Assembly (NCBI RefSeq): GCF_000835495.1
Contig: NW_015622546.1
Coordinates: 2,110,883 to 2,174,882, forward strand
Reading direction: 5' to 3'
DNA length: 64,000 nt
DNA from: Cladophialophora immunda
Taxonomy: Eukaryota > Ascomycota > Eurotiomycetes > Chaetothyriales > Herpotrichiellaceae
Part shown: positions 1 to 64,000 of the stretch, in pieces
How positions within the stretch are numbered: position 1 is the first letter of the stretch
Layout of the letters: each line of letters opens with the position of its first letter
Notes under the pieces: generated by a model
What the model saw: the letters and a program-made list of their open reading frames with translations, nothing else
The model's database searches: none
What the model was told of the DNA's origin: nothing
Program-made: the position numbers and the translations under genes

Positions 1-853
1 CGCAACAGGTAATCGTGCCACCGTTTGATTCATTCCCGCAAACGGACCTGCTGTATCCCTTTTCGCCACCCTTCTTCCCACGTCCGTCTTCCCTACATCT
101 TGTGTAAGAGTCATTCTGGAGGGTTTCTTCCGCTGGCGCATGGCTAATGCCATAGATCTCTGGGACTGCCATTGTCGCGTTGGTGGCCTGAGCGAAAAGA
201 CTAATGTTCGAAACTGGCAAGCTGGACAGATGGTAGCAGACGACGACATGGACGGCAGTGCAGCGAACACGGTTGGAAGCGGACAAGGGAACAGGGACCA
301 TCCAACTGCGCCGTTACAATCTCGAACTTTTTTTCCCCTGCGCATCGCGTTCTCGTGGTCCACTGTAGCCGAGCGAGACCCCTTGCAAGTCTTGCGCCAC
401 AGACTAGGGTCTGTCTCGGGTGGACTTCAGCGCCAGCACGTTGCCTGGCAACCGACGGTGTCGCGGGCTTTGTTGTTGTTCCCCAGTAAAACCGCCGTGG
501 GGGGGCCACTTAAGTTTCGCATATACCACCCGACAACGTTGAATATTAACACTCTCAACGAGACCTCTCTCTGCTGACTACTCTTCCTCAAGGAGCGGCC
601 TCGATTGTGGTCGCAGTTGGGCAGTCAACTGTAGCTCACAGTCTTTTTGCTATTGCGCTTGTTGCTATCGTTTCTACACCCGCGCAGCTGGTCTGCCTCA
701 TCAGGCTCAGCACGGACATTCTGCCATTCTTTCCAGCTTCGCGCGCCACCCATCGATTTCGCATTCCTCGATTCAGTCACTCATCCCGTAATTCATGGTC
801 TGAGCTCGACATCTGCTACATACACAAAGCCATTGTCGACTCTGCCCTAAGCT
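1..853. other. Upstream region of BUD4, no gene seen
   Basis: No coding region is supported here. The open frames lack family resemblance and overlap on both strands. CT-rich stretches near 50-110 and 560-600 look like promoter and 5' leader sequence for the BUD4 gene that starts at 854. Confidence 0.5.
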
Positions 854-3800
854 ATGGCTTCCGAGGTAAAGACGGAATTGTTGATGTTGACCTCGTTTCG
901 CTCACCATCACTCTCAGGTCCCACCCTTGCGCATCCAAAAGGGCGGCGGCGGCGGCAATGGGCCCAGCTCTTCGCCATCCAAGCTGCCACGGATAACTAA
1001 TCGTCCTCTTTCCGAGCTGAGTCCTATGGCAATTCGCAGGAACTCTCCAAGTTTCCCGCAACCAAAGGTACGTCGTGCGCCATTGGCCCAAGACCAAATC
1101 TGACATATTCGCAGGGCAAGCTATTCAGCAGCGAGACCTCCCCCGTTGGTTCATCGCCATTTTCTACGAGTTCGCCACGTTTGTTTTGGCAGGGCCGTGA
1201 TCCAAGTTCCCCTGCCAGAGAAAACACCGAGACTCCTCCCGCCTCCTCCCCACAGAAGCGCTCGTCCATTGAAAACCTGAAGAGGGCTTCAAGAGTGAAA
1301 AATAGTAGCATGTTTGCCCTCGAACAGAGCACACACTATGATCCCTCGCGTCCGGCGATTCTTGACGGCCGCCCTCAGAGCATGCAGTTTCCACGACAGT
1401 CATCGCCAATCCGGGGTTCGGACGCCGGGCGAAAAGAAAACGTTGCGCCCCTGGACAGAACGTCGTCGGTTCAACCACAAGAGAAGCAGCAGGAGGATGA
1501 GTCCAAGGCTGCGACTAATTCAGTCACACCCCTCTCACCAAGTCGGCTGAATAGCTCGCCGGCCAAGTCATCATTATCAAAGAAGACAGGGTCAGCATTC
1601 AGAAGCAGTGGCTTCAACCCCGAGACCGGCATTTGGGAAGACGATGAAGATTTCCAAGACAGACAACTGCCCGCTGGCCGTGGGCTGCACCGTCACCAAA
1701 AAAGCGTTACGTTTGACCAAGCACCTCCACAAATCAACGAGTACGAGGAACCCACACCTGCCCCTTCTTCAATTGCGTCTGGATCGCGGGAAGGTAGCTA
1801 TGAGTCTACCGATGACGACGAAGATGAGGACGAGGAGGCAAGCTTTGAGAGAGGTTCGTCGATGGATCATGATGACAGCTTTGACGCGTCTCTCGAGGAC
1901 ACCGAAAAGACACCGGTCGTCTTGCCTGAAGATTGGCGCTTCATGAGCCCCGAGAGCGCCAACACTGATCTGTCTCGCCATGAAGAAGACGTCTTCGAAG
2001 ATGATTGCGGTAGTCCAGCCCCGACTGCACAGCCAGGCATTCCATCTTTCCGTCCTCATCAGACAAGCGCAAGTTCGATCGACTCTAACGGACAGTCTCG
2101 CCCTCTCCCACCACTTCCGCCAATGATTGGATCACAAGGGCACTCGAGATCAGACAGTCTATCCGGCGCCTTTGAGCGTATGAGCGTAGCGTCACGTTCT
2201 CTTCCAAGCCCGCCAATCGCTACCACCATCTCGAAAGCAGATATTCAGAAGATTGGGACTGGGACCTCTCTTTCAGCAGAAGACAGATTGAGATTGATGG
2301 CACTCCAAGAACAGGAGAGAGAACGTCGAATGAGGCGAATGGCTTCCAAAGACGCTGTCCCCCTCCGCAGCACCAGTAATGAAGACTCGCTTGTCGAGAG
2401 TTGCGATACACGGACAATCCAGTCTGACTCCAGAAACTCGACCCCACAGCTTTCGAGGGCATCGATTCTTGAAGGTCTGCGTGGTCATGTTGGCGCCAAC
2501 AGTCGAGACAGCAGCGAAGAGGTTCAAGACACTTCCCGAGAGCGGGATCTGGCCTCTCTCGATCCTGACGTTGCGATACCCTCCTTGGAAGATCCCACAC
2601 AACCACATATTAAAGTGGAGGAGGACGAAGAGCCTGATCTGTACTCGATCCCGGACATGTACATGGGACGTAGAGTGTCAGGTTCAGACGTTAGCACAAA
2701 CCACGATGACGACCTCACCAGCCAGTATTCACAGCCATCAACGGCGTCTTTCGCTGCCCAAATGACGGAGGAAGGAGAAGACACTCCCAAAGCACAGAGT
2801 CCAGCTCGAGAGTTGAACGCAAAACCCGCAACATCTGAGCGTGTGTCTTTGCCAGATTTCACCGACTTTGGCAAGACGAGCAGTTTCGATATTGGCCTTG
2901 CCCCGTATTTGAGCCAGAAGGAGGAGACTGTGAAACCAGCCAACGTTGTTGCGCCACCATCTCAGCTACCTGACCTCGCTGCTCTCCGTCAGTCGATTCA
3001 GCGGCCATTCACCCCAGAAGTCCAGCTTAGGCCATTCCAAACTCGCCCAACGTTTAGCCCAGAACAGGTTGCACCAGCAACACCTGAGTCCGTGGTTAGA
3101 TACCCCGTTCCACGTACAAATTCCCCCAGTCACGTCAACGACGCAAAAGAGGATGGACTGGATCTACGAGAGGAAAGTGACCGGTCAATTAGCCCCTCGG
3201 ACACTGGTTCAGTCTTGGTTCACGACAAGGAACTTTCGCCCGTCTCTCCTATGTCCGCCAACTTTGACGAGAGTGCTGAGAGAGCAAAGGACAACACCAC
3301 CAATGCAGAGTCAGTCGACGAGAAGCGACCCGAGACTGACAAGAATGGAGGAGAAGAGAAACGGGTTAGCAGCCTGGTACCTTTGGATATTCCCACCACA
3401 GGATTGGACGAAGGCCTTGGGTTGGGACTTGAGAAGGAATTTGACCGCGTTGTGGAAGCCCAGAAGGTAGAGTTTGAACTCTCATTGCAACGTCTTTATT
3501 ACCCTTTTCATGGACGGTTTCCCTCCAGTGAGCTGCCCGAAGCCAAGGAGTGGAAAGGAAACAATCCCATGGAAAACATCCCAGTTCTCCCCAAACCTCG
3601 TGGAGCGCGTCCTCTGCGAGAAGCACGCCTTGCACTTTCTCCAAACAGATCTATTGATGAAGAGTCATTTGCTAATCGAGCTGGCCGCCGACAGAGAGGA
3701 TACCTGATGAGACAGAACACCAAAATTGTCGTCGCAAGTGAACGCATATCTCAGGATGAGTGCAGATCTCCTGGCCTTCCGACGACAACTGAAGATGGTC

Positions 3801-5482
3801 TGCTTGGTGTCCCCACGGAGGCCAACCAGGTCCATGCGTCACCGCGAAAAACGAGTCAGCCAACTTGGACTGCTGAACCATGGAATGGTAAGATCCGGCG
3901 GAAAAGCATTCGAGTCGGCGGGGAAAAGGCCCTCAGTAAGAGGAAGCCAGTCGAGGGTCCTGTGCCGCCTTTGCCGGGACAAGCGAGCAATGCTCAGGAG
4001 GGCCTTGACGCTGTTGCGGAAGACGAGATCGGAGAAGAAGAGGAGTGGGAGGATGGAGCTGAACGAGGCCGACTTTTTGTGAAGGTGGTCGGTGTCAAGG
4101 ATTTGCAGATGCCATTTCCCCAACGTAAGCAACGTTCCATTCTCTCGAGACTTCAGGCTGATCATAAACAGACGAACGAACTTTCTTTGCTCTGACACTC
4201 GACAATGGCATGCACTGCGTAACCACTGCTTGGCTTGATCTTGCCCGAAGCGCACCTATCGGTCAGGAATTTGAGCTGATTGTTCTCAATGAGCTTGAAT
4301 TTCAACTCACATTGCAGATGAAATTGGAAGAGCCCAAAGTTGAACGGCCGCAGTCTCCTTCTAAGCCGCCCGCGTCGCCTAAGAAGCAAGGAGCTTTCGG
4401 GAGATTGTTTGGATCCCCCAAGAAGAAGAAAGAGTCGGAGGTTAGAGCCCAGCAAGAAGCTCAGGCAGTCAGAAGACCCGTGACACCGCCTTCGGCGTAC
4501 GAGCTGGTCCAAGGTCTTGTCGCAAAGGACGGTTCATTTGCTCGAGCTTACATTTCGCTTAGCGAGCATGAGAAGCAAGCATATGGTAGGCCGTACAATG
4601 TCGACATCACCTGCTTCAACGAGTGGGCTATGGAAGAGGTCCATGTGGGCAGCTCGAGAAGCAAGAAGAGCGTGACGCAACTCCAGCGCCGTCCGCCTTA
4701 CGAGATTGGCAAATTGGAACTTCAGTTGTTGTATGTTCCGAAACCGAGAGGTGCAAAGGATGATGATATGCCAAAGAGCATGAACGGTGCTGTTCGCGCA
4801 CTTCGAGATGCCGAAGAACGTCTGGCCCAACAGGCAAATATAAAGGAGTTTGAGGGCTATCTGAGCCAGCAGGGTGGCGATTGCCCGGTTAGTAGATGCC
4901 AGTCGAAAACATTCAGGAAATCCTGCTGACGAATTCTAGTACTGGCGACGACGGTTCTTCAAGCTTGCCGGAACCAAGCTGACGGCATTCCATGAGACTA
5001 CTCTTCAACCCCGAGCAACCATCAACCTTGCGAAGGCTACGCGCCTCATTGACGACAAGACGGCGCTGACCCAGAGGGAGACTTCGACCAAGGGTGGCGG
5101 CCGCCGCAAGAGCGGGTTTGCGGAAGAGGAAGAAGGATACATGTTTGTGGAAGAGGGTTTCCGTATCCGCTTTGCGAACGGAGAAGTTATCGACTTCTAT
5201 GCCGATTCGACCACGGAGAAGGAGCAATGGATGCAGGCGCTCTCGCAGGTCGTGGGCAAAGGCGTGCAGAGCGGCTCGGCTCCGATCAGAGGCTGGACAG
5301 AAATGGTCCTCAGGCGGGAGAAGAAGATGAAGACAGCAGGCGCAGCACAACGTCCCAAAGCTGGTCACCAACGAACGGAGACGTATCATGCGGGTGGTGG
5401 GATGAATCAGGCACACAGTCCAGTGAAGACGGCGGTCGGTCGCGAAGAGAGGCATCGAAAGACGAAGAGTATGTATTGCTGA
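854..5482 (+). CDS. BUD4: Bud4, anillin-related septin/bud-site scaffold
   Basis: Five exons (854-865, 918-1067, 1115-4124, 4172-4887, 4940-5482) give about 1476 aa. The start MASEVPPLRI after a 12-nt first exon, followed by a PRITNRPLSELSP-type stretch, is the usual fungal Bud4 N-terminus. The long middle is acidic, Ser/Pro-rich and disordered. The C-terminal quarter holds the anillin-homology region (LTLDNGMHCVTTA, APIGQEFELIVLNELEFQL), split by the 4125-4171 intron, then a PH domain (YWRRRFFKLAGTKL to EKEQWMQAL, about residues 1297-1405). Bud4 organises septin rings at septation and budding sites with Bud3. The 3' end faces the SNF2 gene. The short splice phases are inferred by eye; the family call is firm. 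Confidence 0.93.
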
Positions 5483-6158
5483 GGAACGGGAGTAATCATC
5501 ACGATCATTATCGACTGATGGGGAATTGGCATGGATGGCAGCTTTGACGGAATTAAGGGGTGTTTGAATATGGTTGGTGCTTGGTTGGTTGGACCTGGGT
5601 CGGTCGGCGTTGGACAAAGAGATATGATGATAATGGACCAGGGTCGGCTCCGTGGGATCATTCATGTTCCAATTCGATTCGAGTTCGATTTCTTTTCATG
5701 GCAAGACGATCTTGATGCAGCACACGATCAACAGGGGTGGGCAAAGGAGGTCAGTGAGACAACGACCGTGACTGGCTCGCCACACACATGAACGCCGTGA
5801 TGTGCATCTAAAAGAATTTGTTTAGAAAATCAGATTTTCAAGACCTTTGCAGAGCCCGTGACAGAAGAAGGGGGGGGGGGGGAGTAGTGAAGGATGAGAG
5901 AGTACAAGTACAGCCAATTCCTTCTTCTCCTGCTGCTAAATGGTTGGCGAAGTATTCTGGCCACCACCACTAGTAGTACTGTACCGGGTACAGATTTGTA
6001 CAGATCGAGAGATACCCTGGCCATAGGGATGACGATACCCATGTGTTCATGTACATACACACCTACTATATCTAGGTACCTATGTAAGTAAACGATGTTT
6101 ATCGGCAGGGTCCAAGCATGCGGTGCCTGGGCACCTGTAGCACTCATCATGGAAACCG
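5483..6158. other. Convergent intergenic region with G homopolymer
   Basis: This lies between two 3' ends (BUD4 and the SNF2 gene). It contains a run of 13 G at 5870-5882, a near-palindrome around 5979-5993 (CTGTACC-G-GGTACAG) and the palindrome TAGGTACCTA at 6073-6082. No gene is seen. Confidence 0.6.
5870..5882. repeat. Poly-G homopolymer (13 G)
   Basis: An uninterrupted G run lies in the 3' intergenic region. Its length may be uncertain because of assembly or sequencing error. Confidence 0.9.
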
Positions 6159-9018
6159 CTACTTGAGCAAAATCTTCAGATCTTCTATCAACCCGGTTCC
6201 TACGGCGCGGTTCTGCCCACTCATAGCCAATTGGGCCAGTCGTAGCTTTCTCTGTTGCAACTCTAGGATATTCTCTTCAATCGAATCCCGGACGACGTAC
6301 CGAATAGTCTTCACCGGCTTCGTCTGCCCCATTCGGTGGACTCTGCTGAGGGCCTGCTCCTCCACGGATGGATTCCATTGTGGTTCCAGGAGACATGCCA
6401 GATTTGCCACGGTGATGTCGAGGCCAACTCCGGCTGCAGAGATGGTGGCCAGCAGAACTTTGACCGATGGGTCCTTCCGAAAGGAGGAGAGGCTCAACTC
6501 TCTATCTCTGGGTGACATCGTCCCATCGAAACGTTGGAAAGCGAGTCCTGCCTCAGTGAGAGACTGGCTTACCAGGTCAAGGGTCCTTCGCCAGAAAGAG
6601 AACACGACAGCCTTGCCATCGTCTTCACAGAGATCCGAAACCAGTGATTGTATTTTCGAGGAGCAGATCATGACATCCTCGTTGATCTCGGACGAGGAGG
6701 CAGAAGGCGAGCTTTTCCCAGTTCGAGGAGACAGTGATTCAGACGGAGGGCATCGGAGATCCTGTCGACGCCCTGGTAGCCACGTTTGTCCAAGAGACCA
6801 AACGGGAGTTCCATCGGGAAACCCAAATTCGCTTTCGTCCATCGAATTGGAAGTCACGGCTTCAGAGGAGGCAGCATCAACAGTGCCAGCAGCCGAAAGA
6901 GTATCCGTCAGACTTGGGTCAGTCGTAAGACCAATTTCGGCCACAACGTTGTCGTCTATCAGAGAATCTTTCGCAGCGTCAATGGAAATGGAATCCGCGT
7001 CTATCTGGCCATGACTGCAGAGGCCTCTCAAGTCATTAATCCATTGAAGAATATGACAGTGCTTGGGCGTAGCCACAGAGCACAACGCATTGTCTCGGAT
7101 CCGCAAACGCACCTGCTCATAAATGCTCCGTTCTCGACCGTCAAAATCGATATGACGGATCTGGTCGGTGCGATCTGGTAGAGATAGTATGTTCTTCGAT
7201 CTTCGTATTGCAACACATTCAATGAGCGTTCTTAACTTCTGTACAGCTTTGAGGTCTGACCTCGATTTCCATGGTTGAACGATGTGTTCGTCAAACACAC
7301 TCGGCCTGTTGAATGGCTCCACCCGGAGAAAGTGAACCAACGCGGCGAGGTCACTCAGTCGGTTTTGAATCGGCGTTCCGGTGACAGCCCATCTCGATCT
7401 GGCTTCGATTGCGCAGACAGCCTTTGTGCGCAGTGCGGACAGATTAGCGATGTAGTGCGCTTCATCCAAAATAACGCGTCTCCAGGCTGACGAGAAAATA
7501 AGTGTTGAAGAGCTTGATATCCCATCGTTCAGAGTCTTTCGGTATTCAGATGCCACAACGTTGTAGGTAGTCAGGACAATATGATGACTGGAAAACCCTT
7601 CGTGAGAAATCTGCCGACGACTCCCGTGATAGACACACCATCTTAGGGAGTCCATTTTCAAATGTTCCTTCAGCTGATACTGCCAAGTCTCAAGGAGCGA
7701 CGCAGGCACTATGACGAGCGAACAGCAGGGTAGAGGTGCCCGAGCCATATGCAGAGGGAGCTCATGAACACACTGCATTGGATTGGTCGAATCGTGGTCT
7801 GATGCTAGTAGGGAAATCATTTGGAGTGTCTTCCCGAGACCCATCTGGTCGGCGATAAGTCCCCCGAAGAATTCCTTGGGTCTCGAATGTTGTCGTTCGC
7901 CAGTGATCACATTTGTGTATTCAGTAGTCCAAGTTCTTTTCTCGGTCCACATCTGGTGCGGAGAGTCGCCAACGCAGGAAGTACCTTCGTTCCTACGCAT
8001 AAAGAATAGAGCCTGTCTCTGGTGTGCAAGCAAGCGCGTGCGCAGCATTGCAGGACACTCAGCTTCCGGAAGTCCATCCGTGTGCAACAGTGTATCAAAC
8101 ACATCCGCAGGAGCGCTGAAAGTCTCGATGTTAGTCCTCGGCCTCAGAGATCTGGTCATGACCAGGTCGTCGTCCTGAGAGAGGAGTTGGGGGTTTCGGT
8201 AGGGCACATTGCGGTGGCAGATGACAGGGTCCTGGAGGTATATGGCAAGCTTGTCGAAGAACACGCCAAATTCTTCGCCGAAGTTTTCATTGCCAAAGAC
8301 ATTTACCAGGAGTTCATACTCCTTGGTTTGCGCAGGTTTCTTCCTCGTGCGTTGCGACTGGGATTGAACGGCGCGACAGTAATATTCCAGCGCTATATCA
8401 CGACCATTTTGCAGGTGTTGCAATACATCTGTTGTCCGGTTGCAGGTAATCTGAGCAATTCTTAATCGCGTCTCTCCACTCTGTGGAAATTCCGTAGCAT
8501 CATGTGCTTCGTATATCTGTCCAGAGTGTACCTCAACAGGAAAGCAATCTTGAGAGGTATCGAGATAATGTCGCGCTGACGGTCTCAAGTTTGCAACGAC
8601 AAACTTTTGGTCCACATTAGCCATGTCATTGCCTCGAAGCTCCAGAGGTTCTTACCATGCCGAAACACACCTGCGGAAACCCGTCATCTTCCTCAGATGG
8701 AGAGGCAGCCTGGCAAACATTGCCATCCGCGGTGTGCACGCTGCGTTCTTGGTTTGAGGTCTCGGCATTGGGAGGGAAGGATTGGTATGGAGAGGGAGGT
8801 CGCTCCAGAGATGTCAAATCCGGCTCTCGTGATTGGGAGTCTGGACGAGTCGTCGTATATGGACGTGTGGAAGATGTGATCCTTGAAGATGTGAACCCAG
8901 ATTCTGATGATGGCGGCGCGGGGCTCGCGGGATCTGTGGCTGCTAAGTTCAGAATTGTCTTGTTTTGCCAGCGGCCATCGATATCAAGCTTCCGTCTCTT
9001 GAACATGTCTTGCGCCAT
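6159..9018 (-). CDS. SNF2-family DNA-dependent ATPase, Rad5/HLTF-like, no RING finger
   Basis: Two exons on the minus strand (9018-8656, 8603-6159; 52-nt intron) give about 935 aa. The splice joins CFGM to FVVANLRPS, rebuilding the LCFGM-type segment seen before HIRAN-like regions of Rad5/HLTF/SMARCA3-type proteins. Motif I is DQMGLGKT (about 374-380) and motif II DEAH (about 501-504); WAVTGTPIQNRLSDL and, in the C-terminal helicase lobe, SAAGVGLDITVANL and SRVHRMGQTKPVKTIRY are also clear. Rad5/HLTF proteins carry a C3HC4 RING between the lobes; here that stretch (about residues 630-760) is Ser/Asp-rich without the Cys/His spacing. A nuclear remodelling or repair ATPase without E3 activity is inferred. 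It is divergently paired with the NACHT gene, 322 bp apart. Confidence 0.87.
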
Positions 9019-9340
9019 TAAGAACCCTTCTGACAGAGCACACTCTTCATGTTGGGACGTACATTCTTAGCATTTTAATGTCCAGCTTCTCGTGCGCCCC
9101 AGATGGCCAAGGCTGATAGCGAGGCAGACGCTGAAATGGCTGTGTCTGCAGTAGGCAAAGCGTGTTGCCGGCCGTCCAATTTGTTTTTGCCAACATGCCG
9201 CCCCAACAGCGCCCGACTTCAACCTCAGCCTTCTAATTCTCTTCCAGAAGTGTCTCCAGATCTCACAAACTGGAGTTACTATCTCCTCGACGAGAAATAC
9301 CTTCAATACTGCTGGAGTTCTTCGAGGACGGCCTTTTGTC
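9019..9340. promoter_or_regulatory. Bidirectional promoter between SNF2 ATPase and NACHT receptor
   Basis: These 322 bp separate the two start codons. A CCAAT pentamer is at 9176-9180. No other element is identified. The head-to-head layout suggests shared regulation but does not prove it. Confidence 0.55.
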
Positions 9341-12300
9341 ATGTCATCAGGTGGACCTTCTCCAGCCTCAGTGATCGAATCGGCGTTTTCAAGATTTCAA
9401 GCATCTGTCAGTGCAGACGACGCGCGAACCTTTCACTCGACGACCCTCGAAGATGTATGGAAGGCAGCGGTGGAAATCGAGAGGGAGCAGCGACAACGCA
9501 GCGCCCTGCGAAACATGAAACGGATCGAGCCACTTCTGAAGACCTTGGGGGTGTATGCCTCAGCTCTCGACACTCTTTGTAATGGCACGCCATTTCTGCC
9601 ATGGGTGTGGGTAAGCAGTTTCTCATGCTACTGAAAAGACATGTCAACCAACTGATGGATAGGCACCGATCAAACTCATGCTTCAGGTGTGTCTCATTGA
9701 CGTGTCGGGCGCATATTCCTCCTCTATTAACGAGAACCTTTATAGCTCGCAACCCGACATCTTTCAAGTTTTGACAGTTTGATGGGAGCATACGTCAAAA
9801 TCGCTGATTCGCTTCCTCGATTCGATCGTTACAGTGTTGCTATTCCGCAAGGAGATTTCCAAAATGTCCTGGCACTCGTCTACGCAAACATTATCGAGTT
9901 TCATCGGCGGGCATACAAGTTCTTTAGAAGAAAAGGTAGATTAGCACCCGGTGATACTAGACTATGGCCAGGAGAGTTAGTTGACAGTCGCAGCATGGAT
10001 CCTCCTCTTCGAAACCGGGTGGAAAAGTTTCGAACTACGATTCGAAAGCATCTTGAAAGACCTAGCCTACCATCGTGATCTTGTCGACAGGGAAGCATGC
10101 TCTTTCGATCTTGTCGAAGCTGAACGGTCGCGTCAAAAGATTGACGAAGAAATTTCCAAGGCTGAGGATGACAGGGAGAGCTCTCATCTACAGGCTGTAT
10201 TGTCGTGGCTTTGTGTTGACGAATTATCACAAAATGACATCTTATGGCGACTGAAGGAAAAGAGATCCGATGGGACTTGCGACTGGATATTCAAGAACTC
10301 CCAATATCAGCACTGGGTGAAAAATGACTCAAAGACTCCTTGGCTCTGGCTCACTGGCATTCCGGGCTCAGGTAAGTCTATTTCTCTACGTCCAGACGCG
10401 ACTTCCCTGCATCTTCCTAGGTTAGAGGCTCGTTCCTTGCGCATGCTACTGTAGCACAAACTAGCCTGCTGATTCTTTCTCGATACGCATTGATCTGAGA
10501 GGCTCTGCTAATATAATTTAGGGAAGAGCGTGTTCGCTGCACACATCATCGAGACATTGCGCGAGGACAAGGGACAGGCAACCCTGTTTTACTTTTGTCT
10601 TCAACAGGCAGCTGGCGAGGACAAGGCAAGCGTGTTCCTTCGCACATTGGCTATTCAACTGGTTCGAGATCTTCCTGGACTTGCGGCTTTCATCTGGGAT
10701 GCACATGTACGCAACGCCCATGTCCCTTCTATCGACATCCTTGAAAAGCTGCTCCCGATCTTGATTTCTGGTGCCTCAGCAGCCCGCATTGTTCTGGACG
10801 GCCTTGATGAGTATAGGTATCAAGACTACAAAACCATGCTGGACGTGCTTTCCAAACTGTGCAGAAAGAGCCGTTGTAGCATTCTTATCTCTAGCAGGGA
10901 CGATGCGATAATCAGTTCGAAATTGCGAAATACACCGAAGATTTCTCTGATAAATGAGGTTGACGCCGTCCGAAAAGACATGGGAATATTTGTGGCTGCC
11001 AGGATAGAGCAGGCAATGAGAGCTTGGGATCTTGAGATATCAGATGATACTCAGAAACTGGGACAGGCGCAGCTACTGCAGAAATCGAAAGGTTGGTGAA
11101 AAGCTCTATTATCCCGGACCTTGCAATGCTGGGACTAAGTCAAGCAGGAATGTTCCTCTGGGTCGAACTAGTGATCGACAGCCTCCAATACTCGTATACA
11201 GACGACGACTTCCTCCAAAGGATTGATGAGCTCCCGGAAACCTTGCAAGCTGCGTAAGCCCTTTGCACAAACGCCAAAGTCTACGTCTTTTCCTAACACT
11301 ATCAGTTACGATCGAATTGTGGAGAAAATTCTGAGTATCGAGGACCGGCGGACACGGCAGAAGCTGACAAGCCTCCTGGAGTTGATGACCTATACCCAAA
11401 GACCTCTCTCTATCGACGAACTCCTATCGGTATTAGCTCTTGACCCTTCCAAAGCAGGGGACCAGCTACCCGCACCATTGGCCCCAAAGATTTTGGACTT
11501 CTGCAAACCACTTATTGATCTCTCGTCCTCGGCGGCGGTCAACTTCGTTCATTTCTCTGTCAGGGAGTAAGGAATCATCCTCTCCCTAGACCCCCGCCGT
11601 GCTAAATTGTGACCAGGTACTTTCGAGACAGCACGAGCAAATTCCACATCCGCGAGATCAGCGCTCATCTAGCCGTATCGGATGCGTGCTTAACTTATCT
11701 GAATACCACAAGTGTGTTTCTCACTGAGGATTTTCGAACAAAGAGACTTCATCAAATAGTTCAAGGCCAACGAGCTATTCATCGATACAGTACTGATCAT
11801 TGGGCTCAACATTTATCACAATGCCTCGATGCAGGAGATGAAACTCAGAGACTGGAGCTTGCCGCTATAGCTTCAAAACTCGGAGCGATGAATTGGATGT
11901 TCAAGCCAAGTGAACAAGGTGTATCCGCTGATGTTGCTAGCATCCTACAAAAGATAAGCTTATTCAAGGAAGAGGCCTTGGATCTAGAGCGAAACTCGGA
12001 AGATCTAGGTGGTAAGTGACGTATATGCACACGTTTCGGTTGCACAGCGGCTAACTCAAGCGAATATCTAGAATTTCGGACGAGTCTCATCAACCGCGAT
12101 CCGACCTATCTCTGTCAAATTGTTGAGAGGTACGAGGCTGATATCGAGAGTCTACTCTCCCTCACGGACGAGGAGCTGCCTGCTGAAATTGAGAAGTCGG
12201 ACCTCATTGCGTTTCGAGACAAATTCTCGACAGGGGCTTTCCGCTGCAGATACTACGGATGCAGCGACAAGACCAATCTCACTTTCCAAAGCACGGCAGA

Positions 12301-13580
12301 AAGAGACAAGCACGAACCAACCCATGTGCCTCTGTTTAATTGTCCCAAATCGTATTGCGTCTGGAAAGACATCGGCTTCAGGAACAGGCAAGAATTGGAA
12401 GCCCACATGCGGTACTACCATCCCGATACCTTGGACGTTCCAATCCCAGCGATTCCGGCCCAAATTCCTGATGTAGGGCACGACCTGTGGAAGCTTAGCC
12501 TCGACGACTTGCCTGACCACCTAAAAGAGATTGGTACCGGCTGGCATGCTGTGTTCAATCCCAAAGTCCGCCGCTCTCTCAATATCTCGCTGATAGCTGA
12601 TTTCAAGCCCGACTCTCTCGTGGGTTGTGCAGCTATCTCATCCAACTGTCTCCTCTTAGCGACGGGTTGCAACCGTATGGGGACGATTTTCGATGTCCCC
12701 ACCGGACAAATAATGTCTCGACTTGACCACGGCTTATCTGATAAACCTCCCCGTGACCATTATGTTAGAGCTATTTGCTTTTCACCCAATGGGAAAGTCG
12801 TGGTCACTAGCTGCGAGGACAAGGTGATCCGGTTTTGGGATCCTACAACCGGCGCGATGAAGTTCGACTTGAAAGGGCATGAAAACACCATAAATGGCCT
12901 AGATTTCGCAGCAAACGGAGATTTTCTCGCATCCTGCTCTGATGACCTTACTGTCAGGCTTTGGGACGCCCGGACGGGTGTTCAGAGAGCCCTTTTCCAC
13001 AGTGAGGCTGGATTCGTGGCTGTCGCAATATCCCCTGACTGTAAGTTCGTGGTAGCTGGGAGCTGGGATGGGTATCTTCGAGCCTGGGATGTATCTGGGA
13101 GAAGATTGGTGTTCACAGCGGAAGGACACACACTCGCACTTGTCGACGTTAGATTTTCTCCGCAAGGGGCAAATTTGCTTACTTCGAGCTTGGACAAGAC
13201 GGTGAGGATATGGAGCTTTGCAGAACAGGACCCAGGCTCGAGTATCTGCTGTGTCAAGACTATGACAGGACACGCGGTTGGTGAAGCTCTCCGCTTAACC
13301 CTTGACATCAAAACTCACGTCTTTGCAGTTCTTCGTACAATCCGCCGCTTATACCCACGACGAAAACTGGATTCTATCAGGAGGAGGTGACAACAACGTC
13401 TATTTCTGGGATCCAACAACAGGCGTTCCTCATCTGGCGTTGATGGCCAACGAGAGTAACGTCTTTCGAGTGATTCCTTTTCCAAAGAATGACCTCCCTC
13501 CAGGGGAAGGGATGTTCGTGACTGTATCCGCAGACAACACAGCCCGAATTTGGCACTACTTTCCTTATAAAAAAAGGTGA
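9341..13580 (+). CDS. NACHT (STAND/NLR-like) receptor with two C2H2-like fingers and a Tup1/RcoA-like WD40 propeller
   Basis: Ten exons: 9341-9610, 9663-9686, 9746-9935, 9994-10371, 10522-11091, 11148-11253, 11306-11566, 11617-12011, 12072-13276, 13329-13580; about 1216 aa. The N-terminus (about 1-240) matches the helical DUF7708-type domain of fungal NLRs (LEDVWKAAVEIEREQ, AWILLFETGWKSFELRF). NACHT follows: Walker A GIPGSGKS (about 282-289, split by an intron), Walker B IVLDGLDEY (about 376), and the SKGMFLWVELVIDSL segment restored by the 11092-11147 intron. Two C2H2-like fingers lie at about 788-850. The C-terminus is a WD40 propeller resembling Tup1/RcoA, with its leader (LPDHLKEIGTGWHAVFNPKV), LATGCNR...IFDVPTGQ and the terminal ARIWHYFPY. 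NACHT-WD proteins act as nucleotide-dependent switches in heterokaryon incompatibility or immunity; the ligand here is unknown. The end could extend to 13681 through an optional intron, 13577-13629. Confidence 0.86.
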
Positions 13581-14832
13581 GGAATGGTTGGCGGATGAGC
13601 GAGTACTGAACTGCGTATGAACCATATAGAATTGTGGATGATTCTGGCTGCTATGTCCAGCTATGGCGAAGAAGCAGATAACATGTCTCGAAGAGCCACA
13701 CCTTCATGGACGGGGGTTATTCATGGCGTTCTGGAGCGTACTGGGTTACTATTTCCCCCTAACGGTATACATCGGAGACGGCAGATCTGAGTAACTGATC
13801 ACGGTACCCTTTCCACCGTGGGTGAGGCCGTAGTTGTTCGCATCTTACCATACCATGTCTATGCAAGCCGCTAGTTGGCTGGATATAAAGGGATGCTAAA
13901 GGATAGGGTTCTGCTGGATACTTACACATGTACCTACCTATCTAGTCAGTCGTCGGAGCAGGAGGAAGCGAAGTTCAATGTGCATGCGACAGGGAACAAG
14001 TCAACAGTACAAACTTCGCCATTGATGACCTGCGTTGCCCCAAGCCATCTTTCTTCACAAGTCTCCGCGCCCCTGTCCTCCTCCCGTCGGCACAGCCCGA
14101 CGGAAAACCACATCGCTTGGTAACTCTGTGAAACACATGCTAAACTCGTACGTGGGTTGTATGTATGTTTCTACTACCTAGACTACTCGAGGACGAAAGA
14201 CCTCGTTGTCACAACCGGGCTTGATCTGGAGGCAAGGCCCTGTGCAGAATCCCCTGAAGCTTATCTGCCATGCTAGTACTGCCGGGCAGAATGATGTGTG
14301 TAGCTAAATATCTGGAGTAGCGTCATATTTTTACCAGGACACAGGTACACCCCGTGGCAGGAAATCTAAAAGTCCAAGCAATGAACAAGTTGCAGCCAAG
14401 ACTGCCCACAGAGAGAGAGAGAGAGTACATATCATATCAACAGGCTATGCGTAAATAAATCGCAATGCTTCTCTTACCAGACAGTCTAACAATAGCCTCG
14501 CTGGGTGGAGCAAAAGGACCATGTGGAACAAAAACAACCAGGACATGGGTAGCGGCTTGAAGGCTCATTGGCTTTGGTATGATATATTTGACTGGCATCA
14601 GCAGTACTGGCTATAGACACAGTACTTAGACCCGCTCTCGATAGCAAATTTGTCCGGGAACTGTCAAACACCTTTTTGGGGTGTTCGGGGGTGGGTGCAA
14701 CTCTCAACGACGACGGCCGTGAGTGGGTTAGTTTCTCCAGACCTGTTCACATGCTGCCGCCCTTCGTCGCGCTGGGCAGTGCATTGAATACATCAGTACT
14801 AAGAAACCTCCCTTGGCTCGTCCTTACTTTTT
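13581..14832. other. Convergent intergenic region
   Basis: About 1.25 kb between the NACHT and MFS 3' ends. It holds TACCTACCTATCTAG near 13929 and an AG dinucleotide run at about 14408-14426. It has frequent stops and no supported gene. The first 100 bases could include a terminal exon of the NACHT gene. Confidence 0.55.
14408..14426. repeat. AG dinucleotide microsatellite
   Basis: A short run of about nine AG units is visible in intergenic DNA. Confidence 0.8.
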
Positions 14833-16570
14833 TCATTCTTGGAGCGAAACATCTTTTCCGTTAGCACCCTCCACGACGCGCCCGCTGACGAGACACGCGA
14901 CCACAGCCAGAGCAGCCAGAGCCCAGAACCCGAGACCGGCCACTCCGACCGCAAGACCAAGACCGTAGACCGGGAGGATGATCGCGGGGAACACCGACCG
15001 GCCCAAATTCCCGACAATCGTCCCCATGGTATGGATCGTCGCCCGCACGCTGGGGTGAGGCGTGCAGTCGTTGATCAGCAACGACGTGGCCGGGGCAACC
15101 CCGGTGCGCCCGGCGTTGAAGAGCAGCAACACGCCCAGAACGGCGATGTACAGCAGGGCCCGGTCGGCCGCGGTTGCCGAGTCCGACGCCAACAACGCGC
15201 TGAACGGCGCGAGGAGATATGTCGCCGGGAAGAAATAGAGGGCGGCTCGCCACACGCCGACCGTGCCGAATCGGTCGTGCAGGCATGGATAGACGATGAT
15301 CTGCGACAGCACACTCATTGCTCCCAGCAAGGTCACAATGACCCCCACTCCGCGGGCGTCCATGCCGAGACCGCCGGAGAAGGACCACGGCGAACGGTTC
15401 TCCTCCGCGCCGGGCGGCGTGCTGAGAAAGATGGCCCAGAGGCTCGAGAACGTGCCCAGGTGCCCCGATATTATGAAGTGAGCGAGCATCGTGCTCAAAA
15501 CGTTCGGGGTCCATATCTGGCGGAACCGGGGGCGCCGTCGACGTGGTTGAATGGTTTCGGGGGAAATGTCATCCGGAGTACTGGAGGGAATAGGATCTGA
15601 CTGCTGGTGAGGAGCCAGCCTATCATGCAGCAAGGGTGCACTTTCGGTACACGTCGCATTTGCATTGTCGCCTTGGTTCAAGTGGTCTGGGGGCTGCATC
15701 TGCCTTGCATTCCAGAAGCGACGAAAGATGGATCGTCCGCCGTTCTGCATATTCTCACGACTGTGCTCCAACCCGAGTGACACTAACGCCGCCAGGATGA
15801 AACTGTAAGCCGCGACGGCAATATTTGGCGCAGCGTAAGGATATCGTATCGCCCGGCCCTTCCCGTCGTCTCCGCCTGGAGACGACAGAAAGCCTCCCAG
15901 GAGCGGTCCGGCAAACATACCGGCGGAGGCACATAGGGGAAGGAGAGTCAGGGCGCGGACGCGATACCTGGATACTAACATCAGTAAGTTGGGTCGGCGC
16001 TGGAAGAGCGAAAGATCACCTTTTCTCCGGATAGAGCTCGGCAGTCAAGCATCGGATCATTGATATCGAGCTGTTCAAGATGCCATCCAGTACCTGCCAC
16101 GCCACAGCGGCTTCTATCGATTCCGAAAAGCCATAGCCCAGCATTGCTACTCCCGACGACACCAGTCCGACAACGAGGACCAGCTTCCTGCTTCCATATT
16201 CCGAGTCGGCAAACCTCCCCCAGAACAGTCCGGTACTTACATGAGCGGCGGTTTTCGAGCTGAGGATCAGACCTGCTTGGGCGGAGATGGTCGCAGGACC
16301 TGCAGACGGGTCGAAGTGTCGGAGCTGGAAAAACATGTAAGACTTTCAAAGTGGTGAGTATGAGTTCTGCCTTGGTTAGTGGGGGGGAGAGATGTCCAAC
16401 TTGTATTGAGGATGCGGCCAGAGGCTCAGCGATGCGCGCGAGCATGAGAATTGCCAATTGTCCCTGACGTCGCCATCTTCTCAGTCGAGGCAAACGTTGC
16501 GTGATGGCATGCCCAATACCTTGTGAGGAAGCGATCGATATGATGCTTTATCGAGTGAAGTCGGTTCCAT
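14833..16570 (-). CDS. MFS transporter, YCR023C/ZIFL-like family
   Basis: Four minus-strand exons (16570-16520, 16463-16401, 16342-16020, 15967-14833) give about 523 aa. The restored start is MEPTSLDKASYRSLPHK, followed by GQLAILMLARIAEPL (TM1), SYMFFQLRHFDP and the TM2-TM3 loop LFWGRFADSEYGSRKLVL, a variant of the MFS GRxxDxxGRR signature. The central loop (about residues 220-300) is long, hydrophilic and Pro/Arg-rich, and the C-terminal half again has about six TM segments. This subfamily is annotated as drug/proton or zinc-induced-facilitator-like transporters of plasma or vacuolar membrane; the substrate cannot be told from sequence. The 3' exon is markedly more GC-rich than the upstream NACHT gene. 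It is divergent from another MFS gene at 17345. Confidence 0.87.
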
Positions 16571-17344
16571 GATGTTCTGGACGCTGCGCAGGGCTGTTAC
16601 ACTTCAGACCATCTATATTCTTCTCGAGATGCATTGGCACTGCTCACGTGTGGGGAGAAAGAAGAGGCGTGTCTCGTATTCTGATACTGGCAGTCATGTC
16701 CTCCTCGCAGTTGAGTCGAGATGGAAGAAATGTCCTCCCACGTTGGGTACCAAGCTTTAGTGCCAAGCAAATTTGTGGAGATCGTGACGCGGCGGCCCGC
16801 AGAACAATCTTCTGTGGGGGGATGCTTATTGGGGACTAGCCTCGTGTTAAAGTACGAGTATTGCGACTGCCTTGTCACGATTGGCACACTTCGACTTGTG
16901 TGGCAACCAGGGAGCCGTGGTCTGACCATTGAGACACCACCAGGAAACGATGGCAGGGGTAGATCCCTCGAGCCACGTCGCTCTCAATCAGCGTCATATT
17001 GCACATTTACCGTCAAGGCAGGGGTGTGGTCTAGGAACGAGTCTCAAGAAGCCGCCTACAAGTCAGAAGCCCAAGCCTCCCGCAGTGATTGCTTGAGGGA
17101 CAAAGGAAACTGTCGACACAAGACGTCAGCCTCTTCTTATGCCTGATCTCCGTCGACCCAAACCCGGTGGTTGATCTTCGCTCTCGGCAATATACGCTCC
17201 TTGGCTTCGGCCGAGACGTGAGGGGCTCCTCCACGTCCGCCCATTCTTCTATCATCTGAATCCCTTTTGATGGAAACGTCGAATATCCAAGCAGAGGAAC
17301 GAATACTTGGTGCTCAAAGACCCTGAAGGACCTTTGCGGTCACC
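16571..17344. promoter_or_regulatory. Divergent promoter region between two MFS genes
   Basis: 774 bp separate the start codons of two divergently transcribed transporters. Short open frames here show no family resemblance. Promoter function is inferred from position only. Confidence 0.5.
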
Positions 17345-18863
17345 ATGCCCGCCGCAAAAGCTCTCTTGTCCAAGCTTTCCCATGAGAGCGGCCTATCTGC
17401 CATTCTTCACTCATCACGCGATACGAAACTATTATGTGTCGCTCGCTTCGTGAGGCTCTTCGCCTACGGCGCCTCATTTCTTATTCTCGTGCACTACCTC
17501 TCCATCCTTCGCTTCACTGATGCTCGCATTGGCTTGTTCATGACCTCGACGTTACTCGGGGATGTCGTCATCAGCTTCCTATTGACTTTGATCACGGATC
17601 AGGTCGGACGCCGACGCGTTCTGGCTACGGGAGCCGTGTTGATGACTATGAGCGGTGCGGTCTTTGCGCTCTGCTCGAACTTCTGGTTTCTTTTACTGGC
17701 GAGTGTCGTGGGCGTCATAAGTCCGAGGTATGAATATCAACACTGTGGTCTTTTTTCAGGGACTGATCAGGTGCAGTGGTAACGAAATCGGACCTTTCAA
17801 GGCCGTGGAAGAATCCATACTCGCTCAACTCACAGAGAAGGACCAGCGGAGTGACATCTTTGCGTGGTATACGTTGTTTGGCACCTTGGGCGCCGCGTTG
17901 GGGACTTTGAGCTGTGGCTTTATGGTTCAGATTCTGAAAGGACAGGAATCGTGGACCCCGGCTGGTCCGTACAGAGTCGTGTTTGGGGCCTACGCTCTGC
18001 TGGGATCGGTGAAGCTTATCCTCACTTTGATGCTCAGCAAATCTGTCGAGCTCGACCGGCCGAAACAAGTCTACCAGGAAGTTCCAATCGAGCTGGAGGA
18101 TGAGGGCTTACTTTCCGGCAGCTCTGACGAAGAAACCCCTGAAGCTCGTTCGAGCAAGCGGATATCTGCTCACGCATCGGCGTCTCCATCGCCGCCAACC
18201 CCAACTCTCCTGAGTCGCATCCGTTCCCTCCTGCCGTATATTTCTCCTACTTCTCGGCTGATACTAATGCGCCTCCTCCTCCTCTTTTTTCTCGACTCGT
18301 TCGGCTCCGGGCTCGCCTCTCCTTCCTGGCTCACCTACTTTTTCACCACGGTCCACTCCCTCGAGAGCTCAACACTCGGCACATTGTTCCTCGTCACCAA
18401 TCTCCTCGCGACGCTTTCCAACCTCGCCGCCCTCCCTCTCGCACGGCGCCTGGGTCCGCTCAAAACGATGATCTTTACCCACCTACCGTCAGCCATCTTC
18501 CTCAGTCTGGTTCCTTTCCCTCCCGCCACAACAACGGGGACCTGGTTGGCAATGGGATTCCTCAGCCTGAGAGCCTGCACGCAGAGCATGGATCAAGCGC
18601 CAAGGCAGGCGTTCTTATCCTCGGCGGTTCTGCCGGCAGAACGGACTGCAGTGTTAGGGGTCGTGAATATCGCGAAGACTCTCGCCCAGGCAGGCGGTAT
18701 CGGAGTGTCAGGTGTGTTGGCTGGTGCGAGATTGTGGGTTGTGATGCTGGCGGGAGCGGGAGCGATGAAAGCTTCCTACGATCTGCTTATGCTGTGGATG
18801 TTTTTGGGCATCAAGGACCGAGAATCCGACAGTACTCGACCGGGAAGAAGCGAGAATGCTTGA
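17345..18863 (+). CDS. MFS transporter, YJR124C-like
   Basis: Two exons (17345-17727, 17777-18863; 49-nt intron) give about 489 aa. Splicing joins GVISP to SGNEIGPFKAVEESILAQL, a well-conserved block of this subfamily; the first half also has TDQVGRRRVLATGAVLM, the classic MFS motif A after TM2. TM segments are visible at the N-terminus (FVRLFAYGASFLILVHYLSIL), in the middle and in the C-terminal half. A hydrophilic Ser/Glu-rich loop (about residues 235-285) separates the two halves. The family is broadly conserved in ascomycetes, but its substrate is not established to my knowledge. The adjacent divergent gene belongs to a different MFS subfamily, so this is not a recent tandem duplication. 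Confidence 0.88.
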
Positions 18864-19577
18864 GCATTTTGGTCCTGATTGGTGCTTATATTGATTCATT
18901 CAGACTTGTCCCCTTGGCCACTGCAGCTTCGTGTTGCTCATCATCTCTTCTCTTCGCTCCGATCCCAACAATTCCTCAGGGAGACTCTTCACCTGAACAT
19001 AACCAACCAACTCTTGAGCTGTAGCTGAGCTCCCTAGAGCGCGTCTCTCAAAGTCCCTAGGTGTGCCTTTGGGAGTAATGAGCAGTGCTCTAAGCCTTTT
19101 GGATCCACAATTATGGCCCCTCTATAAACCCCACACGGAGAACCCCAACTTTTGGGGTTTCGCACATGTATCCCTGACCACTACTAGGGCAGAGCGACAA
19201 CCTGGACAATTCCTTGAAATTAGCCTGAATGAGTAGTTTTCCCTCCCCCGTTTCGGATCCTGTTTGGTGGATAGCCCGTCTGAGATATCTTCTGGACGAA
19301 GCATCGCAGACGAGAGGGGGGCAATACGTGCCGAATTCCGAGACCCCTCCATGGTATTCCCATGAGGGGAGGAATGTTGTATCTGGGACGCTCGTGAGTT
19401 TAAAGCAGACGGTATTCAGGCCATCAGAACGTCGTGATTCAGAAAAGCACCTTGTTACGAACACGGGTCACTAGCCCTCATCGAAAACTTGAGGCCTGTA
19501 CTACGGTTCCTGTCCGCCTCTCCGGTATAGACTCACTCCCTACGAATTAGCCCCTGGCAATCACCACGACTGGGTCC
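18864..19577. other. Intergenic region upstream of dioxygenase gene
   Basis: About 714 bp between the MFS 3' end and the dioxygenase start. I see no gene, repeat or clear regulatory motif. Confidence 0.5.
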
Positions 19578-20891
19578 ATGGCGTCAAACAACCACCAAGG
19601 CAACCAAAACTACAAGCACCTCACTCCGGAAGATGTCGACCATTTTTTGACCAAGGGATGGCTCCGAGTCCCTCAGGCCATCAAGCCAGAGTACATCGAC
19701 AAGTGGATGGCGGACTTTTGGCCGCGCGTGGATTACGACCCGGACGACAAGTCCACCTGGCAGACCCAGTACCACCACCTGCCCCGGCACCGCGAGGTGC
19801 CTGCGGAAGAGTTCGCCCCGGAGGCCTGGCAGAAGACCGTCGAGATCTGTGGCGGGGAGGACCGGATCGACCCCGTCCGGGAGCGCTACTACGGGGACGC
19901 CTTCATCATCAACTTCGGGACGGACGAGTGGGCCGACAAGAAGGAGACGCCGCTGGAGCCGCAGGACCTCAAGGGCTGGCACACCGACGACGACTGGTAC
20001 CGTATGTCGTAGAAAGGCCGCATGAGTGGAATGATGATTGACCATTGAAACTATCTAGGCATGTTCCTCGACTCGACGGGGTGTGCGATCACCGTCATTC
20101 ACTGCTTCACCGATATCCCGGAACGCGGTGGCGGGACGATGCTGTGCGAGGACGGCATTGAAGGTGAGCTGTGAGCCCCCGCCATCATGGGGGTCTATCA
20201 GGTCATTGAACAAGCGTCAGGACTCGTGAAATTCCTCTACGATCATCCCGAAGGCTTCGACCCGCCCGTCACGGACCGACTCAGCAGCCACGTCAAAGAC
20301 TGCAAAAAGTTCACGACCGTCACGGCCAAGAAGGGCGATGTCCTCCTTCTGCACGGCCTGCTGCCACACGCCGCCAGCCCCAACTACCTGCGGTATGCAC
20401 GGGTCATCACCAATCCCCACGTCGCTCTGCGCGGCCCGCACAACTTCAATCGCCCGGACGGCAACTATGTGAGCTTGCTTGCCCTGGCCCCTACCTCCCC
20501 CCCCCCTTCCGAGACACTTTTTTTCACTGACAACAACACCCTCTTCCAGAGTCTTCTCGAGCAGGTCATCCTGCGCAACCTCGGCCGCGACTCCCTCCCG
20601 GAATGGAAGGCCACGCGCGAACGAAAGTTCTGGTACCCGCGCAACGCCGGGTTCAAGCGCGCCAAGGCCGAAGGGGAGTTGAAGCGCATGGTCGCGGCGG
20701 CCAGGGCCAAGGGCCTGGACGAGAACGCCGTCGACAGCATCTACCAGCGGCGGGGCACCCAGGAGTTCGAGGACTTTGAACGACGCAACGGGTTCAAGTT
20801 GCCGGTCAACGAGGCGACGGGCCTCCTGATGGTGCAGCATTTTGGACCTGACCCCGTCGCCGAGCCGGCCAGGGTCCAAGCCGTGCGTTAG
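19578..20891 (+). CDS. Phytanoyl-CoA dioxygenase (PhyH)-like Fe(II)/2-oxoglutarate enzyme
   Basis: Four exons (19578-20001, 20059-20163, 20221-20468, 20550-20891) give about 372 aa. Iron ligands are readable: HTDDDWYR supplies the HxD pair (about H136/D138), and the distal His with the 2-oxoglutarate-binding Arg lies in the LLLHGLLPHAASPNYLRYAR to NPHVALRGPH stretch. The jelly-roll context (FLDSTGCAITVIHCFTDIPERGGGTMLCEDG) is typical of PhyH-like proteins. The last intron (81 nt) is a multiple of three without stops, so an isoform with 27 extra residues is possible; splicing to NYSLLEQVILRN reads better. The first and last exons are very GC-rich at third positions. The next gene downstream is an aldolase-like enzyme, so a shared catabolic or secondary-metabolic role is possible. 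Substrate unknown. Confidence 0.88.
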
Positions 20892-21640
20892 CTGGCAATA
20901 ATCTGCTGCTACATAGATCTATTAATATCGAATTATGTACTGGGTATATATCGCTTAGGTTTCTTGGGGGTTGTGAGGAGTGGTCGTCAAAAGGTCTGGC
21001 CTCGCGGGTATAATACAGGCAGGCCGTGTTGGAGAGAAGAACAAGCACAACCCCATTCACGACGACGAATAGTCAATCCATCATCGTCCCCGATCAAAAC
21101 CCTCCTCCTTGCAACACATATCTGCCAATAAACGAAGGTGATATTCACGCACTCCCATTCCGTCGGGTCGGAAGCCGGAAACCGGAATCCTAATGCCACT
21201 CCTTCGCTCTCGAGTCTTCCCCGCATCGCGATATCGCCCTGCGAGCTCCGGTATCTGTGCCGATGACCGCGGGAAAGTTCGATTGGAGTTTGGGCGGGGA
21301 GGAGAAGGAGTGGTAAAACGGGCACATCGCTTCTCGCTTTTGGTTTTGTCCTTCCATCTCATCTTTATCTTTTGCTGCCAAGGTAAAAAAGAAAGAATAA
21401 GACTCAAGGCGTTGGAAGGAAACGCTGAAACTGGTTGAGGGCCCTTTTATCGTCGACACAGCACGAAGATACTTTCCTAAGTCGAGGGACTCTTACGCAC
21501 CGTGAACAACCTGATATCGCACTTGGCCACCTCCCGGCGATATATCAACGCACCAAGAAGCAAAAAAACAAACAAACGAAAACAGCATCCCCCAAAACGT
21601 AACTTTAGGACGAACGAACGAACGAACCAAAAAAACAACA
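20892..21640. other. Intergenic region and leader of aldolase-like gene
   Basis: About 750 bp. The part next to the start codon is a low-complexity A/C-rich leader, with four CGAA units at 21611-21626 followed by CCAAAAAAACAACA before ATG. This resembles the leader of an efficiently translated mRNA. No gene is seen. Confidence 0.55.
21611..21626. repeat. CGAA tetranucleotide repeat (4 units)
   Basis: Four tandem CGAA units lie 15 bases before the start codon of the class II aldolase-like gene, inside its inferred 5' leader. Confidence 0.85.
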
Positions 21641-22805
21641 ATGGCCCCTGCTCTTGACGTCTACGACCACTCGTCGGCCGAGAACCGCACCGTCGGCGCC
21701 CTGGGGACGACGACCTCGGGCAAGAAACTCCGCATCCGCTCGTACCCCAAGTTCGAGTCGCTCGAGGAGGAGCGGCTGTACCGCAAGCAGCATCTCGCCG
21801 CCGCGTTCCGGGTGTTCGCCGACCGCGGGTTCGACGAGGGCGTGGCGGGCCACATCTCGGTGCGGGATCCGATTCTGAGGGATCATTTCTGTGAGTTGGG
21901 CCCCCCTTTCGAGGGTTGTCTCTGTGTAGTTTTCGGGAACTGTAGAGGTCTGATTTGGCAATGAGCGAGAGAGGGTACATGGCCAAAGGAAAAGGTGGAG
22001 GGAAGACGGGTTCAGACGACCATCAGGATGTTTCTCCCTATCCAGGCAAAATGCTACCAAACCCCACCACCTCCCTTACTGACAACTCTTGACCGGCAGG
22101 GCTCAACCCGCTCTCGCAGCACTTCTCCCAAATCTGCGTCTCGGACCTGATCCTCGTCAACGAAGACGGCGAGGTCGTGATCGGCGACGAGCCCATCAAC
22201 GCCGCCGCCTTCGCCATCCACTCGGAGATCCACAAGGCGCGCCCGGACGTCGACGCCGCGTGCCACGCCCACAGCGTCTACGGCAAGGCCTTCTCCGTCT
22301 TTGGCCGGGAGCTGGACATGATGACCCAGGACAGCCTGCGGTTCTGGAGGAGCCACGCCGTCTACGACAACTTTGGGGGCGTCGTCCTGGACCGCGAGGA
22401 GGGCAAGAGAATCGGCAAGGCGCTGGGGAACGGCAAGGCCGTCATCCTTCAGAACCACGGCTTGTTGACTGTGGCCAAGACGGTAATTTCTCCTCCTCCC
22501 TTCAATCTGCTATTGTGTTCTGTCCACCCTCTGGCTAGGTCGGGACATTTTGGGCTTATTCTCTCTTTTTTTTTTGACAGGTCGACGCCGCCGCGTTCTG
22601 GTTCATCAGCCTCGACAAGACCTGCCACGCCCAGCTGCTCGCCGACGCCGCCAGCGCCGGCAGCGGACACAAGAAGAAGCTCATCTCGGACGAGGAAGCC
22701 GAGTTTTCCTACTCGCAGGTCGGCACGGACGAGAAGGGCTGGCTCGCCTTCCAGGGCTACTATGACGAGCAGCTGGCCAAGACGAACGGTGGTTTCTTGA
22801 AATGA
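21641..22805 (+). CDS. Class II aldolase/adducin-domain protein
   Basis: Three exons (21641-21890, 22100-22482, 22581-22805) give about 285 aa. The 209-nt first intron is the longest in the window. Splicing rebuilds DHFWLNPLSQHFSQICVSDLILV, the substrate-loop region of the fold. Metal-binding His pair CHAHSVYGKAF and the later QNHGLLT are the hallmarks of class II aldolases (L-fuculose-1-phosphate aldolase type). Fungal members of this cytosolic subfamily are common but poorly characterised; aldolase, epimerase or decarboxylase activity are all conceivable. Codon third positions are strongly G/C, like the dioxygenase upstream and unlike the NACHT gene. A GCT/GTT repeat lies in the likely 3' UTR. 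Confidence 0.9.
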
Positions 22806-24033
22806 GAAACGGAGAGATATTTCTCGCCCTTGGTTCTTTGGGGGCCCGTTGCTGCTGCTGCTGCTGTTGTTGTTGTTGCAGAGACAACCGCCTGTTGCAT
22901 TGTAAACCAGCTTCTAACCTGTTTGGTTCAATGGGGATAGACATGGGCCAGAATCCACTGGATCCCTGGCATGTCGTTGGCCCCATTTCTTCTAAAATGA
23001 AAGCGTTATAGTGGTTCTGTCATGCACCTGTTGCATGTATCATCTTCTCAGTCCTAGATTTCTCCAGAGCAGCCAGTTGTCAAAACATTCTTTTGCTCGT
23101 CCTCGACCGATTTCGAGTACTTTGTGCTCGTATTCGAGATCGGATCGTCAGGATGGACATGTCTGCCAGAGATGGCGAGGTATGGAGATGCAATCATGTG
23201 TATTCTGTATTCCCGGGGCTTGGAAAATGTTGTCTAGGTCCCAAGCCACCTTCGAAAGGGTCATGTGCCTCGGAGTCGATGGCCATCCTCTCGTCCGTCT
23301 AATCGACCCGAATGGCTGGGTTCGTTCTTGTGAGGACCCGAGAGCTGATCCAAGTCCAATTCGGGTACGGCGCCTAGAAGCAGGGGAAACTCAGGCCTCC
23401 ACAATCTGCAGGTCAACAGCCTCGGAACTTGGATGCGGCTCGACTACAGATGCAGCACAGCAGACAGAAACCCTCGCTAGCCCAAGCTAATCGATGTCTC
23501 TCCCTCGACTTGGTGTTGACCCCGCGTCGTCTTGACCAGTGATGGTGTCGGGCGTTCAATGGGCATACAAATGCAGGTCGCCCTTTTGCGATGGAAATCA
23601 GGTGTCGAAGGCTGGGAGGTTTGGTATTCCACTCCTTCTTTGAGACTGACATGACCCGTGGATGGTCCTAAAAGGCCCCCTTCTCGTCTAGGACAAACTT
23701 CTGGCCCACTAGACGTCACAAGTCGGGATCCTAGACCAAATTGGCGGCAACAGAATCTCAAATACCATCTCCGAGTGAGCGGAGCCCGCCATATGGTTGC
23801 AGACACTTACTCGTACCCCGCCTCCATCTCGGTTGAACGCAGGGTGGTGACGGTGGCTTCAGACCATGTGGCTCCAATAGGTCGGGATACGAAAGAGCAC
23901 CCTCAAGCATAAGTTGGTCCCCATTGCCCGCCTCTTGGAATTTTGTCGCAAACTTTGGAGCGACGGTCTTTGCAAACCCTTTCCAGCCTTGAAAGCAAGC
24001 CCAAGATCACCGACTTCTGACATTTTGCCCAAC
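22806..24033. other. Intergenic region with trinucleotide repeat
   Basis: About 1.2 kb. (GCT)5(GTT)4 lies at 22851-22877 in the probable 3' UTR of the aldolase gene. Open frames on both strands show no family features. No gene is seen. Confidence 0.5.
22851..22877. repeat. (GCT)5(GTT)4 trinucleotide repeat
   Basis: Nine trinucleotide units lie just downstream of the aldolase stop codon, outside any supported coding region. Confidence 0.9.
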
Positions 24034-24609
24034 ATGCCGACCGGGGGCTGCTTCTGTGGGAATATCAAGATCGAGTACTCTGGCGAGCCGGCCATGACTG
24101 TAAGTCCTTCTGTCCAGAAAGTCTCGTCTTGCCAATCAGCTCCGACTAATGCCCTCGCGAACAAGGCGCTCTGCCACTGTGCCGACTGTCGCAAGATCTC
24201 TGGTGGAAACTACTCGAACAACTTTGTCGTGCCGAGCTCCAATTTCAAAGTCACTCAAGGCACACCCAAGGAAATCAGCAAGACGGCCGACAGTGGAAAG
24301 TCCATCACCAGCTGCTTCTGCCCCGACTGTGGTATGTGATTGATCTCGTGGACCCGTGGCTCTGTTTCCCATCGCATTGGCAGGGCATAGCTGAACGAAT
24401 GTCGTCCAACAGGCACCACGCTGTTCCGATATGGCGACACCTTCGGCGGCATCGATGGCATGAGGATCATCAAAGCGGGTGTCTTGGACGATGTAAACCT
24501 GCTCCACAACACCAAACCTGGCGCCGAATTGTTTGCGCCTGAGCGCATCAAGTGGATTCCAGCTTTGGATGGCGCGGGTCAAGTTGACGCAATGCCACCA
24601 CCATCTTGA
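24034..24609 (+). CDS. GFA-domain (glutathione-dependent formaldehyde-activating/CENP-V-like) zinc protein
   Basis: Three exons (24034-24099, 24166-24331, 24413-24609) give about 142 aa, the usual length for the family. The zinc-binding cysteines are all present: GCFCGN near the start, ALCHCADCRK and SCFCPDCGTTLFRYGD. The ATG at 24034 puts GGCFCG at residues 4-9, as in homologues; the longer upstream open frame lacks such support. The first intron (66 nt, in frame and stop-free) would add 22 residues if retained. GFA proteins were named from a bacterial enzyme linked to S-hydroxymethylglutathione, but most fungal paralogues have no proven activity, so only the fold is claimed here. Confidence 0.9.
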
Positions 24610-25041
24610 AAGAACGCGAGGAGGATAGAGAGCGAGTGGGACAGGATGAGAGACACCAAAAGAGAGAACGATGGAATGAAGGCTGATAGCCCGAATCCTG
24701 GATCATGAGCGCATTGAACTTCTCCACAACGCCAATGATACTTGGGTTAAACTGCCAATTCCGCTATAAAATGCTCCTCGCTTTGGCTGAAACTGATATT
24801 GACAAATGGCTACATCGAATGTTAAACTGGACGATCATGTAAAGTACGTAGTTTCCGTCGGCAAGTCCTCCAGATCTCGTCGAAAGTGCAAGGCAATGCC
24901 CAATACAACTCCTGTCTCAATCGCCAGTCCAGAAATTAGTGCTTGCTCCTTACAATGCGTGGGTATCGTAATGCATCCGGATCGCTTTAAATAAAGTCTG
25001 TCCAAAACAGAAGGCGTGCCCTCGTCACCTTTTCCAATAAC
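24610..25041. other. Convergent intergenic region
   Basis: 432 bp between the GFA gene and the unknown minus-strand gene. Nothing notable is seen. Confidence 0.5.
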
Positions 25042-26640
25042 TTAGAGTTCTTCACCGCAAGGCATGGAGGTGGGCTTCGGAGTCGGGCTATCTGGATCAT
25101 TGGACGCTGCAGAATCCTTCGATGGGCTCCTGAGAGGACTCGGTACAATCGCTGTTTTCAAGGGACTTGGGAGAGGTGGAGCTGGGGAGTTCTTTCTCGA
25201 CGGGCTCGACAGCGGACTTGCCATCGCCAGGCTTCTCGCACGCGCATGTAGTTTGCGTTCTTCTTCCCCGTTCCAATCTTTCGCAAGTTCAGCTCGGACT
25301 CCTCGGCTCCACCGTCGAATCACGTCCTCGAAGGACGACCAAGTGGTGCTGTCGCCGACCTGATTTGCAACAGCCATAACGTCGAGCTGGAGTTTGAGCT
25401 CCCATCTCAGTTCCGCGGCCTTTAGCCAGTACCGAAGGTTGTCAGCACGCCTGTACGGTTTCGCCACGTCTTCGTGGAAGGACTTGATATAGTCGAATTG
25501 CCTCTTGGATCGCTTGACAGCGGCATTATGCATCTTAACAAGATCTCTGCCATCAGCCAGATTGCGAAAAAACTCGGGGTTGACATCACTCTTCTCAGCT
25601 GACGGGCATTGACCAGTCCCATGAAGCAGGAAGTTGAGGAAGTTGACGTCTCTTTCTTGCTCTCGATCAATCCACTTGGCATCGTCCATCCAGTGCCAAT
25701 CTTTCCTTTCGGTCCTGTCCGCCTCCTCCAATTTTGCCTCTTGGTCGATCATCATGCCAACATCACTTACCCAAACCAACACCGCAAGTCTTTCATCCTC
25801 ACGAAAACCGCCTGCGAAGTTTCGAGAGGCACATTTCTTCAGTACATCCAGCACCGAATAGAGGTCCCTCCGCAATTCCTGGTCGGACCTTATCGAGTTC
25901 AATCTCTGAGGATTAGGGTGCAGCGTATAATAGAGTCTGGCGGCTCGAATTGCTTGAGTGGTGGTATCGAGGACATGCAGCCCCTGAATCTCGTAGAATC
26001 CTGGTGTCTGATCCTCAGAATTTCCGGTTGTTGAACCTTCACACGACTCGACAGCTTGTAGTGCGTTCTCTAAAGCCTCCACCAGTTCTTTCTTCATGGT
26101 TTTCTGATCTGGAGGTGGGGCCACATATGTCGATCGATGACTGTACGTTGATACGGTTGGGGGTAACATCACATCCGTGCCATCCTCAGGCACAGTGTCC
26201 CAAATGGTCTGAGACTCATCTTCAATGGGAGATTCAACCAGCTCTTGATTTGCGGTCAACGAGAGCTTTGGAATGTCGTATTCTCCATTCTGTTTCTTTT
26301 TCGCCATTTGGCCTCCCTTGCCATCTAACAGTCCCGTTCGAGCAAAATAGTATTGCAGGTGGGCGATGCTACCGAGGCTCATGACACTCTCACGATTCTT
26401 GGCCGACTCGGCAAAGGACCCTCCTTGAGGACGGACATAGCCACGTCGACGAGAGTATGTGCTGGTTCGAGAAGTAGTTGAGTCATTGGAGTACGAGGAC
26501 CGGCTCGAGATCGTGGAGACGCCGGAGCAGGATCGATGGGACAAGAGTGTGGAGGAGTCCGGCGTTGCGAGTAGATTCGGGGAGGGCGAGGGCGATCGAG
26601 AAGGGAGACTGGATGAGGACAGGTCTAGATCCGTGCTCAT
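25042..26640 (-). CDS. Conserved-looking fungal protein of unknown function
   Basis: One continuous frame of about 532 aa from the ATG at 26640; a GTG 42 nt upstream is in frame but not a plausible start, though an unseen upstream exon cannot be excluded. The N-terminal third is Ser/Thr-rich and disordered. The middle and C-terminal part (about residues 180-480) is predicted helical and rich in charged and Trp residues (DYIKSFHEDVAKPYRRADNL, RYWLKAAELRWELKLQLDVM), followed by a Ser/Pro-rich tail with repeated SPLxSPS motifs that could be kinase targets. No signal peptide or TM segment is seen. I do not recognise a characterised family and assign no function. Confidence 0.75.
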   Translation of the reverse strand: MSTDLDLSSSSLPSRSPSPSPNLLATPDSSTLLSHRSCSGVSTISSRSSYSNDSTTSRTSTYSRRRGYVRPQGGSFAESAKNRESVMSLGSIAHLQYYFARTGLLDGKGGQMAKKKQNGEYDIPKLSLTANQELVESPIEDESQTIWDTVPEDGTDVMLPPTVSTYSHRSTYVAPPPDQKTMKKELVEALENALQAVESCEGSTTGNSEDQTPGFYEIQGLHVLDTTTQAIRAARLYYTLHPNPQRLNSIRSDQELRRDLYSVLDVLKKCASRNFAGGFREDERLAVLVWVSDVGMMIDQEAKLEEADRTERKDWHWMDDAKWIDREQERDVNFLNFLLHGTGQCPSAEKSDVNPEFFRNLADGRDLVKMHNAAVKRSKRQFDYIKSFHEDVAKPYRRADNLRYWLKAAELRWELKLQLDVMAVANQVGDSTTWSSFEDVIRRWSRGVRAELAKDWNGEEERKLHARARSLAMASPLSSPSRKNSPAPPLPSPLKTAIVPSPLRSPSKDSAASNDPDSPTPKPTSMPCGEEL

Positions 26641-27530
26641 GGCGGCCGGATGGGCACTGGAAAGTCTCGGTTTGGGGAGCACAGGACGTCTAGTTATCGA
26701 GCGGGAGCAACTGCCGTGGCACTCTCCTGGAGGGCGTGTAGCACAAAGAGTGACAGGAAACGTCTGACCAGCAGTGACAGACAGATCGATAAGTCAAATT
26801 GATATTGCAATGAACGACGAAAGATCAGACTGATCAGAAGCGCAAAAGACGACTGCAAAGGAAGATGGACCTGGCCATGGTAGTTGATGGTCGAGGAGCA
26901 GGTTGGTGGTGGTGGTGGTGGTGGTGAAATTGCATCCAGACGCTAGTGCCAGATTCGAAGTCGAAAAGGGGAACGACGTCGGGAGAATCAACAACAGCCA
27001 AGGGCTCCTTCATCTCACACAATCCATCTCTGTAGCAACGTCTACACATCTTAGCTTCCTATTTTCAAGTCCGGTAATAGATTGCGAGTTGCCATCAAAG
27101 ACTCCAAATGTAGATTTATGATAGCATGAAGTATGTCTGGGTGTTGCCCAAACAGCCCGTTTGTTGACATGTCCAACGGCCGGTGACGCGCACTTTCGGG
27201 CTTGGGCGCGTTCCTCGGCACCTAAAGTTTGGCGGGATCGACGGGACCTACCGCCCAAGAGTCTTACCGGTAGAAGGCGTGAGGGCGCCGTGGCCCGGGG
27301 GCGCCCAGGGCTTAAGTGCAAATTGTCTTGAGTTCTGGCTGTCGTCATAGGCGTCCTTCACTCCTCGTAATTGCCCCGCATTGACGATGCATATCTCGTG
27401 GCATTCAATCATTTCTACGAACATATCGATGGAGGCAGGCATCGAGGCATATAACAAGTCTGTCAAGACACGATCAGCGGCATCGTGATTCGAAGCCCCA
27501 AACCTCTACCCACCTCCACTACTGTTCCTC
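26641..27530. other. Intergenic region with GGT repeat
   Basis: About 890 bp between divergent genes. It contains (GGT)7 at 26905-26925. Promoters of both flanking genes must lie here. No gene is seen. Confidence 0.5.
26905..26925. repeat. (GGT)7 trinucleotide repeat
   Basis: Seven GGT units are directly visible in the region upstream of the unknown minus-strand gene. Confidence 0.9.
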
Positions 27531-27936
27531 ATGGCCAAACGAATTGCATTCAAAGTCCACGGTAAAGTGCAGGGCGTTGCTTTTCGGTAAGTGTTTGTGT
27601 GGAGTTTGAGGCCTCACCATACCTGACTCCATGCAGTGACTTTACCCAGAGGAAAGCCTCGAGCTATGGCCTCACAGGCTTCGTATTCAACACCACAGAT
27701 GGAAGGGTCGGACTTTCTTCATACACTCACCGATCAGTAACCAGTTTGCATCAGACCACCCGCTGACATAGCCTCTCCACACTTAGGTAGCTGGAGAAGC
27801 GCAGGGCGATGAGGAAGCACTAAAGAAACTGAAGTCAGATCTGGATTCAGGACCTAGACTCGCCCACGTCGTCAAACTCGAGATCAAAGACATTGATATT
27901 AAAGAGGGGGAGAAATCGTTCGAGGTCTCGGTGTGA
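27531..27936 (+). CDS. Acylphosphatase
   Basis: Three exons (27531-27586, 27637-27706, 27787-27936) give 91 aa, the standard acylphosphatase length. The phosphate-binding loop is VQGVAFR with the catalytic Arg (R19), created across the first splice junction, and the catalytic Asn sits in the GFVFNTTDGRV strand. The fold then continues through GEAQGDEEALKKLKSDLDSGPRLAHV in the usual order. The enzyme hydrolyses acyl phosphates such as 1,3-bisphosphoglycerate in the cytosol. The second intron starts GTCGGA, a weak donor, but the join is required for the conserved frame. Confidence 0.9.
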
Positions 27937-29168
27937 GAAACTGCAGAAACTCGACTGGCTTTTATTTGCCACAAACAAGAACGAGAGGCTGCAATCCGAG
28001 TCTGGATGAAAAGGGGCTGATATCATCGTTATTGGAGACCTCCGCGGGTGGCTTTTTTGTGCACTTGGCTCCCACATCACACTGCATATCCGGATCTCCC
28101 AAGCGAGGTCGCCGGCCAGCATGTGCAAATAGAAACCTGAGCAAATAAGCATTTGACGCTGAACCACCAAATCGGTCATGTATGCCTCTTTTGGGAGGAT
28201 GAAAATTGCGAGAGGAACCCATCCGAGGGCATTCAGCCTCGACACCACGAACACTCAGAGTTGCCGGTTTCTCCCGACACCTTCGCTGCGGCTCTCTGCG
28301 AGAGCCATGCGAGAGCCCATGCAATTCTTCCCAGCCTGATGGGCTCAGCCTTCCAACATTCCGATCTTCGCCGTCCTTCTTCAAGTCAGCTGTACCTGTA
28401 GATCTTCACGTAGTCACCGAGAAGCCAGATCTGTCGGGATCAAGGGCCACGATGGCAAAATGGGTGTTTTTGTGGCCATCCACTTGTCATCAGCGACCTC
28501 ACCTTGAACCTGGGCAACTTGTGAAGGAAGGAGCTGCATAAGGTCCATGGGCGGTTCTAGACTGGGAAGGTTTCTTTTGCCAGACAGGGCAAAGCTCGCA
28601 ATGCATAAAGGACAGTGAAGGGGAATTGATGCATTGTACGCAGGATCGTGGTTAGAAGCTTTGCGTGAGTCAGCAACTTAGAAAGACGGCATCAGACGGG
28701 CTTGGGGCCTTGGGCTTGCTTGGGGGAGACGGGTCGCGCATTCTAGCCACAAAGGTGGGACGGCCATTGCTAACCTCAAGCCGCGGATACGAATTCGAAC
28801 CGCGTTGCTCCTCACTCCTCCACCTTGGACTTTCTCTTTTGGTAACATGCTCAGTTGGCATGCTACACTGCATCTTTGAATGCCTTGGATGCCTAAAGCG
28901 TGCTCCGAAATTGGCGCATGTGGCGCATGACAACGAACCCTTTGACGCACCTTCTCCTCGCTCCTCGCTTGAGCCTGATATTGGCCTGGACCTGTTCGGG
29001 TCCCGATACAAAACTATAAAACAGATCCGCGTGTTGACATTGCCTGCCAGGGCTGTACTGCTTCTCAATGTGCTGACCAAAGCTGTTAAGACTCCAGGAG
29101 ACTTGACCAGAACGTTTTGCTTACCTTTCGATTGATCCGTACCACTAACATTGACTCCTCTCCTCACC
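27937..29168. other. Intergenic region upstream of alternative oxidase
   Basis: About 1.2 kb. A long minus-strand open frame (28670-29368) overlaps AOX exon 1 and is judged spurious. The last few hundred bases should contain the AOX promoter. No definite element is identified. Confidence 0.5.
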
Positions 29169-30313
29169 ATGACCTCCTCGAAAGCGCTTTTCACTCCCAC
29201 TCTTGCGGCGAATCTGTCAAGTGCAGCTAGGAAAGGCCTGTTTTCCTCGACTGCCACCGCTGCGGGTCTGAGGGCCAGTTGTGCAGCCATCAGACCGTTC
29301 GATGCGCAGTCGAGACGGAACTTCTCTGCCTCCCACAGAGCACAGCTCGAGTTCTTCCCACCTCCCAAGAACCTCCCTCATATCAAACTGACGTACGCTG
29401 GGAAAGCTCTATTTGACGACCCTCGTACTGACTATTCACAGTCCTGCACCATGGCCCCATCCGACGGCAACAGAGGACCAACTCAAGAAGATTGAGATTG
29501 CTCACAGGGATGTGCGAGGTGTCTCGGACTGGCTTGCATACAACACGGTACGCTTTCTGCGATGGGGCACCGATCTCGTCACCGGGTACCGCCACGATCC
29601 CAACAAACCTTACGTGATGAGTGAGAGGAAATGGCTGGTCCGTTTCATCTTCCTCGAGACTGTCGCTGGTGTACCGGGAATGGTGGCCGGGATGCTTCGT
29701 CATTTACGGAGTCTTCGGGCCATGAAAAGAGACAATGGATGGTGAGGATCACTGCAGACTGGGTCGCGTCTATGTGACAAAGGCTGACGCTGATCTCCTT
29801 AGGATCGAAACAATGCTCGAAGACGCATATAACGAGCGGATGCACCTCCTGACGTTCCTGAAAATGGCCGAGCCCGGAATGTTCATGAAATTGATGATCC
29901 TTGGTGCCCAAGGCGTCTTTTGCAACGGCTTCTTCATCGCCTACCTTTTGTCCCCTAAGACCTGCCACCGCTTTGTTGGTTATTTAGAAGAGGAGGCGAC
30001 CAAGACCTACACCTATGCCATTGAAGACCTCGAGAGCGGCAAACTGCCCGGCTGGGAGAAGCTCCAGGCACCGGAGATTGCCATCAAGTACTGGAACATG
30101 CCGGAAGGGAAGAGGACCATGAAAGACCTTCTATACTACATCCGAGCAGACGAGGCGAAGCACCGAGAGATCCATCACACTTTGGGCAATCTCAACCAGG
30201 CCGAAGACCCCAACCCGTTCGCCTCCGAGTACAAAGATCCATCTAAGCCTCATCCTGGCAGAGGTATTGAGCACATCAAGTCGAAAGGCTGGGAGCGAGA
30301 AGAGGTTATCTGA
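29169..30313 (+). CDS. AOX1: Mitochondrial alternative oxidase
   Basis: Three exons (29169-29392, 29442-29741, 29803-30313) give about 344 aa. A mitochondrial presequence rich in Arg/Ser/Ala (RRNFSASHR) precedes the membrane-associated diiron domain. Iron ligands are in [10 protein letters not shown] (about E146), NERMHLLTF (E185, H188), the LEEEATKTY segment and [11 protein letters not shown]. Splicing restores [12 protein letters not shown] and [20 protein letters not shown] transfers electrons from ubiquinol to oxygen, bypassing complexes III and IV in the inner membrane. ATG at 29169 is preferred over an in-frame TTG. AOX is usually induced when the cytochrome pathway is blocked; no regulator site was identified. 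Confidence 0.96.
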
Positions 30314-30572
30314 GTAGACCTCGTGTATTACCACCAGCACGCAAGAGGACAATATCAGGGGGGTTTCGAAAGGGGTTGGGGCATTTCAAATAATATTCGA
30401 GGCCTCTCTTAGCGGCATATCTGGGAACGGCGTTGCAGGTGCTGTTGATGGCAAATGATCCCCGCGGCTTGACTGAGACTTGATGCAGGTCAGTCTAGAA
30501 TTCGCCTGACGTGCAAACATTGATAGACATGGGGTGGCCCTTTGTTTTCAGGCCGCATTGGCACCTGTTAGG

Positions 30573-30582
30573 ATATATAAAA
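30573..30582 (+). promoter_or_regulatory. TATA-like element
   Basis: ATATATAAAA lies about 660 bp before the KAR9 start codon and 10 bp before a CCCCATT repeat. Promoter function is inferred. Confidence 0.4.
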
Positions 30583-30592
30583 AGGCAACATT

Positions 30593-30613
30593 CCCCATTC
30601 CCCATTCCCCATT
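30593..30613. repeat. Tandem heptamer (CCCCATT)3
   Basis: Three exact CCCCATT units follow a TATA-like element upstream of KAR9. Confidence 0.9.
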
Positions 30614-31239
30614 CCAAGCACATCATCCAGACCCAGTCCTCGGACCTGCGTAACTGCAATGTCATCCGAGTTATTGTTTATATTCACGCGAACGAGCTAT
30701 CTACAACTAGGTCCGCAGCCTTTTCCCACGCCGTCTGACAACGGCCTGATGTCAGTGTGCATTTTTCAGGCACAGGCAGCCCGATCCTAGTGGCCCGTCA
30801 CGGCTGTCAGCCCAATTTTTAAGCTCCGCAAGCGCGCCCTGGGAAGGACTGCGTCCCCCAACCCTGGTTCGTCGCCTTCACCTGTTGGTTTAATCTTACC
30901 CAAACAAATCCCGGGGCGTGCACTGCCAACAAACCTCCAACAAACCAACCTCGTCCATCGACTCACCGTCGCCCTTTACCTCGAAATACACGGCCTGCCA
31001 GCATCGCCTCCTACCCAACTGCGCTCAAACCGTTTCACAGCATTTGTGCACACAATTCTTCTAGCTATAATCTCCGTCCGGCCGGTTCCTGAACACGCCA
31101 AGCTCCAGAATTGTTTGTCCCCGGCGATTCTTACGCATATGAACGACACTGCAATTGCAGCAACGCCCTGTCTCCGGGTCCCCTGGCCTCAAATATCGAG
31201 CATCTGATCAGGCTGGACTGTCAGCGCTCGCTGGTTGTT

Positions 31240-33813
31240 ATGACCTCTGCTTTCCGCCGCCCGTCCATGGTGGAAACCCCAAGCGATGTCGACCTACATC
31301 AACTCCTTGTCCCCTCTTCGTCGAACGATGTCTCCTCCCAGCACCAGGCGAACTCCGCGTCCTCCGAACCCAGCAGCGATGCTGGCTCCTTCGTGATTCC
31401 AGACAATCTCTCCAGAAGCAACTCCGTCTTCTCCTTTTCGAGGGCCTCCTTCAGCAGTCAAATCGCGAGCCTTACTTCGATTAACATTCCACAAGCCGAG
31501 TCTCTTGCTGCAACCGTCAGCTCCCTCCCGAGCGCCCGCAAGGCCGTAAGAGCCATCTCTACTGCTGCCGAGCAAATACAATCATGGATCAAGAAAGCTT
31601 TAAAGGTTTTGGAAAATCTCGATGCCGAAGACGATGTGGAATGGGCTGCGGCTGCCGGCAGGTTAGGGCTGGACGAAACAGACAAAACTATAAACAAATT
31701 CGAGTCTTTAATCAACATGTATGTTCTATCGATCGAAGAACTGCAATCGCGTCCCGATATCGGCGACGCAAATCCCGAAGATCTACAGGCTGTGGTGGAA
31801 CAGATGGAGTCGGTTCTGGGCGGTTGGGATGACGTCCGGAAAGACTTGAAAAGCGTGCACGAACAGGTGGAGCTGGCCATGGAATGGGAGGAGTTGTGGG
31901 CAAAAGTTCTCGGAGATGTGGGTGCAGAGATGGACGCACTGAGCGCCATGGTCTTTGAAATGGAAGAGAAGAGACACACCGCCTATCAAACACAGACTCA
32001 GGTCGATTCAAGTCAAAATATCGATCTGAACGAACTCGAGAGCTTCATCGACGAGCCGTCCCAGAAGAAGACTACGCCAAACTCGCGGTTTAGCATCCCT
32101 TCTTTCGAATCGTCGCCCCTTGGATCTCCCATCATTGAAAATCCGCAGGACGACTCCAACCTGCTTGCTCTCTTCGCCAGGATGCAGCCCCTCCGGGCTT
32201 CATTGGATTTCTTGCCTATGAGGCTATCCATGTTCCAGACCCGAGCGGAGAAGATCTTTCCCATTGCTTGCGGAGAGCTTGATGACAAGCGGGCACGATT
32301 GGAGAGAAATTGGACGGAGCTGTCAAAAGAGGCAGAAACACTTCGAAGAGAGCTCAGCGAGGATCGTTGGGTGATTGTGTTCCGCAATGCTGGTCGGCAA
32401 GCTCAGAAAATGTGCGATTCAGTTGAACGAAGTATCCTGAAGGTCCAGGAAGCCATCCACGAGAATTTTCAGGCAACGAACCCGTCCGCTTTGGCCAAGA
32501 GGATCGAAAGCTTCGAGGCGAAGAAGCTTCATTACAGCCCGGCTATTCAACGAGTGCTCGGGATTATACAAAAGGGTCTGAAGGACCGCTTGACGGTAAA
32601 TGGAGAAATCCTCCGCTTGCACAAAGATTTATCATCCAGAATGCGGGATCTTACGGATACTATGGACGACCTTGACAGCCTCCTCGAGCCCGTCACTTCG
32701 CGGCAAAACTCGAAATTGCGGGAATCAATCTCGAGCATCGTCTCCGCAGATCGCTCGTTTACCAGCACCACTTTTGCTGGCACTCCAGGTAGTTCTCCCC
32801 CTTCGTCGGTTGATCTCCCTCCGCAAAGACATGAAAAGCCTGCGTCGAAATACGGTTTGAACGGGTACACGAAACAGCGCACCCCATCGACAAGCAGGCC
32901 ACCTCCGCCTGTCTCAAGCAACAAACGAATGTCGATGCTACCCCAAACGCGCCGTCCCACCACACCAATGTCGCATTCGAGCAGCAGTGCCATTCGACGA
33001 GGAACCTCGCCTATGCCAGGTCCTCCGTCTGTATACCGCCAGGGCGTTTACACTCCTCCTGTGGTACCTGCGCCTCGCCCGGAACCGACACCCCTTTCGA
33101 ATAAACCCAGATGGTCAGCCGTTGTGAAGTCGTATGATAACACGATAGCACCATCATATCGGTCTTCTTCCACCACCACGCCATTGACCGCAAGAAGATA
33201 TACTCCGCGATCCATTTCTTCGAATACTGCTTTGCCATTGCGGAGCCCACTCAGCCGGGAAGCATCCGCATCACCTTCCACGCTGCCTCCTCTTGCAAAG
33301 GGAGACAACCAACAATTCAGATCCTTTGCTGAGCGCGTCGCCGATCCTTTGCCGGCGAGAACTAGCAGTTTGTTAGACCCTGTGCCATATCACAAAACCA
33401 GGAATTCAAGCGCACCAGCACCGGGCACCATTCGATCGCCGTCTTCACTTGTCGTCAACAACCAAAACAAGCCTACAATGAGCGGAGGGTCGATCCCACG
33501 TCCGCCTTCGTCTCTTAGTAGAAGTTATGGTTCCTCGCAAGTCCCGTTGCGATCAACGTCTCACAATCCTCGACTTGATAACCGGCTGGAAGGCAGTCCT
33601 AGGAAGAATGAAGACGGGTTGGAGGAAAATGATCGGGCCAGTGAGAACGACGAGGACCAAACCACGGAGCCGAGTTCGAGTCCTCTGTCAAAGCGCACAA
33701 TCACCAGACCCAGCAGCGTCATGGCGATGAGTGGCAAGGCCAAACGGATGTCTTTATTACCTGTACCAGTTGGAAGCGGCAGGCAAAGTTCATTGGGTTC
33801 GAGGATTTCTTGA
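31240..33813 (+). CDS. KAR9: Karyogamy protein Kar9 homologue, spindle-positioning adaptor
   Basis: One exon gives about 857 aa from ATG 31240; an in-frame TTG farther upstream is not a likely start. The N-terminal half is the alpha-helical KAR9 domain: LTSINIPQAESLAATVSSLPSAR, AEQIQSWIKKALKVLENLDAEDDVEW and VEQMESVLGGWDDVRKDLKS are characteristic, with coiled-coil-like stretches to about residue 470. The C-terminal half is basic, Ser/Pro-rich and disordered with several SxxP/SP sites, as expected for an EB1/Bim1-binding, Cdk-regulated tail. In yeast, Kar9 links Bim1 on astral microtubule ends to type V myosin to orient the spindle. Confidence 0.92.
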   Translation: MTSAFRRPSMVETPSDVDLHQLLVPSSSNDVSSQHQANSASSEPSSDAGSFVIPDNLSRSNSVFSFSRASFSSQIASLTSINIPQAESLAATVSSLPSARKAVRAISTAAEQIQSWIKKALKVLENLDAEDDVEWAAAAGRLGLDETDKTINKFESLINMYVLSIEELQSRPDIGDANPEDLQAVVEQMESVLGGWDDVRKDLKSVHEQVELAMEWEELWAKVLGDVGAEMDALSAMVFEMEEKRHTAYQTQTQVDSSQNIDLNELESFIDEPSQKKTTPNSRFSIPSFESSPLGSPIIENPQDDSNLLALFARMQPLRASLDFLPMRLSMFQTRAEKIFPIACGELDDKRARLERNWTELSKEAETLRRELSEDRWVIVFRNAGRQAQKMCDSVERSILKVQEAIHENFQATNPSALAKRIESFEAKKLHYSPAIQRVLGIIQKGLKDRLTVNGEILRLHKDLSSRMRDLTDTMDDLDSLLEPVTSRQNSKLRESISSIVSADRSFTSTTFAGTPGSSPPSSVDLPPQRHEKPASKYGLNGYTKQRTPSTSRPPPPVSSNKRMSMLPQTRRPTTPMSHSSSSAIRRGTSPMPGPPSVYRQGVYTPPVVPAPRPEPTPLSNKPRWSAVVKSYDNTIAPSYRSSSTTTPLTARRYTPRSISSNTALPLRSPLSREASASPSTLPPLAKGDNQQFRSFAERVADPLPARTSSLLDPVPYHKTRNSSAPAPGTIRSPSSLVVNNQNKPTMSGGSIPRPPSSLSRSYGSSQVPLRSTSHNPRLDNRLEGSPRKNEDGLEENDRASENDEDQTTEPSSSPLSKRTITRPSSVMAMSGKAKRMSLLPVPVGSGRQSSLGSRIS

Positions 33814-34637
33814 AAGATTGGCAGCCTCCTACAGCGGGCCTGAGAAGCTGCTCCACGATCGTTTCTTTGGCATATCGAGAGAGGCGAGCACACACCAGTG
33901 CCATTACCTAGTTTCTTGTGTTTTGACAGCGTTCCAAGCGTGTACTTTTTTCCCTCCAAGCTTTTCCCTACCCCGAAGCCAGGCATTTATTTTGCTGGAT
34001 ACCATAGCGCAGAATGCTACATAGTCATGCCAGAGAACTTTTCTGTCTACCTATGCACCTACTACCTAGTACCTACCCAGCTTCTGCGAAGCTGCGAAGC
34101 CGTTTTGGAGGTTCTTTCCCCTGGCCAATGGCTGCGTACTGGGATGGACTGTATAGCACCCAGCTTATATAGGCACCCAAGCAGAGAAATCTTGAACCGA
34201 CCACCTGCAGGTATGTAGCACCCCAACTACACAAATGAAAAGGAGCGAACGGGGGCTCAGGGAGCCTCATTCAATCAGGATCTACCACTCGCCGAGTGTC
34301 GAGCGTCGAGAGCCTGTAACCTTGTACCTACTGTACTCGGTATGTATGGAGTTGGTGAAGGCGCGTAAGTAGCGAGATACATAACGCGCATATGGCCTCT
34401 GGATACACGCTCTATATCTCGTGCCATGACATGGGCTACGTATAGGATTCTTCCGTATATGAGGGCCCCAAGCCTGCAAGCGCCCCAGGTCCCTCTAGCG
34501 ACCAATATCGATATCCTAGATGCTCTATCTCTCCCTTCCACATTATGTGCTCGTGTACCCATATGCTTCAGTGCGTGCGACCCCGTCCCCACAATGGAGC
34601 TCGATCATTTAAAAGCCGACGCTCAAAGCCTGGGCAT
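33814..34637. other. Convergent intergenic region with TACCTA-rich tract
   Basis: 824 bp between two 3' ends. A cluster of CTACCTA/ACCTAC motifs lies at 34047-34077, with more GTACCTAC near 34324. No gene is seen. Confidence 0.55.
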
Positions 34638-36371
34638 TCAATAGCCCAGTCCGTAGCCCTTGACGCGGGAGAAATAAAAGGGCTTGTCGTTTCTCAGGTG
34701 GAACTCGGCCCAGTCGTTGGTGAGCACGTTGTAGCTCCAGAACCCTTTCCACACCAGCTTGTTGTTCTTGGTGGTGTGCCTTGAGCGCGCGGAGCCCGCG
34801 GACTTCAGGGACAGGTGCATCGTATACATGTATCGTGGGCCGGCGCCCTCGGTTTCGATGTGCAAGTCGCCTGGAGACATGGTGGGTGTAGGGTTGGAAG
34901 ATGGGGCTGTATGGTCTTGGCCGTGGCTCGGGTTCGTAGACTCCGAGGCTGGGAAGTCGAGGCTCGGGTGACATAGGCGCCAGCGGCCCCGGAGAGCGTG
35001 TTTCATGACATCTCGGGCAGATGGCGGGGGTGCGGCTGTGTTGGTGCCAGCTCCGCTGCCGGCGGCTGCGCTAGCAGATGAGCCGGAGTCTTTGAGGAGG
35101 GCGGGTGCAGAGGAGGTGAAGTTCAAAGGGTGTGCTGCTTCCTTCTTTCCCGAGCGGACGAAGGTCAGGTTCTCTGGTGTCAGGTGATGGACCACTTCAA
35201 TGGGCTCGTTGGTGGTGAGAAGAGATATGCAGGTACCGTCGCGGAAGAAGCGCAGGTACCTGTAATACGTGACGATGTGGACCGGGTTGGTCCAGGTGCT
35301 TGCTGTGACAGAAGCAGCACCCGGCCGAGTGTAGTTAACAGTAGAGATGTACACGCCCGTGAAGCGAATGCGGGGATAGTTGTGGAAGACTTCTCGCCAG
35401 ATGGTGTCCTTTGGGAATGGAAGTTCCGTCACACGTAAAGGAGAGGACGAGTCCCCATCTGCAGGATCCTCATCTAGTGCGCGGAAGGTGATTTCGCGAC
35501 CTTGCAAGTCGGTGTTGAAGTCGTATCGTTGACCGGCGAGACCAAACTCAGGACCCAGCGCCACACATTTCCAAACGGCGTTATCGGTTGTGACATGATA
35601 TGCCAGCTTCTTGCAGACCAAAGATAGCCGAACAAAAATGGCTGGATCGCGGATTGCTACGTGTTCTAGCAACTCCAACAATACTTCTGTGGGGAGTTTC
35701 TTGATACCGCAAGGCGGAGGACGGTCACCTTCAATGACGGGCGGTGCAGCTTCAATTTGAGCGTGCGCAAAGGTGTTGATCAGTTGAGCAAAAGTGAGAG
35801 TCTCTGGGCCAGGTTCTTTGAGGGAGTGGTGGGCGGTGGAAGGGACGGTGACAGGAGCGTTGGAAGGGTTTGGGTTGGATGTCTTTGACTTGGCTGTCTG
35901 AGGAAAATGCTTGTTCTTGTATGATTGATCAACCTTTGAATCGAGCTTGTACGCCTTGCGGTAGTGGGAGAGACTGTCGCCCAAATTCCCCTGACTCTCC
36001 TTCTCGACGGCGCGCTCGAAATGTTCCAACGCGCTGATGGGTTCTTTCTTGGACGAGGCACTCGCAGTGAAATCATCGTCGTCCACATTATGGATTTTCA
36101 GTGTTTCTGTGCGCTGCTGGATCGTGGCCAAGCTGCTACCGCGGGCCTGATCTGCATCGCTATAGTGGTCGGAATCCTCCTGTTTAATATCTGCCGCTGG
36201 ATGTCGAGTTGGGGGCTTGTTGACGGGTCTCTCGGGTCGGCCATCGCTGGTCCTTCTCTGTCTGTGCTGTGCTGATGATAGAGGCTTCTTCTCCGGCTTT
36301 CTTGTGCGGGCACTGACTTCTTCTTTCCATTGCTGGCGGAATTGTTCAAGTTCTGACGCCTGTTCGGCCAT
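34638..36371 (-). CDS. pof7: F-box protein of the Pof7/Hrt3/FBXO9 family
   Basis: One exon of 577 aa. A disordered charged N-terminus is followed by a TPR/MIT-like helical pair (about 110-145, ALEHFERAVEKESQGNLGDSL and HYRKAYKLDSKVD) and an F-box (about 224-270, KKLPTEVLLELLEHVAIRD to VCKKLAYHVTTDNAVWK). The C-terminal beta-rich domain is typical of this family: TIWREVFHNYPRIRFTGVYIS, RYLRFFRDGTCISLLTTNEP and the ending YFSRVKGYGLGY. A Ser/Ala-rich insert interrupts it at about 430-450. Family members are substrate receptors of SCF ubiquitin ligases. It is divergent from the mitochondrial carrier gene, 564 bp apart. Confidence 0.9.
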   Translation of the reverse strand: MAEQASELEQFRQQWKEEVSARTRKPEKKPLSSAQHRQRRTSDGRPERPVNKPPTRHPAADIKQEDSDHYSDADQARGSSLATIQQRTETLKIHNVDDDDFTASASSKKEPISALEHFERAVEKESQGNLGDSLSHYRKAYKLDSKVDQSYKNKHFPQTAKSKTSNPNPSNAPVTVPSTAHHSLKEPGPETLTFAQLINTFAHAQIEAAPPVIEGDRPPPCGIKKLPTEVLLELLEHVAIRDPAIFVRLSLVCKKLAYHVTTDNAVWKCVALGPEFGLAGQRYDFNTDLQGREITFRALDEDPADGDSSSPLRVTELPFPKDTIWREVFHNYPRIRFTGVYISTVNYTRPGAASVTASTWTNPVHIVTYYRYLRFFRDGTCISLLTTNEPIEVVHHLTPENLTFVRSGKKEAAHPLNFTSSAPALLKDSGSSASAAAGSGAGTNTAAPPPSARDVMKHALRGRWRLCHPSLDFPASESTNPSHGQDHTAPSSNPTPTMSPGDLHIETEGAGPRYMYTMHLSLKSAGSARSRHTTKNNKLVWKGFWSYNVLTNDWAEFHLRNDKPFYFSRVKGYGLGY

Positions 36372-36935
36372 GATGGCCTTCCCTTACGTAGTGGTTGTGG
36401 TGGGAGAGTGGAGATATGTCATCCGGCGAGGAAAGAGTCTCACTTAGTGAGATGAATCACCTCAAGGTTATACACCCTGTGGGCCAATAGCAAGGCACGG
36501 TACCGGGACAGGAATAATAGATGTCGTCAATATCTTTTGGCGCAATACCCACGGTGGGTGACTGGGTGAGTCAATGAACCTGGGGGCCCCAAGGAATGAG
36601 TGGCGTTGGAAAAGGTACGTACCTGTGCTCGCTGCTTATCTAATTGCCGTGTTATCGCCGGCGCTACCATCGAGTGGCTCGGCTCGCTTGCCCGATTGAA
36701 CTCGCCCGATAGCGGCCGAGCATTGTTCGGTCTTTCCTCCTCTGACGAACTTTTTGGCGGCAGCTCAATTTCTCATCCATGCACCAGCCAAAAGTCTCCC
36801 ATGTCATAATTGCCTCCTCACGCCCTTCGTCCTATATCTTCTACCTAGACAGATGCACGAGCCTTGAGACTGATCCCGTACAAAACAAGCTCTGCTCTGC
36901 ATCAGTCTGCACTCGTCTAGGCTTCTCCGGCTTGA
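36372..36935. promoter_or_regulatory. Divergent promoter region, F-box gene and mitochondrial carrier
   Basis: 564 bp separate two divergent start codons. No specific element is identified; promoter role is inferred from position. Confidence 0.5.
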
Positions 36936-38379
36936 ATGTCCTACTCATTCACTGCGGAACCTGCGCAGTCGCTTGACGAGCATCCCCTCTCTCAACACGC
37001 GCTTGGTCACGATGCCCAACAACAACCACAAACAGAGGGACAACGGCATGACAGAGTACCGGTCTCGCAACAGGATACCGGCAACATGTCAGGCTCTAAT
37101 ACCATTGAGATAACCACCACTCAACGCATGATCTCCGCCACCTGGGGGAGTATCTTGACCTCACTGCTTGGTATGTCACGATTCTCAGTACGACATACCA
37201 CTGTCCCTTACTGACCCCTGCACAGTAACACCGCTCGATGTTGTGCGTGTACGGTTGCAATCGCAGCAAGCTCCTCCGCCCTCGAATCTCTCCCGTTTCC
37301 CTGCCTATTCTACAAACTTCAAACAGCTTCCGCCCGATCTCGGCGTCAACTCATGTTGTCGAGAGGTGTTTTTTGTCGGAAACAATGGTCAGTTCTGCCT
37401 TGCAGGAAACGGCTCCGCACAGGGGTCATCAGCACTCGCAGCTGAATGTGCCGTTGAAGAAACACAGCGGAAGACCTTCAATTCAACCCTTGACGGCCTG
37501 AAGAAGATTGCAAGGAACGAAGGCTATTCAACGTTGTGGCGGGGGCTCTCTCCGACGTTGCTGATGGCCATTCCTGCCAACGTCATTTACTTCACGGGCT
37601 ACGACTGGCTCCGCTACCACCACAACAGTCCCATCAGGAAGATCTCGTCCGACACCTACGCCCCTCTCGTTGCCGGTTCCATCGCGCGAGTAGCAGCTGC
37701 CATTGCAGTCTCACCCATCGAAATGTTCCGAACTCGGATGCAAGCGGTCTCTGGGATCGACACGGGCGTATTCAAAGAAACGCTACTTGGCTTGCACCGG
37801 ATGACGCAGACCCAGGGATACACCTCCCTATGGCGTGGGTTGACCCTAACCATGTGGCGAGATGTGCCCTTTTCCGGCATCTATTGGTGGGGATACGAAG
37901 CAATCCGGAATAAATTGACTGATGCTCGACAATTGGCGAACGGCCAACATCTTGACCCTGCCCGCTCCATGACCGGTGGACGAACAGCTCAAGCTCTCGA
38001 AAACCACACAACCACTTTTGTCGACAGCTTCGTCGCTGGCGCAGGTTCCGGTGCGGTTGCTGCTTTCGTCACCACTCCCTTCGATGTCGGCAAGACTCGT
38101 CAGCAAGTTTATCACCATGCCGGAGACGACGCCCCCTCCGTGGTGGCCGCAAGAGAGGCTGCCAAAGCCGGCAAACATATTCCAGAGGAATTGTCGATAC
38201 CACGCTTTCTGTACCACATTTTCACCGAGGAAGGCATGAGTGGACTATTCAAGGGATGGGCGGCACGATGTTTAAAAGTGGCACCCGCATGCGCAATTAT
38301 GATCAGCAGCTATGAAGTGGGCAAGAAGTGGGCCAAGACGGTGAACGAAAAGAAGGAAGAGAGGAAGGCTATGTCTTGA
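36936..38379 (+). CDS. MTM1: Mitochondrial carrier, Mtm1/SLC25A39-40 type
   Basis: Two exons (36936-37170, 37226-38379; 55-nt intron) give about 462 aa. Three mitochondrial-carrier repeats carry the PX[DE]XX[KR] signatures TPLDVVRVRL, SPIEMFRTRM and TPFDVGKTRQ. The long loop after the first helix contains GVNSCCREVFFVGNNGQFC and a further Cys, which identifies the Mtm1/SLC25A39/40 branch. That branch is known for mitochondrial glutathione import in animals and for manganese/iron-sulphur homeostasis in yeast; the human loop cysteines bind a [2Fe-2S] cluster that controls stability. The N-terminal 60 residues are polar and Gln-rich, with no obvious presequence, as usual for carriers. Confidence 0.93.
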
Positions 38380-38922
38380 TTTCTCGAGGTCGAGCAGATT
38401 CCTATCTCAGGAAGGAAAAGGGCGAATTGTTTTCGTGACGACTATGAGTTCATTCAATGAATTGTACCACTATCAGCGGCCTGGTTTTCGGCCCTCTAAT
38501 GTACAGCACTGGGCGCGGCGTTGGCGGAATTCTTCTTAGCTAGAGCATCATGAACTCCACTGGCGAAGGGAAGAGCGCATTACAAGGTGATGCCGTTCAA
38601 TTTCACTCTCCGTTCTATGCATGCTTGTCCCCTATGGCAGTCTTTTGTTCCTGGTGATAACTCCGTGAAGTAAGCGCTGCGAGATCGTCAAAAATCAATC
38701 CCACTCCCAAATTTAAGATCCCTAGGCAGTGCGTATGAGCTCTGTCACCGTCAAGCTAAAAAATACACGTACTCATAAGACACTCATTACCACTCCTGTT
38801 ATGCACCTACTGCCATCCACCTACTGCCATTCCAGCATGTTGAAATAGGTAGCTCCATTTCAACCATATCAGGGTCGTTTACACATATAGAATCCTCTCG
38901 CGCCTCCCCTCTCAACCGCGTT
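38380..38922. other. Convergent intergenic region
   Basis: 543 bp between two 3' ends. Two near-identical 14-mers (ACCTACTGCCATCC and ACCTACTGCCATTC) lie in tandem at 38805-38832. No gene is seen. Confidence 0.55.
38805..38832. repeat. Tandem 14-bp repeat, two copies
   Basis: Copies differ only in the last two bases and lie between two converging genes. Confidence 0.85.
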
Positions 38923-41214
38923 TTAGATTTGTGACATCACCGCGGCCTGGGCGACCATCGAGGCCGCCGCCTTCGCACCGCCCGTCGCCAAATCCCGCGC
39001 CCTGTACTTCCTCACGAGCGCGTCGCGCTCCTCCTTCTTCCGCCGGGCGTACTCTGGGTCGTTCAGCGGGCACCGCGGCTCGACGTCCGGTCCCGGACAC
39101 GTGTGCGGCATGTGTTCGTCGCGGCACCGGTGCCGCCGCCGGTTCAGCGGGCATTTGGGGTCGACGCACGTGCAGGGGTGGTGGCTCGGGTTGCCGTCGT
39201 CGGCGGCGGCGCACACGTGCGTCGCGGCCGCGATGGGGCACTTCTTGTGCCAGCACGGGTGCTCTGCCGCGATGTGGTGGTGGTGGTTGTCCCCGTACGT
39301 CCGGAGCCGCATGTGTGCGTGCGGGTAGTGCTCGTGGTCATCGGGCTGGTCGGGGTTCTGTGGGTTGGAGGGCTGATTGGGGTTGGAAGGATGGCTTGGG
39401 TTCGAGGGCTGGCTTGGATGCGACGGCTGGTTTGGATAGGACGGGTGATTGGGGTTCGACGGTTGACTAGGATGGGATGGCTGATTGGGATTTGGCGGTT
39501 GGTTGGGACAGGACGGCTGGCTGGGCGGGCTAGCGTTCTGGTATGGAGGGTTGCTGGTTTGGCAAGGAGGCTGAGAGGAGGGCGGATTGCCGTTGTGGCA
39601 GGGTGGCCCGCCATCGTTCAACTTGTCCGGGGGGTTCGAGAACAGCGACTGGTTATCACAGCTGTCGTCGCTGGGAGCTTCTGAACCCGAGTCTTCATCC
39701 ATGTCGCGGTCGTGGTCATCAGTAGTCCTCGTGTGTTTGGGTGGGTGATGATGGGTCGGAGGCAGAGGCGGCGGGAAACTGAACCAAGGTACACGGTCCG
39801 GGTTGGGAGCTGGTGTCTCTTGTACTGTTGTCGTTGTGGAGTGCTTCGGATCATGCGAGCAATCTGAGGAGTGGTCTTTGTCGTGATAGTGATGGCGTTT
39901 CCCACGCCGCTTGTAGCAGTATTTGTAGATTATATAGGCAATGCCACTCAAGAGGAGAAGTCCAACCACGCTGCTAACAGTACCCTCGACAATTTGGGGC
40001 ACGTTGTTTTCCTTCGGCGGGTCGCCAACGCCAACTGTGCAGTTCTCTGGTGGCAGGTTCGAGGTCACCCCAACGACGAAGATAGAATTCTTGTCGGCAT
40101 TGTCGGCCGTGACCTTGACATCAATCGTGTCGGTACTGGGAGCAATGACAGAGAACCCGCTGGAATAGTAGCTGGAATAGTAGTCCGCTTGGCCTTTGGC
40201 GAGGGTCTTGCCCCCGGAAACAATTTGAACCGCCAGGGTGCCGGCATTGACGCTTTGAACATTGAACGTAAGTTGCTCCTTGGCCCTTGCACTGTAAGTC
40301 ATGGTTTGCGTCTCAGAGCCTGAGATGAAGTGTGACGCATCGAGGCCAGCCAACAAAGTGGTAGTATCTCCGTCTGGGTTGTCATTTTTGGTAAGACCAT
40401 TGACGATGATGCCGTCAATAAACTCCTTTGAAGCGTTGTAGTTCTGTATGGTAAAATATCTTCCGCCGGAGTGCATGATCGCGGAAAGAACATCTGTGTC
40501 CTGCAGACCGGAAGAGTCGTCCAGGAACCCAAATGCCACTCTGATACCCAGGCTGGTAGCACGATCAATTTGATCCACAAGATCTGAAGTACTCGAGTCC
40601 TGGGAGAAGGTCAGCGTCACTGAAACAGGAATCTTTCCAGAGGTCAAGATGTCTAGAATGATTTGTGAGAGACAGATGAAGGCGGAGGGTTGCTCAAGAG
40701 GGCATCGCAACCTGACAAAGGTGGGTTGATATGAACGTACCTCTCCGTCGGTAAAGACTAGGATGCCACTTCGACCAGCGGTATCCCCAGTGTTGGCCGC
40801 GGTGAGTTGTTTAATGGCCATTTGAACACCACCGGCGATATATGTGCCCCCCTCTGCGCCGATTTGCGCAAGCGAGCTGGCAGCCGCATCGGGGTCTCCA
40901 AGTGGATAGTCCAGGTAGGCTTCGTCGTCAAAGTTGATGACGGTGACCTTATCTTGCTTCTGGGTACTGGTTACCTCGCTCTTGGAAATAAGCCAGTCGA
41001 GGACCATTTTTGCAGCGCTGAGGCGATAATTGTAAGGATCTGACTCTTCCATAGACCCAGAGCTGTCGATTACCAGGGCGATCTTGCGATCGCCATTGTT
41101 TGAATTGACTCGGAGGTTTGTGCAAACCGGGGCCGAGTCTCGCGGAAGGAGATAAGCATCGGAAATGCTCGCAAAAAGAATAATGAATGGCAAGCACAGA
41201 ACGGTGGGAAACAT
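38923..41214 (-). CDS. Single-pass membrane VWA-domain protein with Cys/His-rich cytosolic tail
   Basis: Two exons (41214-40741, 40599-38923) give about 716 aa. The 141-nt intron (40600-40740, GTACGT...CCCAG) is stop-free and in frame; removing it joins ILVFTDGE directly to DSSTSDLVDQI, as a VWA fold needs. A signal peptide (about 1-20) is followed by a VWA domain with an intact MIDAS (DSSGSM, D50/S52/S54), a second beta-sandwich-like region, one TM helix (about 366-390, SSVVGLLLLSGIAYIIYKY) with basic stop-transfer residues, a long Pro/Asn/Gln/Ser repeat tail (NPNQPSHPSQP type) and a C-terminal cluster of Cys and His. An integrin-like adhesive or sensing role at the cell surface is inferred. 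I know no characterised homologue. Confidence 0.85.
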   Translation of the reverse strand: MFPTVLCLPFIILFASISDAYLLPRDSAPVCTNLRVNSNNGDRKIALVIDSSGSMEESDPYNYRLSAAKMVLDWLISKSEVTSTQKQDKVTVINFDDEAYLDYPLGDPDAAASSLAQIGAEGGTYIAGGVQMAIKQLTAANTGDTAGRSGILVFTDGEVRSYQPTFVRLRCPLEQPSAFICLSQIILDILTSGKIPVSVTLTFSQDSSTSDLVDQIDRATSLGIRVAFGFLDDSSGLQDTDVLSAIMHSGGRYFTIQNYNASKEFIDGIIVNGLTKNDNPDGDTTTLLAGLDASHFISGSETQTMTYSARAKEQLTFNVQSVNAGTLAVQIVSGGKTLAKGQADYYSSYYSSGFSVIAPSTDTIDVKVTADNADKNSIFVVGVTSNLPPENCTVGVGDPPKENNVPQIVEGTVSSVVGLLLLSGIAYIIYKYCYKRRGKRHHYHDKDHSSDCSHDPKHSTTTTVQETPAPNPDRVPWFSFPPPLPPTHHHPPKHTRTTDDHDRDMDEDSGSEAPSDDSCDNQSLFSNPPDKLNDGGPPCHNGNPPSSQPPCQTSNPPYQNASPPSQPSCPNQPPNPNQPSHPSQPSNPNHPSYPNQPSHPSQPSNPSHPSNPNQPSNPQNPDQPDDHEHYPHAHMRLRTYGDNHHHHIAAEHPCWHKKCPIAAATHVCAAADDGNPSHHPCTCVDPKCPLNRRRHRCRDEHMPHTCPGPDVEPRCPLNDPEYARRKKEERDALVRKYRARDLATGGAKAAASMVAQAAVMSQI

Positions 41215-42713
41215 GGCGATTACACAGACGTTGGACTACCACCAGTTAGCTTTCTCTGCACGTAGTCCACGAGGGTCGCTTTGACTCTATATGTTCGAGA
41301 AGATGGCCTGTCGCCTGGGCATCAGCCTCGATTCTGGCCAAAAAAGACGACAACCCCCAAGCAGTTGGCGCGCTGTGTGGATTGCCATTTTCGTCGAGGC
41401 AACTTCCACATGAAGAAGCGATGAAGTACTCCGTACACGAGACGGGAGACTGGCGAAAGAGATGAGATTGACTCATTGGAAGGAGAAGCAGAGTCTCGAC
41501 CATAGTTCCGTCGGGTGCTGCTTGTCCACGGCTGAAAAGTCTCAGGATCAAGGCTCGGTTTTCAGGCTCCGTGGCTGGCACTGCGACAAACTAGTGAATT
41601 GTCAAGAATGGCGTTCGTATTGCAGCCTTGATTCCTTGTGTGGTTTCTGTGAGTCTTTCAGCCATACCCAATCTAGAAGCAGTCGGTCAAGGAAACTAGA
41701 TAGCATTGTTGCAGGAATCAACCCGTTCTCTGCATGCAGACTCAAGTCCTCGTATCGCAGGGGCCAGATTCGCTAACAGAGTTCGAGTTCTCCCTATGGC
41801 GTCCCTGAAGTGAGTCCAGGTCTTTCCATCGGGGTTATTCGCCATGTGTCGTCGGCAATTTCACGAGAGTCAGTCAAAACGTGTGAGCTTCAGCCTTATC
41901 ACGGTCTTGGCTGCGATCTCGTCTGTGCACAAACTTAGAGCCACGAGCCAATCCGTAGCGTGGAAGTTCGGAGACGTCAGGGGAATCACACTGGAGGCAG
42001 CGCATGGAATCCCTTTTTCCTCAGCTTGGGATCCCCTGCGTAGGACACCGACACTCTGGCAGCCGCTGAAGATGCAGGTTTCGAAGTTGGCCAGAACGTC
42101 GGCCTGGTGGAAATTGGACAAGGCGGAGTTTCTCTTGGCGATCACAGGGATTCGATGAAGCTTGTGTCGCGAGGTCGGTGAGGCTGAAAGATGCGCCCGG
42201 AATTCACGGGGCAGACAGTGGCCGAAGCTTTTGCCAAGAGTCTTGGCTAGTATCAAGGCACCAGGGCGGGATGTGCCTCGAGCCCCTTTCCACCATCTGG
42301 GGTCCCATTGGCCCTGCCAGACTTCATCCCCTCGTGTCTCCTCCAGGAGACTATACGTTCCAAATATATCAGCAAACTGGCGTGCCATCCAGGGTGTGCA
42401 CCATGAAGCGTTCGTATTTCTGCAGCCCTTTTGCTGTGGCAATTTCCCATTCTGTCATGCGAAAGACTCACTTGTGTAAGTTCCATCTTGGTCGAGACAC
42501 AGGGTGTTTGCTGCTGCGGTATATATAGACTGTACCAGCAATGGACTCCAGCTCAGGTGTCCTTGAGTATTTCAACCCGTTCGTTCTGGTCAAAAATCCA
42601 AGTCACTCGTTGCATCCGCTTCCATAGACACATTCGTCTGCCTTCCACCCCCGTTCAACAGTCTTTGTTCTAAGCCCTTTCTCAAGTCTTTTCTACACAA
42701 CAACCGAGCCATC
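41215..42713. other. Divergent intergenic region
   Basis: About 1.5 kb between divergent genes. The 190-codon minus-strand open frame at 41870-42442 shows no family features and is not called. A TATA-like TATATATA lies at 42520-42527, 187 bp before the MARVEL-like gene. Confidence 0.5.
42520..42527 (+). promoter_or_regulatory. TATA-like element of the MARVEL-like gene
   Basis: TATATATA lies 187 bp upstream of the start codon at 42714 and is followed by CT-rich sequence, a common arrangement of strong fungal promoters. Confidence 0.5.
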
Positions 42714-43492
42714 ATGCCTTCTGGAGAAGGGTACTCTGTTGTCCCCGTGCAGCGAGCCTTCCTGCCCCTCAGGATCATTCAGATGGTCTTCACCGTCATT
42801 GTCTTTGGAATTGCGTGCTACCATCTTTCCCTGGCACCGAACTATGATGTGGGTTTCCACCCTCAAATGTCTAGAAACGTTTGTCTGACTTGTCGCAAGG
42901 CTGGTGGTATAAGTCTTTTCACCGCCCTCGCAACCATCATCTTCCTGATCTACTGGTTCGTGGCAAACAGCCCAGCCAACACCAACCTTTACAATTACTG
43001 GGCTTTCTTCGCCGTCGAGCTCTTCGTCCTCATCTTTTGGCTCTGCACATTTGCCCTTGACGCCGACAAGGTTTCCTTGTATGTCCAGGCTACAAGCTAT
43101 AGCTATGATGGCACCGACTATTCTGGCGATGGTACGACCAGTGGCAGCGGCTCTGTCTGCTACGATGGCGTCTGCGTCAGCTATAAGCGCGGCCTCCATT
43201 ACAAACGTGGTCTCGTCAAGCGATCGACTGACCCCATATCTGCGACGCTATATGTCGCCCTTGCACTCTCGGTGATCAACTTGCGAGTACTCCCACATCG
43301 TTGACCCAATGTCTTTGTGCGCTAACAGAATGCAGCATCTTGTTCGGCGTCACCTTTACCCTCTACACCATCAACATGTTCCGACATCGGGCGGCTCTTT
43401 CCAATGCTAAAGGCAACAATATCGCCATGAACAATGGCCACGGAGCAGCCAGCCGGATGGAGAAGGGGGTGGTCATGAATGGACATCAGTGA
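42714..43492 (+). CDS. MARVEL-like four-TM membrane protein
   Basis: Three exons (42714-42848, 42900-43282, 43336-43492) give about 224 aa. TM1 (IIQMVFTVIVFGIACYHL), TM2 (GGISLFTALATIIFLIYWFVA), TM3 (YWAFFAVELFVLIFWLCTFAL) and TM4 (LYVALALSVINFILFGVTF) follow the MARVEL pattern. TM4 is only complete if the second intron is a GC-AG intron (43283-43335, GCGAGT...GCAG, branch CTAAC); no GT donor restores frame. The first intron is 51 nt, in frame and stop-free. The loop between TM3 and TM4 is long, contains a CYDGVC pair and dibasic KRG motifs, and probably faces outside. The C-terminus is short, basic and cytosolic. Fungal MARVEL proteins act in membrane apposition and secretion; the specific role is unknown. 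Confidence 0.85.
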
Positions 43493-43875
43493 ACGAACTG
43501 CTTTGGTGTGTTGAACTTAGCCTTCCGGTACAGGTTATGACATGATCAGGATGAGTTCTAAAGTGCTTTGGTCTTTTCATTAGGAGGAGTGCAGAACATG
43601 TGTCTCGCCATATAACTGTTTATCTGTTTGTCTGTCTATAAATCAAGAAAGTCTAGAGCAATGAGGAAGGATGGATAGCGAAGTTGTGCACGGGATGAAA
43701 AGAATCTTATCATGGTCTATCTGTCGCATTGTTAGGGATAGGAAGGTACTCGGTATATCATTATGCCGCCCATGAAAACGCCAAGGCTGACGGCATCAAC
43801 GACGCCTCCCCAGTCAATAGGCACCCCAGTCCCGTTATCAACGACTCCCACTAGACATGACTTCGGAACGCAATA
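43493..43875. other. Intergenic region
   Basis: 383 bp between two plus-strand genes. Nothing notable is seen beyond the expected 3' UTR and promoter space. Confidence 0.5.
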
Positions 43876-45273
43876 ATGGGTGTTATACGGACCATAGGCA
43901 TAGTAGTGCTAAGCATCTCGTTTGTTGTGTTCGTTGCTCTCTTTGGTCGATTGCCCGTCTTTAGGTGAGCGGGTTCCCCCTTGAAAATCGTACAGCCTCA
44001 GCTTCTCACAAGCCCTTTCAGGAGGACACCTATTGCCTTTCTCCATCGACTTCTATGGAGACATATCCCAAATGCATTCATCACCGTGGATGAACGGCTT
44101 ACTGGCCGCCGTATCACAAGTAGTCTCGCGAGGACGGGCAACTATCTCATGAACGAGAAACATCCTATCGTTCTTGTATGTTCGAAGCCCGAGCCCAGAA
44201 GGGGGAATGGGACACGTGCTCACATATGCATCTAGATCTTCTTTGTCCTCTTACAAGTTGTCGGTGAATTCCTATTCATTCCGACAGCATGGAATCGTCT
44301 TTCGATCAACCAAATAGCGGTGTTGCCACCTCTGATCGTGGCCCCTTTGGCGTTTCTGTACCTCGCCGGTACTACCTCCTCGAACATCACTTCTGAGAAT
44401 CACCGGTCGGCAATGCTGGCCTATCCCTATGATTTCGCTCTCTTCCACCCGGGCTACTTCTGCTCCACCTGTCGATTTGCAAAGCCTGCCAGATCTAAGC
44501 ACTGTTCTATATGTAAAGCTTGCATTCAAAAACAGGACCACCACTGCATCTGGATCAACAACTGCGTGGGGAGGAACAACTACTTATGGTTCAATCTTCT
44601 GCTGGTCAGCATCGCCGCACTATTGTTCTACGGCTCATATCTAGGCTACATCTTGCTCGACCGAAGACTCCAGAACCGCCTCGTGCCGCCGGCGCTGACG
44701 AGGGGCAGTCTTACGGCCAAGCGGTGGAGCACCCGGATGACATGGGGCGAATACATGCACGCTTGGGCATGGGCCATTGCCATGGAATGGCGCATCGGGG
44801 CTGTCATGATGCTAGCTATGATGTGTATACCCCTGGCACTGGGGTTTCTTGCCTACCACCTCTATCTCATCTGGGCAGGAATGACTACGAACGAGAGCTC
44901 CAAATGGAGTGACTGGAAAGAGGATATTGCAGACAAGGTAGTTTTCAGGGCGGAGATGACTCGACTGAGAGAAACCTATCCGCCTCTGCCGGAGGACGTG
45001 GAACCTTTGGACAGGGATGTCAAATGGCCTGTGGGCGTCCGGGCAAAGTGGTGGCTGGTGAGGACGAGAGACGGCAAACAGCCGACAAGGAAGCTCAGCA
45101 GAAAGACAGGAGATGCTGCAAATCTTGGTGCTGAAGCCGCAGGAGGTAACAAGGGCGAGGAAGAGGTGCAGGACGAGCGATGGGAACTTGTTTCTTCGAT
45201 TGCACAGGTGGAGAATCTGTATGATCTGGGTTTCTGGGACAATCTATGGGATGGGCTGTTCAATCGCGAATGA
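43876..45273 (+). CDS. SWF1: DHHC palmitoyltransferase, Swf1 family
   Basis: Three exons (43876-43964, 44022-44175, 44236-45273) give about 426 aa. The N-terminus (MGVIRTIGIVVLSISFVVFV) is a TM helix typical of Swf1, followed by GRLPVFRRTPIAFLHRL. The zinc-binding catalytic domain reads CSTCRFAKPARSKHCSIC then QDHHCIWINNCVGRNNY, with the catalytic Cys at about 182. Two further TM segments follow, and the cytosolic tail ends NLYDLGFWDNLWDGLF, a conserved element of this family. In yeast, Swf1 palmitoylates SNARE and other TM-proximal cysteines in the ER and is needed for septin and actin polarity. The short exon 1 is easy to miss. Confidence 0.93.
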
Positions 45274-45721
45274 GACCACGCGCGTTTCAACAAGAGAGCA
45301 CCTTGCGAGCGCCGGTAAATTCGTCCTAGGAGACAAAGCTAATGTATATATGGTTCCATTGAGCCTCGAGTATTCCAACACTCAACCAACTTTGAGGACG
45401 GACTACTTCTCTCCTCATACTGATTCCCCTTTTTGGTGTTGTTAGAATCCAAATGAAACCCCGGCTTTCCTCTTCATGTCACGGTAGGCTCATTTTTATT
45501 CGTTTGTGCTGCTGCCGGCCCCCATATCCAGGGTGCGAAATCGAAGTATACATCTCATCACGTGAATTGGAGCAGCAGCCGCCGCCTTACTGTGGCCTCC
45601 CAACTTCCAAACCATTCGAATTTTGAACCGCGTCTGTGGCCAGCGGCAGTCCTCGCGCGAGATTCAATCGATCCACGGCCGAAGTCATTGCGTGACGGGG
45701 GTAGTTTCAGGATGCTTGCCA
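45274..45721. other. Intergenic region with CACGTG motif
   Basis: 448 bp upstream of the Rad17 gene. An E-box palindrome CACGTG is at 45559-45564, 158 bp before the start codon. No gene is seen. Confidence 0.5.
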
Positions 45722-48466
45722 ATGGCTCCTCGACCTGCCAAAAGGCAGCGCAGATCTACCATCGTCCTTTCAGACGACTGCGATGAAGACGTGGACCTGC
45801 CGTCCCCCAAACCTGGAAGAGCGAGTTTCCAACGGGAGATAACACTCGATGGCAGGACATCTGCAACAGTGTCTCCAGTGAAGTCTACAACGACCAAGTC
45901 CGCCTCCAGAAAGGCTGCGCCCAAGCCCTCCCCAACACCATCACCCGAGAAAGCGAGAAAGAATACCAAAGGCAAGAGCGAGGTAGAAAAGAACAAGTCA
46001 CTGCACAACTTCTTTCATAAGGCCACAGAGGAACAGAGATGGAAGAGAAAGTCCGAGACGCCAAATATAGAGGTGGAAAATAATGGCGAGTTGAGCGATG
46101 CGATCGAAGACGACGATCTGTCCGACGAAACCTTGCGGGAACTAGGATTCAATAGAGGAAGATCCAACGCCAATACAACCAGACAGATACCAGCGGTGGT
46201 GTCTGCGGCAGTGAACCCCAAGCGTGATTCCAATGGGGAAACCCTATCATCGACCCAGAGATTCATTAGGCCTGGGGTAGCAGCTCGAAATATCATTAAT
46301 ACTGGAGACCCATCTCAATTTGACAACAATGACCACCGCCCCTGGGCCGACCGTTATGGTCCTATCAGTCTCGAGGAGCTTGTGGTCCACAAGAAGAAAG
46401 TAGCAGATGTTCAAAATTGGCTACAGGGCAAGTTGGATGGGCACAACAGTCAGAAGTTGCTAGTACTCAAGGGCCCAGCGGGCAGTGGCAAGACCACGAC
46501 CGTGGGTCTGCTTGCGAAGGCTCTGGGCTTGCAGCTCATCCCATGGCACAATCCTGCTGTATCGGAAGTGGGTGCGGGCAACTCAATATCCGCGCAATTC
46601 GACGAGTTCCTGAATCGAGGGGGTCAATTCAGCAGTCTGGCTTTCGACCGGGATTCTTCGGACGGGAATGTAAGCAAAGGAGAATCAAACTGTCGACTTC
46701 TGGTCATTGAAGAGTTTCCAGCAACGATGACGAGATCCTCGAGTGTCCTTCAATCATTCAGATCCGTCATCCTGCACTTTCTCGCCCAAGCGAACAAGCC
46801 TCCTTCCATGACATTTCGTGGCCAGCAGAGTCCCAAAGATGTCTGTCCCCCTGTGGTCATCATTATCTCCGAGACTTTATTGTCATCTTCCACAGCACTG
46901 GCGGACAGCTTCACAGCTCATCGACTGCTGGGCGCAGAGATCTTGAACCATCCCTTTGTAACCACCATGGATTTCAACCCTGTTGCGCCTACATTCGTCA
47001 CAAAAGCGCTCGACCTAGTGATGAAGAAGGAAGCGAGAGACTCACGTCGACGTCGCATCCCGGGTCCTGCCATCATCACAAGGCTGGCTGAGATGGGCGA
47101 TGTCCGGAGTGCCGTCAACTCCCTCGAGTTCTTGTGTGTGAGAGGAGGGGATGGGTCGGAATGGTCTGGCACCGTTGCGGCGAAGGCGAAACGGCCATCG
47201 AAGAACAAGGAGAACTTGGCACTGACGGAGGTGGAAAAGAATTCATTGCAACTGGTTTCCCAGCGCGAAACAACTCTCGACATGTTCCATGCCGCAGGTA
47301 AGATCGTCTACAACAAACGCGAAGACCCTCGTGTCTTGGACACTAGAGCTGAACCACCCCCGAAGCCCCCGGATCATCTCATGCATTTGTACACTCCAAA
47401 GGCGTCACAAGTGGATATTGAAGCCTTGCTCAACGAGACAGGCACAGACATTCAGACATTCATTTCTACGCTGCACGAAAACTACATCCTGTCATGCAAC
47501 GGCGATATGTTTGAGGAGTGTTTCGATGGCTGTTCTGATATCCTCTCCACAAGTGATGTTTTGAATCCCGAGATCCGCCAACTTCGCCGGCGCCACAACA
47601 ACTCCAATCCCAATTTTGGCATAATGCAGTCAAACGTCCAAGCGGGAACTGCGGACACCCTGCGGCAGGACGAAATCGGCTTCCATGTCGCCACTAGAGG
47701 CCTGTTGTTTCATTTACCGTACCCAGTTAATCGAGCGGCGGTCACGGTACCAGGTGCAAAACGGGGGGATTCATTCAAAATGTTTTACCCGGCGAGTCTC
47801 AGGTTGTGGAAACCCATCGAGGAGACGGAGGCGCTCTTAGAGACGTATGTCTATGGTGGTGACGTGCGGGCCAGGAGAGCCGAAGGTTCTTCCGTGTTTG
47901 CTTCTGCGAGCGGGACGGGGACTACGTTCGCAGCTGGTGGTGATGGAGGCGTGGCGAATTGGCGGACGAAAGAATTTGCGCTGGACACCGACACCAGTGA
48001 CTCTCCGACCGACACAGCCGTCGCTAATACCATGCTCGAAGGCGCAGACGGGACTGAAGACAACCCACCCCCTCCAATTGCGTACTCGAAAGATACTCTG
48101 GCGACCGAGCTTTTGCCGTATGTGACACGTATCTTTGCGGCGAGGAGGCAGGACACGACGCTGTTGGAGAAGATCACCAAGTTCAAGCCGACCAGCTACC
48201 TTTCGACGGACGATGAAGGATTCGAAGAAGATGAAACGGCCACGATTGCCACGCCGGGTGACGGGATCGGGCGAACGCAGCAGCCGTCCACGCCATCCGC
48301 CGGGACCACAAAGGGAGTCCTCAGCAACAACATGCGCCTCGGAGAAAGTTTCGGCTCGACGCAGGGCCCCAGGAATCTGAAGCACGACGTGCCAGCAGCA
48401 GCGGCGTCTGTGGGTGTGGGCGTGGAGAAGCTGTACATCTCCGACGACGACATTGAGGACGACTAA
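45722..48466 (+). CDS. rad17: Checkpoint clamp loader large subunit Rad17 (yeast Rad24)
   Basis: One exon gives about 914 aa from ATG 45722 (MAPRPAKRQRR); an upstream TTG is not used. A disordered basic N-terminus with a KSLHNFFHKA motif resembling a PCNA/9-1-1-contacting segment is followed by the AAA+ module: PWADRYGPISLEELVVHKKKV, Walker A KGPAGSGKTTT (about 250-259) and Walker B LLVIEEFP (about 326). Later blocks (HRLLGAEILNHPF, ALDLVMKKE, RETTLDMFHAAGKIVYNK) are typical of Rad17. The C-terminal tail is acidic (ISDDDIEDD end). The protein loads the 9-1-1 clamp at 5' recessed DNA ends to activate the ATR checkpoint. Confidence 0.93.
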   Translation: MAPRPAKRQRRSTIVLSDDCDEDVDLPSPKPGRASFQREITLDGRTSATVSPVKSTTTKSASRKAAPKPSPTPSPEKARKNTKGKSEVEKNKSLHNFFHKATEEQRWKRKSETPNIEVENNGELSDAIEDDDLSDETLRELGFNRGRSNANTTRQIPAVVSAAVNPKRDSNGETLSSTQRFIRPGVAARNIINTGDPSQFDNNDHRPWADRYGPISLEELVVHKKKVADVQNWLQGKLDGHNSQKLLVLKGPAGSGKTTTVGLLAKALGLQLIPWHNPAVSEVGAGNSISAQFDEFLNRGGQFSSLAFDRDSSDGNVSKGESNCRLLVIEEFPATMTRSSSVLQSFRSVILHFLAQANKPPSMTFRGQQSPKDVCPPVVIIISETLLSSSTALADSFTAHRLLGAEILNHPFVTTMDFNPVAPTFVTKALDLVMKKEARDSRRRRIPGPAIITRLAEMGDVRSAVNSLEFLCVRGGDGSEWSGTVAAKAKRPSKNKENLALTEVEKNSLQLVSQRETTLDMFHAAGKIVYNKREDPRVLDTRAEPPPKPPDHLMHLYTPKASQVDIEALLNETGTDIQTFISTLHENYILSCNGDMFEECFDGCSDILSTSDVLNPEIRQLRRRHNNSNPNFGIMQSNVQAGTADTLRQDEIGFHVATRGLLFHLPYPVNRAAVTVPGAKRGDSFKMFYPASLRLWKPIEETEALLETYVYGGDVRARRAEGSSVFASASGTGTTFAAGGDGGVANWRTKEFALDTDTSDSPTDTAVANTMLEGADGTEDNPPPPIAYSKDTLATELLPYVTRIFAARRQDTTLLEKITKFKPTSYLSTDDEGFEEDETATIATPGDGIGRTQQPSTPSAGTTKGVLSNNMRLGESFGSTQGPRNLKHDVPAAAASVGVGVEKLYISDDDIEDD

Positions 48467-49274
48467 GACTAAGTGGGATGAATGATTCCGGTGGTTTCCC
48501 TGCTTTCTGTGTAGGAAATATTTCAGCGAAGGATGTCAGGGCCTTCCTTCACTTGGTGACTCGTCCCGATCGACTCCATTGGAAGCAGAGTGTATGGGAG
48601 ACTTGCCCAGCCAACAGCCCAAAAGGGAAGGGCGTGTACGGTGCAACGGCCTGTGACAAAAAATATTAATGGCGTTATCCGCTCCGGTTTAGGCGTCGGT
48701 TGGGAATGTGTGTAGGACGGACGAGAAGCTGTTCTGATGCCCAAGGGCCGGGGAGCGAACTACTACTGTTGATCCATACGTGCATGCATGCATACATACA
48801 TAGGAACGACAGGAGACCAAGCGGGAATCGTGATGCGTTCAGAACGGGAAACGGCCTAGGGGGGATTCTGGCTTTGGTTTCCCAAGTATTTCTGTGCCTC
48901 GTGATTGCTCACATCCAAGTGCTTGAACGACTCCTTGCTGGGTGCTTAGGTCCTAATGTATACAATTAAGTTACATTGCATAGCCTGGGCTGAGGCTGTG
49001 CCGTGTGAATCTATATAGAACAGTCCAACGATACCGCATGGAGTGCTGGATCCTATCCCCCGTCATGCTTGCCATAGCCAATACTGCTGGTCATCCCCGG
49101 GCCCTGTAGGCCATCATTATCCTGCTCGTACCTCCACGTCTCGTCTGTTGTTTTTCTTTTTCTTTTCCTTTTTTTGGGTTTCCGATGCTGGAAATGATTT
49201 GCCGCCTATGCTTTAGACGATCTGCGCTGGGCTTTTGACTGACAGACTCTTGCGTGCTGTTCCTCGTCCAGTGC
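48467..49274. other. Convergent intergenic region
   Basis: 808 bp between two 3' ends. It contains the self-complementary TGCATGCATGCA at 48781-48792 running into CATA repeats. No gene is seen. Confidence 0.55.
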
Positions 49275-51745
49275 TCAAGTCTGCTGGAACCATCCGTCCT
49301 CCTTGATTCGAAAGACAAACGTCACCGCTGTGGCCGCCAACAACCCCAAACATAACGCCGTTGTCCCGTACTTATCATAGTACCTTGACACACTAGCCCT
49401 CCTTTTGCGAATCATCTGCACCCGCAGATAATAAATGACAACACTATATATCAATGCTGCGGACGCGACAATGGTAAACCCCCAAGCAGAAATCACACTC
49501 ACATAATCTCCAAAGTTCAAGAGCGCCGCGGCAATAGAGCCGATGATGATGCTAAACTCAAGCCACGAGAGGAAGGTGCGTTCGGCAGCAAAGTAGACCT
49601 TGGGCTCCACGCGAACGGGCACATGGATACGTTTGCCTTTGGGAGCCTTGAAGCGTTTCACTTGCACTTGGCCGGTGAGCTGGTTCCTGCCGCCGGCAAC
49701 GCCTCCGTTCTGTGGTAAGGGGGTGCTTGTCGGGATTTTGTGGATGACGTTGAGGATACGGTCGCCAACCAGATGAGCCTGTTGTTTTAAGAACAAGGGG
49801 TAGTATTTCCACGATTTGGACTGGCGGGCTTGTTCCAGCTCGTCTTCGGCATCTTCTTCTTCGGAGTCGTAGAGATACTCGTCCGCGACACGCAAGGCAG
49901 CAACTCTTTCTTCTTCGTCTAATGAGTTACCAGGCGCCGCGTAACTGTCCTCAACGGAATCTTGGTCCTGGGCCCGCGTATGCTCGTCGAGTGCTCGCCG
50001 TGCGGCCTTCAAGCGCCTTGTCCCTTCGTCGTCGGTGTCCTGAGAACCATCGAACATTGGGGTCGTCTTTCCGGTGGTCTGAGCCTCAACTGCTGGATCA
50101 TCTGAGTCGTACTCATCCTCGTCGACATCACTGGTTGAGTAACTTGCAGTATTGGCAGGCCGCTCAATGCCGAAGCGGTGGGTAATCGGTTTTCGAATGT
50201 CGACGTCCATCTGGGGGAACCAGAACGGCAGAAGATTGATACGAGCAGGGAAAAGGGTGGCGGTGCCGTGAATGAATTTTGAGAACTTGGGGACGGCTTC
50301 GACAAGATGGCTTGCTGTCAGGTCACGAATCCACTGGGGTGGTTCTTGACCGGCTTGGGTCTGCAACTTGACTTCAAGGACGGCGTACGGGAAGCGTTCA
50401 ACATCCTCGGGTGGCAGCTGAGGAAAGGGCCAGTCAATCCCAATGTCCATCCGTCGCCAATTCTTACCGGCACGTTGCCTGCCATCAAGGTTGTCTTCAC
50501 GGACCATCGTCAATTCGGTGTCCAACGATATTCTCACACGGGCATCACCCGGAAGCTGGAATGCTGTGCGGTGGTAGAAAGACCGGGTCACTGGAACGAG
50601 CTTTCGGCTGATGACACGGTATTGGATTTCTCGAGCGAGTTGTTCGAGGTCCTCAATTTCCTTGATGCTCTTCTTTCCCTCTTTCCGCATCTTCGCAAAG
50701 ACCTCGTCAACAGTCAAAGTCCCGTTCAAAAAAGCATTGACGTTCTTCTCTTTCAGGGTGAAGCGAGCTTTCACAGACTTTTCCCCAGTCCAATCCTCGC
50801 GATGGGTCTTCCTCTCCACGAAGATGGTCTCGTTTTCCATACCACCATACCATCGAAGGCGGATGGCCTCAGCACCCTCGGTCTTCTTGAGACGGCCCAT
50901 GTACAGCTCCCACGTTTCCGGGTTGTCGTAATAGATGGATGAGATGGCCGAATCCTTTTCTTCAAACTCTTTGTTTGGGTTAAAGACCAAGACGGGCAAA
51001 TGCTTGAGGACGATGAGCTTCAGCTCGGTGATGTTGTCTGGGTGGACCCAGTACTTGGTTGTTTGACGGACAAAGTTCTGCTGGGAACCACCGGCGCTGC
51101 TGTCTCCTTTAACGGGGTTACCCCGCGTTCGGACGAGATCGTAGAGCTTGGACAGCTTGACGATGAAGGCATCATAGTTGTCTTGGAAGAAGGGCTTTGC
51201 TTTGAGGCGGGTCGCGAAGGAAGGACGAAGGATCAACTGGGTTTGCTTGTCATGCTTCTTAATTATTTTTTGAAACCCCGTGTAGTTCAACTGGGTGAAC
51301 TTGGCCAGGTCGTGGACGTCGGCGATAATGTCGGAAAGGTCGGCTTCCAGCAGGTCGAAATCGTTCTCGAGCTCCTCGTCGGGCTCAGAGCCGTTTTGGT
51401 TTTGGCGGTCCTGCCGTTCGACGACCTGCTTGACCTCGGACTCCGCGGCCTTTATCCTTGATATGATTTCCTGGCTCTTGAGCTTCTGAAACGTGAAGAC
51501 CTTGTCCAGCTCGGCCTCTAGCTGCTGAATGAAGTTGGCCTCGTCGTCGTCGGTCCATTGTTCTCGCTCGCCACTTTTGCCGTTAACGAAGGGTTTCTTG
51601 AGGGCGGCTTTGAGGTCGTCATAAGCTATGTAGTGCCAGTAATAGTCCTTGATCAGGGACTGGCGGAGCTGCTGGCCGAACCTAGAGAGAGAAGGAGTGT
51701 TAGAGAGGAATACAATGGAGCGGGGCTTGTCAGAGCATACTTCAT
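49275..51745 (-). CDS. VTC4: Vacuolar transporter chaperone Vtc4, polyphosphate polymerase
   Basis: Two exons (51745-51741, 51681-49275) give about 803 aa. The first coding exon is only ATGAA; splicing over 59 nt restores [20 protein letters not shown], the standard SPX-domain start. The SPX domain (about 1-150) senses inositol pyrophosphates. The catalytic tunnel domain follows with AIRLRWYGG and [19 protein letters not shown], the Arg/Lys residues that bind phosphate; their presence identifies Vtc4 rather than the inactive Vtc2/3 subunits. An acidic linker leads to three C-terminal TM helices (about 705-795). The enzyme makes polyphosphate from ATP and moves it into the vacuole. The apparent longer N-terminus read through the intron is wrong. 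Confidence 0.95.
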
Positions 51746-53198
51746 GGCGAGAGGATAAGGGAGGGCGCTGCAAGTCTACAGCATTGAAGGGGGAGATATG
51801 TGAGCGTATGATAGATCGAGGAGAAGAGACAAAGGACATGGAGCTTAGTCGTATCAAGAGTTTCAGCAGAGAATAGACAAATGCTTTGGGCAATGGTGGT
51901 GCAGCAGAAGCAAAGCTGCAAACTAACAAAATTCCATGCAGGTAAAGAGTAATGGGTGGAGGTGATGCTGCTGGAGGTCTCGAAGAAGGCGAATCGGGCT
52001 CGCTTGCTGGAGCTTCCGGTTGCTTAGGGGCTTGATCTGCAGCTCCACGGTGGTCCAATGGCAACCGCGGGATGGGGGAACGTGCGCGTGTTCTCGACGC
52101 TTATAAGGCCAGAGTCCCCAAGGTACAACAAGTAGCTAGGTGTCCTAGTGGGGATCTAGGGGCCTCGGTAGGGACCCCACCACTTACATGTTAGGGCCTA
52201 GGTGCCCGCCTATTAGGTACGTACCTAGCCTAACAAGCTGCCTCGTGGGCGGCAGAGAGGTGAGATAGGCTTCACGCAAGCAGGTCATAGTGGGATTGTG
52301 GCTCACTGTGGCGATCAGCCAATATGCATGCGCCTATCTGTGTAGGCACTCCACCATGGGGTTGCTAAGGTGGGAGTGCAATGTCAATGTTGACGGTCAC
52401 CAAGCAGTCGATAGCAAAGAGCTGCAGCAACACGGTGACAAGGTCCTACTTGCTAGGTACCTGCTATTCTTTGTTTGGCACTCGCCCTCGCAGGTGCTAA
52501 TACCCCTCACTAAGCACAGCCTGCGGAGTTGCACCTTCATCATCAAAGCCTTGCGAGGCTGAGAGGAAGCCCGCCGACCAGAGCACCAGCCATTCATCCA
52601 TCCACACTCTTGGATGGACCCCGTCTTCACGCTGCAACTGAGTGGCTCTCCTCGAGCTACCCAGAGTACAGCTTCTCATACCCCAAGAATTTGTGCCGGT
52701 GCTCGAGGCATGAGCCTGGGCGCCGATACAGGCCCTTGAGAGATGATTGGGAGGCGTGTCGTCTGGGCCTTCCGCACTGGGAGTGGGACTGCGACTTCAA
52801 CTCCGTCACTTGGCTCTGCATCTCTTCATCCAACCTCCATCCTGCCATTACTTGGGATTGGGACGCACGGCACCAAAAACAATTCCATCCATTCCATCAG
52901 GCAGATTCAGCCTCCAGATTCCATGCCATTCAATCTCCCTTCCCTCGCCCCGTCGCTCCCTCTCTGCGCTTCTCTGGACTCATAAAGCCATCAGGCAACC
53001 GCGCTAGCCTCAGAGGCAGCCGCAGCCAGGACTCCAAGCCTCAGTGGCAACCCCCGTTCGGCCCATCACCATACAAAAGGCTGTTCCCTGCACTCGTCGG
53101 CTTCCATTTCTTTCGTTCATGAAACAACTTTTGCGGACTTTGGTCCATGTGCTGTCTCCCGAATTCCATCTCGATGTTCACCTAACCCTTCACGCGCC
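51746..53198. other. Divergent intergenic region rich in CTAGG/TAGGTAC motifs
   Basis: About 1.45 kb. Between 52135 and 52235 there is a dense set of CTAGG/CCTAG motifs, including the perfect 14-bp palindrome TAGGTACGTACCTA at 52214-52227. The open frame at 52529-53122 shows no family features and is not called. Confidence 0.55.
52214..52227. repeat. 14-bp perfect palindrome TAGGTACGTACCTA
   Basis: The sequence equals its own reverse complement. Related TAGGTACCTA is at 6073-6082. Confidence 0.9.
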
Positions 53199-55010
53199 AT
53201 GACTTCCTCCGCAACCCAGGTGGCCGTGAATCAGGCCCCAGATCTTCCCAATGAAATCCTTTTGCTCATCATCCAAAGATGCCCTCGATCCACCTTGAAA
53301 CGTCTGCGGTTGGTCTCTAAGAATCTCGCTCATATGGTTGAACCTTATCTCTGGCGCAAAGTGGTTCTGGTTCCAAACGACCATTGTATCCTTGGCCTGT
53401 ACAGAGCGTTGAAGCGCTCAAAGATCACTCGTCATGTCACGACGTTGACGTATGATGGCCGCTTTGGTTCCTTCTTCCACTGCGTCAAGGGGATTCCGCC
53501 AGACCCAACCCTCCCATATCCCGAAGAGGAACAGCACAAGGAAGCAGCCCTGCTCGACCGCACCTGCGCTGGCCACTTCAAACCTTATGAAGATGTCTCT
53601 ATTGAAGTTGCCATCCTCTCGAGGGCCTTGCGAATCTTGCCAAACCTGCAGGGGGTTCGCGTCAAAGACCACGAAGATGGCTCCTCGATCCCAGCGGCCA
53701 AGGTTCCCTCATTCTATCGCAAGATTTGCAAACGCCTCAGAGTCAACCCAGAGACGGTCAATTGGAATTCTATGGCGGGCACGACTGGAAGATCCTACAC
53801 AAAGGGATTTCTGACCGCCGCTTTCTCGGCTGGCTGCCGCCTTCAAACCTTCGAGGCCAAAAACATCGATGGCCGTTCGATGTTTGGTGTCGTGCCCATC
53901 AAGGCGCCCTCGGCACTCCAACAACTTCGTATTTGTCGGACTATCACCGAGAACCTCCACGCCCTGGAGCTCTCGTTCCGCAATGACACATTGATTAGTA
54001 CCGCCAATCACATCGAGGCAGTTCGCTCCCTCTTAGAAGGCGCCCCGAGAATCAAGACACTGAGGCTGCGGCTGACGGATTGCAGTGCCAATCGTTACCA
54101 GTATGCCGAGGATGATTTGATTTCGGATTTTTGTGGCCTACTGGAAACTTCCGCTGGAACATGGACGTCGGTGCCTCTTGTCCCAAGATTGGAGACGTTG
54201 ATTGTCGATGCATGCATCTGCCATGATGAGGACCTGATTCACTTCCTGAAGATCCACGCCCCCACCCTACGACGGTTGGAATTATCCAATGTGACTCTCC
54301 TCGGGGGTGAAGACCGTCGAGAATGTTGGGTTCGACTGATCAAGCACCTGAAGACAGATCTAAAACTCACTTCGATATCTTTCAGCGGATGGCTCAGTAA
54401 TGGGGGAAGACAGCAATGGTTTGTGGCAAAAGATACTGTGGGTACAGACAGGTTGAAGGCTAAAGTGGAAGCCTATGTTACCGACCGACGGATTCGAGCA
54501 TGCCCCCTCGAGTCGATCGCCATACAACCAAATCAAGGTGACGTCGAGCAACCGTCAGATGGAGAAGAGTTTGAGGGAGACCTGACCTGGACCATGGTCT
54601 ACTCTAATCACACAGGGGAGCAAATGGATTGGCAGCTAACCCAGCCATCATTCGGCGTCCATTCAAACGAGGCATCCCAACCACCATCGGAGTCGGGTGA
54701 TGTCAACTCGCTAGAGCAGACCAATTCTGAGGGCTGGATAGAGCATGCCGGTGAGGAAGGAGACGACTCGGAACCGGACGAGCCTGTGAACGTCGAGCCT
54801 CCCTTTTCTTATGAGACCGTCGAAGTCGCAAATTTGATTGACGGGAGTACCTTCACGTACCAGTCTTTGCCGCTTACATCATCCACGGTCACAGTTTACA
54901 AATTTACCCAGTCTACCCAGTCTACCCCGGCAGCTTGGAAGCCTGTCGCAATCCCCGCGGAGATCTTTTTCGATGATGCTCCTCCCCCGGATTACCCTCC
55001 CAAGTACTGA
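53199..55010 (+). CDS. F-box-like protein with leucine-rich-repeat-like region
   Basis: One exon of 603 aa. The N-terminus (DLPNEILLLIIQRCPRSTLKRLRLVSKNLAHMVEPYLWRKV, about 15-55) is a clear F-box-like motif for Skp1 binding. The following region has irregular leucine-rich strands (RALRILPNLQGVRVKDH, LVPRLETLIVDACICHDEDLIHFLKIHAPTLRRLELSNVTL) as in many fungal F-box proteins. The last 130 residues are acidic and low-complexity with a TQSTQSTP segment. A role as SCF substrate receptor is inferred; the target is unknown. It is unrelated in its C-terminal part to the Pof7-like gene at 34638. Confidence 0.83.
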   Translation: MTSSATQVAVNQAPDLPNEILLLIIQRCPRSTLKRLRLVSKNLAHMVEPYLWRKVVLVPNDHCILGLYRALKRSKITRHVTTLTYDGRFGSFFHCVKGIPPDPTLPYPEEEQHKEAALLDRTCAGHFKPYEDVSIEVAILSRALRILPNLQGVRVKDHEDGSSIPAAKVPSFYRKICKRLRVNPETVNWNSMAGTTGRSYTKGFLTAAFSAGCRLQTFEAKNIDGRSMFGVVPIKAPSALQQLRICRTITENLHALELSFRNDTLISTANHIEAVRSLLEGAPRIKTLRLRLTDCSANRYQYAEDDLISDFCGLLETSAGTWTSVPLVPRLETLIVDACICHDEDLIHFLKIHAPTLRRLELSNVTLLGGEDRRECWVRLIKHLKTDLKLTSISFSGWLSNGGRQQWFVAKDTVGTDRLKAKVEAYVTDRRIRACPLESIAIQPNQGDVEQPSDGEEFEGDLTWTMVYSNHTGEQMDWQLTQPSFGVHSNEASQPPSESGDVNSLEQTNSEGWIEHAGEEGDDSEPDEPVNVEPPFSYETVEVANLIDGSTFTYQSLPLTSSTVTVYKFTQSTQSTPAAWKPVAIPAEIFFDDAPPPDYPPKY

Positions 55011-55584
55011 TGGGGACCACCAAAGGGTTGGTCCAGTGTTCTGACGCCTGTGCAGCATCTTCGCAATGGTAAAGGGCACCTTGTGGCAGTTCGTGTGCTT
55101 CTTGTTGATAAGTTGTTTAAAATGGTTAGTCACGGAGATTCCTTCTTTCATGTAACGCAGCTGGCGGACAGGACAAGCTTGGTGCGCCGTGGATTGTCCA
55201 TATTCTCGGGTCCATATTTGTAGATTCGGGGGTTCGAATTTTGCGGTCAAGGTTCAAGGAGTCAACTTTGGAATGGGGAGGCTCTGCTGCGTTGGAATAA
55301 CGAAGATCACGACATGACGATGGGAATGCATCACATAATGAAAAAAGGAAATGGAACCTGGCCACGGGGTTGATTGTATTATTTGATAAACGACACTGGT
55401 ATCGAAGTCTTTGGCCGGTTTAATTACACTGGAATTTGCAAGAAATACTTGTCTAGCTGCTTGTTATCTAGGGCCAGCAGCTGTACGTGAACGACGTGGC
55501 CATCACGTCGTAATGTGACCACGAACCGTCCCAATTGGGCTTCCTGTCTTCTCTTGATTCTCGAGGAAACGCGAACAACAGAAT

Positions 55585-55617
<33 letters not shown>

Positions 55618-56147
55618 AGGGGGGGGGGAGGGAGGGAGGGACAGAGCGAAGGAGAAAAAGATTCTCCCTCGGTGCGCCCGGGGTTTCAAGACCTCCTACT
55701 CACTCGATAGTTCTCGGACGACCTCGACGCCGGAGTGAGCCGTAGGCCTTCAGGTTCTAGATGGCCGTAGCTGTATTTAGGTCTACAGAGGAATCGTGTT
55801 CGGGGCGGACTTGGATGGAGCATCTGCGTCGTCTTGTCGATCGGTCGATCAATCGCTCGTCAGTCACTCATTCACATGCTGGCAGATGGTCAGAAGAATG
55901 TGGTTGTCATTCGCCCAAATCTCTTTGCATTGCGCTCTTCTGCTCGTCTTCTGTGCTTCACTCGAAACTCTCCTATATGTACAACACGACTCAAGGCCCC
56001 CCTTGTCGGGCTCGAGCGAATGATTGTAGCTCTTTCCATTTTTCATGTGTCTTCCTCCAACGTTGGAGTTTGGCGGATTCGAAATTCCAACGCAAATCTG
56101 CTGTCGTCTCCTTCCCAACGGTGACATCTCCCTCACCCAACAGACTT
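55011..56147. other. Convergent intergenic region with purine tract
   Basis: About 1.1 kb between two 3' ends. (AG)13 at 55591-55616 runs into a G-rich tract to about 55640. No gene is seen. Confidence 0.55.
55591..55640. repeat. (AG)13 microsatellite plus G-rich purine tract
   Basis: Fifty bases of pure purine on the plus strand follow directly from reading the sequence. Confidence 0.9.
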
Positions 56148-57014
56148 TCAGAGCTCCCCATCTGCCCTCAGGACGTCTTTGCTATGGTACGGCTCACCCA
56201 ACAGCGTGGTCTGCCCCGCCCTCGGCTCGCAGGTCATTCTCTGTTTTCCCTCGTACAGTTGCGGTCCCGGCCGCGGGACCTTTGACACATCGTACCCGCT
56301 GATTGTGGCCGAGTCCTTGAGAGCCTGCAACAACTGCTTGGTCGTCTCCGGCGTGAGATCCTCGTAGTAATCGTCATTGATCTGCACCATGGGGGCATTG
56401 ACGCAAGCACCTAAACATTCCACCTCGAGGAGGGAGAAGAGCTTGTCTTCCGTCATGTGTCCCGAGTGGATGCCCAGAAACTCTTCGCACGCCTTCATGA
56501 TCACGTCGCTCCCACATCCTCCCAGCATGCACGGCGTCGTCGTGCACACCTGGACGAAATATTTCCCGACCGGGTTGCGATTGTACATGGTATAAAAGGT
56601 CGCCACCTCGTAGACACGCATCGGCGGCATCTCGAGGATGCGGGCGACCTCGTTCATCACGCTGATCGAGGTGAAGCCGTGCTGGCGCTGGCCCAGATCC
56701 AGAAGCGGCATGACGGCGGCTTTCTTGTACTGCGGCGGGTAGCGCTTGGTGATCTCATCGATGAGGCGGAGGTTCGTGTCGTTGAACTTGAAGGGGATTG
56801 AAGGGTTGTTTTCGGGAGTGTTGCGATGCTGGCTTCTCTGTTAGAGACAAACGTAGACGTCTTGAGCGAATGTGCTACTGACCACGGAGAGCGATTCACT
56901 TCGCGACGACGGCGAGGTTGAGAATTGTCTGGGATGGAACAGCTGTCTTCGAGGAGCTCTGCAAGGTGTTCTAGTCGCCTGGCGTACCAGCTGCGGCACA
57001 AGCTTTGACGCCAT
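56148..57014 (-). CDS. nuo-24: NADH:ubiquinone oxidoreductase 24 kDa subunit (NDUFV2)
   Basis: Two exons (57014-56883, 56828-56148; 54-nt intron) give 270 aa. The first exon is a basic mitochondrial presequence ([10 protein letters not shown]). After the join come [36 protein letters not shown] and [14 protein letters not shown]. The four [2Fe-2S] (N1a) cysteines are in CTTTPC and CLGAC, spaced as in thioredoxin-like ferredoxins. The protein is part of the NADH-oxidising module of complex I in the matrix arm. It shares a 314-bp divergent promoter with OST1. ATG 57014 is preferred over an upstream in-frame TTG. Confidence 0.95.
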
Positions 57015-57328
57015 GGTGGGCGACTTATGGATTGACCGCAATGGAGTTCAATTTACCTGGTAAAACGAGACTGCGATGTCGAGAATGCGAGAACGTCCAG
57101 CAGAGCTTCCACCAATGGCAAGGAGGTCAATGTCATTGTGCTCTTGGAGAGGTAATGATCCCCCATACCAAGTAATTCGCTTGACGATGGCTGTGATTTA
57201 CCGTACTCAGAGTCGTCGTCACTGTTGTCATTTGAAACTCCGCAGGCGGCGCAGCCTTTCCCCTTCTCCACGCTGGCCAGATTGAGTCGCCAACGACGAT
57301 GCGGTCTTGATTATACTCCCCGTGAGGC
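57015..57328. promoter_or_regulatory. Bidirectional promoter of nuo-24 and OST1
   Basis: 314 bp separate the two divergent start codons, so both core promoters must lie here or extend into the genes. No specific site is identified. Confidence 0.6.
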
Positions 57329-58920
57329 ATGAGGATGAGGCTCTCATCCGTTGTGGGCGCGGTTCTCGCGCTATGCACAGGAGTATTTGGAGCAGAGTCG
57401 AATCTCACAGAACCTCGATCCACGCAAAAGATATTAACAGGCGACTTCAAACCTCCTCAAGTATACGAGAACACCAACCTCGTCCGGACCATCAACCTCG
57501 AGAAAGGCTACGTGCGAGAGACCACCAATGTGCTGATCACGAACACGGACAAGTCACCACAGTCGGAATACTATGTCCCCTTTGAATATGACCTGATGAG
57601 CAAGATTGGCGGGTTCGACGCCCGGGACAAGAAGAAGCCAGAATTTCCATTGGAGGTCACCATTGCTGCGCTGTCTGCGGTGTTAGACGATCAGGGCGGA
57701 GCTTCAAAGTATGCAGAACCTGTTCGGGCTCACAGGGACATTGAGCTGACTATTCTAGACCTACTCAATACTATGTCATCCACCTCTCGGAACCGCTGCC
57801 GCCCAAGAGCACCCTCACCCTCTCAATATCATGGAACGTGCTGGGTGTTCTTACGCCTTTGCCTGCCTCTATCAGACAGGAAGACAAGCAATACCTCGTC
57901 TACAACTTCTCCGCCTACGTTCCCACCGTCTACAAGACAGTAAAACAGAAAACAAAAGTCAAGTTCCCCTCCGCAGATGTCCCCGAATACACCACCACGA
58001 CGGGCTTGACATCAGCCGCCGATCCAGAAAAGCAAGGGTCGTCGTTCACATATGGTCCATACGATACCGCTAAGGTCGAGCCAGGTACGGCCTATCCGGT
58101 GACTGTGCGCTACGAATTCAACAAACCCCTCCTGGTATGTAGCCTCCTCGAACGAGATGTGGAAGTCTCCCACTGGGGAGGTAATCTGGCAACCGAAGAA
58201 AGATACTGGCTTCGTCATGACGGCGCTACCCTTTCCAACCAGTTCTCCCGTCTGGCGTGGAGTACGCAAAACTTCTACATCAGCGCAGGACAGGGGTCTA
58301 CCTCAGCCCTGAGGGAGCTGAAGGTGCCTCTGAAACCAGGCACTGCGGACCCGTATTTCACAGACGACATTGGAAATGTCTCCACGTCGCGTTTCCGACC
58401 CAACAACGTGCGCGAAGCCAGCCTGGAACTCAAGCCTCGCTATCCCCTCTTCGGTGGATGGAAGTATAGTTTCCGCATCGGCTGGAACAACGCGCTCGCT
58501 TCCGTCCTGCGCAAGCTCAAGACCCAGTCCGACACATACATCCTGTCCGTCCCACTCCTGGAAGGTCCTAAAATGCCAGAAGGCATCCAATACGAGCAGT
58601 TTGTGTTCCGGGTCATCCTGCCCGAAGGTGCCAAAAACCTCAAGTGGCAAACTCACGGCGGGACGGGCGTGCCGCCTCTGCATGCCGAGTACGACCTCCA
58701 CAAGACGTTCATGGATACCCTGGGCCGCACAGAGTTGAAGCTGACGGCTCACAACGTCGTGGACGAGGCACGAGATGTCACCATCCTGGTGACGTACGAG
58801 TATCCCTTCCTGGCCGCCTTCCGCAAACCCGTGACGATCTTCACGGGAATAGCTGTGGTGTTTGCGCTCGCCTGGCTGGTCGCCAGTGTGGACACGAGTA
58901 TTGGGAAGAAGAGAAGATGA
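57329..58920 (+). CDS. OST1: Oligosaccharyltransferase subunit Ost1 (ribophorin I)
   Basis: Two exons (57329-57708, 57759-58920; 50-nt intron) give about 513 aa. A signal peptide (about 1-22, ending VFGA) is followed by the ribophorin fold: NLVRTINLEKGYVRETTNVLI, YYVPFEYDLMSKI, then after the splice PTQYYVIHLSEPLPPKSTLTL. The block VSLLERD-like SLLERDVEVSHWGGNLATEERY is the family signature. One C-terminal TM helix (about 485-505) precedes a KKRR tail. Ost1 is the ER-lumenal partner of Stt3 in N-glycosylation. Confidence 0.95.
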
Positions 58921-59388
58921 TGGTCCTCCTTCGGTCGGGAGGCTGAGGCGGAGGGCTGTGTTGACACTGCCTTGGTGGAATGTATACCTCTCTTTGGTCT
59001 GTAGATTATCCAAAAAGGTGGGCCCCCTTTTTCCTGGGCAGTGATAGAAAAGCTAGGTATGAAATCTGGATCGCTCGGATAAATGTGTGAACTGTTCATT
59101 TCCGTGGGACATCCCCGGACGTCATCGTAGGCTCGTTTCGCTTCTTCAGAACTCATCATGATGCATGCATGCCCTCTGCCCATCATAGACCAATCGATCC
59201 TCGACCAAGAAAAGCCCATGTCTCGCGCATGCAGAAGAACTGATGACTAGAAACACCCCCCCAAAAGCAAGCTCCGATTGCATCAGAAGCTCCGTCTGCT
59301 GCCGAATAGACCCAAAACGTTCTAAAAAAAAATAAAAAGAAGAAAAGAAAACAAAAATGCAATCCAAATCAAAAAGCGAATATCGTGC
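58921..59388. other. Convergent intergenic region
   Basis: 468 bp between two 3' ends, with an A-rich stretch at about 59322-59356. No gene is seen. Confidence 0.55.
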
Positions 59389-61563
59389 TCAGCCCGTACA
59401 TCTCTCTTCTGGCGGCCGGTACCCAATCCCCAGGCCGTCCATCAGCCTCCTCTCGCGATCCGCCCAGGTGTCCTGGTCGTCCCACTCGTCGGCCGTGAAA
59501 TCGCCGCGTCTCAGGGTCCTGCCCATCAACACCCTCTCCAGGGCGCCCTGGTTGCCCTTCGGCCGCGGCGCCTCGAGGTCGAGCACGAGGCCGTTCCCGC
59601 GGTTGCGCACGCCCGAGGAGTCGAACTTGAGGCCGTGGGTCTTGCGCACGAAGCGGCGGATGTCGCGCTGGAAGGTCGTGCCGCCGCTCCAGCCGAGGAC
59701 CGCGCAGCCGACGGTGCGCCAGGCCGAGACGATGATGTCGACGCGGCGGTGGATGTTGGGGTTCTTCTTGCGGGCCGCGTCCTCGTCCGCCTCGGGGTCT
59801 TTGCCTGCGTAGTTGGGGTCCTGCCACACGCACAGCGCCTTGTCCAGGCTGTCGAACCCGTGCCCGTGGCTCGTGCCCCCACGGAACGGCAGCGTCGCCT
59901 GCCCACGATCACTAGTCGTGGTGTGCAGAGTCAACGTGTGCGTGACCCAACCCTCCGACTCGAGGCTCCTGACCACTTCCACCACGAGATCCCGCGTCTT
60001 GGACTCTTCCCGATGTGAGAGAATGACATCCACGTCCCCGGAGAATTGCTTTCCGCGTCGGTAGCCCCCCACAATGATGAGCTCTACATCCTCCTTCGTG
60101 CCATACTTCGCTTCCGGAATGTTAAGAACAGATCGCGCATGCCGTATAATGACGTCTCCGATCGACTCCACCTCGCGCCTGGGGATCTTCTCCATAAACT
60201 CGTCGTAATACTTGACCCCGATCTGCTGGACGCGTGTCAAGGTCGACCACCCAAACTCCACCACGTCATCTATATCCTTCCAGCCATGCTCAAAATAAAA
60301 CTTGCGTGCCGTATCTGGTCCCACGCCCCAAATGTTCCAAAATACTCGGAGGTGCTGAAGGTCCTGATCAGCGTCCAAATCGCGGACGACTTGGATGAAC
60401 CTTTCCGAATCGTCGGCCTCCGGTGGAGCAGAGTCTTGCCATTCGCGCCAAAGCGCAGCAATTTTTGACTCGCAGCCTGGAAGGCGAGTGATCTCTTCGA
60501 CATGAGTGAGGTGGTAGGGGTAGGCGGCGACCGAGGCAATGGAGGTCGAGTAAGCGCGGACGCCGATGTCATCCAGCCTGAGTACCCGGGCTTCCTTTAT
60601 CTTGGTCAGTTGAGCGATGAAAGCGTCGTTGGGGGTCTTCATGGGTGTGGAGCGGCAGCATGCGTAGGCTGCATTTGGACCGACTGCCCAGTCTGGAAGA
60701 GGAGGCAGTGGGTGTTCGGCTTGGTATTCAAGTTCAGACGTCGTGGTGCGATGAAGCTTAGGCCGCTTGTGTTGGGTGGAGTCTGCCTGCGACGAAGAGT
60801 GGTGGTGTGCATGATCGCCAAAACGGCGGCGAGATGAGGAGGGAAGGGTCGCTGCTTCGGCTTTTGCGCGTTCCAGGATGGACGTTGACGCTGTCGGTTT
60901 GGATGCTCTTCGTGCCGTGGTGGTGTGAGATTGGGATCCGGGTCCTACCTTGGCATATGTTGACAAGGGCGTCTGCACTTTTGGAGAGACTTCACCCGCA
61001 GGCTTGGGAATGATCCTCGCAGCATAGACAATGTAAGGTTGATATGGCAGCAGATGGCCCTCCTTGAGACAAGCTTCCAGCCAGGAGAGTTTGAGGATGA
61101 GAATATGGGTTGAAAGATCAGGCCACAACACTGGTGCCGGCGGAGATGGACCATCATTTAGAGGCTCTTCTGAAGAAGCAGAAATTGTACTTGAACTCAG
61201 TCGCCTCCGTCCTGTCGAGGGCTGAGTTTTGCTGGGACGATCTGCAAGCTTGGGTTTCTTCCTTGATGGGCCTTCGTCCACGGCCTGTTCGTGATCTCCC
61301 GGTCCGTTGGAGCTGCTCTCTGGCAAGGCTGCCTCTTCTGTCCATACTCCCCTGGCCCGAAGATCAAATGCCGCACGCTTCTTCTGAGAGACTTTGCCGA
61401 TGAACAGTCTTGCCTCGTTGGCATCATACGTCAAGTGCCCGCCAGAGTGAACGATCAGGTCTTCCGTCTCGTGAAGTTCCTTTGGCTTCAAGTGCGTAGG
61501 AAGGATGAAGATAGGTGGCGAGGATGTCAGGTCCAAGGGATGAGGGGATTGTGAAGTGGCCAT
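59389..61563 (-). CDS. POL4: Family X DNA polymerase (Pol IV / Pol mu-lambda-like) with BRCT domain
   Basis: One exon of 724 aa. A BRCT-like region spans about 14-180, interrupted by a low-complexity insert (about 75-140), followed by a basic Ser/Thr-rich linker. The polymerase core starts near 285: the 8-kDa domain (NDAFIAQLTKIKEARVLRL), the HhH motifs (FWNIWGVGPDTARKFY) and the palm with catalytic Asp in GDVDVIL (D510, D512) and HRRVDIIV (D609). The nucleotide-selection segment reads GWSGGTTFQRDIR, close to the GWTGS form of Pol mu/TdT. Such enzymes fill gaps in non-homologous end joining and base excision repair. C-terminal DGLGIGYRPPEER matches the family end. Confidence 0.9.
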   Translation of the reverse strand: MATSQSPHPLDLTSSPPIFILPTHLKPKELHETEDLIVHSGGHLTYDANEARLFIGKVSQKKRAAFDLRARGVWTEEAALPESSSNGPGDHEQAVDEGPSRKKPKLADRPSKTQPSTGRRRLSSSTISASSEEPLNDGPSPPAPVLWPDLSTHILILKLSWLEACLKEGHLLPYQPYIVYAARIIPKPAGEVSPKVQTPLSTYAKVGPGSQSHTTTARRASKPTASTSILERAKAEAATLPSSSRRRFGDHAHHHSSSQADSTQHKRPKLHRTTTSELEYQAEHPLPPLPDWAVGPNAAYACCRSTPMKTPNDAFIAQLTKIKEARVLRLDDIGVRAYSTSIASVAAYPYHLTHVEEITRLPGCESKIAALWREWQDSAPPEADDSERFIQVVRDLDADQDLQHLRVFWNIWGVGPDTARKFYFEHGWKDIDDVVEFGWSTLTRVQQIGVKYYDEFMEKIPRREVESIGDVIIRHARSVLNIPEAKYGTKEDVELIIVGGYRRGKQFSGDVDVILSHREESKTRDLVVEVVRSLESEGWVTHTLTLHTTTSDRGQATLPFRGGTSHGHGFDSLDKALCVWQDPNYAGKDPEADEDAARKKNPNIHRRVDIIVSAWRTVGCAVLGWSGGTTFQRDIRRFVRKTHGLKFDSSGVRNRGNGLVLDLEAPRPKGNQGALERVLMGRTLRRGDFTADEWDDQDTWADRERRLMDGLGIGYRPPEERCTG

Positions 61564-62093
61564 GGGTAGGTCGAGTCATAATCCAAAATCACGGAGGGTT
61601 TATTATGTACATAGAAACAGCATTGGCTAAGACAAAGAAGAAGTAGGAAAGGTTGTGTAGAGGGACATATTGAGATGGAGGGGTCACCCATAGAGTGGGA
61701 ACATTACAGATTCACGGGGACGTCGAGCATCCCTCATCTTGCCATCAGCAACAAAAAATGATGATAATATGATGAGCCTGGGATGAACATAGCGAGATGG
61801 AACGATCAGATCGTATTCGGGATTTCCTGGTGTCGGGCACGAGGTGACTTGGATCCCAACGTCCCGTTTTCCTTGTCACTTTCCCGTCCAATCAAGCCAC
61901 CACCATCCGGAAGTCTGGACTGACGTCATGCTAGGTTTGCGACAATAAATCTCTACGAGGCTGTGGTGAAAGCCTTGTCCCTTTTCTATACCTTCCATGA
62001 TATTCTGGCTGCCATTATAACAAATATGGCCACCTCCGACATATCTCTGCATGAGGGTATTAAATGGCACCCTTGTTCATCCCGGACTCGAGT
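61564..62093. other. Intergenic region between two minus-strand genes
   Basis: 530 bp that should hold the promoter of the polymerase gene and the 3' UTR of the next gene. Nothing notable is seen. Confidence 0.5.
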
Positions 62094-64000
62094 TCACGGG
62101 TCATCCTCCTCGTCTTCGTCGTCCTCCAAGATATCATCTAACCGAGTCGGTCCATAGCACTCAGTCTCCTGCCTCTCCAATATAGAAGCAAAGGCTGCCG
62201 CATAGTCCTTCTTATAATACTTTGTAAGTCTCTCTTGGGGATCCACAGCGAGCGGCAGGAGATCCACTTGGCCTTCAGGTGGTGTGATGGCTATTCCAGG
62301 AATCTCAATCGCTCGTGGAATGATATAATTCTCCCCTTCAACCTCTCCATTCGCAAACTCAGACTGGATCCAGAACCAAGTATTAGGTTGGATGAGGGTG
62401 AATAACTCATCTTCGGGGATTGGTGATCGGCTTGGAGGAGTGTTCCGGAACCTGGGCCTAATCTTTGACAGGCGTTTTTTGAAAGTCCGCTCCTCCCACA
62501 ACCAAAGTTTCGATTCCAGCGCAGCTGTCTCGAGAAGGCCTCTTTTGTTGGCTTCGACGCACGGACAACAGGGACCGCAATTTGCGCCGACTGCCTTGTT
62601 CCCACCCGGCGTTCTTATCACCCAGTCCGTGATTGGTCTCTGTCTCAGCTTCTTCAGCTGCGAGGCCTCACTCTCGCAGTTTGCCTTGACGACGTAGCCA
62701 TCTAATTCATGAATGCTCTGACTGCGCCGTCTCTTCCTCCTGCAATCACACCATTTCCAATACTGTCCAAGGACGCTTTGGCGAAGATTGGCCCAGAGAA
62801 ACTCGGTAATCCCTGCGTCGTCGGCTGAAGCTTCGGACCGTCGATCGACGAAAGCCAAGTAGATGAGAGGGAAGTCAAGGAGGTGAAGAAGACGGCTTTC
62901 CCGTGCCCGACCGATGTGGTGCAGGTCGACGTCGCTCTCGAAGTCCTTGCCCCTTTCGACCCGACGCCTTGGGCTTCCGAACCATTTCACTGCCCGTTTT
63001 AAGTCTTGTCGGGTCTCGGCCAAATCAAGGGATGCTTTGAACTCCAACGCTGTCCCAGATATCTCTGCTTCAACTGCTCTGGTGTACAAATCTCTCGAAT
63101 GACGATAAGCGGCCCAGCTGTTCTGGATGATGGAGTTTGCAAACTCCTTGTCCGGATTCTCATCCTCGTATTCTTCCTTGAGTTTTCTGGCCTCCATCAC
63201 TTTTCCCTGCTCAATGAGACACATGATTAATTGTACATAGTCACGCCAGCTATCATACCTTTCAGTGCCGCCCAGGTTCTTGACGTCGTAGAGCTTCGAT
63301 GACTGTATGTTGTATCTGTACAAACCTTCGGCTTCCACGGTCCTCCCATGGCGTTGCAGTACTACCGCAAGCTCATACAGTGTGAAGAGCAGATACGCCC
63401 GGGTAGTGTCGTCTCCATGCTGGTGGTGCGATGGCAATTCAAGAAGTCGACACACGGCTCTTTCGGCATCATCGGCCATGTCTAGCATACATTGGCAATA
63501 CACAACTCGATAAGTCAAGCGGCAAACAGAGCCTCCGAGAAGTGGCTTAAGCTCGTACGCTCTTTCCAGTAGTCGTGTCCCAAAAAGAAGGGCTCCCTTG
63601 TACTTCTTCATGTTCATTAGATTTAGCATGTGCTTTTCGACCCAGGTCAGGAGCCTGCTGTCTTTGAAGCCCCATTGTTCTGCATGCGGTAGATCTCTCC
63701 AATATGACATGGCCATGCTAGCTTGCAGTTAGCCTCGACCACTGTACGAGAACGATCGATACGTTTGCCTCGGCAGGAGTCGACAGCGTTCCGGATTGTA
63801 CTTACTGCGAATGTTCCAAGGCGCTGATATCTGCACCAACGGCTGCCTTATACCTCGCCATCCAATGGTGTCTCTGCGCGAGGTCGCAGGGATCATCGTT
63901 AGTTTCGGAGGTAGCCAGCAGTTTGGTGAGAATCCGGCCAGCTTCGGGCCAGTTCCTCTGGGCGACGCTAAGGAACGCTTCTACATCCTCAATCTCGCGC
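62094..64000 (-). CDS. Partial protein of unknown function, alpha-helical repeat-like (5' end beyond window)
   Basis: Two exons are visible (64000-63806 and 63717-62094) with an 88-nt intron; the gene continues past the right edge, so the start is missing. About 605 residues are seen. The N-terminal half looks like TPR/MalT-like helical pairs (YKGALLFGTRLLERAYEL, YLLFTLYELAVVLQRHGRTVEAEGLYRYNIQSSK). The middle holds HWMARYKAAVGAD near the edge and a Cys-rich patch (ANCGPCCPCVEANKRG). The C-terminus is acidic (DDILEDDEDEEDD). No TM segment or catalytic motif is recognised. I do not recognise the family; a scaffold role is only a guess. Confidence 0.78.

What the first reader, a model, noticed from the sequence alone, without database searches (positions are those of the whole stretch)
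9341..13580. NLR-like receptor with a captured Tup1/RcoA co-repressor propeller
Behind a DUF7708-like domain and NACHT, the C-terminus does not carry the near-identical WD40 repeats of HET-E/HET-D type receptors. It follows the Tup1/RcoA order: leader LPDHLKEIGTGWHAVFNPKV, LATGCNR..IFDVPTGQ, YVRAICFSPNGKVV, a full set of divergent blades, FVQSAAYT..ILSGGGD and the ending ARIWHYFPY. Capture of the leader as well as the propeller suggests a gene fusion. By analogy with integrated decoys of plant NLRs, the propeller may guard the global co-repressor or report its targeting. This is the best candidate in the window for an undescribed system.
Basis: partly seen in the sequence, partly recalled or inferred. 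Interest (0 to 1): 0.86.

Follow-up and report, generated by a model that had tools for sequence, protein, structure and literature searches.

The report
Immune receptor with captured co-repressor propeller
A fungal immune-type receptor gene has taken up the partner-binding half of the fungus's own global gene repressor (Tup1/RcoA), and the binding face of the captured part differs almost completely between two related species, which suggests that it is used to recognise something fast-changing.

Summary
Confirmed: one gene, window 9341-13580 (+), 10 exons, 1216 aa: DUF7708, NACHT, two C2H2 fingers, then leader and seven-bladed propeller of the co-repressor Tup1/RcoA. The propeller matches the host's own RcoA end to end (41% over 365 aa), with an intron at the same codon boundary and phase; it scores 284 bits with a Tup1 profile, 188 with an ordinary NLR-WD40 profile, and its model is closest to solved Tup1. 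C2H2 and propeller share one uninterrupted exon, so two merged genes are unlikely. Phialophora macrospora has a counterpart. Other fusions occur in Sclerotinia, Gaeumannomyces, a metagenome (NLR type), Fusarium (ankyrin) and Marasmius (kinase); one origin of all is rejected. New: Tup1's 21 top-face positions, nearly fixed in nine true Tup1s, agree at only 2 of 21 between the two Chaetothyriales receptors, against 193 of 319 elsewhere. The three other NLR fusions keep 6-7 of 7 partner-binding residues; this one keeps 2. So the capture is right, but a simple guard of the co-repressor is not supported here; a sensor whose face has been rebuilt is more likely. Ligand, expression and function are untested.

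The parts
9341..13580 (+). whole gene, 10 exons, 1216 aa plus stop: DUF7708 - NACHT - C2H2 pair - Tup1/RcoA leader and propeller
   Evidence: model; Pfam; relatives
9341..10097 (+). N-terminal region with DUF7708 (aa 1-196; introns 9611-9662, 9687-9745, 9936-9993 inside)
   Evidence: PF24809 aa 66-196, E 9.2e-15; 84% identical to P. macrospora over aa 1-200
10272..11091 (+). NACHT region (from aa 255), Walker A GIPGSGKS across the intron 10372-10521, Walker B IVLDGLDE
   Evidence: PF05729, PF24883; sequence
11092..11147 (+). intron 5 (56 bases, GT-AG), placed by comparison with P0003
12072..13276 (+). exon 9: holds C2H2 pair, leader and about five blades in one open frame, so no splice site separates receptor from propeller
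12245..12421 (+). two C2H2 zinc fingers (aa 790-848)
   Evidence: sequence; four Cys and three of four His are invariant in the seven-protein alignment
12461..12592 (+). Tup1/RcoA leader (QIPDVGHDLWKLSLDDLPDHLK..WHAVFNPKV)
   Evidence: alignment to host RcoA from aa 265; inside the fold match to 1erj
12593..13577 (+). seven-bladed Tup1-type propeller (intron 13277-13328 inside)
   Evidence: top-face positions L914 G916 N932 Y962 R964 E980 T1004 N1006 D1022 G1045 V1047 W1063 A1087 V1089 L1105 F1135 Q1137 G1153 N1177 F1179 A1201
13277..13328 (+). intron 9, phase 0 at GHA|FFVQ; the host RcoA has its intron at GHK|DYVL, phase 0

Best explanation
This is a fungal NLR whose C-terminal sensor is a captured copy of the partner-binding half of the global co-repressor RcoA/Tup1. 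Shown: a DUF7708-NACHT-C2H2 receptor is joined to the leader and seven blades of RcoA, with an RcoA intron kept, and without the RcoA N-terminal part; the fusion is present in two Chaetothyriales species; and it is the top face, where Tup1 binds its partners, that differs most between them. Inferred: the propeller holds the NACHT in its resting state; a ligand on the top face releases it; NACHT units assemble and the N-terminal domain starts the response (probably cell death or arrest), as in the general fungal NLR scheme. The capture probably began as bait (a copy of something that parasites or rival strains target, or of a self protein under watch). In this lineage the face has since been rebuilt for another or a changing ligand.
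Against: One pair of species carries the face argument; no coding DNA of P. macrospora was available, so no dN/dS. Against host RcoA itself the face is not significantly more changed than the rest (6 of 21 against 114 of 278, p 0.36). The pair's long branch (1.2) leaves its place in the Tup1 group open; branching at its base is not rejected (AU p 0.40). By total phmmer score over PDB chains, repeat-rich WD40 chains outrank 1erj, which comes fifth. The Fusarium pair shows no excess of face change (17 of 21). No expression data, ligand or phenotype. No function of DUF7708 was found. A protein of another C. immunda record (P0001) reads GSGES at Walker A and lacks part of NACHT, so the gene may not work in every strain.
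Confidence: 0.7

Rival explanations
1. Strict integrated decoy: the propeller still mimics RcoA, binds whatever targets RcoA, and the receptor reports it.
For: Origin from RcoA is shown. The Gaeumannomyces, metagenome and Sclerotinia fusions keep 6, 7 and 6 of 7 partner-binding residues. A plant co-repressor, Topless, is an effector target (PMC8126959, title and start of abstract in the listing).
Against: This receptor keeps 2 of 7 of those residues and its P. macrospora counterpart 3 of 7.
Confidence: 0.15
2. Ordinary WD40 NLR of the HET-D/HET-E kind that only happens to resemble Tup1.
For: WD40 propellers resemble each other; repeat-rich chains outrank Tup1 by total phmmer score; the AU test does not reject a place at the base of the Tup1 group (p 0.40).
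Against: Leader present, whole-length Tup1 profile match, intron shared with RcoA, profile contest 284 against 188 bits, 1erj far ahead in the fold search; no near-identical repeats in the propeller DNA.
Confidence: 0.02
3. Transcription regulator: C2H2 fingers bind DNA and the propeller recruits repressors, with NACHT as a switch.
For: C2H2 pair next to a co-repressor propeller in one exon.
Against: Own-genome receptors of the same type carry similar fingers with other tails (L060-L063); the partner-binding face is mostly not kept.
Confidence: 0.06
4. Decaying gene: the propeller is free of constraint and drifts.
For: Propeller 55% alike between species where the chassis is 80%; P0001 shows a changed Walker A and missing residues.
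Against: Open reading in both species; face positions are less alike than the columns that tolerate most change in Tup1 (2 of 21 against 42 of 76); the leader stays 78% alike.
Confidence: 0.05
5. Two neighbouring genes wrongly joined in the model.
For: No RNA evidence was available.
Against: C2H2 and propeller are in one uninterrupted 1205-base exon, and P. macrospora has the same arrangement.
Confidence: 0.02

Closest known systems
Sordariales NLRs with a CHK-2-derived kinase domain (PMC12258605; passages, and sections 14 and 20 read)
   Same: NACHT NLR with a C-terminal domain taken from a conserved host protein, proposed there as an integrated decoy
   Different: Here the captured part is the Tup1/RcoA propeller, which a Pfam-based survey would file as canonical WD40; and its binding face has diversified
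HET-D/HET-E (NWD) receptors of Podospora
   Same: NACHT plus WD40 propeller; sites under selection lie on the top face (PMC1805685 section 10)
   Different: Here the blades are divergent and match Tup1 blade by blade, with the Tup1 leader; N-terminal DUF7708; C2H2 pair
RcoA/Tup1 co-repressor (PDB 1erj; host copy in L039)
   Same: Leader, seven blades, C-terminal end and one intron position
   Different: No RcoA N-terminal part or linker; partner-binding face mostly changed
Fungal NLRs with C2H2 fingers (PMC12258605: C2H2 in 34 of 4613 Sordariales NLRs; own-genome L060-L063)
   Same: NACHT with C2H2 fingers; L060-L063 share the DUF7708-NACHT-C2H2 chassis at 28-34% identity
   Different: L060-L063 end in disordered, ankyrin-like or further C2H2 tails, and no downstream frame tested matches the Tup1 profile

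Membership tests
Fungal NLR (STAND receptor) | NACHT with Walker A and B | tested here: met
   (PF05729 E 7e-12, PF24883 E 3.1e-35); GIPGSGKS and IVLDGLDE in the model
Fungal NLR (STAND receptor) | N-terminal accessory domain and C-terminal repeat sensor | tested here: met
   DUF7708 and WD40
Fungal NLR (STAND receptor) | Ligand-triggered assembly and defence or incompatibility response | not testable with these tools
   no experiment
Tup1/RcoA co-repressor | Leader plus seven-bladed C-terminal propeller | tested here: met
Tup1/RcoA co-repressor | N-terminal coiled-coil part (Ssn6-binding, recalled) and linker | tested here: not met
   match starts at RcoA aa 265; the 130 residues before the leader resemble the RcoA linker no more than shuffles do (47 of 300 as high)
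Tup1/RcoA co-repressor | Conserved partner-binding top face | tested here: not met
   2 of 7 ITC-reported residues, 6 of 19 invariant top-face positions
HET-D/HET-E (NWD) type | Array of near-identical WD40 repeats | tested here: not met
   no direct repeat family inside the propeller DNA at 20 bases or more; profile contest
Integrated-domain (decoy) NLR | Extra domain derived from a separate host protein | tested here: met
   host RcoA
Integrated-domain (decoy) NLR | Domain keeps the face that effectors or partners bind | tested here: not met
   largely kept in relatives P0126, P0130, P0134 (6, 7, 6 of 7)
Integrated-domain (decoy) NLR | Binding of a parasite effector triggers the receptor | not testable with these tools
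   no ligand known

The most novel reading that the evidence does not exclude
Fungi repeatedly capture the Tup1/RcoA propeller into immune-type receptors (NLR, ankyrin and kinase types, in Ascomycota and Basidiomycota). A capture starts as a true decoy with the co-repressor's face intact and then has exactly that face rebuilt under diversifying selection. This would mean that the global co-repressor is a standing target of fungal parasites or rivals, and that the decoy-to-sensor path can be read in living genomes.
Probability: 0.4. Interest if true: 0.9.

Novelty: new variant of a known kind. Interest (0 to 1): 0.76.

Why it matters
Integrated decoys are well known in plant NLRs; in fungi the clearest case among the papers seen is a CHK-2 kinase (PMC12258605), with zinc-finger NLRs named as further candidates. 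Here the captured domain is hidden inside a class (WD40) that surveys count as canonical, so more cases may have been missed. The set of fusions, from face mostly kept to face rebuilt, makes an open question testable: do fungal NLRs use copies of host targets as bait, and what attacks the fungal co-repressor? The 21 face positions give a ready list for selection tests and binding assays.

Tried and rejected
Intron 5 was first placed at 11096-11139; P0003 showed 11092-11147.

A frameshift near 11080 was considered and dropped once intron 5 was placed. An HET-E-type origin was tested and dropped, although by total phmmer score over PDB chains 1erj is only fifth, behind repeat-rich chains and 5afu_3; the letters aligned to 5afu_3 are those of Tup1.

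A single origin of all 11 fusion propellers in the tree is rejected (AU p 1.4e-36). A single origin of the five NLR-type ones is not rejected (p 0.476), nor of four without P0130 (0.481), nor of NLR plus ankyrin (0.325), nor of this pair with Chaetothyriales RcoA (0.286), nor of this pair on the WD40 side of a branch (0.403). Chassis tree and breakpoints suggest several captures but do not prove it: the chassis tree could not be rooted well (its outgroup was not one side of any branch) and P0130 fills 41% of its columns. In one search, P0130 and P0150 are borderline against the second RcoA linker (16 and 22 of 300 shuffles as high).

No RcoA of Sordariomycetes or Leotiomycetes was in hand, so the donor of each capture could not be tested. 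One search (padded query) listed 120 of 205 hits, and P0001 and P0003 are not among those listed, so strongly diverged fusions are missed and the set is a lower bound. Of the 120 listed I fetched 15. Of 15 other WD40 proteins scored, 10 went into the tree. P0123's two propellers were added only. The first propeller of P0121 is cut short, so 19 of its 21 positions are read.

The fold model is reliable only for the propeller (mean pLDDT 56.5, pTM 0.39; propeller blocks mostly 84-92, some loops 53-79); the N-terminal domain's fold stays untested. The alignment given to AlphaFold held other fusions. The repeat search around the gene gave seven two-copy direct families and two inverted pairs, all short and imperfect, and no sign of a mobile element. 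No Rfam match in the window at gathering scores. PMC203344 (Tup1 structure) is not held. None of the five papers listed for DUF7708 or fungal holds DUF7708. PMC9815663 holds none of five terms asked, zinc finger, C2H2 and integrated among them.

Full report
The gene. The window lies in contig 6 of a 42.2 Mb genome. The closest protein, P0001, is labelled Cladophialophora immunda and is 100% identical over the searched C-terminal 441 residues. Ten exons joined by GT-AG introns read 9341-13580 as 1216 residues. Pfam finds DUF7708, NPHP3_N/NACHT and WD40. Two C2H2 fingers lie between NACHT and WD40 (aa 790-848); four Cys and three of four His are invariant in seven aligned proteins. The finger pair, the leader and about five blades are in one uninterrupted exon (12072-13276), so the join of receptor and propeller does not depend on any splice site.

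The fusion is shared and recurrent. Searching residues 730-945 found 2 proteins at E <= 0.001 among 688 candidates: P0001, and P0003 of Phialophora macrospora, 66%; both species are Herpotrichiellaceae. A search with the RcoA leader for long proteins gave 205 hits at E <= 0.01, 120 listed. Of 15 that I fetched, three are NLR type: P0126 Gaeumannomyces hyphopodioides and P0134 Sclerotinia nivalis (NPHP3_N by Pfam; DUF7708-like and C2H2 by alignment) and P0130, a metagenome fragment that begins behind the NACHT and has C2H2 and ankyrin repeats. Two are ankyrin type (P0150, P0154 Fusarium), three are kinase type with two propellers each (P0121-P0123 Marasmius), and seven are true Tup1s, several apparently merged with neighbours. 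Pfam was run on six of these eight fusions. The Marasmius propellers sit inside basidiomycete Tup1 (100/99) and one origin of all fusions is rejected (p 1.4e-36). For the NLR ones, one origin is not rejected (p 0.476). Two hints favour several: the P0130 chassis groups with own-genome receptors without Tup1, L062 and L063 (99/99), and P0134 with L060 (88/89), in a poorly rooted tree; and P0126 alone clearly keeps the RcoA linker (alignment score 159, shuffle mean 105, 1 of 300 shuffles as high; 2 of 300 against a second RcoA). The own-genome receptors L060-L063 end in other tails, and no downstream frame tested matches the Tup1 profile.

The binding face. PMC3419727 (passages read) defines three top-face positions per blade, R1-2, R1 and D-1, and reports by ITC seven residues of S. 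japonicus Tup11 needed to bind Fep1. I placed the positions on yeast Tup1 by motif, and the seven residues by spacing; the yeast residue numbers are recalled and agreed with the sequence. Nine true Tup1s keep all seven. P0130 keeps 7, P0126 and P0134 6, the Fusarium pair 5 each, the window protein 2, P. macrospora 3; of four Marasmius propellers one keeps 7 and three keep 2. Of the 21 positions, 19 are invariant in the nine true Tup1s if one gap is allowed, 16 if none. Two Chaetothyriales RcoAs agree 21 of 21 and yeast and host RcoA 20 of 21. The window protein and its P. macrospora counterpart agree 2 of 21, against 193 of 319 elsewhere (p 4e-6; 2 or 3 of 21 in five alignment modes). The 'elsewhere' count depends on the column set: 163 of 278, 199 of 329. 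Of 100,000 random sets of 21 columns 1 was as low. The face is also less alike than the columns that vary most among true Tup1s (42 of 76, p 1.5e-4). The chassis is 80% alike, the leader 78%, the propeller 55%. Two propellers of one Marasmius kinase show the same: 2 of 21 against 238 of 315 (p 1e-9); of 15 Marasmius pairs, 10 have p under 0.05 and 5 do not (the pairs are not independent). The Fusarium pair does not show it (17 of 21, p 0.76). Against host RcoA, the window face is not significantly more changed than the rest (6 of 21 against 114 of 278, p 0.36), though of invariant Tup1 positions it keeps 6 of 19 on the face and 64 of 105 elsewhere (p 0.023).

Reading. In HET-E, sites under positive selection are pairs (7, 9) and (25, 27) on the top face (PMC1805685 section 10); by spacing these are R1-2, R1, D-1 and D+1 (my inference). 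So a captured co-repressor propeller seems to change where known fungal recognition propellers change. The best reading is an NLR with a rebuilt sensor; the guard or decoy reading fits the other three NLR fusions better. Steps shown: capture, presence of the fusion in two species, face divergence. Steps inferred: selection, ligand, response.

What is in print. Searches 'NOD-like receptor / fungal / NACHT / WD40 / integrated decoy' (20 of 31 papers listed), 'Tup1 / NACHT' (8 papers, passages of two seen, the rest by listing) and 'NLR / fungi / Tup1 / decoy' (10 of 811 listed) showed no paper on a Tup1 propeller in an NLR among those listed. The library holds open-licence papers only. Nearest are the CHK-2 kinase NLRs of PMC12258605 (passages, sections 14 and 20), and a note on a zinc-finger NLR as possible decoy in PMC5658179 (passage).

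Noticed in passing
P0001 against window aa 286-440: A protein of another C. immunda record reads GSGES in Walker A and lacks about 54 residues on the Walker B side that the window has.
   Followed up: no
P0121, P0122, P0123 (Marasmius): Kinases with two tandem Tup1 propellers with leaders; in P0122 the two copies differ mainly at the top-face positions.
   Followed up: partly
P0150, P0154 (Fusarium): Ankyrin-repeat proteins, with C2H2-like motifs, that end in a Tup1 leader and propeller.
   Followed up: partly
L060, L061, L062, L063 (own genome): Receptors of the same DUF7708-NACHT-C2H2 type with disordered, ankyrin-like or extra C2H2 tails.
   Followed up: partly
whole genome G000: 57 NACHT matches at E <= 0.001, 52 marked over the family's cut-off; a lower bound.
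   Followed up: no
window 6162-8651 (-): SNF2-type helicase frame directly upstream on the other strand.
   Followed up: no
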